Below, piece by piece: positions 1 to 64,000 of a DNA stretch of 64,000 bases. Source of the DNA: Gluconobacter sp. Dm-62 (lineage in GTDB: Bacteria > Pseudomonadota > Alphaproteobacteria > Acetobacterales > Acetobacteraceae); assembly GCF_018256155.1 (NCBI RefSeq), contig NZ_JAERLY010000007.1, positions 62,001 through 126,000 of the forward strand, given 5' to 3'. The position numbers and the translations under genes are program-made. A model generated the notes under the pieces. It did no database searches, was not told where the DNA came from, and saw only the letters and a list, made by a program, of their open reading frames with translations. Position 1 is the first letter of the stretch. Each line of letters begins with the position of its first letter.

Positions 1-42
1 CACATCGTCGAACTCTCACCCGATTGTGACCGTCTGCGTCGC

Positions 43-66
43 ACCTGTCGCAAAACTGCGACAGGT
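43..66. promoter_or_regulatory. perfect 10-bp inverted repeat, candidate operator
   Basis: Arms ACCTGTCGCA and TGCGACAGGT are perfect reverse complements separated by four bases. A further TGTCGCA half-site lies at 88-94, and a GGCACC/GGTGCC dyad at 71-83. The site ends about 40 bases before the start codon of the Fis-type regulator, so autoregulation is plausible. Fis-HTH regulators of the AcoR/DhaR type bind dyads of this general kind; the link here is inference. Confidence 0.5.
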
Positions 67-107
67 TTCCGGCACCCGGTGCCTTATGTCGCATCGCGAG
101 GAGCGCG

Positions 108-1013
108 ATGACCACAACGACACCGCGCACCTGCCTGTCGGACTCCTGGGCGAGATGCTCCACGAATTACAATCTGGACCCTTCCGAACGCTGGGAAACG
201 CAGGTCCTCAGCCAGCCTGAACTGCGCTTCGTCAGCGGACGCACGCAGCGCCTGATCCAGAGCGCCGTGCCGGAGATGCAGCGTCTGCATACTTTGGTGG
301 ATCCGCTGGATTTCATGGTGATGCTGGCCGATCCCACCGGCATCGTCCTCTCCCGCCATACCCAGCGCAGTCAGCTCAGCGGCTGTCGGCGCTGGCGCTT
401 TCAGGCAGGCGCGGTCTGGGACGAACAGAATGCCGGGACGAATGCGATCGGCACCTGTCTGCGTGAGGAACGCCCCGTCATGGTTGTCCATGACCAGCAC
501 TGGCGGCTGTGTTTCCGCAAACTGACCGGCATGGCCGTCCCGGTCTATAATTCCATCGGGGAACTCGCTGGCGCACTCGATATCAGTTCATTCACGGCCG
601 AACATGTCCTACCTGCCGCGCCACTTCTGATGGACGCGCTGCAGACGACTGCACGACGTGTGGAAGAGAAGCTGTTCCATGACCGCTTCGGACAGGACAT
701 GATCGTGACCCTGGGGCCATCAACATCATCCTCGTCCATGCTGGTGGCGCTTGACCGGGACGGTCATATCCGTGGCGCGACGCATGCCAGTCGCCGACAT
801 ATGAACTGGCCGGAGGGCGAACTTTCCAACCTCCCGGCCCTGCTCCCCCTTCTCGACACACAGGAAGAACCCAGCTTCCGGCGTGCCGAGGCGCAGGTGA
901 TCCGGTCAGCGCTTGTGACAGTCCATGGGAATGTCAGCGCCGCCGCCCGCCTGCTGGGCGTGAGCCGCGCGACACTGCATCGCAAGATCAGGGCGCTTGG
1001 TCTGGAGCACTAG
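108..1013 (+). CDS. GAF-domain regulator with Fis-type HTH, no AAA+ domain
   Basis: Probable transcription regulator of 301 residues. The N-terminal two thirds (about residues 15-200) resemble the sensory GAF region of AcoR/DhaR-type sigma-54 activators. The C-terminus (about 260-300) is a Fis-like helix-turn-helix, with NVSAAARLLGVSRATLHRKI visible. The central AAA+ ATPase that such activators need to open sigma-54 promoters is absent: there is no GAFTGA motif and no Walker A. It therefore probably acts as a repressor or sigma-70 regulator. A GAGGAG ribosome site lies just before the ATG at 108, and a strong dyad lies upstream. Its 3' end overlaps the convergent reductase gene by 26 bases. 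The ligand is unknown. Confidence 0.8.
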   Translation: MTTTTPRTCLSDSWARCSTNYNLDPSERWETQVLSQPELRFVSGRTQRLIQSAVPEMQRLHTLVDPLDFMVMLADPTGIVLSRHTQRSQLSGCRRWRFQAGAVWDEQNAGTNAIGTCLREERPVMVVHDQHWRLCFRKLTGMAVPVYNSIGELAGALDISSFTAEHVLPAAPLLMDALQTTARRVEEKLFHDRFGQDMIVTLGPSTSSSSMLVALDRDGHIRGATHASRRHMNWPEGELSNLPALLPLLDTQEEPSFRRAEAQVIRSALVTVHGNVSAAARLLGVSRATLHRKIRALGLEH

Positions 1014-1368
1014 CGCCGGAAAAAGTCGCCGCGTATTCATCAGGGCGAAATCCGACCAGCAGAATGTCAGGCCCTTGCAGAACCGGACGCCGGATCATGG
1101 CGGGCTGTTCCAGCATGAGGGCGATGGCGCGCTGTGCATCGAGGTTTTCCCGAAGCTCTGGCGACAGCTTGCGGAATGTCGTGCCCGAACGGTTCAGCAG
1201 CTTCTCCCAGCCAAGCTGTTTGACCCAGTCTTCAAGCTGCGCCTGGCCAGCACCGTTCTTGCGATAGTCATGGAACGTGACCGCCACGCCGTGTTCGGCC
1301 AGCCACGCCCGCGCCTTGCGCATCGTATCGCAGTTGGGAATGCCATAGATCGTAAGCGGCGCGGTCAT
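988..1368 (-). CDS. ArsC/Spx-family reductase, YffB-like
   Basis: Small thioredoxin-fold protein of 126 residues in the ArsC/Spx superfamily, closest by eye to YffB. The N-terminal motif IYGIPNCDTMRKARAWL carries one cysteine (Cys13), followed by the family's DYRKNG-like segment. Members are described as glutathione-dependent reductases or regulators, and the physiological substrate is usually unknown. I chose ATG 1368 because the protein matches family N-termini from there and AAGGA precedes it; a longer reading to 1410 adds unconserved residues. The gene is convergent with, and overlaps, the GAF/Fis regulator. Confidence 0.8.
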   Translation of the reverse strand: MTAPLTIYGIPNCDTMRKARAWLAEHGVAVTFHDYRKNGAGQAQLEDWVKQLGWEKLLNRSGTTFRKLSPELRENLDAQRAIALMLEQPAMIRRPVLQGPDILLVGFRPDEYAATFSGASAPDQAP

Positions 1369-1486
1369 GAAGTCTGTCCTTGGTTTCGGTGAGACGGGAA
1401 AAACCAGCATCAGGAAACCATGCAGCTGATTTTCCTACAACTCTGCCGAAACCTGTTCCGGGGCATTAAACGCCCCAGACGTCGTC

Positions 1487-2800
1487 TCAGTTGTTCCAGT
1501 GGATGCCCGGCAGCGGCTTTTCCAGCTTTGAAGTCGGCTTGATGGTCCGGCAGCTTCCGCGCGGTTTGATGCCCTTGAGAAGGCTCAACGCGAAGGGCAC
1601 GGAATCATTGGCCGAGACATTGACCGCGCCGTTATGGGTCAGGCCCGGATACTGCTTCCAGGTGACGGAGGCTCCGGCGTCGCACATCGCGGCCACAGCG
1701 TTATACTGCTGGGCCACACCGGCTTCATCATCCGCAAGCCCCGTCCCCACGAAGACCGGCATTTTCAGATGCGCATCCGGGATGGTGAAGGCGGTATCGA
1801 ACCCCTGCTCCAGCGGGGCGCGGTCGCCGGTGAAGACGTTCTCTTCCGTCATGTCATGGGCGTCGGTGTATTTGAACAGGTCCCCAAGGCAGGACTGGCG
1901 GGCCTGATGGGACAGGTCGCGTCCCTTCTCCGTCATGAACTGCCGTACATCTGCATCCGGATGCAGGCTGGTCATGGAGCCTTCGACCGTCAGAATGCCG
2001 TAGGACGCGGACATATGCGGGGATTCCGGATTGTCACGCACAAGCTGCGGATGAGCGGTTTTCGCCGGGGTATGGAACGCAATCACAACACCCGTCGCCA
2101 CCGTACCCAGCACATGCAGGTCCGGCGCATATTGCGGAGCGAGCCAGCCGGTCCCGAGTGCCGCGCCTCCACCCTGTGACTGACCGACCAGAATGATCTG
2201 GTTGCGCAGCGTGCCCTTGTACTGCTGAAGGGACGCCCGCAGTCCGTTCAGCACGCTGTAGCCTTCGGGGCGATACATCAGATACGGATGCGGTCCCGGC
2301 GTACCGAGGCCCTGATAGTCACTGGCGACCACGGCAAAGCCTGCGGCCAGCCAGCGGTCCAGATAGGCCCGGTCCCGCGAGAAATAGCCCCGCCATGAGG
2401 GTGCGCAGATATCGGCAATGCCGGTCGTGCCATGTTCCCACGCCACGATCGGCCAGCCGCCTTTCGGCGGTGTGCCTTTGGGAAAGATGATCTGCCCCGA
2501 CACCGCCACAGGAGCGGGCTCGCCGACCCCGCTGATGGACGTATAGAGCGTGCGGAAGGCCTGTCCGGCGTTATCGGGGAGGTGCTTGCCCTGAATGTCT
2601 TCGGTCCGGATCATGACGCCCGGCCCTGCGGGAAGCTGCGCCGGTGGCTGATAGAAGGCGCTGACGCCACCGTCTCCATGCGGACGGTCCGGCTCGGCGA
2701 CAGTGACCTGCTGCTTCGGTGCGGGCTGCGGGGTGGCGCAGGCGGCAAGCGTTCCCAGTGCGCTGGCACACAGGAAAAGGCGGGCGGGAAACTTCTTCAT
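1487..2800 (-). CDS. secreted lipoprotein lipase, alpha/beta hydrolase
   Basis: Predicted lipoprotein of 437 residues. The signal sequence ends in a lipobox (LAAC, Cys21), so it is likely anchored in the outer membrane or periplasm. The alpha/beta-hydrolase nucleophile elbow GQSQG (206-210, Ser208) sits in a region resembling secretory lipases, with WEHGTTG at 121-127 as the likely oxyanion-side motif. It probably hydrolyses esters or triglycerides; the substrate is unproven. ATG 2800 has GGAG seven bases upstream and starts directly with a signal peptide. It lies 49 bases downstream of the gamma-glutamyltransferase gene on the same strand, so the two probably form an operon. Confidence 0.8.
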   Translation of the reverse strand: MKKFPARLFLCASALGTLAACATPQPAPKQQVTVAEPDRPHGDGGVSAFYQPPAQLPAGPGVMIRTEDIQGKHLPDNAGQAFRTLYTSISGVGEPAPVAVSGQIIFPKGTPPKGGWPIVAWEHGTTGIADICAPSWRGYFSRDRAYLDRWLAAGFAVVASDYQGLGTPGPHPYLMYRPEGYSVLNGLRASLQQYKGTLRNQIILVGQSQGGGAALGTGWLAPQYAPDLHVLGTVATGVVIAFHTPAKTAHPQLVRDNPESPHMSASYGILTVEGSMTSLHPDADVRQFMTEKGRDLSHQARQSCLGDLFKYTDAHDMTEENVFTGDRAPLEQGFDTAFTIPDAHLKMPVFVGTGLADDEAGVAQQYNAVAAMCDAGASVTWKQYPGLTHNGAVNVSANDSVPFALSLLKGIKPRGSCRTIKPTSKLEKPLPGIHWNN

Positions 2801-2849
2801 GATGTTCTCCAGCGACGGGAATAAGGATCTGTAGCGGGCAGGAAACGAC

Positions 2850-4640
2850 TTACTGGCCGAGGGCAACGCCGTCACGATGCGGGTCACCCCAGCCGCTCAG
2901 CCCGTCCGGGCCAATGGTGATGGCCTGCACGGCGGCGTTCATCACGGCAGCATGCGGGTGATGGCCCATGCTCTCAAGCGCGGATTTTAGTTCTGCGGCC
3001 GATGTGCCGTGTTCCAGCTCTTCCGCACGGTTCTGCGCGCCGATGCGCGGCTGCTCGATGGCCGTACGGATGTTCTGGCCCCAGGCGAGATGCCCGACCA
3101 GCGTCTGCACCACGGAATCAATGATCCGCGCGCCACCACCGGCGCCGATGATCACTTCAGGCTGGCCATCCGCGCCGAACACGATGGTCGGCGCCATGGT
3201 GGTGATGGGCCGCTTGCCGGGGGCTGCGATATTGGCGGCAGCCTGCCCGTCCACGATCGGGCGTGTGGAGAAATTGGTGATCGCGTTGTTAAGGACGACA
3301 CCGTCCACGACGATATCCGCCCCGAAATTGAGGTTGATGGTCGTGGTGAAGGAGAGCGCATCACCGGCCGCGTCACGGATGGCGAGATGCGTCGTGGCGG
3401 GCACTGTCATGGCATCGGATACAGGGAGGCTGGCCAGACGGCTCTTCAGTACGCCCGGACGGACCTGCCCTGCGGCTTCTCCCGTCGAGACGAGGGCTGC
3501 ACGCGCGTCCAGATAGGCGGGGCTCAACAGTTCGTCCGTTGCAACGGGTGTGTAATCGGGGTCGGCGGCGTATTTGCGGCGGTCGGCTTCCGCCAGACGC
3601 GAGGCTTCGAGCAGAAGATGCGCGGCCTCAACGCTGCCGGGACGGTACTGGCCGATCTTCAGACGATCAAGAATCGCAAGCTGCTGGAGCACGGACAGTC
3701 CACCCGCAACCGGAGGCGCTGCAGAGCAGATGCGGCGCCCAAACGCCTCGACACAGAGCGGCGCGCGCTCACGGACCTTGTAGGACGCGAGATCCTTTGG
3801 GGTGATGTGACCCGGATACGGTCCGGTGGCCACGGCAGCGGAGATCTTGCGCGAAAATTCGGGGCCGTAGAAGTAATCCGCGCCCTTGTTCGCCACCTGC
3901 GTCAGCGTCCCGGCCAGTGCCGGATTATGCAGGATCGTGCTCTTGGGCAGCGGATGACCGTCTACATCGAAATAAGCCTTGAAGCTGGCTTTCTGCGCGA
4001 GTTCCGGGCGTTCGGTCAGGACGAGATGCAGATAGCCGGGCATCGCATAGCCGTTGCGGGCCGTGGCGATGGCGGCCTGAAACAGATCGGCCCAGGGGAG
4101 CTTGCCGTAGCGCTTGTGCAGGAGTTCCAGCGTCCGCAATGTGCCCGGAACGGCCGCGACGCGCCCGCTACGTTCCAGCAGCGCGTGGGGAATGGCGTGG
4201 CCGTCCGCATCATGCGCGTAATCCTGCGGCACGATGGCGGGGGCGGCTGCCAGACCGTCATAGAACGAGAGCTTCCCGGCGTTTTTATCCCAGTACAGAA
4301 TCGTGGAGCCCCCGCCCAGACCGGAAGCCTGCGGCTCAACAACGGCGAGCATCATCTGACCGGCAATGGCGGCGTCGACCGCGCTGCCGCCACGGCGGAT
4401 CACGTCCATCGCGGCCTGTGAGGCCAGCGGATTGGCAGTTGCAGCCATGGAGGTCTGGGCCGTGCTGGGTTGTGCGATCACGGCCGCGCTGCGTGCAGGA
4501 TGGTCCGTTTCCGCGCATCCGCCCAGCGCCAGCGTCTGCACCAGACCCATCATTCCGAGCACTCCGGGCACACTGGCACGCCGCCGGATACGGCGGTTGC
4601 AGGACGATGGGCGGGACGGAAGAGAGGGTCTGGAATGCAT
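2850..4640 (-). CDS. ggt: gamma-glutamyltransferase, lipoprotein form
   Basis: Gamma-glutamyltransferase/hydrolase (Ntn-hydrolase fold), which cleaves glutathione and other gamma-glutamyl compounds outside the cytoplasm. The 596-residue length fits the proenzyme. The autocleavage motif TTHLAI is present, with the catalytic Thr at about residue 416, and the small subunit has the GGGARIID glycine-rich segment. The N-terminus ends in LGGC (Cys42), so export as a lipoprotein is likely. A LysR gene diverges 116 bases away, with an inverted repeat between. The lipase gene follows. The pair may serve scavenging of peptides and lipids. Confidence 0.92.
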   Translation of the reverse strand: MHSRPSLPSRPSSCNRRIRRRASVPGVLGMMGLVQTLALGGCAETDHPARSAAVIAQPSTAQTSMAATANPLASQAAMDVIRRGGSAVDAAIAGQMMLAVVEPQASGLGGGSTILYWDKNAGKLSFYDGLAAAPAIVPQDYAHDADGHAIPHALLERSGRVAAVPGTLRTLELLHKRYGKLPWADLFQAAIATARNGYAMPGYLHLVLTERPELAQKASFKAYFDVDGHPLPKSTILHNPALAGTLTQVANKGADYFYGPEFSRKISAAVATGPYPGHITPKDLASYKVRERAPLCVEAFGRRICSAAPPVAGGLSVLQQLAILDRLKIGQYRPGSVEAAHLLLEASRLAEADRRKYAADPDYTPVATDELLSPAYLDARAALVSTGEAAGQVRPGVLKSRLASLPVSDAMTVPATTHLAIRDAAGDALSFTTTINLNFGADIVVDGVVLNNAITNFSTRPIVDGQAAANIAAPGKRPITTMAPTIVFGADGQPEVIIGAGGGARIIDSVVQTLVGHLAWGQNIRTAIEQPRIGAQNRAEELEHGTSAAELKSALESMGHHPHAAVMNAAVQAITIGPDGLSGWGDPHRDGVALGQ

Positions 4641-4678
4641 GACGCAGCAGAAACTTTCGTAGTCGGAACGGAAAACAT

Positions 4679-4696
4679 CGTAACAGGATCGTTACG
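4679..4696. promoter_or_regulatory. inverted repeat in the ggt/LysR divergent promoter
   Basis: CGTAAC and GTTACG arms, perfectly complementary, are separated by six bases. The repeat lies between the divergent ggt start (4640) and the LysR start (4757). The dyad contains a T-N12-A arrangement close to the LysR-type T-N11-A rule. It is a candidate binding site for the adjacent LysR regulator. Confidence 0.45.
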
Positions 4697-4756
4697 GCCT
4701 TCAATCGCCCCGATAAATGCTGCTATGATGGAAACATTATCAACCAGTGGTTTGCA

Positions 4757-5713
4757 ATGAACGTTTTTCAGGCCATGACCACCTTTATGGCGGTCGTCGA
4801 AACAGGAAGCATGACCGCTGCCGGAGAACGGTGCGGCATTTCTCCCACGATGGTGGGCAATTACGTGCGCCTGCTGGAGGAACGTCTGGGCACGAGCCTT
4901 CTGCGACGCACCACGCGCCGGCAGAGCCTCACGGCTTTCGGCGCGGTCTATTTCGAGAAATGCCAGTCCATTCTCAACCTGCTGGATGAGACCGAACATC
5001 TGGCACAGGCGGCGCAGACCCTCCCCTCCGGCACTTTGCGGGTCACGGCCCCCGTCACATACGGCACCCAGAGCGTTACGCCCTGTCTGGCGCGGTATCT
5101 GGCTGAAAATCCGTCCGTGGATGTCGATCTGGTGCTGACGGAACGCAGTGTGGACCTGACGCATGAGAAGTTCGACATCGCGATCCGCCTTGGCGTGCCG
5201 GAGCCTTCCTCGCTCATGTGCCGCCGTCTGACGGATTACCGCATGACGCTCTGCGCCTCCCCGGATTATCTCGCCCGCCGGGATGAACTTCTGGTTCCGC
5301 AACAGCTTGCGACGCATGATGCGCTGGCCTTTGCCTATACGCCGTCGTCGCCCTGGCACTGGGCGCGGCATGAATGGCATTTCGAGAGCCCCAAGGGCCG
5401 CGTGACGGTGGAAATGCGCCGGCGGGGGCTCTTCAACAGCACGCAGGCCATGCGGCGTGCGGCTCTGGGCGGGCTGGGCATTGCGATGCTGCCGACCGAT
5501 CTGGTGCAGGACGATCTGAAAGCAGGGACGCTTCAGGCGCTCCTGCCCGATTACACCCTGCCCTCACGGCCGATCTATCTGCTTTATCACAAGGAACGCT
5601 ACAGCGCGCCGACGCTGCATTCCTTCATCCAGTTCATGATGCGCAATCTTGGCGACCGCCATACAGGTCTGAGCCAGACAGGAGCGGGGCACGCCGATCC
5701 CGGACAGTCATGA
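4757..5713 (+). CDS. LysR-family transcriptional regulator
   Basis: LysR-type regulator of 318 residues. It has an N-terminal winged helix-turn-helix (about 1-60, MTAAGERCGISPTMVGNYVR) and a C-terminal periplasmic-binding-protein-like effector domain (about 88-295). The HTH and the LYHKERY segment near the C-terminus are typical of the large CrgA/DsdC-like subgroup found in proteobacteria. It diverges from ggt and overlaps the next transporter by four bases (ATGA), so both neighbours are likely targets. There is no strong Shine-Dalgarno sequence before ATG 4757, but the protein start fits the family. Confidence 0.9.
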   Translation: MNVFQAMTTFMAVVETGSMTAAGERCGISPTMVGNYVRLLEERLGTSLLRRTTRRQSLTAFGAVYFEKCQSILNLLDETEHLAQAAQTLPSGTLRVTAPVTYGTQSVTPCLARYLAENPSVDVDLVLTERSVDLTHEKFDIAIRLGVPEPSSLMCRRLTDYRMTLCASPDYLARRDELLVPQQLATHDALAFAYTPSSPWHWARHEWHFESPKGRVTVEMRRRGLFNSTQAMRRAALGGLGIAMLPTDLVQDDLKAGTLQALLPDYTLPSRPIYLLYHKERYSAPTLHSFIQFMMRNLGDRHTGLSQTGAGHADPGQS

Positions 5714-6972
5714 GCACACAGGACAGGCCTTTTCCGCGTTACGGAATGACGCTGCCTGTCATCGCCTCCATTCTGGGCAATATCATAGAATATTACGACT
5801 TCGTTATTTACGCATCGTTCTCGACATCTATCGGGCAGACGTTCTTTCCAGCCGGGCTGGCCCTGTCGCAGATCGCCCTGACGCTTGCGACCTTCGGCTT
5901 CACCCTGCTCGCGCGCCCCATCGGCGCCGTCGTTCTGGGGATCTGCACGGATCGCAGGGGCCGGACGTTCACGATGATCCTGTGCATCGCGCTCATGGCG
6001 ATCGGGAGCCTGCTGATTACGTTGACGCCGGGCTATCAGAGCATCGGAATTGCCGCGCCGCTGCTGATCGTCACCGCACGTCTGCTGCACGGATTTTCGC
6101 TTGGCGGGGAGTTCGGAAGCGCAACCTCATTCCTGATCGAACAGGCTCCGGGGCATGAAGCGCGGGCCGCGAGCTGGCAGGCCATCGGGCAGATCGTCGC
6201 CTCCCTTGTCGCCGCCATCGTTACACTGGGCCTGACGCTGCTGCTGCCCGCTCAGGGGTTCGACAGCTACGGCTTCCGGATCGCGGCCGGGCTTGGCGCT
6301 CTGGCCGGGCTTCTGGCGCTGGTCCTGCGGTTCAGGCTTCTGCGGACGCGCCCGGCGCCTCTGGTTGCGAAAGCCGTCCCTGCCTCTCCCTTTCTGCGCC
6401 GGGAAAACCTGCTGCGTACGCTGGCGGTAATGGGGGCCGTCGCGCTGGGGAGCGGCATCACCTATCTGGGCATCTACATGCCCCATTATGCCCGGCTGCA
6501 TTTCCATGTCGCGGCCAATCTCGCTTATGCCTCTGCCCTGCTGACCTATGGGGGGCAGCTTCTGTTCACGCCGCTGCGCTGGAAGCTGGCAGACCATTTC
6601 GACCGGACCCACAGCATCAGACCGATGCTCCTGTCCTGCGCGGTTCTGTTCTGCCTGCCATGGCCGATGTTCCGGCTGGTCTCGGTCTGGCCCGAGAGCA
6701 TTCTGGTCATGCCGCTGTTGTTCAATGTTGTCGGCCTGCTCTATTTCGCCGCACTCGACGGCTTCATCGGCATTCTGTTCCCGGACCGTCTGCGCGGACG
6801 TGGCCTGACGATCGGCTATTCCTTCGGCGTCGTCCTGTTTGGCGGTCTCGCGCCGCTGACCAATGCTGCCCTGATGTCCTGGAGCGGGACGGAGCTGGCT
6901 CCGGCGTTCTATCTAGGCCTGACCGCCCTGATCTCGGCCACCGCCATTTTCGCAGCCAGACGTCTGCTCTGA
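5710..6972 (+). CDS. MFS transporter, metabolite:H+ symporter type
   Basis: Major facilitator transporter of 420 residues with about twelve hydrophobic segments in the inner membrane. The N-terminal signature GNIIEYYDFVIYASF and the DRRGR loop between TM2 and TM3 place it near the MHS family (ShiA/ProP/KgtP-like proton symporters of organic acids or osmolytes). I set the start at ATG 5710, which overlaps the LysR stop (ATGA). This start gives a proper MHS N-terminus and implies translational coupling. An earlier in-frame extension lies inside the LysR gene and is not credible. The substrate is unknown. Confidence 0.85.
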   Translation: MSTQDRPFPRYGMTLPVIASILGNIIEYYDFVIYASFSTSIGQTFFPAGLALSQIALTLATFGFTLLARPIGAVVLGICTDRRGRTFTMILCIALMAIGSLLITLTPGYQSIGIAAPLLIVTARLLHGFSLGGEFGSATSFLIEQAPGHEARAASWQAIGQIVASLVAAIVTLGLTLLLPAQGFDSYGFRIAAGLGALAGLLALVLRFRLLRTRPAPLVAKAVPASPFLRRENLLRTLAVMGAVALGSGITYLGIYMPHYARLHFHVAANLAYASALLTYGGQLLFTPLRWKLADHFDRTHSIRPMLLSCAVLFCLPWPMFRLVSVWPESILVMPLLFNVVGLLYFAALDGFIGILFPDRLRGRGLTIGYSFGVVLFGGLAPLTNAALMSWSGTELAPAFYLGLTALISATAIFAARRLL

Positions 6973-6981
6973 TCGGGAACG

Positions 6982-7011
6982 TTCCGCCATCCCCATGTTT
7001 TTGTGGCGGAA
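6982..7011. terminator. hairpin after the MHS transporter gene
   Basis: TTCCGCCA and TGGCGGAA form an eight-base perfect stem around a 14-base loop, ten bases after the transporter stop codon. No clear T-run follows, so intrinsic termination is uncertain. Confidence 0.35.
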
Positions 7012-7148
7012 TAGAAATCCCTGCTTCATGACAGACTATGAAACTATCAATTATTTCTTCGGAATGTTCTTATGATCGTCTCCTTTATCTTCAGCCCCAG
7101 ATTCATAACGGTATCGTAGCGTTAGTTTTTTTCAGGATCCCGCCAGAC

Positions 7149-9638
7149 ATGTCTTCCAGAATCCCTGCCCCGTCAGACCCCGTGCGTCCCTGCCGACTGC
7201 CCGCGCTCTCCTTTCTTGCCGGGCGTGGAAAACATATTCTGGCCGCTGCCACGATCCTGAGCAGCGCGACCGTTCTGGCCGCGAATGCGACTTATGCCGC
7301 GGAAAGCACCAAGCCAAAGCACGCCCGCAAGGCGGCCCAGCACGCAACACGCACCGTTGCGGAGCCGAAGGGCGGGCAGGAATCCATCAGCGTTCTGGGC
7401 CAGCGCGGACAGGCTCCGGGTGGCGGCATGATGCGGGCGGAGACGGCTGCGCGGTCCATCCAGTCCGTCACGCAGGCCTATATCGAGATGCAGAGCCCGA
7501 CCAGCTCCCCGCTCGACCTGATCAAGAACCTGCCCAGCGTCAATATTTCGACGCCAGATCCTTCCGGCAATGAAGGTGGCTCCATCAGCAGCCGTGGCCT
7601 GTATGACAACGATATCGGCTTTCTGCTGAACGGGATGCCGATTGCCAACGGCTCCTCGACGTCCGCGTCGAACTTCATCCAGAACTATATCGACAGCAAC
7701 AACATCGTGGCGGAATCCATGACGCCGGGCTCGATCTCGGTCGAGGATCCGCTGACCTCCGCCGCGGCCGGTGCACTGAGCATCACGACGCGGGCACCGG
7801 CGCAGAAATTCGGCGGTTTCATCTCGGGAAGCTACGGCTCCTTCAACACGTCGCGCGAATTCATCCGTCTGGACAGCGGCGAGATCGGCCATTCCGGCAT
7901 CACGAGCTATGCCTCGTTCTCGAACATGCATTCGGATGCCTGGCGCGGTTCGGGCACCAGCGAGCGCAAGCACATGGATTTCCGGATGACGAAGAAGATC
8001 GGGGAGCGCAGCACTGTCGATCTGTTCGTGGGTTACAACCACTCGTTCTATTACCAGAACCGCTATCCGACGATGGCGAATTTCTATGCGGACAAGAACG
8101 GCCTGCCGCTCACAACGCCCATCAGCTACACCTCGACCTTCAGTGCGACGTCTCCCAGCAGTTATTACGGCACGCATGGCTCGGACAAGGATCAGTTCTA
8201 CGCGTCCCTGCCGATGCATTTCGCGCTGAACCACCTCTTCAGTGTCAGCATCACGCCTTACTACCAGCGCGGGGCCATCACGCTGAACAGCGCTTCGCGT
8301 CTGCAGGAAGGTCATACCTATGCGGGAACGGCGCTGCAGAAGGTCGATCTGAACGGCGACGGCAAGATCAGCACGGCCACGCGCGCGGCAGTTTCGACCA
8401 ACTCCATGTCCGTCAACCAGCAGGGCGGCGTCGTGGCGAGCCTGCACTGGCATGCCGAGAACAACGAAGGCCAGATCGGCTACTGGCACGAGGAGAATTC
8501 CTATTCCCTCAAGACGCCGCTGTCGCGCATGAACCAGGTTACGGGTGCACAGCCTTCGGACACGGATACGTCGGCCTATTACCGCACCACAAGCGGCAAC
8601 ATCTATTATTCGACCAACTATGTCGGGTCCTACAGCCTCAATTCCGGCTTCATGGAAGACACGCAGCACTTCCTGAACCACAAGATGGCGCTGACCGGGG
8701 GCATCAAGGTCGTGTCCGAAACCCTGCGCGGGCAGGATTTCCTTGCCAGCACGGCCAGCCGTTCGAACCACACGTTCGTCTCGCCGATGCCGCGCATGTC
8801 GTGGTCCTGGGACTTCGCACCGCACCACCAGATCTACTTCGATGCGGAAGGCGATTTCCGTGCGCCCTCGCCCGTCAACCTGATCACGCGATACAGCACG
8901 TCCACGGGCGCCATGACGACCTCGGGCGCGAATGCGAAGCCGCAGTATTCCATCAAGGAAGAGCTGGGATACCGCTATACGGGTGACATCTTCCTGGCGG
9001 ATGTCAGCGTCTACAACTTCAACGTCAGCAACCGCCTGCTGTCACTCAACACCTACAGCAATGACGTTCCGGTCAGCGAGACGCTCAATACGGGTGGCGA
9101 GACGATCCGGGGCGTGGACCTGATGCTGTCCACCAAGCCGCTGTTCCACCGCTTCCGGCCGTATCTGTCGTTCGAATACCTGCATGCCACGATGGACAAC
9201 AACCTGCCCATCGCCGCCGATAACGGGTCGATCGACTATCTGAAGACCAAAGGCAAGACGCCGATCATGACGCCGAAGTTCATGGGCAGCATCGGCCTGA
9301 CCTATACGGAAGGTCCGTTCTTCCTCAATGCCAGCATCCGCTATACGGACAAGCAGTATTCGACGTTCATGAACGACCAGACGATGCCGTCCTATTTCTC
9401 GGACTCGCTGTCTCTGGGGTATCACCTGCCGAAGTTCTTCATCGCGCAGGCACCGGTCTTCAAGCTGAACTTCACCAACCTGACCGGCCAGTACAAGCTG
9501 GGTGGCGTGTATTACTTCGCGGAAAACGCCCGTGCCACGACCGGGGTCTATGGCAACAAGATCGCCGCGGACTCCGCACCGTCCTATTACATCCAGCCGC
9601 CCTTCTCGATGATGGGTTCGCTCTCCACCAGCTTCTGA
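7149..9638 (+). CDS. TonB-dependent outer-membrane receptor
   Basis: Large outer-membrane beta-barrel receptor, 829 residues from the chosen start. A signal-peptide-like hydrophobic segment (around ILAAATILSSATVLAANATY) precedes a Lys/His-rich linker, then a TonB plug with SISSRGLYDNDIGFLLNG and a long barrel ending in Phe (STSF). It belongs to the same subfamily as the receptors at 35479-37911 and 47741-50131. All three share a GGG(L/M)M motif before the plug and a G(V/I)YGN/T-type motif near the C-terminus. ATG 7149 has AGGA upstream; the ORF extends to 7038 without signal features. The substrate is unknown; the nearest upstream gene is the MHS transporter. Confidence 0.88.
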   Translation: MSSRIPAPSDPVRPCRLPALSFLAGRGKHILAAATILSSATVLAANATYAAESTKPKHARKAAQHATRTVAEPKGGQESISVLGQRGQAPGGGMMRAETAARSIQSVTQAYIEMQSPTSSPLDLIKNLPSVNISTPDPSGNEGGSISSRGLYDNDIGFLLNGMPIANGSSTSASNFIQNYIDSNNIVAESMTPGSISVEDPLTSAAAGALSITTRAPAQKFGGFISGSYGSFNTSREFIRLDSGEIGHSGITSYASFSNMHSDAWRGSGTSERKHMDFRMTKKIGERSTVDLFVGYNHSFYYQNRYPTMANFYADKNGLPLTTPISYTSTFSATSPSSYYGTHGSDKDQFYASLPMHFALNHLFSVSITPYYQRGAITLNSASRLQEGHTYAGTALQKVDLNGDGKISTATRAAVSTNSMSVNQQGGVVASLHWHAENNEGQIGYWHEENSYSLKTPLSRMNQVTGAQPSDTDTSAYYRTTSGNIYYSTNYVGSYSLNSGFMEDTQHFLNHKMALTGGIKVVSETLRGQDFLASTASRSNHTFVSPMPRMSWSWDFAPHHQIYFDAEGDFRAPSPVNLITRYSTSTGAMTTSGANAKPQYSIKEELGYRYTGDIFLADVSVYNFNVSNRLLSLNTYSNDVPVSETLNTGGETIRGVDLMLSTKPLFHRFRPYLSFEYLHATMDNNLPIAADNGSIDYLKTKGKTPIMTPKFMGSIGLTYTEGPFFLNASIRYTDKQYSTFMNDQTMPSYFSDSLSLGYHLPKFFIAQAPVFKLNFTNLTGQYKLGGVYYFAENARATTGVYGNKIAADSAPSYYIQPPFSMMGSLSTSF

Positions 9639-9645
9639 AGCAACG

Positions 9646-9672
9646 ACGGCTCCCTCACAGCGAGGGAGCCGT
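9646..9672 (+). terminator. intrinsic terminator after the receptor gene
   Basis: A perfect 11-base stem (ACGGCTCCCTC / GAGGGAGCCGT) with a five-base loop is followed by TTTCT, seven bases after the receptor stop. It probably also separates the convergent SDR gene. Confidence 0.8.
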
Positions 9673-9680
9673 TTCTGGTC

Positions 9681-10412
9681 TCAGGCGACGAGACCACCGT
9701 CCACCAGAATGGACGCACCCGTGATATAGGACGCATCGGGGCTGGCGAGGAACGACACGGTACGGGCGATGTCATGGACCTTGCCGTAGGATTCCGTGGC
9801 CGTGAACTTGCGGATGACGGCGGCCGCCGCTCCGTCTTCGGGGTTGAGGTCGGTTGCGATCGGGCCGGGCTCGACGATGTTCGCCGTGATGCCCTGCGGT
9901 CCGAGATCCCGCGCCACACCCTTCGTAAAGCCGATCAGACCGGCCTTTGTGGCCGAATAGAGCGAGATGCCCGGGAACGGTGCACGCTCACCAAAGGCCG
10001 AGCCGATATAGATCAGGCGGCCACCCGTCTTCATGTATTTCAGGGCTTCGACCGTCTCGATCATCGCCGCACGCAGGTTGAGGTTCAGGACATCCTCGAT
10101 CTGCGTGACGGTCATCTGTGCGATCGGGCCATAGGGGTAAATGCCCGCATTGCACACGAGTGCGTCCAGACGTCCGAACGCTTCATGCGTCTTCGTGATG
10201 GCGGCGATATTGCCGTCCGTGCTGCCGCCATCGGCCTGAACGGCGACGGCTTTGCGGCCCAGCGCCTCGATGTCCGACACAACTTTCTGCGCGGCTTTTT
10301 CGTTGCGGGCGTAAGTGATGGCGATATCAAAACCATCCTGCGCCAGCTTCAGCGCGATGGCCGCGCCAATGCCGCGTGATCCGCCGGTAATGAGCGCTAC
10401 TCTCTGGGTCAT
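9681..10412 (-). CDS. short-chain dehydrogenase/reductase, FabG-like
   Basis: Classical SDR oxidoreductase of 243 residues. It has the NAD(P)-binding motif TGGSRGIG (9-16), the NAG motif in the CNAGIYPYGP segment, and the catalytic YSATK pair. The family includes 3-oxoacyl-ACP reductases and sugar or alcohol dehydrogenases; FabG-like names are generic. AGGAAGG precedes ATG 10412. The gene stands alone between the receptor and the SulP transporter and ends near the receptor terminator. The substrate cannot be read from the sequence. Confidence 0.85.
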   Translation of the reverse strand: MTQRVALITGGSRGIGAAIALKLAQDGFDIAITYARNEKAAQKVVSDIEALGRKAVAVQADGGSTDGNIAAITKTHEAFGRLDALVCNAGIYPYGPIAQMTVTQIEDVLNLNLRAAMIETVEALKYMKTGGRLIYIGSAFGERAPFPGISLYSATKAGLIGFTKGVARDLGPQGITANIVEPGPIATDLNPEDGAAAAVIRKFTATESYGKVHDIARTVSFLASPDASYITGASILVDGGLVA

Positions 10413-10549
10413 GATCCTGTTCCTTCCTGACTGCGCTGACGAAAGATCCGTCTTTAAGCTGCCAGATCATGAGGCATTTTCGGGCCGGACCCAACCACCC
10501 CCCTGACATTGTGAAGACATCCCTTCGTCAAAGGCCTAGAACACAGGTC

Positions 10550-12238
10550 ATGTCGGAACAGCAGAACCCTACCGGAACCCGTCGCGGATGGACGGATATT
10601 GTCGCAGGTCTTTCCCTTGCCTCGGTGAATATTCCGCAGGTTCTGGGCTATACGCGCATTGCGGCCATGCCGGCAGTCACGGGGCTTTATACGGTTCTGC
10701 TGCCACTTGTGGCGTTCGCGGCTTTCGGATCATCGCGGCATCTGGTCGTGGCCGCCGATTCCGCGACGGCGGCCATTTTCTCAAGTGCCATCGGCAAGAT
10801 GGCGCTGCCGGGGAGTGCGCATTACATCGCGCTCGTCAGCATGACCGCACTGCTCTGCGCGGCACTTCTGCTGGTGGCGCGGGTTTTCCGGCTGGGGTTT
10901 CTGGCGGATTTTCTTTCCCGCACCGTGCTGACGGGATTTCTGGCCGGGGTGGGCGTGCAGGTCTGCATCGCGATGCTGCATGACATGCTGGGCGTGTCCG
11001 TCAACGCGCATAATCCGCTGGTGCAGGCTTACGAAACCTTCCGGCAGATCCCGCATGGGAGCCTCATGGTCGCGGGCCTTTCAGCGGTCACGGTCGGCAT
11101 CCTCATGACCGGGCAGCGCCTTGCCCCGCATCTTCCCGCTGGGCTCTGTGTCGTCATCGGGAGCATCGCCCTGAGCATGGGGCTGAACCTGCCTCATCAT
11201 GGCGTTCCCACCCTTGGGCATGTCGCGGGCGGATTGCCGCATTTCGGCCTGCCGGGTGTTTCATGGAACGAGCTTCTGGCCCTCCTGCCCGTCGCGGCGT
11301 CCTGCGTGTTCGTCATCATCGCACAGAGTGCCGCAACATCGCGCGTGTTCGGGGAGCGGTTTCATGAAACCGTGGATGAAAACCGCGATCTTCTGGGCCT
11401 GTCGGCGGCCAACGTGGCCGCGGGTCTGAGCGGGACTTTCACTGTCAATGGCAGCCCGACGCAGACGGCCATGGCTGTCCGTTCGGGCGCGCGGACGCAG
11501 GTGGCGCAGGTGACGTTCGCCTGCGTGACGCTTGTGGTCCTGCTGTTTCTCACGCGCCCGCTCGAAGCCCTGCCGCGCTGCGTTCTGGCGGGCATTGTGT
11601 TTACCGTCGCCATCGGCATGATTGATCTGAAGAGCCTGCGCGCGATCCGACAGGAAAGCCCGGGCGAGTTCTGGCTGGCCGTCTCGACAGCCGCCGTCGT
11701 GGTGGGGGTCGGCGTTGAGGAAGGCATTTTCCTCGCCATCACGCTGTCGCTGTTTCGCCACGTCCGGCACAGTTACGAGCCGCATACGATGGTCCTGCAA
11801 CAGTCCCCGACCGCCGGGGTTCTGGAAGCGCTACCCGCGAAGGACGGGCTGGAAAGTGCGCCGGGACTGATGGTGTTCCGGTTCTGCGCGGATCTGTTCT
11901 ACGCCAATTCGACGCGCTTCCGGCAGGATCTGCTGGGTCTCGTGGACCATGCTCCCCATCCAGTCCGCTGCGTCGTGCTCGATGCAAGCCCGGTCACGGA
12001 TATCGACTATTCCGCTGCCGCCGACCTGCGGGACCTGATCGCACAATTGCATCAGCGCGGCATCGCGCTGATTTTCGGGCGGGTGAGCGTCTATTTACAA
12101 GCCGATATGGACCGGCATCACATCACGCAGGCGCTGGGGGGAGGCAATATCTACGCCGAACTGCACACGGCACTGAAAGCCGCCCACCAGATCCTTGGGG
12201 ACACGGCTGTGCCCCCACCGACCGTCAGGCCTTCCTGA
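10550..12238 (+). CDS. SulP/SLC26-family anion transporter with STAS domain
   Basis: Inner-membrane anion transporter of 562 residues. An N-terminal SulP core with about twelve to fourteen hydrophobic segments ([19 protein letters not shown] is typical) is followed by a C-terminal STAS domain (about 430-545, [20 protein letters not shown]). The family carries sulfate, bicarbonate or dicarboxylates. I chose ATG 10550 because the transporter homology begins there; the reading open to 10469 adds proline- and arginine-rich residues with no conservation. The 3' end overlaps the convergent yjdM-like gene by 14 bases. There is no carbonic anhydrase or cysteine gene nearby to suggest a substrate. Confidence 0.87.
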
Positions 12239-12575
12239 CGAATTCGGACTTGAGGTTCATCGCACCGATCCCAGCGATCTTGCAGGCGATATCGTGCCCG
12301 TCGCCACCGTCCGAAAGGCGGATGTTCTTCACCTTGGTGCCGCCCTTGACGACCATGGACGAGCCCTTGATCTTCAGATCCTTGATGACCGTCACGGTGT
12401 CGCCATCGGCCAGAACATTGCCGTTGGCATCACGGATCTCGCCGGACGCCTCACCGCTTTCCGCCGCCGTCTCGGCCGGGTTCCACTCATGCGCACATTC
12501 CGGGCACATCCACAGCGCACCATCCGGATAAACGTGTTCGCACCCGCAGACCGGGCATTTCAGATTACTGTCCAT
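12225..12575 (-). CDS. yjdM: YjdM/PhnA-family zinc-ribbon protein
   Basis: Small cytoplasmic protein of 116 residues. An N-terminal zinc ribbon (CPVC at 7-10, CPEC at 24-27) is followed by the conserved C-terminal domain with [17 protein letters not shown]. It matches the YjdM family, often mislabelled as alkylphosphonate-uptake protein PhnA. The family's real role is unsettled and it is not the phosphonoacetate hydrolase. ATG 12575 has AAGG upstream and begins at the zinc ribbon. It is convergent with, and overlaps, the SulP gene. Confidence 0.88.
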
Positions 12576-12726
12576 GATGACCTTTTTCCGTTTGTGGCCG
12601 GACACTACTGCACGCAGTCCGTATTTCAAAACGGGGAGCGACCATTTTCATAACCTGTTCTCTCGACATGGACCGCGCTATCAACAGGCAGACATAGATT
12701 GCCACGCTGATGGAAAGACTGTTCCG

Positions 12727-13656
12727 ATGTCCGACGCCACGCCCCAGCCCGTTGCCGCGCCCCTCACCCGGGCCGCCATTTTTCTGGTCCTGAACATCAA
12801 TCCCGGCACGGATGCGGAAAAAACCATCCGCAGCCTGTGCGCGGACCTTTCGGGCCTGCGTCGCACGGTGGGTTTCCGGGACCTGAACGGACAGCTTTCC
12901 TGCGTTCTCGGCTTTGGCTCTGCTGCCTGGGACCGTCTCTTTCCCGGCCCGCGTCCCAAAGAACTGCACCCGTTTCAGGAAATCAAAGGCGTCCATCACG
13001 CCGTTTCCACGCCGGGCGACATGCTCTTTCACATCCGCGCCACGCGCATGGATATGTGTTTCGAGATGGCCAAGCTGGTCATGGATCGCCTGCGCAGCGT
13101 CTGCACGGTTGTCGATGAAGTGCACGGTTTCAAGTATTTCGATGACCGCGACCTGATCGGCTTCGTGGACGGCACGGAAAACCCCGAGAACGCCGCAGCC
13201 TGCGAAGCTGCGATCATCGGCGATGAAGACGCGGCTTTCAAAGGCGGCAGCTACGTCATCACCCAGAAATACTTCCACGATCTCGAAGCCTGGAACACCC
13301 TGCCGATCGAGATGCAGGAAAAGATCATCGGCCGCAAAAAGCTCTCCAATGTCGAGCTCGATGACAAAACAAAGCCCGCTTACGCCCATAACGCGCTGAA
13401 TGTCGTGACGCGCAACGGAAAGCAGGTCGATATCCTGCGCGACAACATGCCGTTCGGTGAAGCTGGCAAAGGCGAGTTCGGCACCTATTTCATCGGCTAT
13501 GCCCGCTCCCCGTCCGTGACCGAGGAAATGCTTCACAATATGTTCGTCGGCAAGCCGGAAGGGAATTACGACCGCCTGCTGGATTACAGCCGCCCTGTTA
13601 CGGGTTCGCTGTTTTTCGTTCCGTCAGCCGATTATCTGGACGATATCGACGCCTGA
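12727..13656 (+). CDS. Dyp-type heme peroxidase, YfeX-like
   Basis: Dye-decolourising peroxidase of 309 residues. It has the GxxDG motif (GFVDG 145-149, with the distal Asp148), a probable proximal heme ligand His221, and the distal Arg238; the His-Arg spacing of 17 matches my recollection of YfeX. There is no Tat or Sec signal, so it is cytoplasmic like YfeX rather than exported like EfeB. No encapsulin gene or encapsulin-loading tail is evident. GGAAAG precedes ATG 12727. The last 25 bases overlap the convergent NmrA-like gene. Confidence 0.9.
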   Translation: MSDATPQPVAAPLTRAAIFLVLNINPGTDAEKTIRSLCADLSGLRRTVGFRDLNGQLSCVLGFGSAAWDRLFPGPRPKELHPFQEIKGVHHAVSTPGDMLFHIRATRMDMCFEMAKLVMDRLRSVCTVVDEVHGFKYFDDRDLIGFVDGTENPENAAACEAAIIGDEDAAFKGGSYVITQKYFHDLEAWNTLPIEMQEKIIGRKKLSNVELDDKTKPAYAHNALNVVTRNGKQVDILRDNMPFGEAGKGEFGTYFIGYARSPSVTEEMLHNMFVGKPEGNYDRLLDYSRPVTGSLFFVPSADYLDDIDA

Positions 13657-14498
13657 TGGCGCAGGCAGATCTGAAGGTCCGTCGCACCCCGCAGGGGCGT
13701 GCGCGGACGGTCATATCGCCCGTCCACGAAAATCCCCGTCATGGTGACGTAAGACTGCGCGGCTTCGGAGCAGAAGCCGTGACTGTGATAGAACTCCGGC
13801 CATCGCGAACGCGGGATTTCGTCCACTGTCACATCCCGCTCCAGCACGGCGCTGAGGGCTGTTGCGACGTCTTCCGGCGTATAGGTCTCGGGGCCTTCGA
13901 TGCTGTAAGTGCCCGTCTCTTCTACGGATGAAACCAGAAGACGGGCCGCCAGTTCGCCCACATCCTCCGGCGCGACCATTGGGGCTTTGAAATCTTTTGG
14001 CAGCAGGCTGGGAAATACCCCTGACTGCCGCGCAGTAGACAGGGCGCCGAACCAGTTGCTCATGAAATACGCAGCCCTCATGACACAGAGCGGCACTCCC
14101 GTTTCCCGTGCCCCCTGCTCGAAAGCGTACAGACTGCCAAGGTCCCCGCAATGCGGGTTATCCTGCGCGCCATAGGTTGACTGCACGACGATCTTTTCCA
14201 ACGAGGCGCCCTGAACAACCCTGAGAATGGAATGAACCGTGCGACGTTCTTCATTGTCCACATCCAGCGACGGGCTGGCAGGCGGGTTCAGCAGAAATGC
14301 GCGCCGGACTTTGGAAAAAGCCGCCGTCAGGGATGGCGTGTCGTGGACATCGAGCACGACCACGCTGGCCCCACGGGCAGACCATTCTGCCGCCTGCTCC
14401 GGACGATGCAGAACAACCGTAACCGCACGTCCCTGCTCCAGCAGTCGCCGGGCGACTGTGCGGCCCACATGCCCTGAGGCCCCCAGAACAAGATCCAT
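13632..14498 (-). CDS. NmrA-like NAD(P)-binding protein
   Basis: Atypical SDR of 288 residues in the NmrA/HSCARG group. The N-terminal nucleotide motif is GASGHVGRTVARRL, with no classical YxxxK catalytic pair in the normal position. Some members reduce quinones or sense the NAD(P) state. The C-terminal half contains EETGTYSIEGPETYTPEDVA, typical of the group. GGGAGAGAAG lies just upstream of ATG 14498. It is followed on the same strand by tonB 38 bases downstream of its stop codon, but tonB belongs to the exb operon. Function unproven. Confidence 0.8.
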   Translation of the reverse strand: MDLVLGASGHVGRTVARRLLEQGRAVTVVLHRPEQAAEWSARGASVVVLDVHDTPSLTAAFSKVRRAFLLNPPASPSLDVDNEERRTVHSILRVVQGASLEKIVVQSTYGAQDNPHCGDLGSLYAFEQGARETGVPLCVMRAAYFMSNWFGALSTARQSGVFPSLLPKDFKAPMVAPEDVGELAARLLVSSVEETGTYSIEGPETYTPEDVATALSAVLERDVTVDEIPRSRWPEFYHSHGFCSEAAQSYVTMTGIFVDGRYDRPRTPLRGATDLQICLRHQASISSR

Positions 14499-14536
14499 GT
14501 CTTCTCTCCCTGCGCGATATTTACGGGGAAAGCGGA

Positions 14537-15370
14537 TCAGTGTTCCAGATAGAATTCGATGGGAACGGTCAGCGACAGCGGATCGCCCTTGATGCTGTCA
14601 GGCGGAATGGGCAGCGGTTCGGCCCGGCGGATCAGGGCCAGCGTCTCCGCATCCAGCAGGTCATGCCCTGCGCTGCGTTTGAGACTGGCGCTCAGAACAT
14701 GTCCTTTGCGGTCCATGACGAAATGTAGGAGGGACGTTCCTTCCTGATGCGTGGACTGGGCTGCTTCGGGATAGCGTTTGAACCGCTCCAGACGAGCCAG
14801 AAGCTCGCCCTGCCAGGTTACAGGATCATGCGATGCATGGCTCGATGTGGTGGCCGAAGCGGCGCTCGGGCTGGTCGTAGGCGGCGCTTCCACGTTGCGC
14901 GGGGCCGTGGTCTTTTCCGCAGGGGGCGCTTTCACCGGTACGGGCGGCAGCGGCTTGTGCACACTCGGCTTGTGCGGCTTGATCTTTTCCGTTTTGGGCA
15001 CCGGAACAGGCGGATTGGGTGCGGAGCTTGGCGGCGCTTCGACCTTGGGCGGATCTTCCGGCTGCGGCTCCGTGGAGGCCACGGCCTGCTGCGGACCGGG
15101 ATCGACATCCTGCTGCGGGGCAGGAACAGGCGCGGGGACAGGTGCAAGATCGATGCTGATCGCAGCCGGAGGCGGTTCAGCCGCGAGAATGGGGTGGGGA
15201 TGCGCGGACGTCACCGCCCAGAACAGGACTGCCCCCGTAAGAGCGGCCACACCAAGGGCGGAGCCGCCCCAGAGCCGTGCGCTCCGGCGGTCTTCCACAC
15301 GGCAGGTTGCGGCGTACCACTCCCGAAACCTTGGCAGCGACGCTTGCGCCGAGATCAGCCCATCCGACAT
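14537..15370 (-). CDS. tonB: energy transducer TonB
   Basis: TonB couples the ExbBD proton-motive-force motor to outer-membrane receptors. The 277 residues show an N-terminal membrane anchor (about 33-52), a long Pro-rich periplasmic spacer (about 70-175 with Lys-Pro repeats), and a C-terminal TonB domain (about 190-277, FKRYPEAAQ...GTSLLHFVMDRKGHV). It is the last gene of exbB-exbD-tonB; its start codon overlaps the exbD stop (TGATG). At least four receptors in this window could use it. Fur control is likely through the operator before exbB. Confidence 0.93.
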   Translation of the reverse strand: MSDGLISAQASLPRFREWYAATCRVEDRRSARLWGGSALGVAALTGAVLFWAVTSAHPHPILAAEPPPAAISIDLAPVPAPVPAPQQDVDPGPQQAVASTEPQPEDPPKVEAPPSSAPNPPVPVPKTEKIKPHKPSVHKPLPPVPVKAPPAEKTTAPRNVEAPPTTSPSAASATTSSHASHDPVTWQGELLARLERFKRYPEAAQSTHQEGTSLLHFVMDRKGHVLSASLKRSAGHDLLDAETLALIRRAEPLPIPPDSIKGDPLSLTVPIEFYLEH

Positions 15371-15804
15371 CAGGGCGTCGTTCCCGTCGTCTGGCCCTGC
15401 AACGTCACGAGCGCCACCTTGAGGTAGCCCGCGCTTCGCAGATGATCCATGACGTCCATGAGCGTGCCATAATCCACCGTCTTGTCGGCGCGCAGGAAAA
15501 TGCGTTCGTCGCGGTTGCCCTTGGTCGCGGTCGCAAGCGCTTCGGTCAGTTGCGCGGCGGGTACGTCGTTTTCACCGAGTGCCAGATTATGATCCGCCTT
15601 GACGGTCAGGAACACGGGCTCGTCCGGCCGGGGCGCTGTCTGCTGCGTGGAAGACGGAAGATCGACGGGAACATTGACGGTCGTGAGCGGGGCCGTGACC
15701 ATGAAGATCACGAGCAGCACCAGCATGACATCAATGAACGGCGTGACGTTGATTTCGTGCGCTTCAAGCACGGTTTCGTCCGCGTGGCGGATCCGGATGG
15801 CCAT
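15370..15804 (-). CDS. exbD: biopolymer transport protein ExbD
   Basis: Inner-membrane subunit of the TonB motor, 144 residues. It has one N-terminal transmembrane helix containing the essential Asp25 (NVTPFIDVMLVLLVIFM) and a periplasmic domain. It is the second gene of the operon, six bases after exbB, with a one-base overlap into tonB. Length and Asp position match ExbD rather than TolR, and the neighbouring genes support this. Confidence 0.95.
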   Translation of the reverse strand: MAIRIRHADETVLEAHEINVTPFIDVMLVLLVIFMVTAPLTTVNVPVDLPSSTQQTAPRPDEPVFLTVKADHNLALGENDVPAAQLTEALATATKGNRDERIFLRADKTVDYGTLMDVMDHLRSAGYLKVALVTLQGQTTGTTP

Positions 15805-15810
15805 GGAAGC

Positions 15811-16536
15811 TTACTCTGCCGCAGCCAGCGTATCGCGGCCGAAGCGGAGCACCTTGCCGCCATTGATCCCGCGCGCCAGATCCCGCGAAACGAGGCGCAT
15901 CACAAGCGATGTCAGATCCGCAACACAGGCGCGGCAGGCTGCCGTCTGACGGGCGAGATGGTTGTAGATGACCACCGCCGGAATGGCGGCGACGAGCCCG
16001 AGCGCCGTGGCAAGGAGCGCTTCGGCAATGCCGGGTGCCACCACCGCGAGGCTGGTGGCATGGGCGGCCGCAATGCCCGTGAAGGACGACATGATGCCCC
16101 AGACCGTACCGAACAGGCCGACGAACGGAGAGGTCGCGCCAATGGTCGCCAGAACGCCCGTCCCGCGCATCAGGCGACGGCCTTCAGCGGCTTCCAGCCT
16201 TTCAAGATGCAGCACGATGCGCTCCTTGATGCCTTCACGGTCGCCGGGAATATCCTGCGAGCGCTGACGCTCCACTTCGGCGGCCATGACCATCGCGTGC
16301 GCGATACCGGAGCCCGATCCGGTGCGCGTCCATTCCTCGCCGATATCCAGCGTCTCGGCGTCTTCGAGCGTGATTTCCGACTTCTTCAGACGCGAGCGCA
16401 GGCGCTGGAGTTCGATGGATTTGGCAATGAAGATCGTCCAGGTCACGAGCGAGGCCATCGCAAGGATGGTCATGACGCCCCGCACGACCGGGCCGGCGTC
16501 GAGAAACATCTGCCAGGGGGAAAAGCTAAGGGACAT
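15811..16536 (-). CDS. exbB: biopolymer transport protein ExbB
   Basis: Proton-channel scaffold of the TonB motor, 241 residues with three membrane helices (one near 15-38 and two in the C-terminal half around SPFVGLFGTVWGIMSSFTGIA). It is the first gene of exbB-exbD-tonB. I set the start at ATG 16536, which begins MSLSFSPWQMF like other short ExbB proteins. The ORF stays open upstream to 16830 but would run through the Fur box and the neighbouring terminator. Fur regulation is strongly suggested by that operator. Confidence 0.94.
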   Translation of the reverse strand: MSLSFSPWQMFLDAGPVVRGVMTILAMASLVTWTIFIAKSIELQRLRSRLKKSEITLEDAETLDIGEEWTRTGSGSGIAHAMVMAAEVERQRSQDIPGDREGIKERIVLHLERLEAAEGRRLMRGTGVLATIGATSPFVGLFGTVWGIMSSFTGIAAAHATSLAVVAPGIAEALLATALGLVAAIPAVVIYNHLARQTAACRACVADLTSLVMRLVSRDLARGINGGKVLRFGRDTLAAAE

Positions 16537-16574
16537 CACGGCACCTGTAGGAACTGCGGGACTATTAAACCAAC

Positions 16575-16593
16575 GATAATGAGAGTCATTCTC
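16575..16593 (-). promoter_or_regulatory. Fur box before exbB-exbD-tonB
   Basis: The 19-mer GATAATGAGAGTCATTCTC matches the Fur consensus GATAATGATAATCATTATC at 16 of 19 positions. It lies 39 bases before the exbB start codon. It supports iron-dependent repression of the motor operon. Confidence 0.9.
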
Positions 16594-16664
16594 ACTATCA
16601 AGGATGATTCGCATCCTCCTGCATGTCGTATCGTGTCCGGCGCGCGCTTTCGGGCCTGAAATGA

Positions 16665-16691
16665 AAAAAGCCCCGGTCCGACCGGGGCTTG
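16665..16691 (-). terminator. intrinsic terminator after the DUF4405 gene
   Basis: A GC-rich stem GCCCCGGT/ACCGGGGC extended by A-T pairs is followed, on the minus strand, by a run of six T. It sits directly after the DUF4405 stop codon and insulates the Fur-controlled exb promoter. Ends may be off by one base. Confidence 0.85.
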
Positions 16692-16696
16692 GTGTC

Positions 16697-17272
16697 TCAG
16701 TCCTGATGTCCTTCAGGATGCTGGTGATGGCCCCCATGGCCCGATCCGTCTCCCGGACCGCCATGGTCATGCGGGCGCTGAAGGGCTGCGACCACCGTAT
16801 CATTGGCGGGGCGTCCCGACGCTTTTGCAATATCGTCGAGGGTCTGGTCCGCCGATGTGACCGTGTAGCCCTGAGACTGAAGGCGATGGATCAGGCCATC
16901 CGCGTCCAGATGAACCAGAGGGGCGATATCCGACAGCGGCGCATGTTCCAGCACCGGGAGCGCCATGAACGCGGTCTGCCGGTTGCCCGCATGTCCGCTC
17001 GGAGCCTGAAAGAAGAATGGGACGCAGGCCGCGAACGCGATGATCAGCGGCACATACAGCGTCTTGCGCCGGGCGTAATTGACCAGAGACGTCCAGTTCT
17101 TCACCAGGTGCAGGATGAACGGCGCGAGAAGCACCATGCTCAGCCATTCATGGATGGGATGAAACGACTGTGGCGCCCGGTGAAAAAACAGCGCCACACC
17201 CGTGACGCCGGAGACAATGAAGAACCCGGTCGTCAGTGGGGTCCCGTATCGGTTCATGAATGTCTTGAACAT
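16697..17272 (-). CDS. DUF4405-type membrane protein with His-rich tail
   Basis: Small membrane protein of 191 residues. The N-terminal half has helices around TTGFFIVSGVTGVALFF, HEWLSMVLLAPFILHLVKNW and TLYVPLIIAFAACVPFFF, resembling DUF4405 (a cytochrome b561-like fold). His42 and His56 could be heme ligands. The C-terminus is a soluble segment ending in a His/Gly-rich tail (HDHGGPGDGSGHGGHHQHPE) that could bind metal. It follows the O-methyltransferase gene by 53 bases on the same strand and is closed by a strong terminator. Function unknown; a redox or metal role is inference. Confidence 0.7.
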   Translation of the reverse strand: MFKTFMNRYGTPLTTGFFIVSGVTGVALFFHRAPQSFHPIHEWLSMVLLAPFILHLVKNWTSLVNYARRKTLYVPLIIAFAACVPFFFQAPSGHAGNRQTAFMALPVLEHAPLSDIAPLVHLDADGLIHRLQSQGYTVTSADQTLDDIAKASGRPANDTVVAALQRPHDHGGPGDGSGHGGHHQHPEGHQD

Positions 17273-17325
17273 GTTGCTTTCTTGTGCCGGGACAGCCCCG
17301 GACGCAGGTTGAGGTGAGAACGGAA

Positions 17326-17931
17326 TTACGCGGGAAGATAACGGCTGACTTCGAGCCCTGTGCCCACGGGCAGCGGCACGCTCAGCATGTGCGGGATTGC
17401 GCGGACGGCCTGCTGGTATTTGCGCGCCTCTTCGCCGCCGGGAACGCGCATGTTATCCGCAACGATAATGGCGCCCGGGTTGAGTTTCGGCAGGACCGCT
17501 TCGAGGCAGGGCACATAAAGATCCTTCCACAGATCCATCAGGACGAAGTCGATGCCGCCGTCCATCTGACCGATCAGGTCCAGCGCATCGCCATGGCGGA
17601 AATCGACGTGATCGGCCAATCCGGCGCGTTCGGCCATGTCGCGGGCATAGGCGATCTTGTGCGCCTCAAGCTCCATGGTGACGAGCCGTCCACCGGAGGT
17701 GCGCGCCGCTTCGGCCAGCCAGATTGTGGAATAGCCGTAGGACGTTCCAAGTTCGAGAATGGTTGGCTTGTCCAGAACGCGCGCGAGAATGCTGATGAGC
17801 TGTCCGGTCCGTCGCCCCACAGCCAGAAACCGCTCGGAATTGGGCCGGTGAATGCCGGCGCGGCGCTCTTCCTGCTCGGTCTGAAGGCGCTCGTGATAAA
17901 GCTCCAGAACCTGTGTGACGCGATCATCCAT
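17326..17931 (-). CDS. class I SAM-dependent O-methyltransferase
   Basis: Methyltransferase of 201 residues with a Rossmann SAM site (ILELGTSYGYSTIWLA, about 58-73), an acidic ribose-binding residue in the following strand (VTMELEAHKIAYA), and VLMDLWKDLYVP, typical of the O-methyltransferase family 3 (catechol/caffeoyl-CoA type). The usual catechol-metal ligand set is only partly recognisable, so the substrate is open. It is probably co-transcribed with the DUF4405 gene downstream. Confidence 0.82.
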   Translation of the reverse strand: MDDRVTQVLELYHERLQTEQEERRAGIHRPNSERFLAVGRRTGQLISILARVLDKPTILELGTSYGYSTIWLAEAARTSGGRLVTMELEAHKIAYARDMAERAGLADHVDFRHGDALDLIGQMDGGIDFVLMDLWKDLYVPCLEAVLPKLNPGAIIVADNMRVPGGEEARKYQQAVRAIPHMLSVPLPVGTGLEVSRYLPA

Positions 17932-18035
17932 GAGACGAAATCCTTCCTCTGGACCAGTATCCTGTCATGGTTTCGGGCGCTGTCACCTCCTCATTCTGTA
18001 TGAAAGAGGCGCGGTTTGTAATCATCTGTTGCGCT

Positions 18036-18761
18036 TCAGGCCGCATGGGATACGCCCCTGTCCGACAGGGCTTCCAGCAGCGTCAGGCACCGGATCATGA
18101 CGGCCTGAAAAATGCGCTCCCCCTTATGGGGCTGGAGCAGGGCTAGCACTGCATCCGGCACGCCGATGATCGCGGAATCCAGAGCCCTTTCAAGCGATTG
18201 CGCGGCTTCGGACCGCGCACCACGCTCCAGGGCAAGACGCGCCAGATTGAGCCAGGCCCAACAGTCGCCACCCTCTGCTGCGGCCTGATAGAACTGATGC
18301 GCACCCCGAAGGTCAGGCCCCGTTCCTGGCGCGGTTCCGTCCTCGTGCATGATCCCCAGCATGTTCAGGGCTTTAGCGTTTCCGGTCCGAGCGGCATCCA
18401 CATACAACCGGTACGCAAGCTGTTCGTTCTTCGGCGCCCCGTCCCCGGCCAGAAACAGATCGGCCAGATTGAACATCGCCCAGCCGTCTCCACCCCCGAC
18501 AGCACTTTCAAAACATCGCGCTGCCATGACCGGGTTCCGTTTCACGCCCCAGCCGCGTTCATAGGCACGGCCAAGCATGTTCAGCGCCACGGGATGTCCG
18601 CTGCGTGCGGCGATCCCGAAACAGGAAAAGGCGTCTTCCGATCGCCCTGCATCCAGATGACTCTGCGCCAGAATCAACTGTGCCTTCACCTGTGACGGAA
18701 CAGGCAAAGGCGCAGAGCGGGACATCCCGTTATCCTGATGGTCTCCTGACCCTGATGACAT
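18036..18761 (-). CDS. Sel1-repeat protein downstream of a siderophore receptor
   Basis: Protein of 241 residues built from Sel1/TPR-like repeats, e.g. ALNMLGRAYERGWGVKRNP, AMFNLADLFLAGDGAPKNE and ALNMLGIMHEDGTAPGTGP (about 65-175). Such alpha-solenoids mediate protein contacts. There is no signal peptide, so it is probably cytoplasmic. I chose ATG 18761 because AGAGGAA lies six to seven bases upstream; a reading from 18800 lacks a ribosome site. It begins 77 bases after the siderophore receptor on the same strand, so it is probably expressed with it under iron control. Its role in iron uptake is unproven. Confidence 0.78.
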   Translation of the reverse strand: MSSGSGDHQDNGMSRSAPLPVPSQVKAQLILAQSHLDAGRSEDAFSCFGIAARSGHPVALNMLGRAYERGWGVKRNPVMAARCFESAVGGGDGWAMFNLADLFLAGDGAPKNEQLAYRLYVDAARTGNAKALNMLGIMHEDGTAPGTGPDLRGAHQFYQAAAEGGDCWAWLNLARLALERGARSEAAQSLERALDSAIIGVPDAVLALLQPHKGERIFQAVMIRCLTLLEALSDRGVSHAA

Positions 18762-18838
18762 ATCATTCCTCTCTGGACCCGGTCTTTCACGCGCGATCAA
18801 AGACCGGGGGAATATTCAGGCTGTACGCGGAGTTCGGA

Positions 18839-21163
18839 TCAGAAACCGACGCCGAAATTGCCCATGAAGGTCCGGCCGGACTGCGGCACGGCACGGCTTG
18901 AACTGAAGGCCGAAGCGTAGTTCAGGTGGTTGGACAGGTTGTTGGCGTTGAACTGCACATGATAGCGACCGTACTGGTACGAGATCATGGTGTTCAGCGA
19001 GAAGTTGTACGGCATGCGCGCCGTGTTCGCTTCATCAGCCCAGTAAGCGGAGCTGTACTGCGCACCACCGCCGACCGTCAGCTTGCCCTGTCCGGGACGA
19101 AGCAGCAGCGGCGAGAGGTTGTAGGACGTCCAGACCGAGAAGTTGTTGTGCGGAAGCTGAGGCGCCTGCTTGCCCTGCGTCGTCGTGGCGTTGGTCACCT
19201 TGCCGCCCATGTAGGAATAGGCTGCGTAGATTTCCCAGTCCTTCGTGATCTTGCCGGTGACGCTCAGCTCCGCGCCACGGGTCCGGCGGCCGGTTCCTGC
19301 ATCCTGGAAGCCCGTGATGATGTTGCCGTTGTCGTCATAGGTGTAGGAATTGTTCTGGTTGATCTGATACAGCGCACCCGTGACGCCCAGACGCTTGTTG
19401 AGGAAGTCCATCTTGGTGCCGACCTCGAACAGGTCGCTGCGCTGCGGCTTGAGGTCACGGCCATTGACCGGGACGTCACCCACGCTCGACATGGTCGTGA
19501 CTTCGGAAGACGCATCCGTTCCGACCGGCTTGTAGGAGCGGGAGAACGTGAAATAGACGGTCTTGTTGTCATCCACGTCATACATCAGGCTCGCAGACGG
19601 GCTGAACTTGCTGGACTTCTGGGACTGCACGCCCGCAGAGGCCGCCGCTGCGCTCCAGTATGTGCTCTCGAAGCTGTCCCAACGGAACGTTCCGAAAAGC
19701 GACAGACGCTTCGTGATGTGGATCTTGTCCGCGAGGAACAGGCCGAGATCGCGGAAATCCGCCGTCCGGTGGCCCGAAGACGGCCAGGTGATGTAGGTGT
19801 TCGGTGCGGAATAGTAAGGATTGCGGATCGTCTGGTCATTCAGGCGGTTCACATAAGTGCCCATGACCCGGTTGTCCTTGGTGTAGTTGATGTCCACACC
19901 CGCGCTGATGTCATGATGCAGGAAGCCCGTGTTGAACTTCGCCCGGCCCATCATGACATTCTGGATGCCCCAGCCATCCTGCTGATAGGCAGCACCACCA
20001 CCCGCGCCATAAGCCAGCGTCGGATTGCCGCCTGCGAGGAAGGACGTCGCGCAGGTTCCGGTGCAGGCGCTCGGGTTCGAGGCGGAATAGTCACGGTGAT
20101 AATGGGTGAAGCGCGTATCGTTGTTGAAGGTCAGCCAGCGCGCGATTTCCGACGAGAACTTGGACGTGACCATATGGATGTTTGAATTGTCCATATTGAA
20201 GCTGCGCGTGTAGCTCGTATCGCGGTCCAGACCGTGGCTGGTGATCGGCGTGGAAATATTGCCGATCTTGATCATCGGAACACCGTAATCCGACGTGCCC
20301 CGGCTTCCGAGCCATTGGTAGTTCAGGTGATAGGTCGTTTTCGTGCCCAGACCGAAGCCGAGATCCGCCGCCACGCCGTAACGGTCCGAACGGACATTGT
20401 CGCGATCGGCCACGTCCTGCTTGTTGTACATGCCGTTCACGCGCAGGGCCGTATGCTTGCCGAGCTGGTAGTTCACATCAGCCGCGCCGCGATACTGCAT
20501 GCCGCTGGCGATCGTCTGGTCAAAATCGTAATGATTGCCCAGATGCGCCTTCTTGAGCGTCTGGTTGATCACGCCGCCGACATTGCCCGCGCCGAAATAC
20601 TCGCCGCTCGGTCCCTTGATGACTTCGACGCTCTCGGTGTTGAACGTGTCGCGCACATAGGTGCCGAAATCCTTCAGGCCATCTTCATAGATGTCCCCGC
20701 GCGCCTGCTGGCCACGAATGCGGAACTGGTCGCCGTTCAGGCCGCCATTGCCCTCCCCCGTGGACATCGTAATGCCCGGAACATTGGCGAGCGCCTGATC
20801 CAGCGTGAACAGACGCTGCTGGACGATCAGGTCCTTGGGCACGACGCTGATGGTCTGCGGCGTGTCGCGAACCGTGCCTGGCATGCGCCCGATATCGAGG
20901 GACGTGTTGTTCGTGTTGCTGCTGTCAGCGTCCACCTGACCGTGAACGCGCACGGCGGACAGGTTGATCGTGCTGTCGGTTGCGGTCGTGCCTGCAGTAT
21001 CCGTTCCGTCCTGCGCCTCGGCATCCCCGGCTTCTGCGACGCCAAAACCTGCGCCGAGGGCCAGCATGACGAGAGCCGACCATTTCTGACCCGAGCCCTC
21101 GCGGGAGGATCTGAAAGACGTGCCCGATGGCGATGAGAGCGGAAAATCGTTTTCTGAAGGCAT
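18839..21163 (-). CDS. TonB-dependent siderophore receptor
   Basis: Outer-membrane ferric-siderophore receptor of about 774 residues. After a signal peptide ending near AEAQD come a TonB box-like stretch, a plug domain (TPQTISVVPKDLIVQQRLFT, GDQFRIRGQQARGDIYEDGL, VEVIKGPSGEYFGAGNVGG) and a barrel ending in GNFGVGF. The plug motifs are those of the FhuA/FpvA-type siderophore receptor family. I chose ATG 21163; the ORF is open to 21283 but the extra residues lack signal features. A Fur-like box lies 126 bases upstream. The siderophore is unknown, and no biosynthesis genes are present. It differs from the three catabolic receptors in this window. Confidence 0.92.
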   Translation of the reverse strand: MPSENDFPLSSPSGTSFRSSREGSGQKWSALVMLALGAGFGVAEAGDAEAQDGTDTAGTTATDSTINLSAVRVHGQVDADSSNTNNTSLDIGRMPGTVRDTPQTISVVPKDLIVQQRLFTLDQALANVPGITMSTGEGNGGLNGDQFRIRGQQARGDIYEDGLKDFGTYVRDTFNTESVEVIKGPSGEYFGAGNVGGVINQTLKKAHLGNHYDFDQTIASGMQYRGAADVNYQLGKHTALRVNGMYNKQDVADRDNVRSDRYGVAADLGFGLGTKTTYHLNYQWLGSRGTSDYGVPMIKIGNISTPITSHGLDRDTSYTRSFNMDNSNIHMVTSKFSSEIARWLTFNNDTRFTHYHRDYSASNPSACTGTCATSFLAGGNPTLAYGAGGGAAYQQDGWGIQNVMMGRAKFNTGFLHHDISAGVDINYTKDNRVMGTYVNRLNDQTIRNPYYSAPNTYITWPSSGHRTADFRDLGLFLADKIHITKRLSLFGTFRWDSFESTYWSAAAASAGVQSQKSSKFSPSASLMYDVDDNKTVYFTFSRSYKPVGTDASSEVTTMSSVGDVPVNGRDLKPQRSDLFEVGTKMDFLNKRLGVTGALYQINQNNSYTYDDNGNIITGFQDAGTGRRTRGAELSVTGKITKDWEIYAAYSYMGGKVTNATTTQGKQAPQLPHNNFSVWTSYNLSPLLLRPGQGKLTVGGGAQYSSAYWADEANTARMPYNFSLNTMISYQYGRYHVQFNANNLSNHLNYASAFSSSRAVPQSGRTFMGNFGVGF

Positions 21164-21288
21164 GCAGCACCTGAACTCTGGAAACTTCACAGATCTTCCG
21201 ACGGCGTCTGTCTGATACGGATGGACACATCCTTGCAGGCAAAAAACCGTCGTGACGTTCTGACTGAGCCCTGTTTCCCGCAACTTAA

Positions 21289-21317
21289 TTGCTAATGCAA
21301 ATGATTCTCATTAGCAA
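21289..21317 (-). promoter_or_regulatory. Fur-like operator for the siderophore receptor
   Basis: A perfect nine-base inverted repeat (TTGCTAATG ... CATTAGCAA, 11-base spacer) encloses an AATGATTCTCATT core typical of Fur sites. It lies 126 bases before the chosen receptor start, in an AT-rich promoter region. Confidence 0.82.
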
Positions 21318-21451
21318 TATTGTGTAATAATGGCACTGTTGCCTCACGGCCACAGGTAAACCCTTAAACCTTGATGACAGTCATGGTCATGATGCTCCCC
21401 GCAGTGATACTGACAGGGCAGCCGGAACATTAAAGCGGAGCGTGATCAGGC

Positions 21452-22441
21452 ATGTTTCATCGTGTGAGGTTCATCGCACGCGGCATCACCGCCGCCCTGG
21501 CCGTCATGCTCTGCGGAACAGCCCATTCCGCTGGTCTTACGGGCGGCGGATCGAGCTTTGCCGCGCCGCTTTACCGGGCCTGGAGCGAGGGGTTCCAGCG
21601 CCAGAGCGGCCTGTCCCTGACCTATCGCAGTGTCGGCTCCGGCGAGGGGCAGAGGCGCGTCATGGCTGGCGATGTGGATTTCGGGGCGTCGGATCTGCCG
21701 CTTGCCGGGCCGGTTCTGCAAGCGCGGGGCCTGTATCAGTTCCCGACCGCCATTGGCGCGATCGTGGTGGTCATCAATGTTCCCGGGGTCGCATCCAACC
21801 GGATGAAGCTGGACGGACCAACCCTCGCCGCGCTGTTTGACGGGAAGATCACCAGTTGGGCCGATCCACGTCTCCGCGCGCTCAATCCGGGGCTGCGTCT
21901 GCCGGATCTGGATGTGCTGCCCATCCACCGCGAGGAAGAATCAGGCACCAGTCAGGTCTTCAGCGACTATCTCCATGCCGTCGCGCCGGACTGGAAAGCC
22001 GGGATGTGGGGCGATGGCTCAGAAGCGCGGGGCAATGACGGGGTGGCGGCCAGCGTGCGGCAGTCCATCGGTGGGATCGGCTTTGTGCAATATGCGTTTG
22101 CGCGTCGGGACCGGCTGAATACGGTGCAGCTTCAAAATCATGCGGGACAGTTCGTCGCCCCCGGAAAAGCCGCGTTCACGAATGCCGCCCTCAGCGCGGA
22201 GTGGCCCCATGCGGACCATTATGCCGTCAATCTTCTGGCCGCGCCGGGGGCTCAGGCTTGGCCGATCATGAGCGCGACCTTCGCCCTCATCCCCGTCCAT
22301 CCGGCGGCCCCCGCAACGCACGCCGCAGTAAAGGCGTTTTTCAGATACGGCCTGAAACAGGGCGATGATGCCACGCGGGATCTGGATTACGTGCCCCTGC
22401 CCGCAGCCGTAAAAGACAGGGTCCTGTCCGGCTGGCCCTGA
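21452..22441 (+). CDS. pstS: phosphate-binding protein PstS
   Basis: Periplasmic phosphate-binding protein of 329 residues. A Sec signal peptide (about 1-27, ending AHSA) is followed by GGGSSFAAPLYRAW and YRSVGSGEGQRRV, the two phosphate-loop motifs of PstS, then EESGTSQVFSDYL. It normally feeds the PstCAB importer, but no pstC, pstA or pstB is present here. It heads a co-directional set with an OprB-type porin and ppk2, which suggests a phosphate-storage role. I found no convincing Pho box directly before it. Confidence 0.88.
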   Translation: MFHRVRFIARGITAALAVMLCGTAHSAGLTGGGSSFAAPLYRAWSEGFQRQSGLSLTYRSVGSGEGQRRVMAGDVDFGASDLPLAGPVLQARGLYQFPTAIGAIVVVINVPGVASNRMKLDGPTLAALFDGKITSWADPRLRALNPGLRLPDLDVLPIHREEESGTSQVFSDYLHAVAPDWKAGMWGDGSEARGNDGVAASVRQSIGGIGFVQYAFARRDRLNTVQLQNHAGQFVAPGKAAFTNAALSAEWPHADHYAVNLLAAPGAQAWPIMSATFALIPVHPAAPATHAAVKAFFRYGLKQGDDATRDLDYVPLPAAVKDRVLSGWP

Positions 22442-22442
22442 G

Positions 22443-22466
22443 CGCCTGATCGCCTGATCGCCTGAT
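22443..22466. repeat. three tandem copies of an 8-bp unit
   Basis: CGCCTGAT occurs three times head to tail immediately after the pstS stop, followed by a partial copy. It is short and intergenic, and the copy number may vary by slippage. No function is evident. Confidence 0.85.
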
Positions 22467-22475
22467 CCTGAGCGG

Positions 22476-22493
22476 ACGTCATAATAACTTCAC
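22476..22493 (+). promoter_or_regulatory. Pho-box-like direct repeat before the porin gene
   Basis: GTCAT and TTCAC half-sites repeat with the 11-base period of Pho boxes. I count about 12 of 18 matches to the enterobacterial Pho box. It lies about 70 bases before the porin start. PhoB binding is an inference supported by the pstS and ppk2 neighbours. Confidence 0.4.
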
Positions 22494-22561
22494 TTCCCAT
22501 CCCTCTCCCCGTGCTGTGAATGATCGTGACATTCCAGCACCTTGGGTAAAGGGGACCCGTC

Positions 22562-24016
22562 TTGTCAGACCGCGTTCCGGATCGTTGGCGTCTGGCCGGT
22601 CTGTGCAGTGTTCTGGGGGTCCTGATCGGGACAGCACACGCCGCCACGGCGCCACTGGTCACGGATGTCCTGCCGTCAGGCGTGCCCCTGCCCTCGCCCG
22701 CGCCCGGATTTGTTCTGCCCCCCGAGGACACCGGGACCGAACTTCTGGGCGATGTGGGTGGCGCACGCTCCTGGCTGACCCGCAAGGGTATCAGGTTCAA
22801 TCTTCAGGACGTCGAGGAAGTCTGGGGCCTGACCTCGGGCGGCATGCATCCCGGCCCGACCTATGACGGCATGACGGCCGCAACACTTCTGCTGGAAACC
22901 CGGCGCGCCTTTGGCTGGCATGACGGGCTTCTCAATATCAGCGCCATTCAGGTGCGCGGACGCTCGCTGGCCGGGGAGCGTCTTGGGTCGCTGAACCCCG
23001 TCAGTGGTTACGACGCCGGACGCACGACCCGTCTGTTCGAGCTCTGGTACGGGCAGGGGTTTTTCGGAAACCGGCTGGATATCCGCGTCGGCACGATCGA
23101 TCTGGATACCGAGTTCCTCGTCAGCCAGAACGCGTCCCTGTTCCTGAATGCCAGCTTTGGCTGGCCGCTCTCGACATCCAGCAATCTCTATTCGGGCGGC
23201 CCGTCATGGCCGTTTTCCGCCGTGGGAACACGGATCAAGTGGTCTCCCGCCTATCCGCTCGTGCTCATGCTGGCCATCACCGACGACAACCCGACAAAAG
23301 GCCCCTTCTACAGCACCCTCAGCCCGACCCGGATCGACCCGTCAGGCACCACCTTTTCCACCAGCGGCGGAACCCTCTTCATGGGCGAGGCGCAGCTCTG
23401 GGTGGATGCCGCGCAAAGCCTTTCCGGCAAGGATGCGCCTGCCATGCCGGGAACGTGGAAAATCGGCGGGCTGTACGATACCGGGCGTTTCCCGGACCCG
23501 CGCTATGACAGTCAGGGCGGCCTGCTGGGCAGTCCGGACAGCACAGGAATTCCGCGTTACCATTCTGGCACATGGCTTGGATATGTCGTGCTGGATCAGG
23601 CCCTGTGGCGCACGGTGAGCGAGCCCGTCAAAGCGATCAACACCTTCGTCCGTGCCACCATAGCCAGCGGCACCCGCAACCGCTTCACGACGGAAGTGGA
23701 GGCCGGTTTGACCTTTCAGGGCTTCGTCCCCTCCCGCCCCAATGACGTGATCGGTATTGGCTGGGGCACCGGCTTTTACAGCCATCGCGCAAAGCAGAAC
23801 GCGCGGGACATCATCCGCCTGTCCGACAGTTCGGCCAGACTTCTGGTGCCGGAAAATCATGTCGAGCTGACATGGCAGGTGCCGGTCCGCGATTACGTCA
23901 CGCTCCAGCCGGACTTCCAGTATTTCTGGAATCTGGGCGGACAGGAGCCGGAAATAGGTGCGGCCTCGGCATCACGCGGCGCTGTTGTGGGGCTGAACAT
24001 GACCACGACGTTCTGA
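22562..24016 (+). CDS. OprB-family outer-membrane porin, TTG start
   Basis: Carbohydrate-selective porin of the OprB family, 484 residues. A signal peptide (ending about AHAATA) is followed by GGARSWLTRKGIRFNLQDVEEVWG, a typical OprB N-terminal strand, and a beta-barrel ending in Phe (MTTTF). The start is TTG 22562, supported by AAAGGGGA six to seven bases upstream and by a signal peptide directly after it. OprB members usually pass sugars, but its place between pstS and ppk2 suggests an anion or phosphate-linked role here. That reassignment is inference. Confidence 0.85.
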   Translation: MSDRVPDRWRLAGLCSVLGVLIGTAHAATAPLVTDVLPSGVPLPSPAPGFVLPPEDTGTELLGDVGGARSWLTRKGIRFNLQDVEEVWGLTSGGMHPGPTYDGMTAATLLLETRRAFGWHDGLLNISAIQVRGRSLAGERLGSLNPVSGYDAGRTTRLFELWYGQGFFGNRLDIRVGTIDLDTEFLVSQNASLFLNASFGWPLSTSSNLYSGGPSWPFSAVGTRIKWSPAYPLVLMLAITDDNPTKGPFYSTLSPTRIDPSGTTFSTSGGTLFMGEAQLWVDAAQSLSGKDAPAMPGTWKIGGLYDTGRFPDPRYDSQGGLLGSPDSTGIPRYHSGTWLGYVVLDQALWRTVSEPVKAINTFVRATIASGTRNRFTTEVEAGLTFQGFVPSRPNDVIGIGWGTGFYSHRAKQNARDIIRLSDSSARLLVPENHVELTWQVPVRDYVTLQPDFQYFWNLGGQEPEIGAASASRGAVVGLNMTTTF

Positions 24017-24030
24017 AAACCTGCGTGATG

Positions 24031-24048
24031 ATTTCAATTAACTTTCAA
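24031..24048 (+). promoter_or_regulatory. Pho-box-like direct repeat before ppk2
   Basis: TTTCAA repeats with exactly 11-base spacing (ATTTCAATTAACTTTCAA), matching about 12 of 18 Pho-box positions. It lies 70 bases before the ppk2 start. It is the clearer of the two Pho-like sites in this block. Confidence 0.45.
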
Positions 24049-24118
24049 ACTTCGCCTCCCCTGTGCCCGGTAAGGTTCCGCTCACGGCCTGAGACGCCGA
24101 TGACAAAGGAAGCAATCC

Positions 24119-25036
24119 ATGACGCAGGACAACGATTTCGGTGGCCTCTCGCCAGACGAACAGGCACGGGAGCGCATGCGCTACGAAATCATCGATGACC
24201 TGGATGAAGAATTCGAACTCTCCCTGGAAGAAAACGAAGGGGAAGGCCTCGATCCTGCGGACCGCGCATTCCGTCGCACCTATTTCCGCGAACTGATCCG
24301 CCTTCAGGGTGAGCTCATCAAGCTGCAGGACTGGGTCAAGGCGACAGGCGAGCGGATTGTCGTGCTTTTTGAAGGGCGTGACGCTGCCGGCAAGGGCGGT
24401 GCCATCAAGCGCATCACCCAGCGCCTGAACCCGCGCATCTGCCGTGTTGCCGCCCTCCCCGCCCCGAATGACCGCGAGCGCACACAGTGGTATTTCCAGC
24501 GCTATACGGCCCATCTTCCTGCCGCGGGCGAAATCGTGCTTTTCGACCGCAGCTGGTACAATCGCGCGGGCGTTGAGCGCGTCATGGGCTTCTGCACCGA
24601 TGAGGAATACGAGGAGTTCTTCCGCTCTGTGCCGGAATTCGAGCGGATGCTGGTCCGCAGCGGGATCCGTGTCATCAAGTTCTGGTTCTCGATCACGGAT
24701 GAAGAGCAGGAATCACGCTTCCAAGCCCGGATCGAAGATCCGCTGAAGCAGTGGAAGCTTAGCCCGATGGATCTGGAAAGCCGCCGTCGCTGGGAAGACT
24801 ACACGCTGGCCAAGGAAGTCATGCTGGAACGCTCCAGCATTCCGGAAGCCCCGTGGTGGGTCGTCCCGGCCGTGGACAAAAAGCGCGCCCGCCTGAACTG
24901 CATTGCCCACTTCCTCTCGCTCGTGCCTTACGAACCCGTCAGCCGCCCCGAAGTCGTCCTGCCGGAGCGGGTATTCCATCCGGATTACGAACGTGAACCC
25001 ACACCCGAAACCATGCTCGTCCCCGAGCGGTACTGA
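24119..25036 (+). CDS. ppk2: polyphosphate kinase 2
   Basis: Class PPK2 enzyme of 305 residues, which transfers phosphate between inorganic polyphosphate and nucleotides in the cytoplasm. It has a Walker A motif GRDAAGKGG (86-94), the lid/Walker B region LFDRSWYNRAGVERVMGF (141-158) and the WKLSPMD segment near residue 220. The length and single domain fit the PPK2 subclasses that phosphorylate nucleoside diphosphates, but the subclass cannot be fixed by eye. With pstS and the porin upstream it completes a phosphate uptake and storage set. Confidence 0.93.
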   Translation: MTQDNDFGGLSPDEQARERMRYEIIDDLDEEFELSLEENEGEGLDPADRAFRRTYFRELIRLQGELIKLQDWVKATGERIVVLFEGRDAAGKGGAIKRITQRLNPRICRVAALPAPNDRERTQWYFQRYTAHLPAAGEIVLFDRSWYNRAGVERVMGFCTDEEYEEFFRSVPEFERMLVRSGIRVIKFWFSITDEEQESRFQARIEDPLKQWKLSPMDLESRRRWEDYTLAKEVMLERSSIPEAPWWVVPAVDKKRARLNCIAHFLSLVPYEPVSRPEVVLPERVFHPDYEREPTPETMLVPERY

Positions 25037-25084
25037 GGCGTAACGGCCGCCGGATGTTTCGGAAGGAGTCTGAGGCGGTGTACT

Positions 25085-25122
25085 GAAAGCAGAATAGGCC
25101 ACGATCAGCCCATTCTGCTTTC
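25085..25122. terminator. bidirectional terminator between ppk2 and the DeoR gene
   Basis: A perfect 11-base inverted repeat (GAAAGCAGAAT / ATTCTGCTTTC) with a 16-base loop lies between the two convergent stop codons. T-rich stem ends on each strand fit a shared terminator. Confidence 0.7.
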
Positions 25123-25134
25123 GCAGGCGCTCTC

Positions 25135-25932
25135 TCAGCGCTCCGGTAATCCGTCATTGGAATGACTGGCCAGAATGATGGTGTGGCCACGTTCCCGCAG
25201 CGCCAGCACTTGGGCGTCATCCATATCAGTATCTGTAATAACGCAGGAAATCTGATCCAGATGGCCAACACGGTAGGTGGAGCGTCGGCCGAATTTGGTG
25301 CTGTCCGTGAGCAGGAAACATTCTTTGGACCGGCGCATCATGGCCGCGTTCAGGCTCGCCTCTTCGCTGTCGGGTGTTGAAATCGTGCCATCGGACTGCA
25401 CGGCGCTGGTTCCCAGAAACACCTGATCAAACCACAGGTTCTCGATCGCCTGTTCCGCAAGAATTCCTACAAGACTGCGATTCGCATGCCGCAGCCGCCC
25501 ACCGAGCAAATTCATCTCGACGCCCTCGATCCCACTCAGGGCTTCGGATACGGTAATGTTGTTAGAAAATACCGTCAGCGGCATGGGATCAATACGCAGA
25601 CGCCGCGCCAGTTGCAAAACCGTGGTACCAGCATCGAAAAACACCGCCGATCCGCGTTCCAGATGCAGAAACGCCTCATTTGCAATCGCCCGCTTGTGAT
25701 CGAGCGCATGGCTCTCGCGGGTTTCAAAAGCAACTTCCCGATCCACCGAGTCCGCAAGCGCGGCTCCTCCATGTGTCCGGATGATGAGGCCCTGTTTTTC
25801 CAGACGTTGCAGATCGCGGCGGATGGTCGCAAGCGAGGCATCGACTTCGCTGGCCAGATCATGAATCCCGGTCATCCCGTTCAGATAAAGATAGTGCCGG
25901 ATCTGCATCAGACGGTCGGATGCCAAGATCAT
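25135..25932 (-). CDS. DeoR-family regulator of the amino-sugar operon
   Basis: DeoR/GlpR-type repressor of 265 residues. The N-terminal winged HTH has the family signature (ASLATIRRDLQRLEKQGLIIRTHGGA, about 30-56). The C-terminal sugar-phosphate sensor has FFDAGTTVLQLA and FSNNITVSEAL. It resembles AgaR, which senses amino-sugar phosphates in N-acetylgalactosamine pathways. It diverges from the six-gene agaS-like operon, with dyads in the 261-base interval. No other amino-sugar regulator is present in the window, so it is the likely controller. Confidence 0.87.
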   Translation of the reverse strand: MILASDRLMQIRHYLYLNGMTGIHDLASEVDASLATIRRDLQRLEKQGLIIRTHGGAALADSVDREVAFETRESHALDHKRAIANEAFLHLERGSAVFFDAGTTVLQLARRLRIDPMPLTVFSNNITVSEALSGIEGVEMNLLGGRLRHANRSLVGILAEQAIENLWFDQVFLGTSAVQSDGTISTPDSEEASLNAAMMRRSKECFLLTDSTKFGRRSTYRVGHLDQISCVITDTDMDDAQVLALRERGHTIILASHSNDGLPER

Positions 25933-25996
25933 GTCTCCCTGGTTAGCCTTACCGCGTTCATTCTACGCGCCTCGGTTTTCTTTGGAAAGCAACTGA

Positions 25997-26029
25997 AAAA
26001 TGATCGAATTGATCAATAGCAATCATTTT
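25997..26029. promoter_or_regulatory. nested inverted repeats, likely DeoR operator
   Basis: AAAATGAT (25997-26004) and ATCATTTT (26022-26029) form an outer dyad. Inside it, TGATC and GATCA (26001-26015) form an inner dyad. It lies just upstream of the -35 element of the amino-sugar operon and between the divergent genes. Confidence 0.55.
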
Positions 26030-26035
26030 ATTGAG

Positions 26036-26066
26036 TTGACATGATCGTATTGCCGGATTTTATAAT
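26036..26066 (+). promoter_or_regulatory. sigma-70-type promoter of the amino-sugar operon
   Basis: A consensus TTGACA lies at 26036-26041 and a consensus TATAAT at 26061-26066. The spacing is 19 bases, or 17 if TTTATA at 26059 is used. It drives toward the SIS-domain gene with a leader of about 120 bases. Confidence 0.7.
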
Positions 26067-26139
26067 TCAGACACAGACGCCTGCCCCGAAAAGTTTTGCT
26101 GTTACCGTTCCACACGCCATCTGACCTCCGCGGACGTAC

Positions 26140-26166
26140 CTGTTACGAAACAGATACGTTTCTGTT
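26140..26166. repeat. interleaved CTGTT/AACAG dyads in the operon leader
   Basis: CTGTT (26140-26144), AACAG (26149-26153) and CTGTT again (26162-26166) form two overlapping inverted repeats. They lie 28 bases before the first start codon, downstream of the promoter. They could be a second regulator site or an RNA hairpin; nothing decides which. Confidence 0.45.
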
Positions 26167-26193
26167 AGCCTTCCTTCTGAAAGACACGTCCTC

Positions 26194-27147
26194 ATGAACG
26201 CTACCGAACGCGGCATTCGCGAACAGTTTCCCCTCTGGAACAAAGTCGACATGCAGGATGTGCGACCGGACCCGGAAACCGTCACGGTCGTGGTGGGCTG
26301 CGGAACGTCCGTCCATATCGCGGATGCGATTGCTGCCGGCCTGAACGCCAATGGTGTCTTCTCGCGCGCCGTCGCCGGGAACGAATGGACACGCCGCCCG
26401 CAGGATTACGTGCCGTCCAGCATCCGCCCGAATATCCTCGCCCTCTCGCGCAGCGGGGAATCCACGGAAACGGTTGCCGCCGCCATCGAGAGCCGTAAAA
26501 AAGGCCTGCACGTCACCGCCTTCACCTGCGCCGAAAACACGGGTCTGGAAAAAAACGCCGACGAAACCGTTCTGGCTGAAACCCATGCGGAAGAAGGGAT
26601 CGTCATGACGGCGTCTGCCAGTCTGATGCTCCTGATGGGCCTGCGCTATGCCGGAATTTCCGTCACCCCGGAAACAACTGCCGCGGCTGAAACACTCCTC
26701 GCCGAAGCAGACCCGCAGCTTACGCCCCTGCTCGAAGGCCGCTCCCATTTCGTGTTTCTGGGCGCCGGAGCCCTGTATGGCGTCGCCCGTGAAGGCTCCC
26801 TGAAACTTCAGGAAATGAGCCTGAGCCAGACGGAAGCACATCATCCGCTGGAATATCGCCATGGCCCGATCAGCCTGATCGATGACAACTCCCTTGTTGT
26901 CTTCCTCTACCATCCTGACACCCTGGAAGAGGAAAGCATTCTGGCCAAAGACCTGATGGCCAAGGGCGCACGCGTTCTCGGGATCGGCGGCCCGGGCACG
27001 GTCTCCCTGTCCGTCAGCGAAGGCGCGGATGTCCGTCCGCTGGTGGTTCTGCCTGTCCTTCAGCTGTTTGGCGAATACGTTGCCCGCTCCAAAGGACTGG
27101 ACACCCTTGCACCGCGCCATCTCACCAAAGTCGTGACGATCGCCTGA
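26194..27147 (+). CDS. agaS: SIS-domain amino-sugar-phosphate isomerase/deaminase
   Basis: Tandem SIS-domain protein of 317 residues, related to AgaS, NagB-II and the isomerase half of GlmS. Visible sugar-phosphate motifs are GCGTSVHIADAIAAGL (about 36-50), LSRSGESTET (about 87-96) and LKLQEMSLSQTEAHHPLEYRHG (about 208-230). It likely isomerises and deaminates galactosamine-6-phosphate or glucosamine-6-phosphate. Because a classical nagB closes the same operon, the galactosamine (AgaS) role is favoured. It is shorter than E. coli AgaS. First gene of the operon; two bases separate it from the next gene. Confidence 0.75.
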   Translation: MNATERGIREQFPLWNKVDMQDVRPDPETVTVVVGCGTSVHIADAIAAGLNANGVFSRAVAGNEWTRRPQDYVPSSIRPNILALSRSGESTETVAAAIESRKKGLHVTAFTCAENTGLEKNADETVLAETHAEEGIVMTASASLMLLMGLRYAGISVTPETTAAAETLLAEADPQLTPLLEGRSHFVFLGAGALYGVAREGSLKLQEMSLSQTEAHHPLEYRHGPISLIDDNSLVVFLYHPDTLEEESILAKDLMAKGARVLGIGGPGTVSLSVSEGADVRPLVVLPVLQLFGEYVARSKGLDTLAPRHLTKVVTIA

Positions 27148-27149
27148 CC

Positions 27150-28472
27150 ATGAGCATCTCCCCGTTCCTGCCCCTCGTTCATCAGGCTCACGATCCGGCC
27201 GTCCCGGCTGCACAGCGCAAAGGGCTGGCCTCGGTCTGCTCCGCGCATCCGCTGGTTCTGGAAGCCGCCCTGCAACGGGCCGCCCGAACCGGACAGCCTG
27301 TTCTGATCGAAGCAACCTGCAATCAGGTCAATCAGGACGGGGGCTATACTGGAATGACCCCCGCGGATTTCCGGGAGCTTGTTCTGGGCATCGCCTCCAG
27401 AGTCAGTTGCCCGGAGCATCTCGTTCTGCTGGGGGGAGATCATCTTGGCCCCAATCCATGGAAGTCCCTGCCTCCACAGGAAGCCATGGACAAGGCCCTG
27501 TGTATGATCGAAGCCTTTGCCCGAGCGGGTTTCGTCAAGCTGCATCTCGACGCCAGCATGGGCTGTGCAGGAGAGCCTGCCGCGCTGCCTGACGAAACCG
27601 TGGCCGAACGGGCATGCGCCCTTGCCCAACGCGCGGAAAGTGTCGCGCCCGGTCAGGCCGTCTATATCATCGGCACGGAAGTCCCGGTCCCGGGCGGGGC
27701 GGCTGAAGCTCTTGATCATCTCGAACCAACGGCGCCACAGGCTGCCACCACCACCCTCCAGATTCACGAAACGCTTTTCCGTCGCACTCTGGGAGACGCC
27801 ACCTGGACCCGCGTCATCGGACTGGTCGTCCAGCCGGGCGTCGAGTTCGGCGTGGAAGACGTGGTGGTGTATGACCGTCCCCGTGCAAAAGCCCTTTCGG
27901 CGACGCTGAACCAGATGCCGGGCCAGATCTTTGAAGCGCATTCCACGGATTACCAGCCGCTTCCCGCCCTTCGTGCGCTTGTGGAAGACGGCTTCCTGCT
28001 TCTGAAAGTCGGGCCGGGTCTGACCTTTGCGCTGCGTGAGGCTCTGTATGGACTGGACAGCATCCGGTCCGTTCTCCTCCCCCATCAGGAGAGCCTGCGG
28101 AGCGTCATGGAACGGATCATGACGGAACACCCTGCACAATGGCGTGGCCATTATGAGGGACCGCAGGATAAACTCGCCATCCTCCGCCACTATGCCTACA
28201 GTGACCGCATCCGCTATTACTGGCCGCAACCTGATGCGGAAGCTGCTGTCACGACCCTTTTGTCCCAGCTTGAAGAAACGGGCCTGCCCGATCCTCTCCT
28301 GAGCCAGTTTCTCCCTGTCCAGTACGAGAAAATCCGAGCGGGTCTGCTCCCGCGGCATCCACGGGATATTATTCTTTCCGCAGTGGATGCCGTTCTGGAC
28401 ATTTACGATCAGGCCTGTGGCGCTTCGTCAAAACTTTATGTACATCCAGATAAAATTCATTCCGTTATCTGA
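27150..28472 (+). CDS. GatZ/KbaZ-family protein, AgaZ-like
   Basis: Member of the tagatose-bisphosphate aldolase non-catalytic subunit family (GatZ/KbaZ), 440 residues. Family motifs include EATCNQVNQDGGYTGMTPADF, LGGDHLGPNPW, HLDASMGCAG and YIIGTEVPVPGGA. In galactitol and N-acetylgalactosamine pathways GatZ/KbaZ supports the aldolase GatY/KbaY. The related AgaZ has been proposed as a tagatose-6-phosphate kinase. Neither GatY/KbaY nor a PfkB kinase is encoded nearby, so the kinase-like role deserves weight. Start ATG 27150 is two bases after the agaS stop. Confidence 0.85.
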   Translation: MSISPFLPLVHQAHDPAVPAAQRKGLASVCSAHPLVLEAALQRAARTGQPVLIEATCNQVNQDGGYTGMTPADFRELVLGIASRVSCPEHLVLLGGDHLGPNPWKSLPPQEAMDKALCMIEAFARAGFVKLHLDASMGCAGEPAALPDETVAERACALAQRAESVAPGQAVYIIGTEVPVPGGAAEALDHLEPTAPQAATTTLQIHETLFRRTLGDATWTRVIGLVVQPGVEFGVEDVVVYDRPRAKALSATLNQMPGQIFEAHSTDYQPLPALRALVEDGFLLLKVGPGLTFALREALYGLDSIRSVLLPHQESLRSVMERIMTEHPAQWRGHYEGPQDKLAILRHYAYSDRIRYYWPQPDAEAAVTTLLSQLEETGLPDPLLSQFLPVQYEKIRAGLLPRHPRDIILSAVDAVLDIYDQACGASSKLYVHPDKIHSVI

Positions 28473-28496
28473 TCCGCGGGTTTCGAAGGTATTTTC

Positions 28497-29456
28497 ATGA
28501 GTCAGCCCTGTATTGCGGCAATGGACGGCGGTGGAAGCAAGACCCTGCTGGTCGTCCTGCGCCAGGATGGCACCATTTCCGATATCGGCCGTGCCGAAGG
28601 CTCCAATCCCTTTGACCAGCCCCTGTGGCGCGAAACCCTCAGCGGCCTGTTTTCCCGCCTTCCAGACAATACCGTGGGCGCCGGACTGGGCCTCGCCGGC
28701 TTTGGCGAGAGCGCCACGCTCAATCAGCGCCAGCGCAGTCTGATCCATTCAATTTTCGAGCATATCCCCCACTTCCTGACCAATGACGTGGACATGGCCT
28801 GCAACGGCGCCTTTGCCGGAGAGGAGGGCGTCCTTCTTCTTTCGGGCACCGGGTCCATGGCATGGGCCACAGATGGCAAAGGCACAACCTGTCGCGTCGG
28901 AGGCTGGGGCAGCCTGCTGGGCGACGAGGGCAGCGCCTTCTGGATCGGCCGCAAAGCCCTCGGCGTCATCACTGCCATTCTTGATGGCCGCAATACGACT
29001 GACACCGCATTTCTGGCACCGTTCCAGAAAGAACTGAACCTTCCTGCCAATCCTGCCGAATGCGCCGCTGCCCTGCTGGACTGGTACGGCACCCTGACGC
29101 ATGAACGCTCCGCGGCAGCCGCCCTGACCCGCGTCGTCGCCCAGCAGGCCGAACAGGGTTGCCCTACCGGCCGCCGCCTGATGCACGATGCCGCAGCGGA
29201 ACTGGCCCTTCATGTCCATACGGCCCGCCGCAAGCTCTCCCGCCCCGATCTTCCATGGAGCTACGCGGGCGGAACACTTCAGAGCCCGTTCCTGCGCAGT
29301 GCGATCGCCGAGACCTGTGGCGCGCCCACATGCCCGCGCCTCTCCCCGATCGGTGGCGGCCTTCTCACGGCCGCCAGACTTGCCGGATGGCCCGTGGATG
29401 ACCGCTGGATCAGCACCGTTGCCCAGACCCTGCAGGACGCAGGGCTTGGACATTGA
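28497..29456 (+). CDS. BadF/BadG-type ATPase, amino-sugar kinase
   Basis: ASKHA-fold kinase of the BadF/BadG/BcrA/BcrD family, 319 residues, which includes N-acetylglucosamine kinase and AgaK. It has the phosphate-1 motif DGGGSKT (about 10-16), LTNDVDMACNGAF with the probable catalytic Asp (about 95-107), and LLSGTGSMAWA. It likely phosphorylates N-acetylglucosamine or N-acetylgalactosamine at C6 after import by the neighbouring permease. No benzoyl-CoA reductase partner is present, so the reductase-activase reading is unlikely. AAGGT precedes ATG 28497. Confidence 0.8.
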   Translation: MSQPCIAAMDGGGSKTLLVVLRQDGTISDIGRAEGSNPFDQPLWRETLSGLFSRLPDNTVGAGLGLAGFGESATLNQRQRSLIHSIFEHIPHFLTNDVDMACNGAFAGEEGVLLLSGTGSMAWATDGKGTTCRVGGWGSLLGDEGSAFWIGRKALGVITAILDGRNTTDTAFLAPFQKELNLPANPAECAAALLDWYGTLTHERSAAAALTRVVAQQAEQGCPTGRRLMHDAAAELALHVHTARRKLSRPDLPWSYAGGTLQSPFLRSAIAETCGAPTCPRLSPIGGGLLTAARLAGWPVDDRWISTVAQTLQDAGLGH

Positions 29457-29523
29457 GAGTCTTTATTTCCCGACCTTTCCCCTGACCATGCCCCCGCTTC
29501 CAGGCTGACGGATTTCTTCTGAC

Positions 29524-30816
29524 ATGGCTCTTCCCAAGTCTCTCTCGCACAGCAGCCTGACAGCCCCTTATGGGCTGGGTCCTCTTGGTGTCGCCGCCGG
29601 CATCTTCTTCATGATGGGTTTCGTGACCTGGCTGAACGGGCCGCTGATCTCGTTTGTCCGTGTTGCCTTTTCCCTGGGGGACGTCGCGGCCTTCATGGTG
29701 CCGATGGTCTTCTACATTTCCTACTTCATCTTCTCGATCCCGGCATCGTTTCTGGCGCGGTCGCTGGGCCTGAGAAAGGGTCTGTCCGTGGCCCTGCTTC
29801 TCTGCGCCCTCGGCGTGGCCACATTCGGACAGTTCGTCTCCATGCGCATTTACGGCGGAGCGCTGACAGGCCTTCTGATCCTTGGCGCGGGGCTGTCGCT
29901 GATGCAGGTCGTGGTCAATCCCCTCGTCAGCCTGCTCGGCCCGTCAGACCGTGCCGCCCAGCGGATTGCCGTCATGGGGGTATGCAACAAATTCGCCGGC
30001 ATTCTGGCCCCGATCGTACTCGCAACCGTCGTCATGGGTGACATTGATCACGTCGCCCAGAGCGCCAGTGCCGCGCCCGATGCCGCCGCCCGCGATGCCG
30101 TTCTCAATGCCTTCGTCCATGCGATCTATGCCCCATACATGGGAATGGCGATCCTTCTGCTTGTCGCCGCCGTCGCGGTCGTATTCTGCCCTCTGCCCAA
30201 TCTTCAGGCCCCACCCATCCCGGGGATGCCGAACAGCGGGACCCGGATTTTCCGGCCCCATCTGGTCTTCGGGATTCTCACCATGTTCCTCTATATCGGC
30301 GTTGAGGTCATGGCTGGCGATGCCATTGGGACTTACGGGCAGCAGTTCGGCTTTCCACTCAGCCAGACGAAATTCTTCACCTCTCTTACGCTCGGCGCCA
30401 TGCTGTTCGGCTATCTGCTGGGCTTCGCCATCGTCCCTCGCATCATTACGCAGGAACGCTTCCTTGAACTGTCCTGCATTGCCGGCATTATTCTGACTCT
30501 CATGGCCTTCCTGACAACGGGGTATGTCTCCGTTGCCTGCGTCGCCCTGTTGGGTGCTGCCAACGCCATGATGATGCCGACGATTTTCCCTATCGCCATC
30601 CGTGGGGCCGGCCCGTGGACGCCCCTCGCCTCGGCGCTGCTGGTCATGACCTATAGCGGCGGGGCCATCATCCCGCAGATCTACGTCGCCCTGAAGCCTC
30701 TCGTCGGGTTTCAGGCCATGTTCGCCCTGCTGGTCATCCCATCCTATTTCGCAGTCTTTTTCTACGCCCGCCGCTACGGGCAGACCGGCCTTCTTCCCCT
30801 GGACCAGACCCCATGA
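29524..30816 (+). CDS. FucP/NagP-family MFS amino-sugar permease
   Basis: Sugar:proton symporter of 430 residues and about twelve membrane helices, related to FucP and the GlcNAc permease NagP. Typical segments are FFMMGFVTWLNGPLI near the N-terminus and GLSLMQVVVNPLVSLLGP in helix 4-5. Context points to N-acetylglucosamine or N-acetylgalactosamine as substrate: kinase upstream, nagA and nagB downstream. The ribosome site is weak. The stop overlaps the nagA start by four bases (ATGA), implying coupling. Confidence 0.85.
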   Translation: MALPKSLSHSSLTAPYGLGPLGVAAGIFFMMGFVTWLNGPLISFVRVAFSLGDVAAFMVPMVFYISYFIFSIPASFLARSLGLRKGLSVALLLCALGVATFGQFVSMRIYGGALTGLLILGAGLSLMQVVVNPLVSLLGPSDRAAQRIAVMGVCNKFAGILAPIVLATVVMGDIDHVAQSASAAPDAAARDAVLNAFVHAIYAPYMGMAILLLVAAVAVVFCPLPNLQAPPIPGMPNSGTRIFRPHLVFGILTMFLYIGVEVMAGDAIGTYGQQFGFPLSQTKFFTSLTLGAMLFGYLLGFAIVPRIITQERFLELSCIAGIILTLMAFLTTGYVSVACVALLGAANAMMMPTIFPIAIRGAGPWTPLASALLVMTYSGGAIIPQIYVALKPLVGFQAMFALLVIPSYFAVFFYARRYGQTGLLPLDQTP

Positions 30817-31922
30817 CCCTGCATCTCGACGGCAATCTCGTTCTTCCCGACCGTATCCTTCCCGGGCGGATCACCTTCGACAGCCATATCCGCGCGATTG
30901 ACCCCGTCACCCAGCCCGCGAACCGCTACATCCTGCCCGGCTTCGTGGATGGACACGTCCACGGTGGCGATGGCGCCGACACGATGGACGGTGCCGACGC
31001 CATCCGGAAGCTCTCACGCTTCCACATGAACCACGGCACGACCACGATCCTCCCCACCACCATCACGGCCCCCTGGCACGACGTGATGAACGCTCTCCAT
31101 GCCGTAGCCGAAGTCCGCAAAACCGGCATGGAAAGAGGCCCCCGCATCCACGGCGCCCATCTGGAAGGCCCTTTTGTCAGTCCGCACAAGCTCGGTGCGC
31201 AACCACCCTTTGCCATTGCTCCCAGTCCCGACAGGGTTGCGGAAGCCATCGGCACAGGCTGCGTCCGCGTCGTGACGCTCGCCCCCGAACTGGATCATGC
31301 AGAGACCGCCATGCGCCTGTTTGCAGAAGCAGGCGTCCGGGTCAGTCTCGGTCACACCACAACCGACTATGAAGGCACGGAGCGCGCCATCTGCGTCGTG
31401 TGTGCAGCCGGGGGAACGATCGGCGCCACACATCTCTTCAATGCCATGTCTCCGATCGAGGGGCGCAAACCCGGCCCTGTCACGGCCCTGATGTGCAGCG
31501 ATGTCGCCTATGCCGAAATGATTTTCGACACGCACCATGTCCATCCGGCCAGCTTCCGCCTTGCCTCACGCCTGATGGACAGCCGCCTGCTTTTCGTCAC
31601 GGACGCCATGCGTGGTACGGGTGGCCCCGAAGGCCTCAGTCAGCTCGGCGGGCAGGATGTCGTCATCAGCAATGGCACCGTCCGCCTCCCCGGCGGGTCT
31701 CTTGCCGGCAGCATTCTCACCCTCGATCAGGCCCTGCGTAATGCCATTCAGGCCGGCACATCGCTTCCGGATGCCGCCAAACTCGTCAGCACCAACGCCG
31801 CACGCTATCTCGGCCTTCATGACCGTGGCGTTCTTGCTCCGGACCTTCTTGCAGACTTTACCGTCCTCGATGCCTCTCTGGCCGTAAGCGAAGTCTGGGT
31901 GAATGGACAGCGGACCGTCTGA
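30813..31922 (+). CDS. nagA: N-acetylglucosamine-6-phosphate deacetylase
   Basis: Amidohydrolase-superfamily deacetylase of 369 residues that removes acetate from GlcNAc-6-phosphate or GalNAc-6-phosphate in the cytoplasm. It has the first metal motif (PGFVDGHVHGGDGADTMD, about 46-63), the metal Glu in IHGAHLEGPFVSP, the ligand His in SLGHTTTDYEGTERA and GATHLFNAMSPI, and the catalytic Asp in FVTDAMRGTGGP. Fifth gene of the operon, overlapping the permease gene by four bases. AgaA-type deacetylases of GalNAc pathways look similar, so both substrates are possible. Confidence 0.92.
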   Translation: MTLHLDGNLVLPDRILPGRITFDSHIRAIDPVTQPANRYILPGFVDGHVHGGDGADTMDGADAIRKLSRFHMNHGTTTILPTTITAPWHDVMNALHAVAEVRKTGMERGPRIHGAHLEGPFVSPHKLGAQPPFAIAPSPDRVAEAIGTGCVRVVTLAPELDHAETAMRLFAEAGVRVSLGHTTTDYEGTERAICVVCAAGGTIGATHLFNAMSPIEGRKPGPVTALMCSDVAYAEMIFDTHHVHPASFRLASRLMDSRLLFVTDAMRGTGGPEGLSQLGGQDVVISNGTVRLPGGSLAGSILTLDQALRNAIQAGTSLPDAAKLVSTNAARYLGLHDRGVLAPDLLADFTVLDASLAVSEVWVNGQRTV

Positions 31923-31968
31923 CATGACCGCCTCATCCTCCTTCGCGTCCCAGTCTTCGGAACATCAC

Positions 31969-32709
31969 ATGAATATCATTACTGTCCCCACCTCAACCGA
32001 GGCTGTGGAAAAAGCCGCCACAATCGTCGCCGACGAAATCCGCAGTCATGCAGCCCCCGTACTTGGACTTGCAACCGGACGCACCATGGAGAGCCTCTAC
32101 GCTCTGCTTGTCGCGCGCTACAGAAAAGGCGCGCTGGATTTCTCGTCCATGACATCCTTCAATCTGGACGAATACGTGGGAATTGCGGCATCGGCTCCAC
32201 AATCCTACCATACCTACATGCATGAACACCTGTTTGATCAGGTCAACATGCAGGCAGGACATGGCCATGTCCCCGACGGAATGGCTGCGGATCTGGATGC
32301 CGAATGCGCGGCTTATGAAGACCGCATCAGGGCCTCGGGCGGTATCAATCTCCAGCTTCTTGGCATCGGGGAAACCGGCCATATCGGCTTCAACGAACCG
32401 CCATCAGCCTTCGATACGCGCACCCGGCCCGTCGTGCTGGACCCCATCACCCGTCAGCAGAACGCCGGCATGTTCGGCAACAATCCCGATGCCGTTCCCG
32501 AACGTGCCCTGACGATGGGTGTCGGGACCATTCTGGATGCAAAACGCCTGCTGCTTCTGGCTGTCGGGGGAGGCAAGGCCGCCATCATCCGCAAGGCCCT
32601 GCTCGACCCGATGACGCCCGATATCAGTGCGTCCGCAATCCGTCTCCACAAGGACTGCACCATCATCATGGATGACGCTGCGGCGGCAGAGTGGAAACGC
32701 GCCGCATAA
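31969..32709 (+). CDS. nagB: glucosamine-6-phosphate deaminase
   Basis: Hexameric-type NagB that converts glucosamine-6-phosphate to fructose-6-phosphate and ammonia. It has LGLATGRTMESLYA, FNLDEYVG (catalytic Asp and general base region), LLGIGETGHIGFNEP with the mechanistic Glu-His pair, and GGGKA near the C-terminus. I prefer ATG 31969 because MNIITVPTSTEA matches family N-termini and GGAAC lies upstream. ATG 31924, one base after the nagA stop, is the alternative and would add 15 unconserved residues. Last gene of the operon. Confidence 0.92.
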   Translation: MNIITVPTSTEAVEKAATIVADEIRSHAAPVLGLATGRTMESLYALLVARYRKGALDFSSMTSFNLDEYVGIAASAPQSYHTYMHEHLFDQVNMQAGHGHVPDGMAADLDAECAAYEDRIRASGGINLQLLGIGETGHIGFNEPPSAFDTRTRPVVLDPITRQQNAGMFGNNPDAVPERALTMGVGTILDAKRLLLLAVGGGKAAIIRKALLDPMTPDISASAIRLHKDCTIIMDDAAAAEWKRAA

Positions 32710-32738
32710 CCTGATGCCGCGCGTTCCTGCATAAAAGG

Positions 32739-32769
32739 CTCAGGCCCCCCGAAGATGGAGGGGCTGAGT
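32739..32769. terminator. hairpin between nagB and the hexosaminidase gene
   Basis: CTCAGGCCCC and GGGGCTGAG pair with one bulged G around a short loop, between the convergent nagB and GH20 genes. An A-rich stretch on the left and TT on the right would allow weak termination both ways. Confidence 0.55.
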
Positions 32770-32795
32770 TCACACCACGGAAAATACCGTCGGGA

Positions 32796-34946
32796 TCAGT
32801 GCGCCATTCCAAGCAGGGACTTGATCCCTGGCAGGATTGCAATCAGCAGCCCCCCCGGCGGCTGCGGCCGGCTCAGAGACAGCAGATGGTTCGACGAATT
32901 ATGGAAAAATTCGTCCTGCACCGCGACCAGATGTTGCGCATCCTCCCGCCACGCAGTTCCTGACGCGCCATTCAGAACATTCAGCCCGGCATTGGACAGT
33001 GCCGTGAGCGTATAAGAAACAGGCGTCACCTCTTCCAGAGCCGGGACATTTTTCGCGATCTCCACAAACGCCCCGTTATTGGCGGACCAACGCTCGAGCA
33101 TCGCCTTCAATGGCGCCTTCAGCCCTTTTTCTCCCGCGGCATAACGCTGCGCCATGGCGTTGAAACGGGTGGCATCAAACGCATCTGGATTGGAAATCGC
33201 CACCGGCATGGAGAGCACCGCACCCCCGCTTCTGGCGGCAAGGTGGTTCAGCGCATAGTTCCGGACAGGAACCGTGGCACTCAGCAGGGTCGACAGAACT
33301 TCCGCGTGCCCTGGTGCGAGCGTCTCAGTCAAGGCCTGCTCATGCTGCTTGGCCTGCAGACCAGTCGCTTCAAGCTCCGTCATGACAACAGGCAGCCGGC
33401 GCTCCAGATCATCCGCATCCCTGACTTTTTCAGAAGACCAGAAGCGCTCAGCCAGAGCTGCCGTCCGCGGCCACAGACGCGCATCCACCATGTTTTCGGA
33501 TGCAACTTCCGTCCATAATGCGCCCTCGGCGCCCATCACCATGCTTTTCTGTTCATCGCTCAGAGGCGCTGCATCCGGGTCCTGCAGGAATGCCTGAAGC
33601 AGAGGGGTAATTTTCGGATGTGATTCCGCGATTTCTGCCGGGGAAATTCCGTCCGCTTTCGTGTCGTAGGGGTCCACCGCATAATGCGTACGCGATGGTG
33701 TCAACAGATCCAGATAGTACCCTGAGGACACAACGACCGGATGCCCTGCCTTTGTAGCCGATCCCGTCCATTTCGAGCCGCGCCAGCCCTCCACGACAAC
33801 ATTCTTGGGAATGGGTGCTTCGCTCACCTCATCCCAGCCCATCATCACACGTCCCTGGCTGGAAAGGATTTTCTCAACCTGCGCCGTAAATGCGGCCTGA
33901 AGAGCCGGTGCATCCTTGTAACCATGCGCCTTCATATAAGCCGCAATCGGTGGATTGGCAGTCCACTGAGTTCCAAGGACTTCATCCCCACCCGAATGGA
34001 AATAATGGTCGGGAAACAGTGTCTCCATTTCCGCATAAAGCGCACGGATGAAACTCAGTGTCTTCGGATTGGTCGGATCCATCGCCGGATTATTGAGATT
34101 CTCGCCCACCGCCCTCGTATCAGGCAAAGGCTGCGCGGCCAGCGCCGGATAGGCCTGAAGGATCGAGAGTGCATGACCGGGGACATCAAATTCCGGAACA
34201 ATGCGGATACCGCGATCCGCTGCATAGGCCACGATGTCCCGTACCTGGTCCTGCGTATAGAACTGCCCGTGTGATCCAACTGTCGTCAGCTTCGGAAAGA
34301 CATGGCTCTCCACCCGAAACCCGGTTCCGTCATTCAGATGCCAGTGCAGGACATTGAGCTTAAGAAGCTCCATGGCATCAAGCTGTCGCTTGACGGCATC
34401 AGCCGAGACGAAATGACGCGAGACATCCAGCAGCAGACCGCGCCAGACAAAGCGCGGCGCATCATCAACGTGCAGCTGGTCGACAACTGCTCCGTCCGAT
34501 GTTTTGTGCACAAGCTGCAACAGGGTTGCCAGACCATGGACAACACCTGCGGGACCGTCTGCCTGCAGATGCCCTTCGGACGCCGATGTCGTCAGCGTAT
34601 AATGCTCTTTCATGCCCATGCTCAGATAGGCCGGATCCTGAGCGGCACTGACATGCAGGACATATGGGCGCCCCGCCGCCACCGGTCCTGCCACCTCCGC
34701 AAGTCGGGACGCAAATCGGCTGGCGGCACGCTGCAACAGCGGGGATGGCGGTGCATCCCATACAATCTGAATTCCCGCAGCGACGGAAGAAACCCCGCCA
34801 GATTCTGAAATGCTCTGCGGAACAGGCATCAGCGCCGGCACGGCCGCATTCGCGAACCCGCTCATGGCAACACCCGCCAGAAGAACAGCACCCAGACAGG
34901 CTTTTTTCCAGGAAGCACCAGCAGGAGAAGCAGAAGTCCTAATCAT
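32796..34946 (-). CDS. secreted beta-N-acetylhexosaminidase, GH20
   Basis: Glycoside hydrolase family 20 enzyme of 716 residues that releases terminal GlcNAc or GalNAc from oligosaccharides. A Sec signal peptide (about 1-34, ending SGFANA) is followed by the GH20b domain and a catalytic barrel with VDDAPRFVWRGLLLDVSRHF, HWHLNDGTGFRVE, PEFDVPGHA and the acid/base pair HSGGDEV. The C-terminal part (about 520-716) is less conserved. AAGGA precedes ATG 34946. Exported, it would feed amino sugars to the adjacent receptor and the operon. It is convergent with nagB and divergent from the receptor. Confidence 0.93.
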   Translation of the reverse strand: MIRTSASPAGASWKKACLGAVLLAGVAMSGFANAAVPALMPVPQSISESGGVSSVAAGIQIVWDAPPSPLLQRAASRFASRLAEVAGPVAAGRPYVLHVSAAQDPAYLSMGMKEHYTLTTSASEGHLQADGPAGVVHGLATLLQLVHKTSDGAVVDQLHVDDAPRFVWRGLLLDVSRHFVSADAVKRQLDAMELLKLNVLHWHLNDGTGFRVESHVFPKLTTVGSHGQFYTQDQVRDIVAYAADRGIRIVPEFDVPGHALSILQAYPALAAQPLPDTRAVGENLNNPAMDPTNPKTLSFIRALYAEMETLFPDHYFHSGGDEVLGTQWTANPPIAAYMKAHGYKDAPALQAAFTAQVEKILSSQGRVMMGWDEVSEAPIPKNVVVEGWRGSKWTGSATKAGHPVVVSSGYYLDLLTPSRTHYAVDPYDTKADGISPAEIAESHPKITPLLQAFLQDPDAAPLSDEQKSMVMGAEGALWTEVASENMVDARLWPRTAALAERFWSSEKVRDADDLERRLPVVMTELEATGLQAKQHEQALTETLAPGHAEVLSTLLSATVPVRNYALNHLAARSGGAVLSMPVAISNPDAFDATRFNAMAQRYAAGEKGLKAPLKAMLERWSANNGAFVEIAKNVPALEEVTPVSYTLTALSNAGLNVLNGASGTAWREDAQHLVAVQDEFFHNSSNHLLSLSRPQPPGGLLIAILPGIKSLLGMAH

Positions 34947-35478
34947 CCGAGGTTTCCTTACAGTTTCAGATCAATACCTGAACCCATTCTGATCGAATCA
35001 GCAATCTTTTTGAGTGATTTTTATCGTTGCGCCTTAAAAACATCGTTTTGGGAGCTTTCACCTGCCTTTCGCAGCGTTGGCTGCCACAGCAAAAACCTCA
35101 GCTCGCCACATGGAGCAGCTCTGAATTCCATCCTGATAAGTGCCAGAAAGCCTGTTTTCCTGACCTTTACAGCCAATATTGGAGAAAGGTCCCGTCCGGA
35201 TCTCGCCGGTTTTTCCGATCGCTCCAGCCTCTTTTTCCCTACAAAAAGAACAGATACTCGTCCCTCAGCCCTGAGACACAGGATGAAACAAGAAGCAGTT
35301 CTCACCTCCAACAACCCAGAGAACACTCAGCCCTTCACACGAATCGAGCACAGAGGATCATTAAAACGAACGTCTGTGATCGTTTTTTTATTGACAATAA
35401 ATTTACAGAGTTTCTACGGTGGATCTGTTCCGCACCCGATACGGAAACGCGGTCGCCTTCAGAATTTATGAGCTGCCC
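34947..35478. promoter_or_regulatory. 532-bp divergent intergenic region, hexosaminidase/receptor
   Basis: No credible gene: short ORFs here lack ribosome sites and recognisable domains. The region is more AT-rich than the flanks and holds the divergent promoters. A consensus -35 TTGACA at 35391-35396 points toward the receptor, with only a poor -10 near 35413-35419. I saw no clear dyad matching the operon's DeoR-type site. Confidence 0.5.
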
Positions 35479-37911
35479 ATGACCAACACCAGCTTCCGGA
35501 TTGCCCTCCTGTGTTCCACAATAGTGGCCTGCGCCACCAGCGCCCAAGCCAAAAACAAGACACATCCCGCGCATCGCCCGGTCGCTGCAGCCCATAAAAT
35601 GGCACCGGTATCCACTACCACGCCTCATGCTGCCTCCCGTGCCGTGCACCACTCTGCTCCGTCCGCTCTTGAAGCACATGCTGACGAAAGCGTTCGCGTT
35701 ACAGGCGCATCCTATGGTGATGGCGTCAGCAATACGACACCGGGCGGCGGCCTGATGCCCGTTCAGACCGCACCACGCTCGCAAAGTGGCATCACCCGCG
35801 ATTACATCGCCAAGGTCAGCCCCACATCCAATGTGCAGGCCATGATCGGCAACCTGCCGGGCGTCGTGACATACAGTCAGGACCCCTTGGGCGTTACGGG
35901 AGATTCCCTCAACATCCGCGGCATGAACGAAGAACAGATCGGCTACCTGTTCGAAGGCGTTCCGATTGCCGATCCGATCCGCTACGCCCCCTACACCGGC
36001 ACCATCGTTGATACCGAAAACCTTGGTTCAGTCACCGTTTCTCAGGGCTCTCCGGACGTTGATGCCCCGCTTTACAATGCGGTTGGCGGTCAGATCACGA
36101 TGCAGGAGATTAACCCTGACCACAAAGCTGGCGGGTTTCTCTCCCTGACAGGCGGCACACATAGTACCAACAAGGAATTCCTGCGCCTTGAGACCGGCGA
36201 TATCGGTCATTCCGGTATCCGTGGCTTCATCTCCTACTCCCATATGGGATGGAACAACTGGCGTGGACCAGGCGGCGGCACCAGACATCATACCGACGCC
36301 AAATTCATCAAGGAATGGGGAGAGGGCAACTCCGTTTCAGCGATCTTCGGCTACAATGCGACCAAATATACGGCCTATCTCGACCCCACGATGGCGAAGT
36401 GGAAGCAGTATGGGCGCAGCTATAACTATGATGGCCAGTACACACTCGGCGATGCCAATTACTACAAGCTGAATCCAACGATCAATAACGCCATGACGGT
36501 CATGGCGCCCTCACACTTCACCCTCACCCGTTCCCTGAAACTCAACGTCGCCCCGTATTACGTTCATATGTTCGGCCCATCGCTGTGGGGACAGAACATC
36601 AGCAGCGCCAACAGCTATTTCGGGACGGGCCCGGCAGGAAACCTCAACCTGTCGAACCTGACATCCGACGGAATGGCAACCACGCAGGCCGTTGATCCCT
36701 GGAACCAGAAATCCTCCGGCCTCAACGCATCGCTTGTATGGAGCACGAAGTACAACACGCTGACCTTCGGTTACTGGTATGCCTACACCCAGCACGAAGA
36801 AATGGCGAACTACATCCAGACGGATGCACAGGGAAATTCGATCTCCGGCTTTAATAATGATCCGATCCGTGTTGCTGATGGCCGGATCCTGACCCCCTGG
36901 GACCTGAACTTCAAACAGCAGTCCAATACCCTGTATCTCGCAGATACGGTCCATCTTCTGAATGATCGCCTTCAGATCACAGGCGGACTGAAGACGACAA
37001 TGCTGTCTCGACAGGGCACCAATCTCGTCCCGGGGGCCGATCCCTACAAGAACATCAAAAACTACTTCGAACCGATGCCCCAGTTCTATGCGTCCTATAA
37101 GTTAACCGAGCACGATCAGGTTTATATCAACGGCACCACCGCCTTCCGTGCTCCCGGTTCGGTCGAGGTCTATTCCCAGCTTTTCGATCCGTCATCAAAC
37201 AAGGCCGTCGAACAGCCCGGAAACCTCAAGCCTGAATATTCCATCGGTGAAGAAATCGGCTACCGTCATCACGGCTTCTATAATGCTGCGATCTCGTTCT
37301 TCAACTACAACATTACAAACCATCAGGTGACGTCCTACGGCTACCTGCCCGGGACCAACAACCTTGTTTCCGAACCTTTGAATGTCGGTGGCGAAACGGC
37401 CCGTGGCGTTCAGGCTGAATTTGCCCTGGGCAACTGGCATCACTTCAGCCCCTATCTGTCCGGGCAATATCTGCACGCAACGATCGACAACAACTACAAT
37501 GCAGGCAGCGACTATCTGCCAACCGCAGGCAAGAAAGCTCCAAGCTCTCCCAAGTTTACGGGCTCGATCGGGCTACGGTATGACGATGGTCATTTCTTCG
37601 GGAATTTCGCGCTCCGCTACGTCGACACACAGTACACAACCTTTATGAACGACGAATCCCTGCACTCGTATGTCACATCCAACATGACGCTCGGATATCG
37701 CATGAAGCAGTTCGGACCGGCCAAGCACCCGACCCTTCAGCTGAACCTCGTCAATCTGGGTGATAATAACTATCTGTCCGGCGCCTCAAGTGCGACAGGC
37801 GCAGCAAAAGCCACCAAGGGTATTTACGGAAACACCATTAAAGGCACCAGCCCTGTCTACATCGTCGGTGGCGGGTTTGCCGCACTGGTATCGGTCTCGA
37901 CTGGATTTTAA
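35479..37911 (+). CDS. TonB-dependent receptor beside the amino-sugar island
   Basis: Outer-membrane receptor of 810 residues. A clear signal peptide (MTNTSFRIALLCSTIVACATSAQA) is followed by a His/Lys-rich linker, a GGGLMPVQT motif, a plug with SLNIRGMNEEQIGYLFEGVPI, and a barrel ending VSVSTGF. It belongs to the same subfamily as the receptors at 7149 and 47741. Between the GH20 enzyme and the hut genes, it could import amino-sugar oligomers (AgaO/chitooligosaccharide-porin role) or histidine compounds. Promoter sharing with the hexosaminidase favours the first. ATG 35479 was chosen for its signal peptide. Confidence 0.87.
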   Translation: MTNTSFRIALLCSTIVACATSAQAKNKTHPAHRPVAAAHKMAPVSTTTPHAASRAVHHSAPSALEAHADESVRVTGASYGDGVSNTTPGGGLMPVQTAPRSQSGITRDYIAKVSPTSNVQAMIGNLPGVVTYSQDPLGVTGDSLNIRGMNEEQIGYLFEGVPIADPIRYAPYTGTIVDTENLGSVTVSQGSPDVDAPLYNAVGGQITMQEINPDHKAGGFLSLTGGTHSTNKEFLRLETGDIGHSGIRGFISYSHMGWNNWRGPGGGTRHHTDAKFIKEWGEGNSVSAIFGYNATKYTAYLDPTMAKWKQYGRSYNYDGQYTLGDANYYKLNPTINNAMTVMAPSHFTLTRSLKLNVAPYYVHMFGPSLWGQNISSANSYFGTGPAGNLNLSNLTSDGMATTQAVDPWNQKSSGLNASLVWSTKYNTLTFGYWYAYTQHEEMANYIQTDAQGNSISGFNNDPIRVADGRILTPWDLNFKQQSNTLYLADTVHLLNDRLQITGGLKTTMLSRQGTNLVPGADPYKNIKNYFEPMPQFYASYKLTEHDQVYINGTTAFRAPGSVEVYSQLFDPSSNKAVEQPGNLKPEYSIGEEIGYRHHGFYNAAISFFNYNITNHQVTSYGYLPGTNNLVSEPLNVGGETARGVQAEFALGNWHHFSPYLSGQYLHATIDNNYNAGSDYLPTAGKKAPSSPKFTGSIGLRYDDGHFFGNFALRYVDTQYTTFMNDESLHSYVTSNMTLGYRMKQFGPAKHPTLQLNLVNLGDNNYLSGASSATGAAKATKGIYGNTIKGTSPVYIVGGGFAALVSVSTGF

Positions 37912-38115
37912 AGTTCCATTCTCAGACCGACTGAAACCGGGAGCCGAGTGATTGCAGGAATACCTGCTTCACCTGGCAACCGGCACTGACGCTCTACCAG
38001 TAAGCGCCCTGCAGCTCTCTTCTCTGGCCCCGGGCCTGACCGTTAGGCTGACAAAATATGCACGATGGCTGCCCGCAACAGCGTTCTGGAGCAGGCCCAT
38101 CGACCATCATATGAC

Positions 38116-39351
38116 CTAAACTTCCGAGCATACTCCATTATAAACACGGCAGACGGGCCGGATGCCGCCTATCCAGTAAGACAGCTCGGGCGGACCTGTA
38201 ATATCCCACAAAGCCAGATCGGCCCGCATTCCCTCACGCAGCATCCCGACTTCACGCTCAAGCCCCAGAGCCCTCGCCCCCACGGACGTGACCGCCCGGA
38301 AACTCTCCTCGGGTGTCAGACGAAAAAGCGTGCATCCCATATTCATAACGGCAGTCAGCCCCAGAACCGGGGATGTTCCGGGATTGCAGTCCGTGGCGAG
38401 CCCGATATCGACCTTGTGCCTGCGCAGCAATTCAACGGGCGGAACCTGCTTTTCCCGTATGAAGTAAAATGCCCCCGGCAGCAGCATCGCAACCGTCTTC
38501 TGGCGCCCCATACTGACGACGGCCTCTTCATCCGCATATTCGAGATGATCGGCTGACAGCCCATTATAACGCGTCGCCAGAACAGCCCCCCCACCCAGAG
38601 AAAGCTGCTCCGCATGAATACGCACTGGAAGTCCAAGCTTCCGTGCGGCTTCAAAAAGGATTTCCGTCTGGGCAGGCGAAAAGGCAATGGTTTCGCAAAA
38701 GGCGTCCACACTATCGATCAGCTTCTCAGCGTGAAGCGCCGGCAAAACCTCATCAATCAGAAATGCCAGATAGGCATCAGCACGGCCCTGATATTCAGGC
38801 GGCACAGCATGAGCGCCCAGAAATGTCTTATGGACACGGATCGGCAGCGTCTCACCGATGGCTCGCGCGACCCGCAACTGTTTCAGTTCATCCGCGAGCG
38901 TCAGACCATACCCTGATTTCACTTCCAGCGAGGTCGTCCCCTCCTGGATCATTGTCTTGACCCGCCTCAGAGAGACGTCCAGCAACTCATGCTCCGAGGC
39001 CGCACGTGTTGCTGTCACCGTGGAAAGTATGCCGCCGCCTTTGCGGGCAATGTCTTCATAAGACACGCCGTTCAGGCGCTGCGCGAATTCATGACTGCGA
39101 TCGCCCGCAAAAACCACATGCGTATGGGCATCGATCAGCCCCGGTGTCAGCCATCCGCCACGGCCATCCTCGATCCTGCCGGCTAGACTTTCCGGCGTCC
39201 CGGGCAGATCTGCTTCTGCCCCGACCCAGCAGATCATGCCATCCCGGATTCCCACGGCCCCGTTACGGAGACATCCATACCCATCCTCAGGTGTGATGAG
39301 AGTGTCATCGCCTGTCGCAAGATGGACATTGAGCCAAAGGGTATCCCACAT
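38116..39351 (-). CDS. hutI: imidazolonepropionase
   Basis: Third enzyme of histidine degradation, hydrolysing imidazolone-5-propionate to N-formimino-L-glutamate. The 411-residue amidohydrolase has the metal motif [12 protein letters not shown] (about 75-86), [25 protein letters not shown] (third metal His region) and LATDCNPGT (metal Asp). GGAG lies eight bases before ATG 39351. It diverges from hutF across a palindromic HutC-like operator. The 204 bases beyond its 3' end, towards the receptor, hold no gene I can support. Confidence 0.96.
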
Positions 39352-39384
39352 GGTTCTTCTCCGTATTGTTCCGCCTACGGTGAT

Positions 39385-39400
39385 ATATGTATATACATAT
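39385..39400. promoter_or_regulatory. HutC-like operator between hutI and hutF
   Basis: Perfect 16-base palindrome ATATGTATATACATAT, centred on TGTATATACA, between the divergent hutI (39351) and hutF (39485) starts. HutC repressors in proteobacteria bind dyads of this TGTA-N2-TACA form. It is the strongest of the hut operators seen here. Confidence 0.85.
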
Positions 39401-39484
39401 CAGTCAATCCCATTATGATCCTTTCCGGAGAACAGGAGGCGCTTTCACCAAAGGCTTCCGTGCCGTGCAACCTGGAATTTCGTG

Positions 39485-40855
39485 ATGACCGAATTGTTTG
39501 CAAAACAGGCCCTTCTTCCAGACGGATGGCGCCGCAATGTCCGAATCACCGTAGCGAAAGACGGGACTTTTTCATCCATTATCCCTGACAGCGCCTTCAG
39601 CGCAGACATGCAGCGTTACGACGTGGTGATCCCAACCCAGATCAGCCTCCATTCGCATGCCTTCCAGCGCGCCATGGGCGGCCTCGCTGAAAGGAAACAG
39701 AACCCGGACGACACGTTCTGGACATGGCGCACGCGCATGTATCAGCTCGCACATCGCATTTCGCCCGAACAGATGCAGGACGTAGCCGCATTCCTGTATA
39801 TGCAAATGCTGAAAGCCGGCTATTCCCAGGTTGCCGAGTTCCACTACCTCCATAACGCGGTGGACGGACGTCCCTATGCGTCCCCGGCCGAAATGTCCTC
39901 CCGCCTCGCCGCCGCAGCCACGGATGCAGGCATCGGGATTACACTGCTGCCGACCCTCTATGCCCGAGGCGGATTTGACGGCAGCCCCCTGAATGAAGCC
40001 CAGAAGCGTTTCTCCAGCACCTCTGAGACGATCGCCGACATTCTTTCGGACCTTCAGGCCGAGTGGCACGGCTCACAGCTGGTCAGAACAGGCATTGGGC
40101 TGCATTCGCTAAGAGCGGTAGACATCCAAAGTGTCTCACCTCTCCTGCAGGCCGCAGGGCCAGGCGCACCAATCCATATCCACATTGCCGAACAGCAGCG
40201 TGAGGTGGACACATGCCTGTCCATCACGGGACAGCGCCCCGTAGATCACCTGATGAGCCATGCTTCCATCGATGCCCGCTGGTGTCTGGTTCACGCTACG
40301 CATCTCTCAGACGACGAAGTCACCGCCATCGCGCGCTCCACAGCCGTGGCAGGGCTCTGCCCGATTACCGAAGCCAATCTTGGCGATGGGATCTTCCCGT
40401 TCGAAGCCTATGTTGCCCAGGGTGGCCGCTTCGGCATCGGCAGCGACAGCAACGTCCTGCTCAGCCCGTGGGAAGAGCTGCGCCTGCTGGAATATGGCCT
40501 GCGCCTGCAACGCCAGAAACGCTGCATCGCCCTGCCCCCGGGCCAGAAAGGATCAATCGGCGCCTGGCTGTATCATCAGTGCCTTGCCGGAGGCGCACAG
40601 GCCTGTGGCGTATCCCTTGATGGCCTGCGTCCAGGCGCCCGCGCAGATCTCTGCGTCATCGACGAGCAGGCATTGTCCCTGCCGGACCTGCAGGAAGACG
40701 ACATTCTCGATTCAGCCATTTTCGCCACCTCACATCCCCCGGTCCGCCACGTCATGTGCGCCGGACAATGGCGCATCACCGACGGCCACCATGCCGACGA
40801 AGTGCGGCTGACACAGGCTTTCCACGCAACACTGCGCACCCTGATGGCTGCCTGA
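39485..40855 (+). CDS. hutF: formimidoylglutamate deiminase
   Basis: Amidohydrolase of 456 residues that converts N-formimino-glutamate to N-formyl-glutamate and ammonia, the deiminase branch of histidine degradation. It has metal motif SLHSHAFQRAMGGLAER (about 55-71), IHIHIAEQQREVD, LVHATHLSDDE and GSDSNVLLSPWEE. I start at ATG 39485; a GTG codon directly precedes it. Its presence with hutG defines the five-step route ending in glutamate and formate. hutG follows 18 bases downstream. Confidence 0.95.
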   Translation: MTELFAKQALLPDGWRRNVRITVAKDGTFSSIIPDSAFSADMQRYDVVIPTQISLHSHAFQRAMGGLAERKQNPDDTFWTWRTRMYQLAHRISPEQMQDVAAFLYMQMLKAGYSQVAEFHYLHNAVDGRPYASPAEMSSRLAAAATDAGIGITLLPTLYARGGFDGSPLNEAQKRFSSTSETIADILSDLQAEWHGSQLVRTGIGLHSLRAVDIQSVSPLLQAAGPGAPIHIHIAEQQREVDTCLSITGQRPVDHLMSHASIDARWCLVHATHLSDDEVTAIARSTAVAGLCPITEANLGDGIFPFEAYVAQGGRFGIGSDSNVLLSPWEELRLLEYGLRLQRQKRCIALPPGQKGSIGAWLYHQCLAGGAQACGVSLDGLRPGARADLCVIDEQALSLPDLQEDDILDSAIFATSHPPVRHVMCAGQWRITDGHHADEVRLTQAFHATLRTLMAA

Positions 40856-40873
40856 TATTTTCGGACCAGAACC

Positions 40874-41680
40874 ATGACGAACATATTCTCCTTTACCTCC
40901 GGCACCCTCCCGATCCTGGTCACAATCCCCCATGCGGGTGACCGTCTAGCGCCCGGCATGGACGAGCGCATGACCCCACGCGGCAGAAGACTGCCCGATA
41001 CCGACTGGTACATGGAGCACCTGTATGCCTTCGCCCTTTCAAAGGGGATCGGTATCCTGCGTGCGAATTTCTCCCGCTATGTCGTTGACCTGAACCGCGG
41101 CCGGGATGACGCCGCCCTGTACGCCGGCCGGCCAAGCACCGGTCTGGTGCCCCTGCTGGGGTTCGATGGCCAGCCCATCTATCTGGAAGGGCAAGAGCCG
41201 GATGCAGCAGAGATCGCCGAACGGACGGAGCGCTACTGGAAGCCCTATCACGACGCCGTACAGGCTGAACTGAACCGCCTGAAAGAACAGTTTGGATGGG
41301 CCATTCTGTGGGACGCCCATTCCATCTGTTCGGAAATTCCCAGACTGTTTGAAGGACGCCTCCCGGACCTGAATTTCGGCACCAACAGCGGCCAGTCCTG
41401 CGCCCCGGCTCTGGCCGAAACAATCATGGCCCGTGCAGAAACACTGCCGTCCTACACCCATGTCCGGGATGGCCGCTTCAAAGGCGGTTACACGACCCGT
41501 CACTATGGCCAACCCGCTTCTGACATCCACGCCATTCAGCTGGAAATCGCACAATCCACCTATCTGGCTTCCGAACGTGATCCGTGGCCGATCAATCTTC
41601 AGACCGCCGCGCATCTCTCCACGGCGATCGAACAACTGCTTGATGCCGCTACCGACTGGCGCCCTGCTTCCAAGTTTTGA
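40874..41680 (+). CDS. hutG: N-formylglutamate deformylase
   Basis: Last enzyme of the route, hydrolysing N-formyl-L-glutamate to glutamate and formate. The 268-residue protein has the FGase-family motifs VTIPHAGDRL, ANFSRYVVDLNRGRDD and WDAHSICSEIP, with likely metal and catalytic His/Asp residues. It is co-transcribed with hutF. It ends 12 bases before the convergent hutD gene. Confidence 0.95.
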   Translation: MTNIFSFTSGTLPILVTIPHAGDRLAPGMDERMTPRGRRLPDTDWYMEHLYAFALSKGIGILRANFSRYVVDLNRGRDDAALYAGRPSTGLVPLLGFDGQPIYLEGQEPDAAEIAERTERYWKPYHDAVQAELNRLKEQFGWAILWDAHSICSEIPRLFEGRLPDLNFGTNSGQSCAPALAETIMARAETLPSYTHVRDGRFKGGYTTRHYGQPASDIHAIQLEIAQSTYLASERDPWPINLQTAAHLSTAIEQLLDAATDWRPASKF

Positions 41681-41692
41681 GCGCCAGCATGA

Positions 41693-42283
41693 TTAATCGG
41701 GGATGACGAGATACAGAAGAGCATCATCCCCGACTTCTGATCTGAGAATTCCGCCCACCTCATCGGGCAAAACAAGAACTTCCCTTTCCCGACAGATCCG
41801 CACCTGTCCGGTAGCGCTTGCGAACCTCCACCGCCCCCGCACACTGACAAACGCGGCACCGCAGGGCACATCGAAATCCTGATCATCCGCTGCCGTGAAG
41901 GCCATCAGCCGACCGGCATGCGAAAATGGATGCATCAGGTTCACCACCTGCACAGGACCATCCACAAGGACAGCATCAACACCGAGCTCTCCGGAAAACG
42001 TGACGATTTCGCCAGCCCGAACAACCTCCCGCTCCGTACCATCGGAAAGGAGAAGCCGCACACCACGCCCCTTCAACAAGGCAATATGCCGCATAATCCC
42101 CGGAAAGCGCGAGAATGCGCCGTCCCGCGTGATATCCGCTACGCTCAGGCGCCAGCCCTCATGACTGGCGATGACTCTGGTCAGCCCACCACCGTTTCGC
42201 CAAGGCTGTGACGGAACACCGTCAACAGGTTGCGGCATACGGTTCAGCGGGAAAAGATTGTCATTTTCCGGATCCGGCTTCAT
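41693..42283 (-). CDS. hutD: HutD-family cupin
   Basis: HutD protein of 196 residues, a bicupin-fold family found in hut loci and proposed to govern or buffer pathway flux; the biochemical role is unresolved. Family motifs include PWRNGGGLTRVIA, WRLSVADITRDGAFSRFPG and FSGE in the cupin core. AGGA precedes ATG 42283. It is monocistronic, convergent with hutG and divergent from hutC, with a HutC-like site in between. Confidence 0.9.
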   Translation of the reverse strand: MKPDPENDNLFPLNRMPQPVDGVPSQPWRNGGGLTRVIASHEGWRLSVADITRDGAFSRFPGIMRHIALLKGRGVRLLLSDGTEREVVRAGEIVTFSGELGVDAVLVDGPVQVVNLMHPFSHAGRLMAFTAADDQDFDVPCGAAFVSVRGRWRFASATGQVRICREREVLVLPDEVGGILRSEVGDDALLYLVIPD

Positions 42284-42317
42284 ATGGTCCTACGCCTGCT
42301 TAGGGGTGTGTATCATA

Positions 42318-42327
42318 TGTAAGTACA
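42318..42327. promoter_or_regulatory. HutC-like operator between hutD and hutC
   Basis: TGTAAGTACA, a TGTA-N2-TACA dyad, 34 bases before the hutD start and 79 bases before the hutC start. It suggests autoregulation of hutC and co-control of hutD. Confidence 0.65.
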
Positions 42328-42406
42328 ACAACCCGGCAGGATCAAACATGATCTCCCGTCTTCAGGTGGCAGATCAGTCCTCAAGAGAAGAAAAGGCAGG
42401 GGAGAC

Positions 42407-43132
42407 GTGTCGCAGATCCTGGACAAGACGAAGACGGTTGCACGCTACGAACAGGTGAAGGCGTTCATCATTGAACGCATCGACTGTGGAGAGTGGAAGG
42501 TCGGCCATCGGCTGCCATCAGAACATGAGTTCGTCGAACAGCTCGGCGTCTCGCGGATGACAATTCATCGGGCGCTACGTGAACTGACGGCCGACGGCAT
42601 TGTCCGCCGCGCCCAAGGGGTTGGAACATTCGTCGCCCAGCCCGCAAAACGCGTCGAGCTTCTGGAAATCCGCGATATCATTGACGACATCGTCGCCAGC
42701 GGCCACCAGCATCGTGCTGAAGTCATTGCCATCGAGACCGTCCGCGCCGACAGCGATCTTGCAACCGCATTCGAGCAACGCCCCGGCGCGCGCCTGTTCC
42801 GCTCCCTGATCGTCCATTACGAGGACGACCTGCCACTTCAGCTGGAAGAGCGGTATGTCTCGCCGCATTTTGCGCCGGATTATCTGGAGCAGGACTTCAC
42901 CCGTATCAATCCTCACCGCCACCTGTACGGCATCGCCGGCCCGGAAGAGATCGAGCATGTCGTGTTCGCGGTAACCCCGCCCCAGCACATCTGCGACCTT
43001 CTCCAACTCCAAAAGCCCGAAGCCTGTCTGCAACTGATGCGCCGGACCTGGGTCGAAGGCCGGGTCGTCATGAAGGGCATCTTCACATATTCGGGCAACC
43101 GCTACAGTTTCGGCGGACGTTACCGGCCCTGA
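42407..43132 (+). CDS. hutC: histidine utilization repressor HutC
   Basis: GntR-family repressor of 241 residues with an N-terminal winged HTH (LPSEHEFVEQLGVSRMTIHRAL, about 36-57) and a C-terminal UTRA effector domain that binds urocanate in characterised homologues. The start is GTG 42407, supported by AGGGGAG six bases upstream and by the family N-terminus. It lies between hutD and hutH with HutC-like dyads on both sides. It likely represses all hut transcription units and perhaps the redoxin-oxygenase gene. Confidence 0.95.
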   Translation: MSQILDKTKTVARYEQVKAFIIERIDCGEWKVGHRLPSEHEFVEQLGVSRMTIHRALRELTADGIVRRAQGVGTFVAQPAKRVELLEIRDIIDDIVASGHQHRAEVIAIETVRADSDLATAFEQRPGARLFRSLIVHYEDDLPLQLEERYVSPHFAPDYLEQDFTRINPHRHLYGIAGPEEIEHVVFAVTPPQHICDLLQLQKPEACLQLMRRTWVEGRVVMKGIFTYSGNRYSFGGRYRP

Positions 43133-43199
43133 AAAACAGTTCCGGATCGGCTGCTGCGGTGGATTGACGGCCGCAACACAGGGCATTTAAGGTTTCTTA

Positions 43200-43211
43200 T
43201 TGTATAGACAA
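43200..43211 (+). promoter_or_regulatory. HutC-like operator before the hutH-like gene
   Basis: TTGTATAGACAA has TTGT/ACAA arms and differs from the palindromic TTGTATATACAA core at one position. It ends 15 bases before the GTG start. The same 11-mer TTGTATAGACA recurs at 50501. Confidence 0.7.
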
Positions 43212-43225
43212 CCAAGAGTGCCTTC

Positions 43226-44716
43226 GTGACCGAACTCCTGCTCGATCAGCCGCTTTCTCCGCAGGACATCTGCGACATTGCACGAAACCGAAAAAAGCTC
43301 CGGCTCTCTGAAGCATCACGAAAGCGGCTTGAGGACGCGCACAGACGCCTGCGCATCCTGGTGGAGGGAGAAGCGGCCGCCTACGGTCTCAATACGGGTG
43401 TTGGCGGCCTCTCCGACATCCTGATCACTCCGGAAAAACAGTCCACCCTGTCCCGCAAAATTCTGTTCAGCCATGCCACCGGCATTGGGCAACCGCTCAG
43501 CGCCGAAGCAACACGCGCCATCATGGCCTGCGCCGTCAATGAATATTGTCTGGGCTATTCAGGCCTGCGCGCAGAAATCGTCGATCGCCTTGTTGCACTT
43601 CTGAATTACGACTGCCTTCCGATCGTCCCACGAGATGGCTCAGTCGGATATCTCACCCATATGGCCCATATTTCCCTGACCCTGATCGGGTACGGAACTC
43701 TGAAGGTGGACAACACGGAACAGCCCGCCGCGGAAGTTCTCAAGCGGCTCGGTTTCGAACCCTTGGTTCTGGAAGCAAAAGAAGGCCTGTGTCTGGTCAA
43801 CGGCCTGTCCTGCGCCACCGGAATTGCCAGCCTCGTCACCGAAGAGGCCACCACCTGTCTGCAGTGGGCGGACCGGATCGCCGCCGCAACCTTTGACGTC
43901 CTTGGAGGACAGCAGCGTGCATTCGATCCTCGATCAGCCAGACTGCGCACCATGCCCGGCCATCAGACCGTATCGCACGCCCTCAACAGGGACCTGGCAG
44001 GCTCGGCACGGATAGCGAAGTCTCAGGGCCAGCGAACGCAGGATGCCCTGAGCCTGCGCGCCATTCCCCATATTCACGGATCTGTTCACGATGCGCTCGC
44101 CAGTATCCGCCAGACCATCACACAGGAATTGGCCAGCCTGTCCGACAACCCTGCCATTCTCGAAGACGAAACAGGCATCGGCGCCTTTTCCGAAGCCCAT
44201 GCGGTAGGTGCGAGCATCGCACGAGTCATGGACGAGGCCTCCATCGCGCTGGCCTCTCTGGGCGCAATTTCCGAACGGCGTCTGGACCGCATGGTCAATC
44301 CTTTGACCAGCCCGTTCCCGGCCTTCCTGTCGAGCGATTCCGGAACCGGAAGCGGCTTCATGATCGCCCAGTACACGGCCGCCTCACTTGTCAGCGCCAA
44401 CCGCCGCAATGCCTTACCAGCCAGTCTGGACGGCGGCGTTACCTCAGGGCTTCAGGAAGATATTCTGGTGCATGCAACACCCGCCGCCCTCAAGGCGCGC
44501 GACGTTGTCACCAATACACGTTCCATTCTCGCCATCGAACTGCTGGCCCTCTGTCAGGCCAGGGATCTCGCAGACCTCACTCAGGAAGTCGCCCCTCATA
44601 CACGGGCTCTCTACAACAGCGTGCGGGGCATCATCCCCCTCTATGAAGAAGACCATCCTCTGGCGGCCGATATCGCCCGTCTCGAAGTCCTGATGCAGGA
44701 AGGCCCCTCCCCCTGA
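43226..44716 (+). CDS. hutH: histidine ammonia-lyase-like protein lacking the MIO triad
   Basis: HAL/PAL-family protein of 496 residues, by position the HutH of this pathway (histidine to urocanate and ammonia). Tyr53 (YGLNTGVG), His83 (LFSHATGIG), Asn192 (LVNGLS), Gln272/Arg278 (QDALSLR) and GLQED match histidase active-site positions. The Ala-Ser-Gly triad that cyclises to the MIO electrophile is missing: GSVG (138-141) runs straight into YLTHMAHIS, leaving an exact three-residue gap. The usual Tyr280 is Leu275. It may be a divergent active enzyme or a paralogue. The start is GTG 43226; a HutC-like site precedes it. Confidence 0.8.
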   Translation: MTELLLDQPLSPQDICDIARNRKKLRLSEASRKRLEDAHRRLRILVEGEAAAYGLNTGVGGLSDILITPEKQSTLSRKILFSHATGIGQPLSAEATRAIMACAVNEYCLGYSGLRAEIVDRLVALLNYDCLPIVPRDGSVGYLTHMAHISLTLIGYGTLKVDNTEQPAAEVLKRLGFEPLVLEAKEGLCLVNGLSCATGIASLVTEEATTCLQWADRIAAATFDVLGGQQRAFDPRSARLRTMPGHQTVSHALNRDLAGSARIAKSQGQRTQDALSLRAIPHIHGSVHDALASIRQTITQELASLSDNPAILEDETGIGAFSEAHAVGASIARVMDEASIALASLGAISERRLDRMVNPLTSPFPAFLSSDSGTGSGFMIAQYTAASLVSANRRNALPASLDGGVTSGLQEDILVHATPAALKARDVVTNTRSILAIELLALCQARDLADLTQEVAPHTRALYNSVRGIIPLYEEDHPLAADIARLEVLMQEGPSP

Positions 44717-44725
44717 CGCGAGAAG

Positions 44726-45931
44726 TCAGCAGGCTTCGGTCAGAGGAGCATCCTGCCGTGCGTTCCCTTCGGACTGTCGGATTTCCCTGAGCAGCACCGG
44801 CAACCCGAACGGAATACTGACAACACAAGCCGCACAGCCTGCAATACCCAGCATCGTAAAGGAGGAATGATCAATGATCAGCCCTCCAAACGGCGCCCCC
44901 AAAGCATATCCCATACGGTCCATACCACCACAGAACGTCCCGGTCCGCCCCGTATGGTCCAGCGCAGCCGCACTGCCGAGCAGCCATGCGTAAGACAGCA
45001 TGGAGCAGTTCCAGTAGATGATGACGCCCGCCGTATAGCTCCAGGAATCCCACGCTGAACACGCAAGAAGCCCTCCGACCCCCGTTCCCACGAGCGTCAG
45101 AGGCAGAATGATCTCCCTGCGAAGGCTGCCCGCCAGCGCTCCGACAACAAAGCTGACCAGAACACTCGACACGATCCCTACCGTCGAGAGAAAGACAATA
45201 TAGTCAGCTGAAAGATGAATGGCCCGGCCAACGCGCTCGGCAAAAGACCATGCCATGCTCGATCCCAGAGACGATCCGACCCAAATAAACAGCAGGGCTA
45301 CCCCGCCGGGCGTCAGACGCATCTTTTCCGTGCTCTGGCGAGTAGGGAGCGGCGGGGCATGACGGAGCGTCACCATGAAAGGCGCAATAAGCGCAACAAT
45401 GGCCGCGATACCAACAAACACGCCCAGCGCGCCAAAACTCCGGGTTGCGTAAGGAATGGCATCGATCACCGCAACCAGAACGATAAGTCCCCCACCGTTT
45501 GAAATGGCGTACATCCGGTCCGGGTTCTTACTCGCCGATGCCGCACAGACATAGGACCGTCCCAGAAATGCCTCTCCCAGACCAAAGAGGATGGCGCAGC
45601 CCCATGTCCACAGCGATGATGCAGGGCCAGCCGCCGTCAGGAGCGACGAAACAGCCGCCAGCCCTGCCCCCAGAAAAGCCGTCATGACAACTGAAACCCG
45701 CCCCTTCAGACGGGACAGCACCATCATGAAAACCGCAAAGGCCATGATTTCGAAAAAGCCAAACATCCCCGCCCGACTGGCGGACTGATGCAGCCCCGAC
45801 ATCAGCGCATCGATCTGAAAGGGCATGACGGATGAACCGAGATACGCACACCCGGAGCAGATGCTGAGCCCCAGAGCGAGAAGCAGAAGCTGCCGCCCCG
45901 GGAAAGAACGGGTCGCGTGTATCCCTGTCAT
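44726..45931 (-). CDS. MFS transporter in the hut island
   Basis: Major facilitator protein of 401 residues with about twelve hydrophobic helices, starting RQLLLLALGLSICSGCAYLGSSV. I do not recognise a substrate-specific subgroup. Its position, downstream of hutU and convergent with the hutH-like gene, suggests import of histidine or urocanate, because no HutT-type permease or ABC system is present in the window. A terminator separates it from hutU and I saw no HutC-like dyad before it. The C-terminal tail (about 385-401) is hydrophilic. Confidence 0.75.
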   Translation of the reverse strand: MTGIHATRSFPGRQLLLLALGLSICSGCAYLGSSVMPFQIDALMSGLHQSASRAGMFGFFEIMAFAVFMMVLSRLKGRVSVVMTAFLGAGLAAVSSLLTAAGPASSLWTWGCAILFGLGEAFLGRSYVCAASASKNPDRMYAISNGGGLIVLVAVIDAIPYATRSFGALGVFVGIAAIVALIAPFMVTLRHAPPLPTRQSTEKMRLTPGGVALLFIWVGSSLGSSMAWSFAERVGRAIHLSADYIVFLSTVGIVSSVLVSFVVGALAGSLRREIILPLTLVGTGVGGLLACSAWDSWSYTAGVIIYWNCSMLSYAWLLGSAAALDHTGRTGTFCGGMDRMGYALGAPFGGLIIDHSSFTMLGIAGCAACVVSIPFGLPVLLREIRQSEGNARQDAPLTEAC

Positions 45932-45962
45932 AATGATCGCAGTTATCCTGTCATAATCAAAA

Positions 45963-45992
45963 AAAGGCGCATCCCCGAAAGAATGCGCCTTT
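45963..45992 (-). terminator. intrinsic terminator after hutU
   Basis: AAAGGCGCAT and ATGCGCCTTT form a perfect ten-base stem with a ten-base loop. On the minus strand it continues into further Ts, six bases after the hutU stop. It separates hutU from the MFS gene. Confidence 0.85.
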
Positions 45993-45998
45993 GAGGCC

Positions 45999-47693
45999 TC
46001 ATTTCCTGTTCGTAATCATGGGCAGGTTCAAGCCCTTTTCATGCGCACAGGAAACAGCAATGTCATAGCCGGCATCGGCATGGCGCATCACGCCCGTGGC
46101 CGGATCATTCCACAGCACACGCCCCAGACGGGCCGCGGCATCTTCTGTGCCATCTGCGACAATGACCATGCCCGAATGCTGGGAAAATCCCATGCCCACA
46201 CCGCCGCCATGGTGCAGCGACACCCAGGTCGCCCCCGAAGCGGTATTGAGCAGTGCATTCAGCAAAGGCCAGTCGGAAACGGCATCGGACCCATCGCGCA
46301 TAGCCTCTGTTTCACGATTGGGGCTCGCCACCGAACCACTGTCCAGATGATCGCGCCCGATTACAATCGGAGCCTTCAGCTCTCCGTTGGCCACCATCTC
46401 GTTGAACGCCAGACCCAGCCGGTGACGATCCCCGAGACCTACCCAGCAGATCCGGGACGGAAGGCCCTGGAACTGGATTTTCTCCCGCGCCATATCGAGC
46501 CAGTTGTGCAGATGCTTGTCGTCCGGAAGCAGTTCCTTGACCTTCGCATCCGTCTTGTAGATGTCCTCCGGATCACCCGACAGCGCCGCCCAGCGGAACG
46601 GACCAATCCCACGGCAAAACAGCGGCCGGATATAGGCAGGGACGAAACCCGGGAACGCAAAGGCATCTTCCAGCCCCTCTTCGAGCGCCATCTGGCGGAT
46701 ATTGTTGCCGTAATCGAACGTCGGTACGCCCATCCGGTGAAACGCCACCATGGCCTCGACCTGAAGCCGCATGGACTCCCGCGCCGCCTTTTCAACCGCC
46801 GCCGGATCCGTGATCCGCAGCTTCTCCGCCTTCTCCAGCGACCAGCCCGCAGGCAGATAGCCGTTCAACGGATCATGGGCGGACGTCTGGTCCGTCACCC
46901 CATCCGGACGGACGCCACGCCGCACCAGTTCCGGAAAAACTTCAGCAGCATTTCCCAAAAGACCCACGGAAACAGCCTCGCCCTTCGCACAGGCCTCATG
47001 AATGATTTCCAGCGCCTCATCCAGATCCTGCACCTGCCGGTCCAGATACCCCGTCTCCAGACGCTTCTGGATACGCGACGGCTCACATTCCACGGCAAGC
47101 ATGGATGCACCCGCCATCACGGCGGCCAGCGGCTGCGCACCGCTCATGCCCCCCAGACCACCCGTCAGGATCCAGCGCCCCTTGAGGTCACCGCCGTAAT
47201 ACTGACGGCCCATTTCAACGAAGGTCTCGTACGTTCCCTGAACAATTCCCTGACTTCCGATATAGATCCAGGACCCGGCCGTCATCTGGCCGTACATCAT
47301 CAGACCCGCCCGATCGAGCTCGTTGAACTTCTCCCAGGTGGCCCAGTGCGGCACGAGGTTTGAGTTCGCAATCAGGACACGCGGCGCATTGGAATGCGTC
47401 CGGAACACCCCAACCGGCTTGCCGGACTGCACAACCAGCGTCTCCTCATCGCCAAGTTCCCGCAGGCATTCCACGATCCGGTCATAGCAGTCCCAGTTGC
47501 GTGCTGCCCGACCGATACCGCCATAGACAACAAGCTCCGAAGGCTTCTCCGCGACTTCCGGGTCGAGGTTATTCATCAGCATCCGCATGGCCGCTTCAGT
47601 CTGCCATGACTTCGCAGTGATTTCGGAGCCATGGTCGGCACGGATCACACGATCATTCGACAGGCGGGAAGACACGGAAGGAGAATTGACCAT
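45999..47693 (-). CDS. hutU: urocanate hydratase
   Basis: Urocanase, the second step of the pathway, using tightly bound NAD+ to make imidazolonepropionate. The 564 residues fit the usual size of about 555. Nearly invariant stretches include [40 protein letters not shown] and [20 protein letters not shown] with the active-site Cys region. I chose ATG 47693 because GGAG lies nine bases upstream; two in-frame starts up to 47714 lack a site. It follows the TonB receptor by 47 bases with no terminator between, so they form one unit. Confidence 0.96.
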
Positions 47694-47740
47694 GAGTAAG
47701 GTCTCCATTTTCACAGGAACAGAAAGAGGTTTGGAAAAGT

Positions 47741-50131
47741 TCAGAAGCCGGCCGCCACGGTCATCGCAGTCGTAAATCGCGGCGCGATGTAATATCCGGG
47801 AGAACTTCCATCAATCGAGGTCCCGTAAATGCCCCTTGCGGTCTGGGCATTCAGCTGGGGCGACGCAATACCGGACAGGACTTTCTCGTCTGTCAGGTTG
47901 ATGAATGCGACCCGGATTTCCGGATGTTTGACAAATCCGACACTCGGCAGCCGATATCCCAGCGACAGATTAAACGTCTTGTAAGCGGGCATTTTCTCGT
48001 CGTTCATGAACGTCGAATACTGGGACCCGGTGTACTTGAACGAAAACGTTCCGAAGAAATTCTTGTAGTCATACACAAGGCCGAAAGAGCCTTGGAACGA
48101 AGGACTGCGGACCGCCGTTTTCCCCGCCGTCGGCAGATAGTCGTTTCCAACCTGAATATTGTTATCGATGGTTGCGTGAAGATATTCGACGGAAACATAC
48201 GGGGAGAAGCCATAAAACGGCATCAGTCCGGCTTCGAAATCCACACCGCGAGACGTCTGCCCGCCACCATTGATCGTCGAATAGACGGGGACGTTATTGA
48301 CATAGCGAAGGCTGGAAACCTGACGGTTCGTGAAGTTGTAGTTGAACAGCGCCAGGCTGGCATGAACGGTTTTGTCCTGATACCGGTAGCCCAGCTCTTC
48401 AGAGATCGAATATTCAGGTTTGATCGCCGGATTACCCTGCGTTGAAACCGCCCCGCCGGAATAGGAATTATACAGGGTGTCATCAATCGGCATTAATGTA
48501 TTGGTGCTCGCATTGATGAAGACCTGATTGTGGGAATCAATCTTGTACGTCGCCGAGACACGGGGCAGCGGCTGGAAATTATTGGCGCCCACATGATACT
48601 GCGTCCCCGGCAGACCATTGGTTCCCGCCTTGCTCATCATCAGCGTCTTGATGCCACCCACGATCTTCAGGCGATCATTGAGAAGCGAGATCTCGTCCTG
48701 CAGATAAAGCGCATTCGTCTGCGTAACGGTATGCTCCTTCTCGGCAAGATATGGCTGACCATTGCCCATGGTCACATTCTGCAGACTCCAGGCCGAAGCA
48801 GCATTTCCAATCGAATCAACCGACGAAAACGGCATCGACAGATCATCAACGCTGTACTGATACCAGTATCCCAGCGTCACCTTCTGAACACCGAACTGGC
48901 GCGAAAGCGACGCGTTGAACCCGCCGACAGACTGCGCGCCCACATAATCGCTTCGCACGCTCCCTCCCGAGGCCTGAGCATCCGGAATATTTACGGAAAC
49001 AGGCTGTGTCCCGTAATAATTTCCATCAGACGACAGCGTGGAAGATGCCGGTGAATTCTGCATCGCATACAGGAAATACGGCGTGACATTGAGCTTCACC
49101 TTGCCCGGAAGCGTAAAGTCGGACGGGAGACTCATCATGATCTGCTCCCATTTCCAGCGGTTCTGGCGCCAGTAATCCGAGCTCCCAGGTGAAAATGTCC
49201 CGTTCCACGCATAACTCCGCCCCGAAGCCTGCCAGTCAGCCAGTGTCGGGTTCGGGTTGTACATGTAGTTCATATCGACATAGGAACCGACCAGCTTCAT
49301 CTGGTCCCCGTTCGCAAATTCCTTCTTGAACCCGAAATCGATATGCCGACGCATCTGTCGTCCCGGGCCAAGCGAGTTTTTCGCGGTCCCGTTGGAAAAC
49401 GAGACATAGGCGGACAGGCCCGTATTCCCGATATCCCCGGTATCGAAACGTCCATAGAAACGCTGCAGGTTCAGCGTTCCGTAACTGTAGTCGATCAGGC
49501 CGCCCATTTTATGGGCAGGATCGCGCATTGAGGTCGTGACCTGCCCGCCCGACGCATTAACCACAGGCGCGGTAATGGATGACGATCCCTGCGTCAGGCT
49601 GACGGAATCAATATCTTCCCCATCGGCCCAGTAGGTCGGATAACCGTTGTAAGTTTCGATATCGTTGACAGGCATCCCTTCCCAGACCTGCCCGATCTCA
49701 TTCCCGCCAAGTCCACGTACGCTGAGCAGGGAATTGGCGGCAAACCCATAAGGATCGCTCTGGGAAAGATTGGCGCCGGGAGCCAGCGAAACAGCCTGAT
49801 AGGCCGTCGTCGTCGAAGCCTGCTTGTTGATATATTCCGAGGTCACGGTGCTGCGCATGTCGCCGCCCGTCTGAACTGCCATCAGTCCGCCACCCGCGAT
49901 ATGCCGGACCTTGCCATACGCACCATCCTCACCCGCAGCATGAACGGAAATGACTTCAGGATCATGTGCACTGACAGCGTGCGGTTTTCTTTTTTGCGGG
50001 GTCGCAGCAACATGGGCCGGCAATCTGGTATGCGAATGCGTCGGTGCCGCAGCTCCAGCCAGAGAGGTCGACGCCAGAAACGTCATGGTGGAGAGAGCAA
50101 CACAAGCATGACGGCTTTTGACGATTGGCAT
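47741..50131 (-). CDS. TonB-dependent receptor co-transcribed with hutU
   Basis: Outer-membrane receptor of 796 residues. A signal peptide (about 1-28, [16 protein letters not shown]) is followed by a His/Lys-rich linker, GGGLMAVQT, a plug with [19 protein letters not shown] and a barrel ending MTVAAGF. It is a homologue of the receptors at 7149 and 35479. Placement directly upstream of hutU in the same orientation suggests uptake of histidine, urocanate or a histidine-containing or metal-chelating compound; this is inference. The promoter region has a 14-base palindrome resembling the HutC dyad. Confidence 0.88.
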
Positions 50132-50169
50132 GGCACCTGCTCAGGGTTATTTTCGTATCGAAGTCACAA

Positions 50170-50217
50170 TGTCATGTCTGGTTGCATATGCAACTGTTTA
50201 ATTACCATAACATGACA
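50170..50217. repeat. inverted repeat TGTCATGT ... ACATGACA
   Basis: Eight-base arms at 50170-50177 and 50210-50217 have centres 40 bases apart, close to four helical turns, and flank the 14-base palindrome. The arrangement could place two dimers on one DNA face. No known regulator is assigned. Confidence 0.5.
50181..50194. promoter_or_regulatory. 14-bp palindrome before the hut receptor gene
   Basis: Perfect palindrome GTTGCATATGCAAC, 50 bases before the receptor start. It equals the HutC-type TTGTATATACAA with one symmetric substitution, so it may be a weaker HutC site. Confidence 0.5.
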
Positions 50218-50500
50218 GGACATATCCCCGACTCCTTCCATACAATCAATTTTCATGTTTTATAACAGTGACTTAAATCAAGAAAATTCGTTTCAGAAAA
50301 TTTTCTACCCTCACCTTAAGTGTCCATGCTCAAAAAACACTTCAACAGGATGCAAAGAATTCCTTGCCTCAGACCTCCATCGAAAAACAATGATATTCCG
50401 CCAGTTTTAACGCGAAAACGGCACCTCCCCCCCTTGCGAATCTGACATAATCTTCACCGGAGAAGATTTCCGCCTCGCTCATTGATCCTTCTTTTTCAAC

Positions 50501-50512
50501 TTGTATAGACAT
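50501..50512 (+). promoter_or_regulatory. HutC-like site before the redoxin-oxygenase gene
   Basis: TTGTATAGACAT matches the site before the hutH-like gene (TTGTATAGACAA) at 11 of 12 bases. It lies 73 bases before the chosen start of the oxygenase gene. It links that gene to the hut regulon by inference. Confidence 0.6.
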
Positions 50513-50584
50513 ATTGATCTTGTGATCAGTCGCCGCTTTGGGCATGCTGCCCGTCCAAATACGTCTCCACCCATGAGAGCGCCT

Positions 50585-51592
50585 ATGTCCTGGACCACGG
50601 TTGAAACGGGCGACCCCATTCCGCCATTCGTACAGAAAGCCAGCACCAGTTCCGGGGCACTTTCCTTCGACATGACCGGTGGTCGCAGAACCCTTCTCTT
50701 GTTCTTCCCGTCCTCTACCGATCCCGCAATCAACGACGTCCTGCAGCAGTTGTCCCGATATGCCGATGTTCTGAACCGTAAAGACTGTCTGTTCCTGGGG
50801 GTTACCCTCGACGCTGCAGATGCTGAACACCTCAAAACCCGGTCCGGGCTCAAATCGGTCTGCTTTCTTTATGACTCTGACCGTACGTGTCATGATGCGT
50901 TCGGCATTGCTAAAAATGCACCTCCGGGCTGGATCGAACTTGATCCAATGATGCATGTCCTGAACACCCACCTTCACAGCCCCGGTCTGGAACAGCTCCT
51001 GTTCCCGGCATTATTGCAAAAGGCCACGGCTTCGCAGCGCGACAGGCCTGTTCCGGTGCTCATGCTCGACCATGTCCTTGAACCGGCATTCTGTGAGACC
51101 CTGATCCAGTATCACCTGTCTCACAATCCCCAGCCCTCTCCCATCCTGACTTCTGATGCCGCAGGACATCCAATCCGAACCATCGCTCCCAGCTTCAAAC
51201 GACGTCTGGATACCCCTCTGCGCGACCGACAGATCGTTACGGATCTACAGAACCGCATCATCCGCCGCGTCGTACCGGAAATCTTCCGGGCTTTCCGCTT
51301 CCAGGCCACGCAAATGGACAGAATGCTGGTCAGTTCCTACGACGCTACGGACAGCGGCTTCTTCGATGCCCACCGCGACAATACGGTCCCCAGCTCCGCG
51401 CATCGGCAGTTTGCAGTCTCACTCAATCTGAATGAAGGATACGACGGAGGAGAACTGATCTTCCCTGAATTCGGCCAACAGACATTCAAAGCTCCCGCAG
51501 GTGGCGCCATTGTATTTTCGTGCGCCCTCCTGCACGCCGTTCAGCCGGTCACAGCAGGCCGGAGATATGCCTGCCTTCCGTTCGTTTACTAG
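50585..51592 (+). CDS. degenerate redoxin fused to 2OG-Fe(II) oxygenase
   Basis: Two-domain protein of 335 residues. Residues 1-150 resemble a peroxiredoxin/redoxin fold (GDPIPPFVQKAS, RTLLLFFPSSTDPAIND), but the peroxidatic Cys of the PxxxTxxC motif is Ala. Residues 160-335 form a prolyl-4-hydroxylase-like 2-oxoglutarate/Fe(II) oxygenase with the iron triad His263-x-Asp265 (FFDAHRDN) and His317 (LLHAVQP) plus a following GRR for 2-oxoglutarate. The substrate is unknown; a protein or peptide His/Pro/Asp target is possible. ATG 50585 has GAGAG upstream; ATG 50573 is the alternative. A HutC-like site precedes it. Confidence 0.8.
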   Translation: MSWTTVETGDPIPPFVQKASTSSGALSFDMTGGRRTLLLFFPSSTDPAINDVLQQLSRYADVLNRKDCLFLGVTLDAADAEHLKTRSGLKSVCFLYDSDRTCHDAFGIAKNAPPGWIELDPMMHVLNTHLHSPGLEQLLFPALLQKATASQRDRPVPVLMLDHVLEPAFCETLIQYHLSHNPQPSPILTSDAAGHPIRTIAPSFKRRLDTPLRDRQIVTDLQNRIIRRVVPEIFRAFRFQATQMDRMLVSSYDATDSGFFDAHRDNTVPSSAHRQFAVSLNLNEGYDGGELIFPEFGQQTFKAPAGGAIVFSCALLHAVQPVTAGRRYACLPFVY

Positions 51593-51606
51593 GTTCTACC
51601 ACCCAA

Positions 51607-52410
51607 TTATCGTTCACCGAGCCTGACCAATATCGGCATCATCATCGCAAAAAGCTCAGCCTGCGATGAAATGGAACATCGCATATAGATCTGTTTGCGG
51701 AACACTTTCACAGTCTGCACACTGACCCCCATCAGCTTTGCAATCGAACCCGAGGAATGTCCACGCAGGATCAGCAACGCTGTCTGTGACTGACGTGCCG
51801 TCAGCACCACTCCGTATGTCTTCCTGAACTGCTCCCAGAACTGCGTCATGGCATTTTCTCCATCACGCACGCACTCACCCTGATCCTCCGCAAGATCAGA
51901 CCAGTGTCGAACAGCCAGAGCCTCAGCAACCGGCCGGATTGCCAAAGCCTTCTCCCACTCCTCAGGCACAAATTTCCTGCCGGAACTGATATCGCGCCCC
52001 AGACAGATATGAATGGATAGTTCAGCAGAAACCCGGACCAGATACGTCATCTCATCCAGAATATTCGTGTCCCTGTAGTATTTCAGGTAGTAATCTGACT
52101 GGGCAAAATAGTCCGGAGAAATATCCTCGAGGCGATACAATCCGGAAGCCGCGCCTGCCCTGTCCACAACAAAGAATGGATCAAGCAGATAAATTCCTGC
52201 GCAGTAGGCACTGTCAAAACTGGCGTGAACGTTTGTCTCTTTCGAATGGGCAAACAGACATCTCGGCCGCCCCTCTCCCACATATGCAAGAACAGTCAGA
52301 TTATCGATCAGGACACAACTCTCAAACCACGCCACAAACTGCTGTTCGAATGCAGGCGTCATCAGAGCCGAAATGACGGCACCAAGCTGCTGTTCCTGCT
52401 GATCTGACAC
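51607..52410 (-). CDS. LuxR-type HTH regulator
   Basis: Regulator of 267 residues with a C-terminal LuxR/GerE HTH (LTARQSQTALLILRGHSSGS through SVQTVKVFRKQIYMRC, about 200-255). The N-terminal domain (about 20-180) is not obviously an acyl-homoserine-lactone domain or a response-regulator receiver, so the signal is unknown. The start is GTG 52410 with a poor ribosome site; ATG 52362 is possible. It diverges from the aminotransferase gene across 107 bases and is the only regulator in the 52-64 kb island, so it probably controls it. Confidence 0.82.
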   Translation of the reverse strand: MSDQQEQQLGAVISALMTPAFEQQFVAWFESCVLIDNLTVLAYVGEGRPRCLFAHSKETNVHASFDSAYCAGIYLLDPFFVVDRAGAASGLYRLEDISPDYFAQSDYYLKYYRDTNILDEMTYLVRVSAELSIHICLGRDISSGRKFVPEEWEKALAIRPVAEALAVRHWSDLAEDQGECVRDGENAMTQFWEQFRKTYGVVLTARQSQTALLILRGHSSGSIAKLMGVSVQTVKVFRKQIYMRCSISSQAELFAMMMPILVRLGER

Positions 52411-52517
52411 CCGGCTTATACCCCTTTAGGGCAATATACTTCCCATCTGGCAGCACCCTACCATCACGTATCAGAGGCTGCACCCCAGGGCAGCGAATTC
52501 GGATGGAAGAGATGCAC

Positions 52518-53897
52518 ATGTCGTCCAAACTACCCCAGACCACAGATGATATTCTCGCGGCAGATGCACATCTCGTTCAGTCCTGGGCTGATCTCAACGG
52601 CCTGAAAGAACCCCATGCACGCACTGCAATCGTCGCTGCAAAAGGCGTCATGGTACGCGACAGTAACGGTCATGAACTGATCGACGGAATTGGCGGCCTG
52701 TGGTGCGTCAATGTCGGCCACGGACGCCGTGAAATCATCAATGCCATCTCAAACCAGCTCTCAACACTGGATTTTTATTCAACCTTTTACACCTTCACGC
52801 ATCCCACAGCAGCCGCGCTGGCCCGAAAGCTGGCAGAACTGGCACCGGGAAACCTGAACCGCGTGCATTTCTCCACATCGGGGTCAGACGCGAATGACGG
52901 TGCCGTGCGCATCCTGCACCATTATTACGAGCGTCTGGGCCGACCGACCAAGAAACTCGTCCTGAGCCGCCATGGGGCCTATCACGGCTCGACCTATCTC
53001 TCGATCGCAATGACGACACCAGCCTACTCGAAAGGGTGGTCAAAAGCCGAAGGGATCGTGCACCACCTGAAGAAGCCGCATTACTGGCGCGACGGTGACG
53101 GCATGACGGAAGCAGAATTCACAGACGTGCTCGTCGCAGACATGCGCCACGAAATCGAACGCCTTGGCGCAGAAAACATCGCGTGTTTCATTGGTGAACC
53201 CATCATGGGGGCGGGCGGCGTCATTGTTCCTCCCAAAGGATACCACAAACGCATTCAGGCACTCTGCCGGGAATACGACATCAAATTCATCGCAGACGAA
53301 GTGGTCACCGCCTTCGGGCGCCTCGGTCACTTCTTCGCATCCGAAGCGGTTTTCGACACTCAGCCAGACATCATCACCGTGGCCAAGGGCGTCACCTCCG
53401 GCTACCAGCCCCTCGCCGCCACCATCATGACCGACGAGATTTATGACGTGGTTTCAGGCCCCGATGGCGTCTTCACCCATGGCATGACCTATGCCGGTCA
53501 TCCCGCCGCTGCTGCTGCCGGTCTGGCCAATATCGCCCTGATGGAAGCCGAACGGATCCCCGAGCGTGCAGCCATCACCGGAAAGATTTTTGAGAACACG
53601 CTGCGAAAACTTGAAGACATCGACATCGTGGGCGAAGTGCGCGGCAGCCACTTCATGATGGGCATCGAATTCGTCAGGGACAAGGGCAGCAAGACCCTCT
53701 TCGACGCACAGCTCAACATCGGCATGCTGGTTGCGCGAAAAGCTCAGGAAAAAGGCCTTGTTGCTCGCCCCCTGGGACATATCCTGATCCTGTCCCCCCC
53801 GCTGACCCTCTCGGAAGAACAGATTGCCAAAATCGGGGGGATCCTCCGTGAAAGCATCACAGAGGTCATGAACGAACTTCCGAAACACTGCCGGTAA
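52518..53897 (+). CDS. class III (omega) aminotransferase
   Basis: PLP-dependent fold-type I aminotransferase of 459 residues, similar to omega-amino acid/putrescine/taurine:pyruvate transaminases. It has GIGGLWCVNVGHGRREI, HFSTSGSDANDGAVRI, SRHGAYHGSTY, the PLP Asp in IADEVVTAFGR, and the Schiff-base Lys at about residue 290 (VAKGVTSGYQPL). It converts a terminal amine to an aldehyde, which the neighbouring aldehyde dehydrogenase could oxidise. I chose ATG 52518 because GGAAGAG lies six bases upstream; ATG 52503 and 52512 are in frame. The 3' end meets the convergent reductase gene. Confidence 0.88.
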   Translation: MSSKLPQTTDDILAADAHLVQSWADLNGLKEPHARTAIVAAKGVMVRDSNGHELIDGIGGLWCVNVGHGRREIINAISNQLSTLDFYSTFYTFTHPTAAALARKLAELAPGNLNRVHFSTSGSDANDGAVRILHHYYERLGRPTKKLVLSRHGAYHGSTYLSIAMTTPAYSKGWSKAEGIVHHLKKPHYWRDGDGMTEAEFTDVLVADMRHEIERLGAENIACFIGEPIMGAGGVIVPPKGYHKRIQALCREYDIKFIADEVVTAFGRLGHFFASEAVFDTQPDIITVAKGVTSGYQPLAATIMTDEIYDVVSGPDGVFTHGMTYAGHPAAAAAGLANIALMEAERIPERAAITGKIFENTLRKLEDIDIVGEVRGSHFMMGIEFVRDKGSKTLFDAQLNIGMLVARKAQEKGLVARPLGHILILSPPLTLSEEQIAKIGGILRESITEVMNELPKHCR

Positions 53898-53912
53898 CAC
53901 CCGGCACGACCC

Positions 53913-54854
53913 TCAGTACCCCCATTCGGGATGATAGGTCAGCGCGGGGGTTTTCCCCGCCTCTATCTCCCGGATCGTCTGGGCCACATAGGCCGCCTGC
54001 ATCCTACAGGATGCCTCCGCCGCAACATGCGGGGTGACGAAAACTTTCGGATGCTCCCAGAACACGGCGTCTTTTTCGAGCGGCTCCTGAGCAAAGACAT
54101 CCAGCACGGCCCCGCGCATGCGCCCTGCATCCAGAGCCGAAACCAGATCATCCGCCACCACCTGATCGCCACGCCCGACATTGATCAGACTGGCGCCGGG
54201 CTTCAAATGTGACAGGAATTCCGCATCAATAAGCCCTCGGGTCTGCGGCGTACTGGGCAGAAGATTAACCAGAATATCCGTCTTTCCCAGAAGCTCCACC
54301 TTACCGTCTTCCCCGAAATACAGCGGAATATCCTCAACCGGCCGCGCACGGCGGCACCAGGCCGAAACCTGAAATCCGGCTTTTGCCAGCCTCTGCGCCA
54401 CAGCCGATCCAAGATTGCCGTATCCCAGAATACCAATCGTAGTCTCTGCGCTCGTGCGATATTCAAGATTGCGCCGCCAGACTTTCTTTTCCTGCTGCAA
54501 GGCCCATGTCCGCGCATCCCGCAGCAGCGCCACGATCGCCCACAACACATAGTCCGCCATCAGAACCACGGTCTGGTCACCGCCCATCCGCACCAGCATG
54601 ACGTCTTTTGGAAAATCCGACCGCCCGACCAGCTGATTGACGCCCGCCCCGCTACACAAAATGGCGCGCATATGCTGCATCTTCGCCATTTCTCCGGGAG
54701 CAGGATCCCAGACCAGGGCGTAATCTACCTTTGACGCATCAAACGCCGGATCAAACCACGAGACCGTCTGAAGATCAGGCGCCAGCTCATGAAAGGCGTT
54801 ACGCCAGTTTTCCCAGGCGGCAGGGCCTTCAGCACTGACTGCAAGCGTTACCAT
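53913..54854 (-). CDS. glyoxylate/hydroxypyruvate reductase, GhrA-like
   Basis: D-isomer-specific 2-hydroxyacid dehydrogenase of 313 residues, GhrA subgroup. The NAD(P)-binding motif is GILGYGNLGSAVAQRL (about 140-155). Further motifs are NLLPSTPQTRGLI, LINVGRGDQVV with the catalytic Arg, DVFAQEPL with the Glu, and HVAAEA with the His. It reduces glyoxylate or hydroxypyruvate, or oxidises D-2-hydroxyacids. ATG 54854 follows GGGGA; a TTG at 54869 is in frame. It is the last gene of the five-gene minus-strand unit, 38 bases after the aldehyde dehydrogenase gene. Confidence 0.9.
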   Translation of the reverse strand: MVTLAVSAEGPAAWENWRNAFHELAPDLQTVSWFDPAFDASKVDYALVWDPAPGEMAKMQHMRAILCSGAGVNQLVGRSDFPKDVMLVRMGGDQTVVLMADYVLWAIVALLRDARTWALQQEKKVWRRNLEYRTSAETTIGILGYGNLGSAVAQRLAKAGFQVSAWCRRARPVEDIPLYFGEDGKVELLGKTDILVNLLPSTPQTRGLIDAEFLSHLKPGASLINVGRGDQVVADDLVSALDAGRMRGAVLDVFAQEPLEKDAVFWEHPKVFVTPHVAAEASCRMQAAYVAQTIREIEAGKTPALTYHPEWGY

Positions 54855-54892
54855 AAGATTTCCCCGCAAAATGTCGTCGCGCTCAGAACGGC

Positions 54893-56377
54893 TCAGTATT
54901 TGATCCAGACCGTCTTGAGCGCGGAGTATTTATCAAAACTGTGAAGCGAGAGATCGCGCCCGAAGCCGGACTGCTTCATCCCGCCAAAAGGCGTCATGGG
55001 AGACAGGGCGTCCACGGTATTGATCGACACCGTCCCGACATTCAGCATGTCCGATATGCTCAGCGCCCGCGTCAGGTCCTGCGTCCAAATGGATGCGGCG
55101 AGGCCATAAGGTGTGTCATTGGCCAGAGTGACGGCTTCCGCCTCATCCCGGAAAGTCTGGACAACCAGAACCGGCCCGAAAATCTCCTCGCGCGCAATCA
55201 GGGCATCATGCGGAACATCCGCAAAAATCGTCGGCTGGATGTAGGCTTTCGATGCCCCGCGGCTCAACTGGCCGCCCCCTGTCACAAGGCGGCCGCTCTC
55301 GCGCCCTGCCGCAATAAATCCGACCACACGCTCCGCATGCTCCGCCGATGCCATCGGCCCAAGTCGGGTGGACGGGTCCAGCGGATCTCCGGGAACAAGC
55401 GCCTCGGCCTTCGCCTTCACACGTTCGATCATGTCCTGCGCGATCGACTCATGCACCAACAGACGCGAGTTCGCGGAACAGACCTGCCCCTGATTGAAAA
55501 AGATCCCCCAGGCCGCCTTCTCCGCCGCCGCATCCAGATCGGCATCAGGGAAGACCAGACACGGGCTCTTTCCCCCCGTCTCAAGCCAGACCGGCTTCAT
55601 GTTGCTGTCACCGGCATAGCCCTGAAACAGCTTCCCGATCTCCGTCGAGCCTGTAAACGCCAGACAGTCCACATCAGGGTGCAGCCCCAATGCTTGCCCG
55701 GCCTCATGCCCGAACCCGGGCACAACATTCAGAACGCCATCTGGAAGACCGGCTTCGGATGCAAGCTCTGCCAGTCGCAGTGCGGAAAGCGGGGACTGTT
55801 CGGCGGGCTTGAGCACAACGGAATTGCCCACGGCCAGAGCTGGGACAATTTTCCAGATCGCCAGATCAAGCGGGAAATTCCACGGGACAACCACGCCAAC
55901 GACGCCAAGTGGGACCCGGCGCACCATTGCAAGATCCCGCCCGCCCGTCGGAGCGATCTCGTCATACAGCTTGTCGATGGCTTCGGCATGCCACTGAAGA
56001 ATGGCCGCAGCCCCCGGAACATCAATCGTGAGCGTGTCCGAAATCGGCTTCCCGACATCCAGCGTGTCCAGAAGCGCCAGCTCTTCAAGATTGTCCCGCA
56101 GAAGCTGAGCCCAGCGCAGCAGAACAGCCTTGCGCTCCGCAGGCGTCATCCCGGCCCAGACACCACTCGCAAAGGCCGCCCGCCCGCTGACAACAGCCCG
56201 GTCGACATCCTCGGCATCGCCCCGCGCCACACGGGTCAGAACAGCAGCTGTCGCAGGATTGAGCGTGTCAAAACGCTGTCCGGAAACGGCAGGAACAAAC
56301 CGGCCGTCAATCCAGCAATCATTGCGAAAAGACAGCTCGGCAGCACGCTTCGTGTAAAACTCGGTACTTTTCGTCAT
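54893..56377 (-). CDS. NAD(P)-dependent aldehyde dehydrogenase, PuuC-like
   Basis: Aldehyde dehydrogenase of 494 residues, close by eye to PuuC/gamma-aminobutyraldehyde and broad-range dehydrogenases. It has VVPWNFPLDLAIWKIVPAL, FTGSTEIGK, the general base Glu in LETGGKSP and the catalytic Cys in FFNQGQVCSANSR. It likely oxidises the aldehyde made by the omega-aminotransferase. I set the start at ATG 56377 (GAGAG upstream), which gives a typical N-terminus; the reading to 56434 runs toward the upstream gene end. Fourth gene of the minus-strand unit. Confidence 0.92.
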   Translation of the reverse strand: MTKSTEFYTKRAAELSFRNDCWIDGRFVPAVSGQRFDTLNPATAAVLTRVARGDAEDVDRAVVSGRAAFASGVWAGMTPAERKAVLLRWAQLLRDNLEELALLDTLDVGKPISDTLTIDVPGAAAILQWHAEAIDKLYDEIAPTGGRDLAMVRRVPLGVVGVVVPWNFPLDLAIWKIVPALAVGNSVVLKPAEQSPLSALRLAELASEAGLPDGVLNVVPGFGHEAGQALGLHPDVDCLAFTGSTEIGKLFQGYAGDSNMKPVWLETGGKSPCLVFPDADLDAAAEKAAWGIFFNQGQVCSANSRLLVHESIAQDMIERVKAKAEALVPGDPLDPSTRLGPMASAEHAERVVGFIAAGRESGRLVTGGGQLSRGASKAYIQPTIFADVPHDALIAREEIFGPVLVVQTFRDEAEAVTLANDTPYGLAASIWTQDLTRALSISDMLNVGTVSINTVDALSPMTPFGGMKQSGFGRDLSLHSFDKYSALKTVWIKY

Positions 56378-56440
56378 CCGGTCGGCTCTCTTTTTCGTCT
56401 CGGGGACATTCCGCGGGCGTTCTGCCCCGGACATGTCAGA

Positions 56441-57586
56441 CTATAATTCCCACAGGGCATCCGACCCGCGCCTGCGCAGCGCGGCAATATCTTCGAGACC
56501 GGCCAGCCCCAGAATATCCACAACTTCCTGAGACAGCGCCCTGATGGCGTTCTCAACCGACGCCTCGCCCCCGGCGGCAAGCGCCCAGGCCCACGGACGC
56601 CCTATGGAAACCGCCGTCGCTCCAAGCGCCAACGCCATGACAACGTCCCCACCCCGGCGGATTCCACTATCAAGAACGATGTCGCCCTTCCCTTCCACGG
56701 CCGCCACAATCTGCGGCAGAACGTCGATCGTGGCAGGCGCCGGGTCCATCTGCCGCCCCCCGTGATTGGAGACGATCACACCATCCGCACCCGCCTCAAT
56801 GGCAACACGGGCATCTTCCGGATGCATGACCCCCTTCACAACCAGCCGCCCCTTCCATTCGCTCCTGAGCCATTCAAGACCAGCCCGGTCGAGCGTGGGG
56901 TCAATCTGGGCGGCCATTTCCTTGGCCTGTCCCATGATGCCATGCGCGGTGGTATATCCAGCAAGATTGCCGATCGCAGGTGTCCCACGTCCCACCATGC
57001 CCAAACACCAGCGGGGATGAGCAAGCAGCCCCGCCATCTGCATGAGCGTGGGATGGGAGAGATGACGGAAGCCATTGCGGACATCCCGCTCCCGAACCGG
57101 CGTAATGGCCGTATCCACCGTCACGATAATGCCGTCGATGCCGCACTGCGCAGCCCGCGCCAGCATATCCCGTGTCAGGGCACGATCCCGGAAAACATAG
57201 ATCTGCGCGAGCGGTGCTCCCCCGACCTTCGCCACCTTTTCCATGGGATCAATGGAAAAAGTGGAAACAGCCATCCCCACACCACACCGCAATGCCGCCC
57301 GCGCCGCCCCTGCTTCCCGGTCAGGATGTAGCATCCCCGCAAAGCCGACGGGCGCCAGCATGAACGGTGCTTTCCACTGCTGCCCGAAACAATGGACACC
57401 CGCATCCACCGTCTCGACGTTCTTCATCCCCCGCGGCACGATCCCCCATTTCCGGAAAGCCGCGCGGTTGCGCGCCATGGTCCATTCACCATGTGCGCCA
57501 CCATCAACGTAATCCGCAAACAGCCGTGGAAGACGCCGCCTCGCAGACGCGGCAACACTGGAAAAGACACCGTCATCAAGCGGCAT
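56441..57586 (-). CDS. FMN-dependent alpha-hydroxy-acid oxidase/dehydrogenase
   Basis: Flavoprotein of 381 residues in the LldD/glycolate oxidase/mandelate dehydrogenase family, oxidising L-2-hydroxyacids to 2-oxoacids. It has FADYVDGGAHGEWTMARN, APVGFAGMLHPDREAGAARA, IVTVDTAITPVRERDVRNGF, VVKGVMHPEDA and the catalytic His in VSNHGGRQMD. Paired with the GhrA-type D-hydroxyacid enzyme it could interconvert hydroxyacid enantiomers via the oxoacid. ATG 57586 follows GGAG by ten bases; GTG 57604 is in frame. Third gene of the minus-strand unit. Confidence 0.9.
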   Translation of the reverse strand: MPLDDGVFSSVAASARRRLPRLFADYVDGGAHGEWTMARNRAAFRKWGIVPRGMKNVETVDAGVHCFGQQWKAPFMLAPVGFAGMLHPDREAGAARAALRCGVGMAVSTFSIDPMEKVAKVGGAPLAQIYVFRDRALTRDMLARAAQCGIDGIIVTVDTAITPVRERDVRNGFRHLSHPTLMQMAGLLAHPRWCLGMVGRGTPAIGNLAGYTTAHGIMGQAKEMAAQIDPTLDRAGLEWLRSEWKGRLVVKGVMHPEDARVAIEAGADGVIVSNHGGRQMDPAPATIDVLPQIVAAVEGKGDIVLDSGIRRGGDVVMALALGATAVSIGRPWAWALAAGGEASVENAIRALSQEVVDILGLAGLEDIAALRRRGSDALWEL

Positions 57587-57626
57587 ATACAGAAAACTCC
57601 GCACAGGTTGTCATGAGCGCAAACAG

Positions 57627-59255
57627 CTAGATGGCACTTCCGGCATCAGGCCGTGCATCGTAAACGATCCGCCCTCCAAGGAAGGTCATAAGAACCGAAA
57701 TCTCCGGGATCTGGTCGGGCGACACATCCTCAGGATCAGCACTCAGGACGACCAGGTCCGCGAGCTTCCCAACCTCAATGCTGCCTTCCTGTGCATCCCG
57801 GTGACAGGCAAACGCCCCCGCTTCCGTATAGGCATACAACGCCTCGGACACAGTAATGGCCTGCTGCGGAACAAAAGCTGCCCCGCCAGCCAGACTGCGG
57901 CGCGTCACGGCTTTGCTGATCCCCCGAAGTGGAGAAAGCGATACGATCGGCCAGTCCGTCCCAAAGGCCACGACACTACCTGCGTCAAGGAGCGCACGGT
58001 TCGGAAAAGCCCGCTCCAGCTCACTCTCGCGAACCCGCTGGGCCCAGACACCCTGCATCCCCATCCACTCATCGGACGGCGCAACCATGACCGGCTGGAG
58101 ACACGCAACAGCGCCCAACTCCCTGAAGCGGGAGATGTCTTCCGCAAACGGGATTTCCACATGCTCAACACGATGCCGCAGCGATCGCGTCTTGTCCGGG
58201 TCCTGAGCATAAGCATCCAGAGCCAACTGGATCGCACCACTGCCAATCGCATGCGTCCAGATCTGAAAACCGGCTTCCGAAACCTGCCGGACCGCAGATT
58301 TATAGGCCTCAGGCTTCCAGACCAGCGTCCCCGTCTCGTCCGGACGATCCGCATATCCCTGCGGCATGCAGGCGGTATGCGATTCCAGAACCCCATCCAG
58401 AAAGAACTTTACGCCATCCAGACTCAGCATAGGGGAGTGGTAACGCTCACGCAGCCCCTCGATCTCGGCCAATCGCTTTTCCGACAGCGCCGGTGGCGGC
58501 ATCTCGACCATGACCCCGACACGACAGGTCAGCCCGCCAGAAGCCTCCATCTCACCAAGCGCCGGGAAAAGCCCTTCGTCATAAGCCGCGCTCTCAACCC
58601 GCGTAATTCCGCATCGCGCCATCTCACCCAGCACGCGCTCAAGCCCGTCCCGGATCATTGCATCATCCATGGGCACCACATGAGCCCCGACCAGCTTGCC
58701 AGCCTCTTCCTTGAGCCATCCTGTCGGAGAACCGTCCGGCCGCCGAACAATTTCCCCGCCCTCGGGGTTCGGGGTAGACGCATCAATCCCCGCAAGCTCA
58801 AGCGCCTTACTATTGGCCCATGCCGCATGAGCCATCCCCGACCTCAGAAAAACCGGCCGGTCCGGCACCACGGCATCCAGCATTGACCGGTCGAAACCTT
58901 CTGGCGGCAGATCCGGATACCCGTAACTCCACTCCAGCCCCAGCAGCCATTCCCGCTCCGGATGCGCCACAGCAAATCCTTCTACCCGCGCCACGACTTC
59001 CGCCATCGTTCGGGCGTCCCGAAAACCGATATTCGAAAGATATTCGGCCCCCATCAGCAGATGAAGATGACTGTCGACAAACCCCGGAAGAATGCAGGCG
59101 CCCCCAAGATCGATCTGCTCCACATCCTCCGGACAACCGTCCAGAAGCACAGAGCGTTCGCCAACCGCCGCAATTCGACCATCACGGATCAGGAGCGCAC
59201 CCTCAAGCCGCTCATTCCCCGGCAGCGCAATCCTCGCATTATACAGAAGCTTCAT
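57627..59255 (-). CDS. YtcJ-like metal-dependent amidohydrolase
   Basis: Amidohydrolase of 542 residues in the amidohydrolase-3/YtcJ group, which includes N-substituted formamide deformylases and atypical hydrolases. The metal motifs are PGFVDSHLHLLMGAEYLSN (about 56-74), the metal-site Lys/Asp region GVKFFLDGVLESHTA, TTHAIG-like IWTHAIGSG, RVEHVEI, and the catalytic Asp in FGTDWPI. It probably opens an amide or ring bond of the imported compound. It overlaps the permease gene upstream by four bases, so permease and hydrolase are translationally coupled. The substrate is unknown. Confidence 0.85.
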   Translation of the reverse strand: MKLLYNARIALPGNERLEGALLIRDGRIAAVGERSVLLDGCPEDVEQIDLGGACILPGFVDSHLHLLMGAEYLSNIGFRDARTMAEVVARVEGFAVAHPEREWLLGLEWSYGYPDLPPEGFDRSMLDAVVPDRPVFLRSGMAHAAWANSKALELAGIDASTPNPEGGEIVRRPDGSPTGWLKEEAGKLVGAHVVPMDDAMIRDGLERVLGEMARCGITRVESAAYDEGLFPALGEMEASGGLTCRVGVMVEMPPPALSEKRLAEIEGLRERYHSPMLSLDGVKFFLDGVLESHTACMPQGYADRPDETGTLVWKPEAYKSAVRQVSEAGFQIWTHAIGSGAIQLALDAYAQDPDKTRSLRHRVEHVEIPFAEDISRFRELGAVACLQPVMVAPSDEWMGMQGVWAQRVRESELERAFPNRALLDAGSVVAFGTDWPIVSLSPLRGISKAVTRRSLAGGAAFVPQQAITVSEALYAYTEAGAFACHRDAQEGSIEVGKLADLVVLSADPEDVSPDQIPEISVLMTFLGGRIVYDARPDAGSAI

Positions 59256-60637
59256 GCCCGTTCTCCGCCGGGCAGAACCTTCCGCCGGAAAGTGCGCTCA
59301 GCAAGAATATAGAGCGCTGGTGTAAAAAGAAGACTGACCATCCAGGAAATATCCACACCGCCCAGAAACCTGGCCGCGCTCCCCGTATAAAGATTTGTCG
59401 CAAGAAACGGAATCTGAACAACAATCCCCACCACATAGCAGGTCAGTGCAGGGACATTATAATACCCATAAAGACCGCCATCCTTTCTGAAGAAAGAGGG
59501 CACATCGTAGTCTCCATGATGCAAAATATAGTAATCGGTCAGATTGATAGCCGTCCAGGGAATCATGACGGACATCAGAAGCTCCAGAAACTCGCTATAC
59601 GCCGTCATGAACTGATCAGCCATGAGCGTCGCCATTCCAAAAGCCAGTGACAGAAGCCCGACAGTGACGACCAACCTCGCACCTTTCCCGTAATGAAAAC
59701 CGGGCGTGAAAGTCTGTGCGACGGTCAGTGTCGAAAGCGCCCCGCAATAGACATTCATGGCATTCGCCACCGCAATACCGATTGAAAGCGCAAGCAGAAC
59801 AGGCACCGAGGCCACACCCAGGATCGCCGTCAGAGCCTGAATGACATGCGCCCCGCCAGCCACGAGCCCGATCGCCGCCCCCAGCCCCATGGCCAGCATC
59901 GAACCGGAAACAGAACCCGAAAAACATGCCACAAACGCATATTTCTCGCTTCGGGGCCCCGCCGGAAGATAACGCGATGAATCAGAAACATAGGGCGCAT
60001 AGGCAATCTGCCATAAGGCAGCCAGCGACAGGGTCTGCAGAATACCAGTCCAGCCCCATGGCTGCGTAACAGCATCATGCACGACCGGATGAACCCCCAT
60101 AACCTGCCATATGCAGACAAGCACGGCAGCCCCACAGAGCAGCGTCAGGATACGTGCCGCAACATGGATCACGTGATAACCAAGAATGGCAGGAGCGATG
60201 GACAGAAGCTGGATGATCAGGATTGCGGGAAGCCGACCCAGCCCCGGAAAGCAGGACTGAAGCCCCTCCGCTCCCAGAACAAGATTGGAGGCCGCAAACC
60301 CAACATACATCAGCACAATGATCGCGGTCACCGGAACCGCCCCGAACAACCCGAACTGCCCGCGTGTCTGGATCATCTGCGGCACCCCGAGCCGAGGCCC
60401 CTGCGCCGCATGAAGCGCCATGAAAATGCCGCCCACCAGATTACCCACCAGCAGCGCCAGAAGCGCAGGGATCAGAGACAACCCGAAAACCGTTGTCGCC
60501 AGCGCCCCGGTCACGACAGTCAGCATCATGAGGTTAGGCCCGAACCAGACCGTAAAGAGGTCTTTTGCAGTCCCATGACGGCGATCCGCAGGAATGGGGT
60601 AAATCGTCTCTGCTTCCAGTGTGCCAATGGTATCCAT
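59252..60637 (-). CDS. NCS1-family nucleobase/heterocycle permease
   Basis: Permease of 461 residues and about twelve helices in the NCS1 family (cytosine, purine, allantoin, hydantoin, and vitamin precursors). It has FTVWFGPNLMMLTVVTGALA, PRLGVPQMIQTRGQFGLFGA (family loop), YVSDSSRYLP and AINLTDYYIL. I chose ATG 60637 with GGAG nine bases upstream; an ORF to 60706 is open but unconserved. First gene of the minus-strand unit, divergent from the zinc alcohol dehydrogenase. It suggests the pathway substrate is a nitrogen heterocycle or amide. Confidence 0.87.
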   Translation of the reverse strand: MDTIGTLEAETIYPIPADRRHGTAKDLFTVWFGPNLMMLTVVTGALATTVFGLSLIPALLALLVGNLVGGIFMALHAAQGPRLGVPQMIQTRGQFGLFGAVPVTAIIVLMYVGFAASNLVLGAEGLQSCFPGLGRLPAILIIQLLSIAPAILGYHVIHVAARILTLLCGAAVLVCIWQVMGVHPVVHDAVTQPWGWTGILQTLSLAALWQIAYAPYVSDSSRYLPAGPRSEKYAFVACFSGSVSGSMLAMGLGAAIGLVAGGAHVIQALTAILGVASVPVLLALSIGIAVANAMNVYCGALSTLTVAQTFTPGFHYGKGARLVVTVGLLSLAFGMATLMADQFMTAYSEFLELLMSVMIPWTAINLTDYYILHHGDYDVPSFFRKDGGLYGYYNVPALTCYVVGIVVQIPFLATNLYTGSAARFLGGVDISWMVSLLFTPALYILAERTFRRKVLPGGERA

Positions 60638-60903
60638 CGTGCCACTCTCCGTCCTGATGCCAGTCAATCCGTTGTCCGGAAAGGCGCTGATACTGCCGCA
60701 CTCCATTGCAACATCGGACCATTATAAAACATACATTCTTCCGTATTGGTAATGTGTTTCTGGTGCATATTTCCCGAAGCCGTACCCCGGAAAAAGCTAC
60801 GCGAAGAACCAGCATGCCGGCCTTTTCATTCCGCCATCATCATATCTATACCGGAAGGGTGGTGTAACGCCCGACCTCACCCTGAAGGGAAAGGACGACT
60901 GTC

Positions 60904-61929
60904 ATGCTTGCTGCGCGCTTTTCAGGTGTTGGAGACATCCGCATTCTTCCCGTCCAGACCTCTCCAGACCTGCCTGACGGATCAGTCCGCATCCGGGTCG
61001 AAGCCGCCGGGATCTGCGGGTCTGACCTGCACAATTTCCAGACCGGCCAGTGGATCTCCCAATGTCCCGTCACACCCGGACATGAGTTCTCCGGAGTCAT
61101 TACACAAATCAGCGGCGACTGCGGCTCCCATACAGTCGGCGAGCACGTCATCGCAGATTCAAGAGTCGGCTGCGGCACCTGCCAGGCCTGCCGGTCGGGC
61201 CGGAAAAACCTCTGCCGCAACCTCAGTTTCGTCGGCGAAAGCTGCGACGGCGGGTTCGCACAAGAGGTCATCCTGCCAGCCTCCCAGATCCTGTCTTTCC
61301 CCCGCACAATCCCCCTGCGATACGGTGCCCTTGTCGAGCCACTTTCCGTGTCACTGCATGCTGTCAACCGCCTCGACCCACTGCCCGGCGCGCCCGTGGT
61401 CGTTTGTGGCGGAGGCACCATCGGGGGGCTGGCCGCCCTCCTGCTCCGGCAGCGTGGTCATGATGTGTACCTGCTTGAACGCAACACGGGGCGCCAGACA
61501 CTTCTCACCGAAACCATTGGCACAACTCCGCTCTCCGCCGACCGACAAGGCTGGAGCGCCCGCTTCGGTCCCGAAGGCCCACGCTTCATCCTCGACGCCA
61601 CGGGCTCCGCAACCGTTGTGCAGATGGCATGCAACCGGCTCGCTCCGGGAGGCCGCCTCGCTCTCGCAGGCATTTTCCATCACGCACCGCAAATGGACTT
61701 CAACCTGATCGTGGAGCGGGAGCTGGACATAAGGGGCGTCAGCGCCTTCGCCAATGAGATGCCTCAGGCCATCGCAATCCTGCCAGACCTCATCCCGTTC
61801 CTCGAACGACTGGTCACACCAGCCGCCAGCCTCACCGACCTGCCAGACCTTTATACCCACCTGCTCTCAGGCGCAGAAAACCGCCTCAAAACCCTGATCG
61901 CCCCCAACGGTACGGACGGAACATGGTAG
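60904..61929 (+). CDS. zinc-dependent alcohol/polyol dehydrogenase
   Basis: Medium-chain dehydrogenase of 341 residues, like L-idonate 5-dehydrogenase or sorbitol dehydrogenase. Catalytic zinc ligands are Cys38 (ICGSD), His60 and Glu61 (GHEFSG); structural zinc ligands are Cys90, 93, 96 and 104. The NAD motif CGGGTIGGLAALLL lies at about 160-173. It overlaps the SDR gene downstream by seven bases. The trio with SDR and HisD-like genes matches the gene types of sulfopropanediol degradation (HpsP/HpsO/HpsN), but a polyol substrate is equally possible. The 266 bases upstream contain only promoter-like AT-rich DNA. Confidence 0.87.
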   Translation: MLAARFSGVGDIRILPVQTSPDLPDGSVRIRVEAAGICGSDLHNFQTGQWISQCPVTPGHEFSGVITQISGDCGSHTVGEHVIADSRVGCGTCQACRSGRKNLCRNLSFVGESCDGGFAQEVILPASQILSFPRTIPLRYGALVEPLSVSLHAVNRLDPLPGAPVVVCGGGTIGGLAALLLRQRGHDVYLLERNTGRQTLLTETIGTTPLSADRQGWSARFGPEGPRFILDATGSATVVQMACNRLAPGGRLALAGIFHHAPQMDFNLIVERELDIRGVSAFANEMPQAIAILPDLIPFLERLVTPAASLTDLPDLYTHLLSGAENRLKTLIAPNGTDGTW

Positions 61930-62690
61930 ACATGCCCCAGCTTTTCTCGCTGACAGGCAAAGCGGCCCTCATTACCGGAGGCGGCCGGGGGCTCGGAAAA
62001 GCCATGGCGTTCCACCTGGCCCATTGCGGTGCAAAAGTCTGGATCTCCGGCCGCAACGCCGCAACACTCGAAGCAACCTGCTCGGAAGCCGCTGCCTGCG
62101 GCATGGAACTGCATCCGCTCGTTATGGATGTCAGTAACCTCGGCTCGATACACGAGGCCTTCTCCCACATCCCCCGTAAGGGCAGCTCCCTCGACATCCT
62201 CGTCAATAACGCCGGCGACGAAACCCTGCGCGCCAGCGACGACGTGGATGAACCCCTGTGGGACCGCCTTCTGGACACCAACCTGAAAGGACCGTTCTTC
62301 GTCGCCCAGCAGGCCGCCCGCCTGATGCAGAACGGGGGCACAATCGTCAACATGGCCTCCCTCACCTCCGCAGCAGGCGTTGCGAAGGCCGTCCCCTACA
62401 GCGCCTCGAAATCCGGCATCCTCGGACTGACGCGCAGCCTCGCCGTCGAATGGGCGCCGCGCGGCATCCGGGTCAACGCTCTGGCGCCCGGCTACTTCCA
62501 TACGGACATGACCGACATGTTCTTTCAGGACGGCGCATGGCGCGAAAAGATGCTGTCGAACATCCCCCTCGGCCGCTTCGGACTGCCGGAAGACCTTGCC
62601 GGCCCCCTGCAATTCCTCTGCTCCACAGCCTCCGCCTACATCACCGGACAGGTTCTCTATGTGGATGGCGGAACACTCGCCGCTCTCTGA
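61923..62690 (+). CDS. short-chain dehydrogenase, gluconate 5-dehydrogenase-like
   Basis: Classical SDR of 255 residues. The cofactor motif is TGGGRGLGKAMAFHLA (about 18-33); also NNAGDETLRA and the catalytic YSASKSGILGLTRSLAVEW. It resembles gluconate 5-dehydrogenase (Ga5DH) and HpsO-like enzymes. The start is ATG 61923, inside the end of the alcohol dehydrogenase gene; ATG 61932 is in frame. A 23-base segment of its 3' coding region (62550-62572) is repeated exactly downstream at 62707-62729. Confidence 0.87.
   Translation: MVDMPQLFSLTGKAALITGGGRGLGKAMAFHLAHCGAKVWISGRNAATLEATCSEAAACGMELHPLVMDVSNLGSIHEAFSHIPRKGSSLDILVNNAGDETLRASDDVDEPLWDRLLDTNLKGPFFVAQQAARLMQNGGTIVNMASLTSAAGVAKAVPYSASKSGILGLTRSLAVEWAPRGIRVNALAPGYFHTDMTDMFFQDGAWREKMLSNIPLGRFGLPEDLAGPLQFLCSTASAYITGQVLYVDGGTLAAL
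62550..62572 (+). repeat. 23-bp direct repeat, copy 1, inside the SDR gene
   Basis: Identical to 62707-62729. This copy encodes KMLSNIPLG-region residues of the SDR, so it is probably the source copy. It begins GATGCTGTCG. Confidence 0.95.
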
Positions 62691-62706
62691 TCCTCACAAC
62701 CCCTGG

Positions 62707-62729
62707 GATGCTGTCGAACATCCCCCTCG
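62707..62729 (+). repeat. 23-bp direct repeat, copy 2, before the HisD-like gene
   Basis: Exact copy of 62550-62572, offset by 157 bases, ending 13 bases before the HisD-like start codon. It contains an ATG at 62708 that opens a 21-codon out-of-frame ORF overlapping that start. Confidence 0.95.
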
Positions 62730-62742
62730 AAAGAGATATCCG

Positions 62743-64000
62743 ATGTCTGAAAACATTACATTCCACGATCTGACCCAGACTGAGACGACCCCCGAAGCCC
62801 TGCTGCAACGGACAGAGAGTGACCTGTCGGTTTTCTTCGAACGCGTCAAACCGATCATCGAACAGGTCCGCACCGAAGGCGACGCCGCCCTGCGCCACTT
62901 CGCACAGGCCTTCGACCGGGTGACCACTCCCAATATGAGCATCAAGGCAACGCCGGAAGAATTCGACGCCGCCTTCGCCAGCATAGAGCCCGACGTCCTC
63001 GAATCCATCAAATACGGCATCAGAAACATCCGCCGCTTTCACGAAGCCCAGAAGCCCGAGGAAAGCTGGATGATCGAGGTCCAGCCCGGCATCTGGGCCG
63101 GTGATCGCAACGTCCCGATCGATTCCGTAGCCTGTTACGTCCCACGCGGCAAAGGCAGTTTCCCAAGCGTCGTGAACATGACGACCATTCCCGGAAAAGT
63201 GGCCGGCGTCCCCCGTCTGATCATCGTCACACCCCCGTCCCCCGACGGCACCGTCGATGCCGGCACTCTCGTTGCCGCTCGCCTGATCGGAGTCGAGGAG
63301 GTCTATAAATGTGGCGGCGCACAGGCCGTTGCCGCCGTCGCTTTCGGAACGGAAACCGTGCCCGCCTGCGCCAAGATCGTCGGCCCCGGCAGTCCGTATG
63401 TCGTCGCCGCCAAGCGACTGCTGTCCGACCGGATCGACCCCGGCATCCCCGCAGGCCCCAGCGAAAGCATCATCCTGACCGATGACAGCGTCGATCCGGT
63501 GCTGGCCGCACTGGACCTCATCATCGAGTCCGAACATGGTCCGGATTCCTCTGCCTGGCTCGTCACCAGCAGCCGCCGCGTGGCCGAAGGCGTCATCGCC
63601 GCCCTGCCCGCACACTGGGCCGAAATGGACGCCAAACGCGCCGAATTCTCCCGCGCCGTTCTGGGTGGCGCTCATGGCGGCGTCATCCTGACCAAGGACT
63701 TCAGCGCTGCCGTCGATTTCACGAACGCCTACGCACCGGAACATCTCGAAATCCTGACGGTCGATCCGATGGCGGATCTCGGACGCATCCGTAACGCAGG
63801 CGAAGTCCTTCTCGGCACGGCCTCTCCCGTCACATTGTGCAATTACGTCCTCGGCCCGAACGCCGTCCTCCCGACAAACCGCGCTGCCCGGACCCACTCC
63901 CCGCTTTCAGTCCATGATTTCATGAAGCGCATGTCCTTCGCCCGCGTCTCGCCGGAAGCCTATCCGGAAGCCGCCCGCCACGCGGAACGCTTCGCACGCT
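62743..64000 (+). CDS. HisD-family dehydrogenase with altered zinc site, partial
   Basis: Histidinol-dehydrogenase superfamily protein, cut by the window end after 419 residues. Conserved features are CGGAQAVAAVAFGTETVPACA and the catalytic pair Glu333-His334 (YAPEHLEIL). Two of the HisD zinc ligands differ: the position of Gln259 is Glu262 (ESEHGPDS; His265 kept) and the position of Asp360 is Asn367 (CNYVLGPNAVLPT). His367 of HisD is Ala374. It therefore probably acts on another substrate, as HpsN does on sulfopropanediol. AGAG lies before ATG 62743. It sits beside SDR and zinc dehydrogenase genes, away from any his operon. Confidence 0.83.
   Translation, partial: MSENITFHDLTQTETTPEALLQRTESDLSVFFERVKPIIEQVRTEGDAALRHFAQAFDRVTTPNMSIKATPEEFDAAFASIEPDVLESIKYGIRNIRRFHEAQKPEESWMIEVQPGIWAGDRNVPIDSVACYVPRGKGSFPSVVNMTTIPGKVAGVPRLIIVTPPSPDGTVDAGTLVAARLIGVEEVYKCGGAQAVAAVAFGTETVPACAKIVGPGSPYVVAAKRLLSDRIDPGIPAGPSESIILTDDSVDPVLAALDLIIESEHGPDSSAWLVTSSRRVAEGVIAALPAHWAEMDAKRAEFSRAVLGGAHGGVILTKDFSAAVDFTNAYAPEHLEILTVDPMADLGRIRNAGEVLLGTASPVTLCNYVLGPNAVLPTNRAARTHSPLSVHDFMKRMSFARVSPEAYPEAARHAERFAR

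Follow-up and report, generated by a model that had tools for sequence, protein, structure and literature searches.

A histidine ammonia-lyase-like protein without the MIO-forming triad in a Gluconobacter hut island, a candidate lyase for hercynine

Described lyases and the HutHx protein

In the HAL/PAL/TAL superfamily, aminomutases are MIO enzymes, and histidine ammonia-lyase (HutH, EC 4.3.1.3) is marked by an MIO-forming Ala-Ser-Gly triad. In the accessible portion of PMC11432326, the SH motif and Met380 are assigned to the recognition of histidine, and an Asn, a Gln and an Arg to its ammonium group and carboxylate; Tyr277 helps Glu411, and Phe325 stabilises the cationic intermediate. The closest described exception is ergothionase, which the accessible portion of PMC13405746 presents as a trimethylamine-lyase with a HAL-like structure and without MIO. 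By this precedent, the HAL fold is capable of MIO-free elimination from a betaine. The product of ergothionase is thiourocanate, and in ergothioneine utilisation (NCBIfam ErtD, ErtE, thiohydantoin desulfurase and thiourocanate hydratase) the MIO-free lyase is followed by a hydratase of the HutU family and by ring opening towards glutamate. The route proposed below has the same outline; unlike ergothioneine utilisation, it joins the ordinary hut pathway and requires no desulfurase.

In this work, we analysed a stretch of 64,000 nucleotides (the window) on contig C50 of a Gluconobacter genome (3.46 Mb in 52 contigs, assembly 99.99% complete). The gene at 43226-44716 (+ strand), here called HutHx, starts with GTG and encodes 496 amino acids with zero internal stops; reading frame, profiles, alignment and fold describe it as a HAL-fold protein without Ala-Ser-Gly. 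Its predicted fold is that of the HAL/PAL/TAL superfamily and is closest by Z to Thermoplasma acidophilum HAL (7tqr) and a tyrosine aminomutase (3kdz), at 45.2 each; in 7tqr the MIO site is shown as X, unlike in HutHx. The scores lie below both NCBIfam hutH cut-offs (437.4 bits against 539 for TIGR01225, and 433 against 524 for the second model). After GSVG, HutHx continues with YLTHMAHISL and canonical HutH with ASGDLAPLAHMSL, which leaves HutHx three residues shorter on balance at the MIO site. The earlier note had read this as the loss of exactly Ala-Ser-Gly; the three-residue deletion stands, but which residues are missing hinges on gap placement, since MAFFT sets the gap at Ser-Gly-Asp with Ala replaced by Tyr142. 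Its view that the frame is intact and a sequencing slip unlikely agrees with the lack of stops and with the recurrence of the motif in five Gluconobacter genomes and in all of the best 80 of 585 confirmed stretches. These best 80 of 585 loci, retained by similarity to the HutHx query, all lack Ala-Ser-Gly. Sequencing error and a decayed gene were ruled out by the presence in five Gluconobacter genomes and by dN/dS values of 0.10-0.14 (Nei-Gojobori, 10 Gluconobacter pairs), which point to purifying selection on HutHx in this genus. As judged from its sequence, HutHx is part of a conserved clade of Proteobacteria with the motif GS[VA]GYL. The HAL entries with GSVGYLTHMAH that the earlier note had mentioned do exist: 171 plasmid records match HutHx at E<=1e-100, the motif was read in six of them, and among the 30 records listed 14 bear the name histidine ammonia-lyase at the match, whereas the other 16 lack a gene or an annotation at that place.

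For the comparison of active sites, 174 HAL-family open reading frames were reduced to 148 distinct rows, comprising 83 with the HutHx motif, 46 canonical, six closest to the C11 protein (the second HAL-family protein of this genome, described below) and 13 others. Canonical rows were defined by the motif GSVGASGDLAPL together with more than 50% identity to Gluconobacter HutH, and the 13 others include two Ala-Ser-Gly rows with GSVGASGDLSPL (L140 and L143). Since the 83 HutHx rows were picked by the motif at the Ala-Ser-Gly site, and not by the active-site positions scored, they are not a separate test of the absence of that triad. HutHx keeps Tyr53, His83, Asn192, Gln272, Arg278, Met379 and Glu411 (P. 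putida Y53, H83, N195, Q277, R283, M382 and E414), and these seven residues are kept in 83 of 83 HutHx rows. The first five, and the replacement of Tyr280 by Leu275, had been pointed out before and were all seen in the alignment; two further changes, Phe329 to Ala326 and Val386 to Tyr383, had been overlooked. Set against the 46 canonical rows, every one of the 83 rows has Leu for Y280, Ala for F329 and Tyr for V386; L178, a homologue not included in the alignment, carries Ile in place of Tyr280. Ser82 is invariant in the 37 rows of a smaller alignment (A1). Compared with canonical HutH of P. putida (1b8f), HutHx is without Ala-Ser-Gly and carries Y280L, F329A and V386Y, and of the residues that mark HutH it has the SH motif, Met382, Glu414 and Arg283 and is without Tyr280 and Phe329. 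Taken with the residue roles in the accessible portion of PMC11432326, these counts indicate that the imidazole- and carboxylate-binding residues are unchanged and that Tyr280 and Phe329, near the MIO, have given way to smaller residues; in this alignment, the altered positions are on the amino-group side.

The ergothionase of T. denticola (6s7j), also of the HAL superfamily, resembles HutHx in having no Ala-Ser-Gly and a Leu at the Tyr280 position, and a HAL fold without the MIO triad, predicted in the case of HutHx, is common to both. It differs in a shortening of one residue at the Ala-Ser-Gly site against three in HutHx, and in the replacement of Met382 by Gly, Asn195 by Ser and Val386 by Lys, where HutHx keeps Met382 and Asn195. 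HutHx neither groups with ergothionase in trees nor is linked to a thiourocanate hydratase or desulfurase. Two trees place the HutHx rows in a single clade (100/100) that excludes 6s7j and the C11-type rows. The unrooted tree of 63 chosen rows joins HutHx to canonical HutH (84/65), and in the unrooted tree of 39 rows, which omits five long-branch or distant rows (L023, L160, L170, L171 and L172), all rows without MIO stand on one side of a branch (99/91). As neither tree is rooted and the two differ with the choice of taxa, the expression 'has lost' is not proven for the MIO.

The hut island and its HutC-type operators

The island has the order HutI-HutF-HutG-HutD-HutC-HutHx-MFS-HutU-TonB receptor. 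It had been called complete, and HutI (imidazolonepropionase, 38116-39351, - strand; TIGR01224, 428 bits, cut-off 298), HutF (formimidoylglutamate deiminase, 39482-40855, +; NF006684, 616 bits, cut-off 525), HutG (N-formylglutamate deformylase, 40874-41680, +; TIGR02017, 329 bits, cut-off 279), the GntR family repressor HutC (42407-43132, +; TIGR02018, 267.5 bits, cut-off 220) and HutU (45999-47714, -; TIGR01228, 967 bits, cut-off 375) do all exceed their NCBIfam cut-offs. HutU is an ordinary urocanate hydratase; as a thiourocanate hydratase it was rejected (696 bits, cut-off 930). The gene at 41693-42283 (-), whose sole NCBIfam match is Ves, far under the cut-off, we take to be a HutD-like protein of the HutD/Ves family. 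The MFS transporter (44726-45931, -; PF07690, 42.6 bits, cut-off 33.4) has 90-97% identity to its counterparts in the other four Gluconobacter HutHx loci, and is proposed to be the substrate importer. The TonB-dependent receptor (TonB2, 47741-50131, -; an open reading frame named by inspection) is 94-97% identical in the same four loci, lies upstream of HutU and MFS on the same strand, and is proposed to serve uptake across the outer membrane.

The consensus of the HutC site is TGTA-N2-TACA in the accessible portion of PMC12977541. With at most one mismatch allowed, four occurrences of TGTATATACA in the window compare with an expectation of 0.17; one is in the hutI/hutF gap, one within hutF, one 16-25 bases ahead of HutHx and one upstream of the TonB2-HutU-MFS genes. 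The site between the divergent hutI and hutF is a perfect HutC-type operator (39388-39397, +). The one preceding the GTG of HutHx (43201-43210, +) reads TGTATAGACA, with one mismatch to TGTATATACA, and is given as the putative HutC site TTGTATAGACAA; the operator-like TGTATAGACA at 50502-50511 (+) lies about 370 bases upstream of the TonB2-HutU-MFS genes. An operator stands at -25 likewise in the four other Gluconobacter HutHx loci, and Acetobacter okinawensis has a HutC box at -55 of HutHx. A scan of the 300 bases preceding HutHx in 74 loci outside Gluconobacter, and in Komagataeibacter, found no HutC box. The HutHx operon of the eight Caballeronia-type loci is headed by an SBP gene whose 5' end carries a site (positions 5506-5561, with SBP starts called at 5481-5614); a further two sites are found between HutHx and HutU. 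From these operator sites, HutHx appears to be under HutC, and thus induced by urocanate, in the Gluconobacter and Caballeronia-type groups, which would fit an enzyme that produces urocanate. By cluster and by operator, HutHx belongs to the hut pathway.

Distribution and neighbourhoods of HutHx

The genome of the window contains two PF00221 proteins, HutHx and the C11 protein (L002), both without Ala-Ser-Gly; the PF00221 search of this nearly complete assembly found no Ala-Ser-Gly-bearing HAL or canonical HutH. The description of HutHx as the only HutH of a complete hut island is thereby borne out, and the alternative offered with it, a side paralogue with a canonical histidase elsewhere, fails for this organism. 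The C11 protein reads GSIG-CAD, and its best solved relative is ergothionase. Its operon places an MFS transporter on one side of the lyase gene and, on the other, hydantoin-5-propionate amidohydrolase (745 bits, cut-off 600), N-carbamyl-L-glutamate amidohydrolase (564 bits, cut-off 520), thiohydantoin desulfurase (605, cut-off 440) and thiourocanate hydratase (994, cut-off 930). This operon is one of ergothioneine utilisation and not of the hut type, so its lyase is an ergothionase by context; given these enzymes, the pairing of HutHx with HutU parallels that of ergothionase with thiourocanate hydratase. The same gene set was found in L049 (Gluconobacter G015), L165 (Acetobacter nitrogenifigens) and L166 (Acetobacter sp. 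DsW_063). A TonB-receptor-like gene is also present in the C11 operon (L048:2315-15532), and in Gluconobacter G021 the thiourocanate hydratase-like gene (C10:58994-60600) is split into two frames.

Within the genus, 26 Gluconobacter genomes were sampled (G000, which is that of the window, and 25 others). HutHx is present in five (G000, G006, G007, G018 and G021) and HutH with Ala-Ser-Gly in nine (G002, G006, G008, G010, G015, G016, G019, G024 and G025), both together only in G006. HutU occurs in 14 of the 26, that is, in all 13 genomes with either protein, the five HutHx genomes included, and in G011. The last has a cluster with HutC, HutI, HutF, HutG, HutU and a HutD-like protein (L173), in a genome without a PF00221 match. 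In Gluconobacter, the gene order of the HutHx island differs from that of the canonical hut island. The canonical island of G006 has full-length matches to all hut enzymes; in its HutHx island, HutI, HutF and HutG are broken, and HutHx, HutC, HutD, MFS, HutU and TonB2 are kept. This decay of the shared downstream steps, with HutHx kept beside a good HutH, indicates that HutHx does something that HutH does not.

In an evenly drawn class sample, HutHx was found at E<=1e-120 in 8 of 387 genomes, that of the window included. Outside Gluconobacter, 33 HutHx genomes of unstated completeness, picked for spread from the best 80 of 585 loci, were searched for HAL-family genes. In twenty-nine of them a HutH scoring 600 bits or more is present as well, with Ala-Ser-Gly read in one per genome (L130-L158). 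Komagataeibacter (G060) has HutHx only, Acetobacter okinawensis (G061) has HutHx with another HAL-like gene without Ala-Ser-Gly (C78) and a broken HutHx-like paralogue, and G070 and G079 have no full-length HutH at 600 bits or more, only shorter or lower-scoring pieces. The paralogue in A. okinawensis (L167:15719-17210) is of the GSVGYL type and lies about 8-10 kb from the intact HutHx. HutU is present in 33 of 33, in 32 over nearly the whole profile and in G070 over 428 of 545 positions. The 29 genomes with both enzymes, together with the pattern in G006, argue that HutHx is not redundant with histidase. As HutU accompanies HutHx in all 33 picked and all five Gluconobacter genomes, and in eight loci HutU comes directly after HutHx behind a transporter, the product of HutHx should be urocanate.

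A flank survey of 82 loci (L032-L035 and L052-L129, window excluded) gave at least one hut gene in 73 and none in nine; in 53 of the 73 this was only a HutC-like regulator, a count that may take in other GntR proteins, and HutU was found in 19. The survey covers L095 and L108, which showed no HutHx in the gene-order survey, probably through gene-call errors. Eight loci (seven of Caballeronia and one of Burkholderia sp. Leaf177) have the order SBP-permease-permease-ATPase-HutHx-HutU-(HutD)-HutI-HutF-HutG. The Sinorhizobium gene comes after an SBP of the glycine-betaine type (OpuAC, 208 bits) and an ATPase of the ProV type. This family speaks for hercynine as the substrate; against it, the transporter is described as one for histidine with betaines as further substrates. 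A single Paraburkholderia SBP was searched, and its best scores were with octopine- and nopaline-binding proteins (214.7 and 213.8 bits; the LAO-binding protein scored about 105); octopine and nopaline are N-alpha-substituted amino acids. The Asp at the alpha-ammonium site, a position which we assume to meet the alpha-ammonium group in amino-acid SBPs, is kept in 65 of 65 opine-type SBPs; hence the site does not discriminate, and the transporter is no proof of a quaternary ligand. In Paraburkholderia xenovorans (L065:5503-14599), HutHx is flanked by a pair of HutC-like regulators and by two sets of ABC transporter genes.

Proposed reaction and competing readings

Hercynine is N-alpha-trimethylhistidine (histidine betaine), an ergothioneine precursor made by fungi and some bacteria. 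We propose, with a probability of about 0.6, that HutHx is an MIO-free lyase of the HAL superfamily which converts an N-alpha-modified histidine to urocanate, most likely hercynine with release of trimethylamine. On chemical grounds, a quaternary ammonium group lacks the lone pair needed for addition to the MIO and, being cationic, can leave without it; the MIO electrophile would thus be dispensable. The space vacated by the MIO (Tyr142, Leu275 and Ala326) could house the methyl groups, the retained Tyr53/Glu411 set would catalyse, and His83 and Met379 would help to hold the imidazole. Urocanate would then induce the HutC-controlled genes and pass through HutU-HutI-HutF-HutG to glutamate, with trimethylamine released. 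The exchange of Met382 and Asn195 for Gly and Ser in ergothionase rows may accommodate the thione; as HutHx keeps both residues, the simplest reading is an unsubstituted imidazole with a trimethylated nitrogen, which is hercynine. The weakest step is the trimethyl identity of the substrate, which we infer by analogy, and other N-alpha substituents would fit the same changes.

We also lean towards the wider view that a widespread 'HutH' subfamily is an MIO-free hercynine trimethylamine-lyase, opening an undescribed route from hercynine through urocanate to glutamate, and that the hut islands of acetic acid bacteria serve a betaine and not histidine. In Gluconobacter with HutHx alone, the island would serve hercynine rather than histidine. 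Among the matches listed in the open-access literature, outside which most subscription papers fall, we found no hercynine lyase or hercynine catabolism; the open-access matches listed held no account of the HutHx subgroup either. If the proposal is true, a large set of genes named histidine ammonia-lyase, such as those in the 171 plasmid records, is misnamed, genomes with HutHx alone are wrongly predicted as histidine degraders, and bacteria have a defined route that consumes a fungal betaine and releases trimethylamine. HutHx would then be a second family, besides ergothionase, that pairs the absence of MIO with a changed leaving group, so that the question why HAL needs MIO would become testable within one fold.

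The substrate could instead carry another N-alpha modification and still yield urocanate, as with mono- or dimethyl-histidine or an opine-type N-carboxyalkyl derivative such as histopine. The opine-type relatives of the Paraburkholderia SBP and the gene annotated as N-methyl-L-tryptophan oxidase that comes after HutHx in Thalassospira point in this direction, but without MIO a protonatable secondary or tertiary amine would gain little leaving-group advantage over histidine, and the ergothionase precedent takes a trimethylated substrate; we consider such substrates unlikely. It is less likely than an N-alpha-modified substrate, and rather improbable, that HutHx deaminates L-histidine and acts as the HutH of these islands. 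In favour of this, four Gluconobacter genomes and Komagataeibacter have a complete island with HutHx as the sole HutH-like gene, the histidine-binding residues of HutHx are kept, and aspartase, an ammonia lyase of another family, works without MIO. However, a canonical HutH is also kept in 29 of the 33 other genomes and in G006, and Y280L and F329A fall on residues of the catalytic side. Moreover, the MIO-deficient S154A variant of PAL completely lost hydroamination activity on two substrates, according to the accessible portion of PMC12535398. The suggestion in the earlier note that urocanate is made without the MIO electrophile thus keeps its support as regards MIO-free urocanate formation, but histidine is probably not the substrate, in view of the HutH retained in most genomes and the changes on the amino side.

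The missing prosthetic group might also speak for a non-catalytic or regulatory HAL paralogue. This is very improbable, given that all 83 rows retain seven active-site residues, Tyr53 and Glu414 among them, that the gene is under purifying selection, and that HutHx stands directly between importer and HutU in the Caballeronia-type loci. Hardly credible is a second ergothionase, even though the Ala-Ser-Gly-less HAL fold and the Leu at the Tyr280 position are shared with that enzyme. A full ergothioneine operon with its own Ala-Ser-Gly-less lyase is already in the genome, and in Caballeronia G082 such a lyase (L163) adjoins thiourocanate hydratase-like and desulfurase-like genes; the separate HutHx clade, the retained Met382 and Asn195, replaced by Gly and Ser in 6s7j and in the rows of ergothionase type, and the window HutU below the thiourocanate hydratase cut-off argue in the same sense. 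The identity of HutHx as ergothionase was rejected on the HutU score, the C11 operon and the trees.

Some HutHx loci and relatives stand in other settings. On a plasmid of Thalassospira marina (L184:10690-11877), the oxidase gene after HutHx is solA, perhaps for N-methylated histidine. On a plasmid of Rhizobium daejeonense (L187:7991-14743), the neighbours of HutHx are a fatty acid desaturase on one side and cytochrome c, 2Fe-2S and molybdopterin-binding genes on the other; no hut genes are annotated in this stretch, which represents a different pathway context. Further HAL subfamilies without Ala-Ser-Gly were seen at L117:1757-3427, L162:5259-7790, L161:4625-6205 and L171:3265-5103; they carry GSIGAADL, GSIGAGDL and GTLGEGDL motifs and have Leu or Glu at the Tyr280 position.
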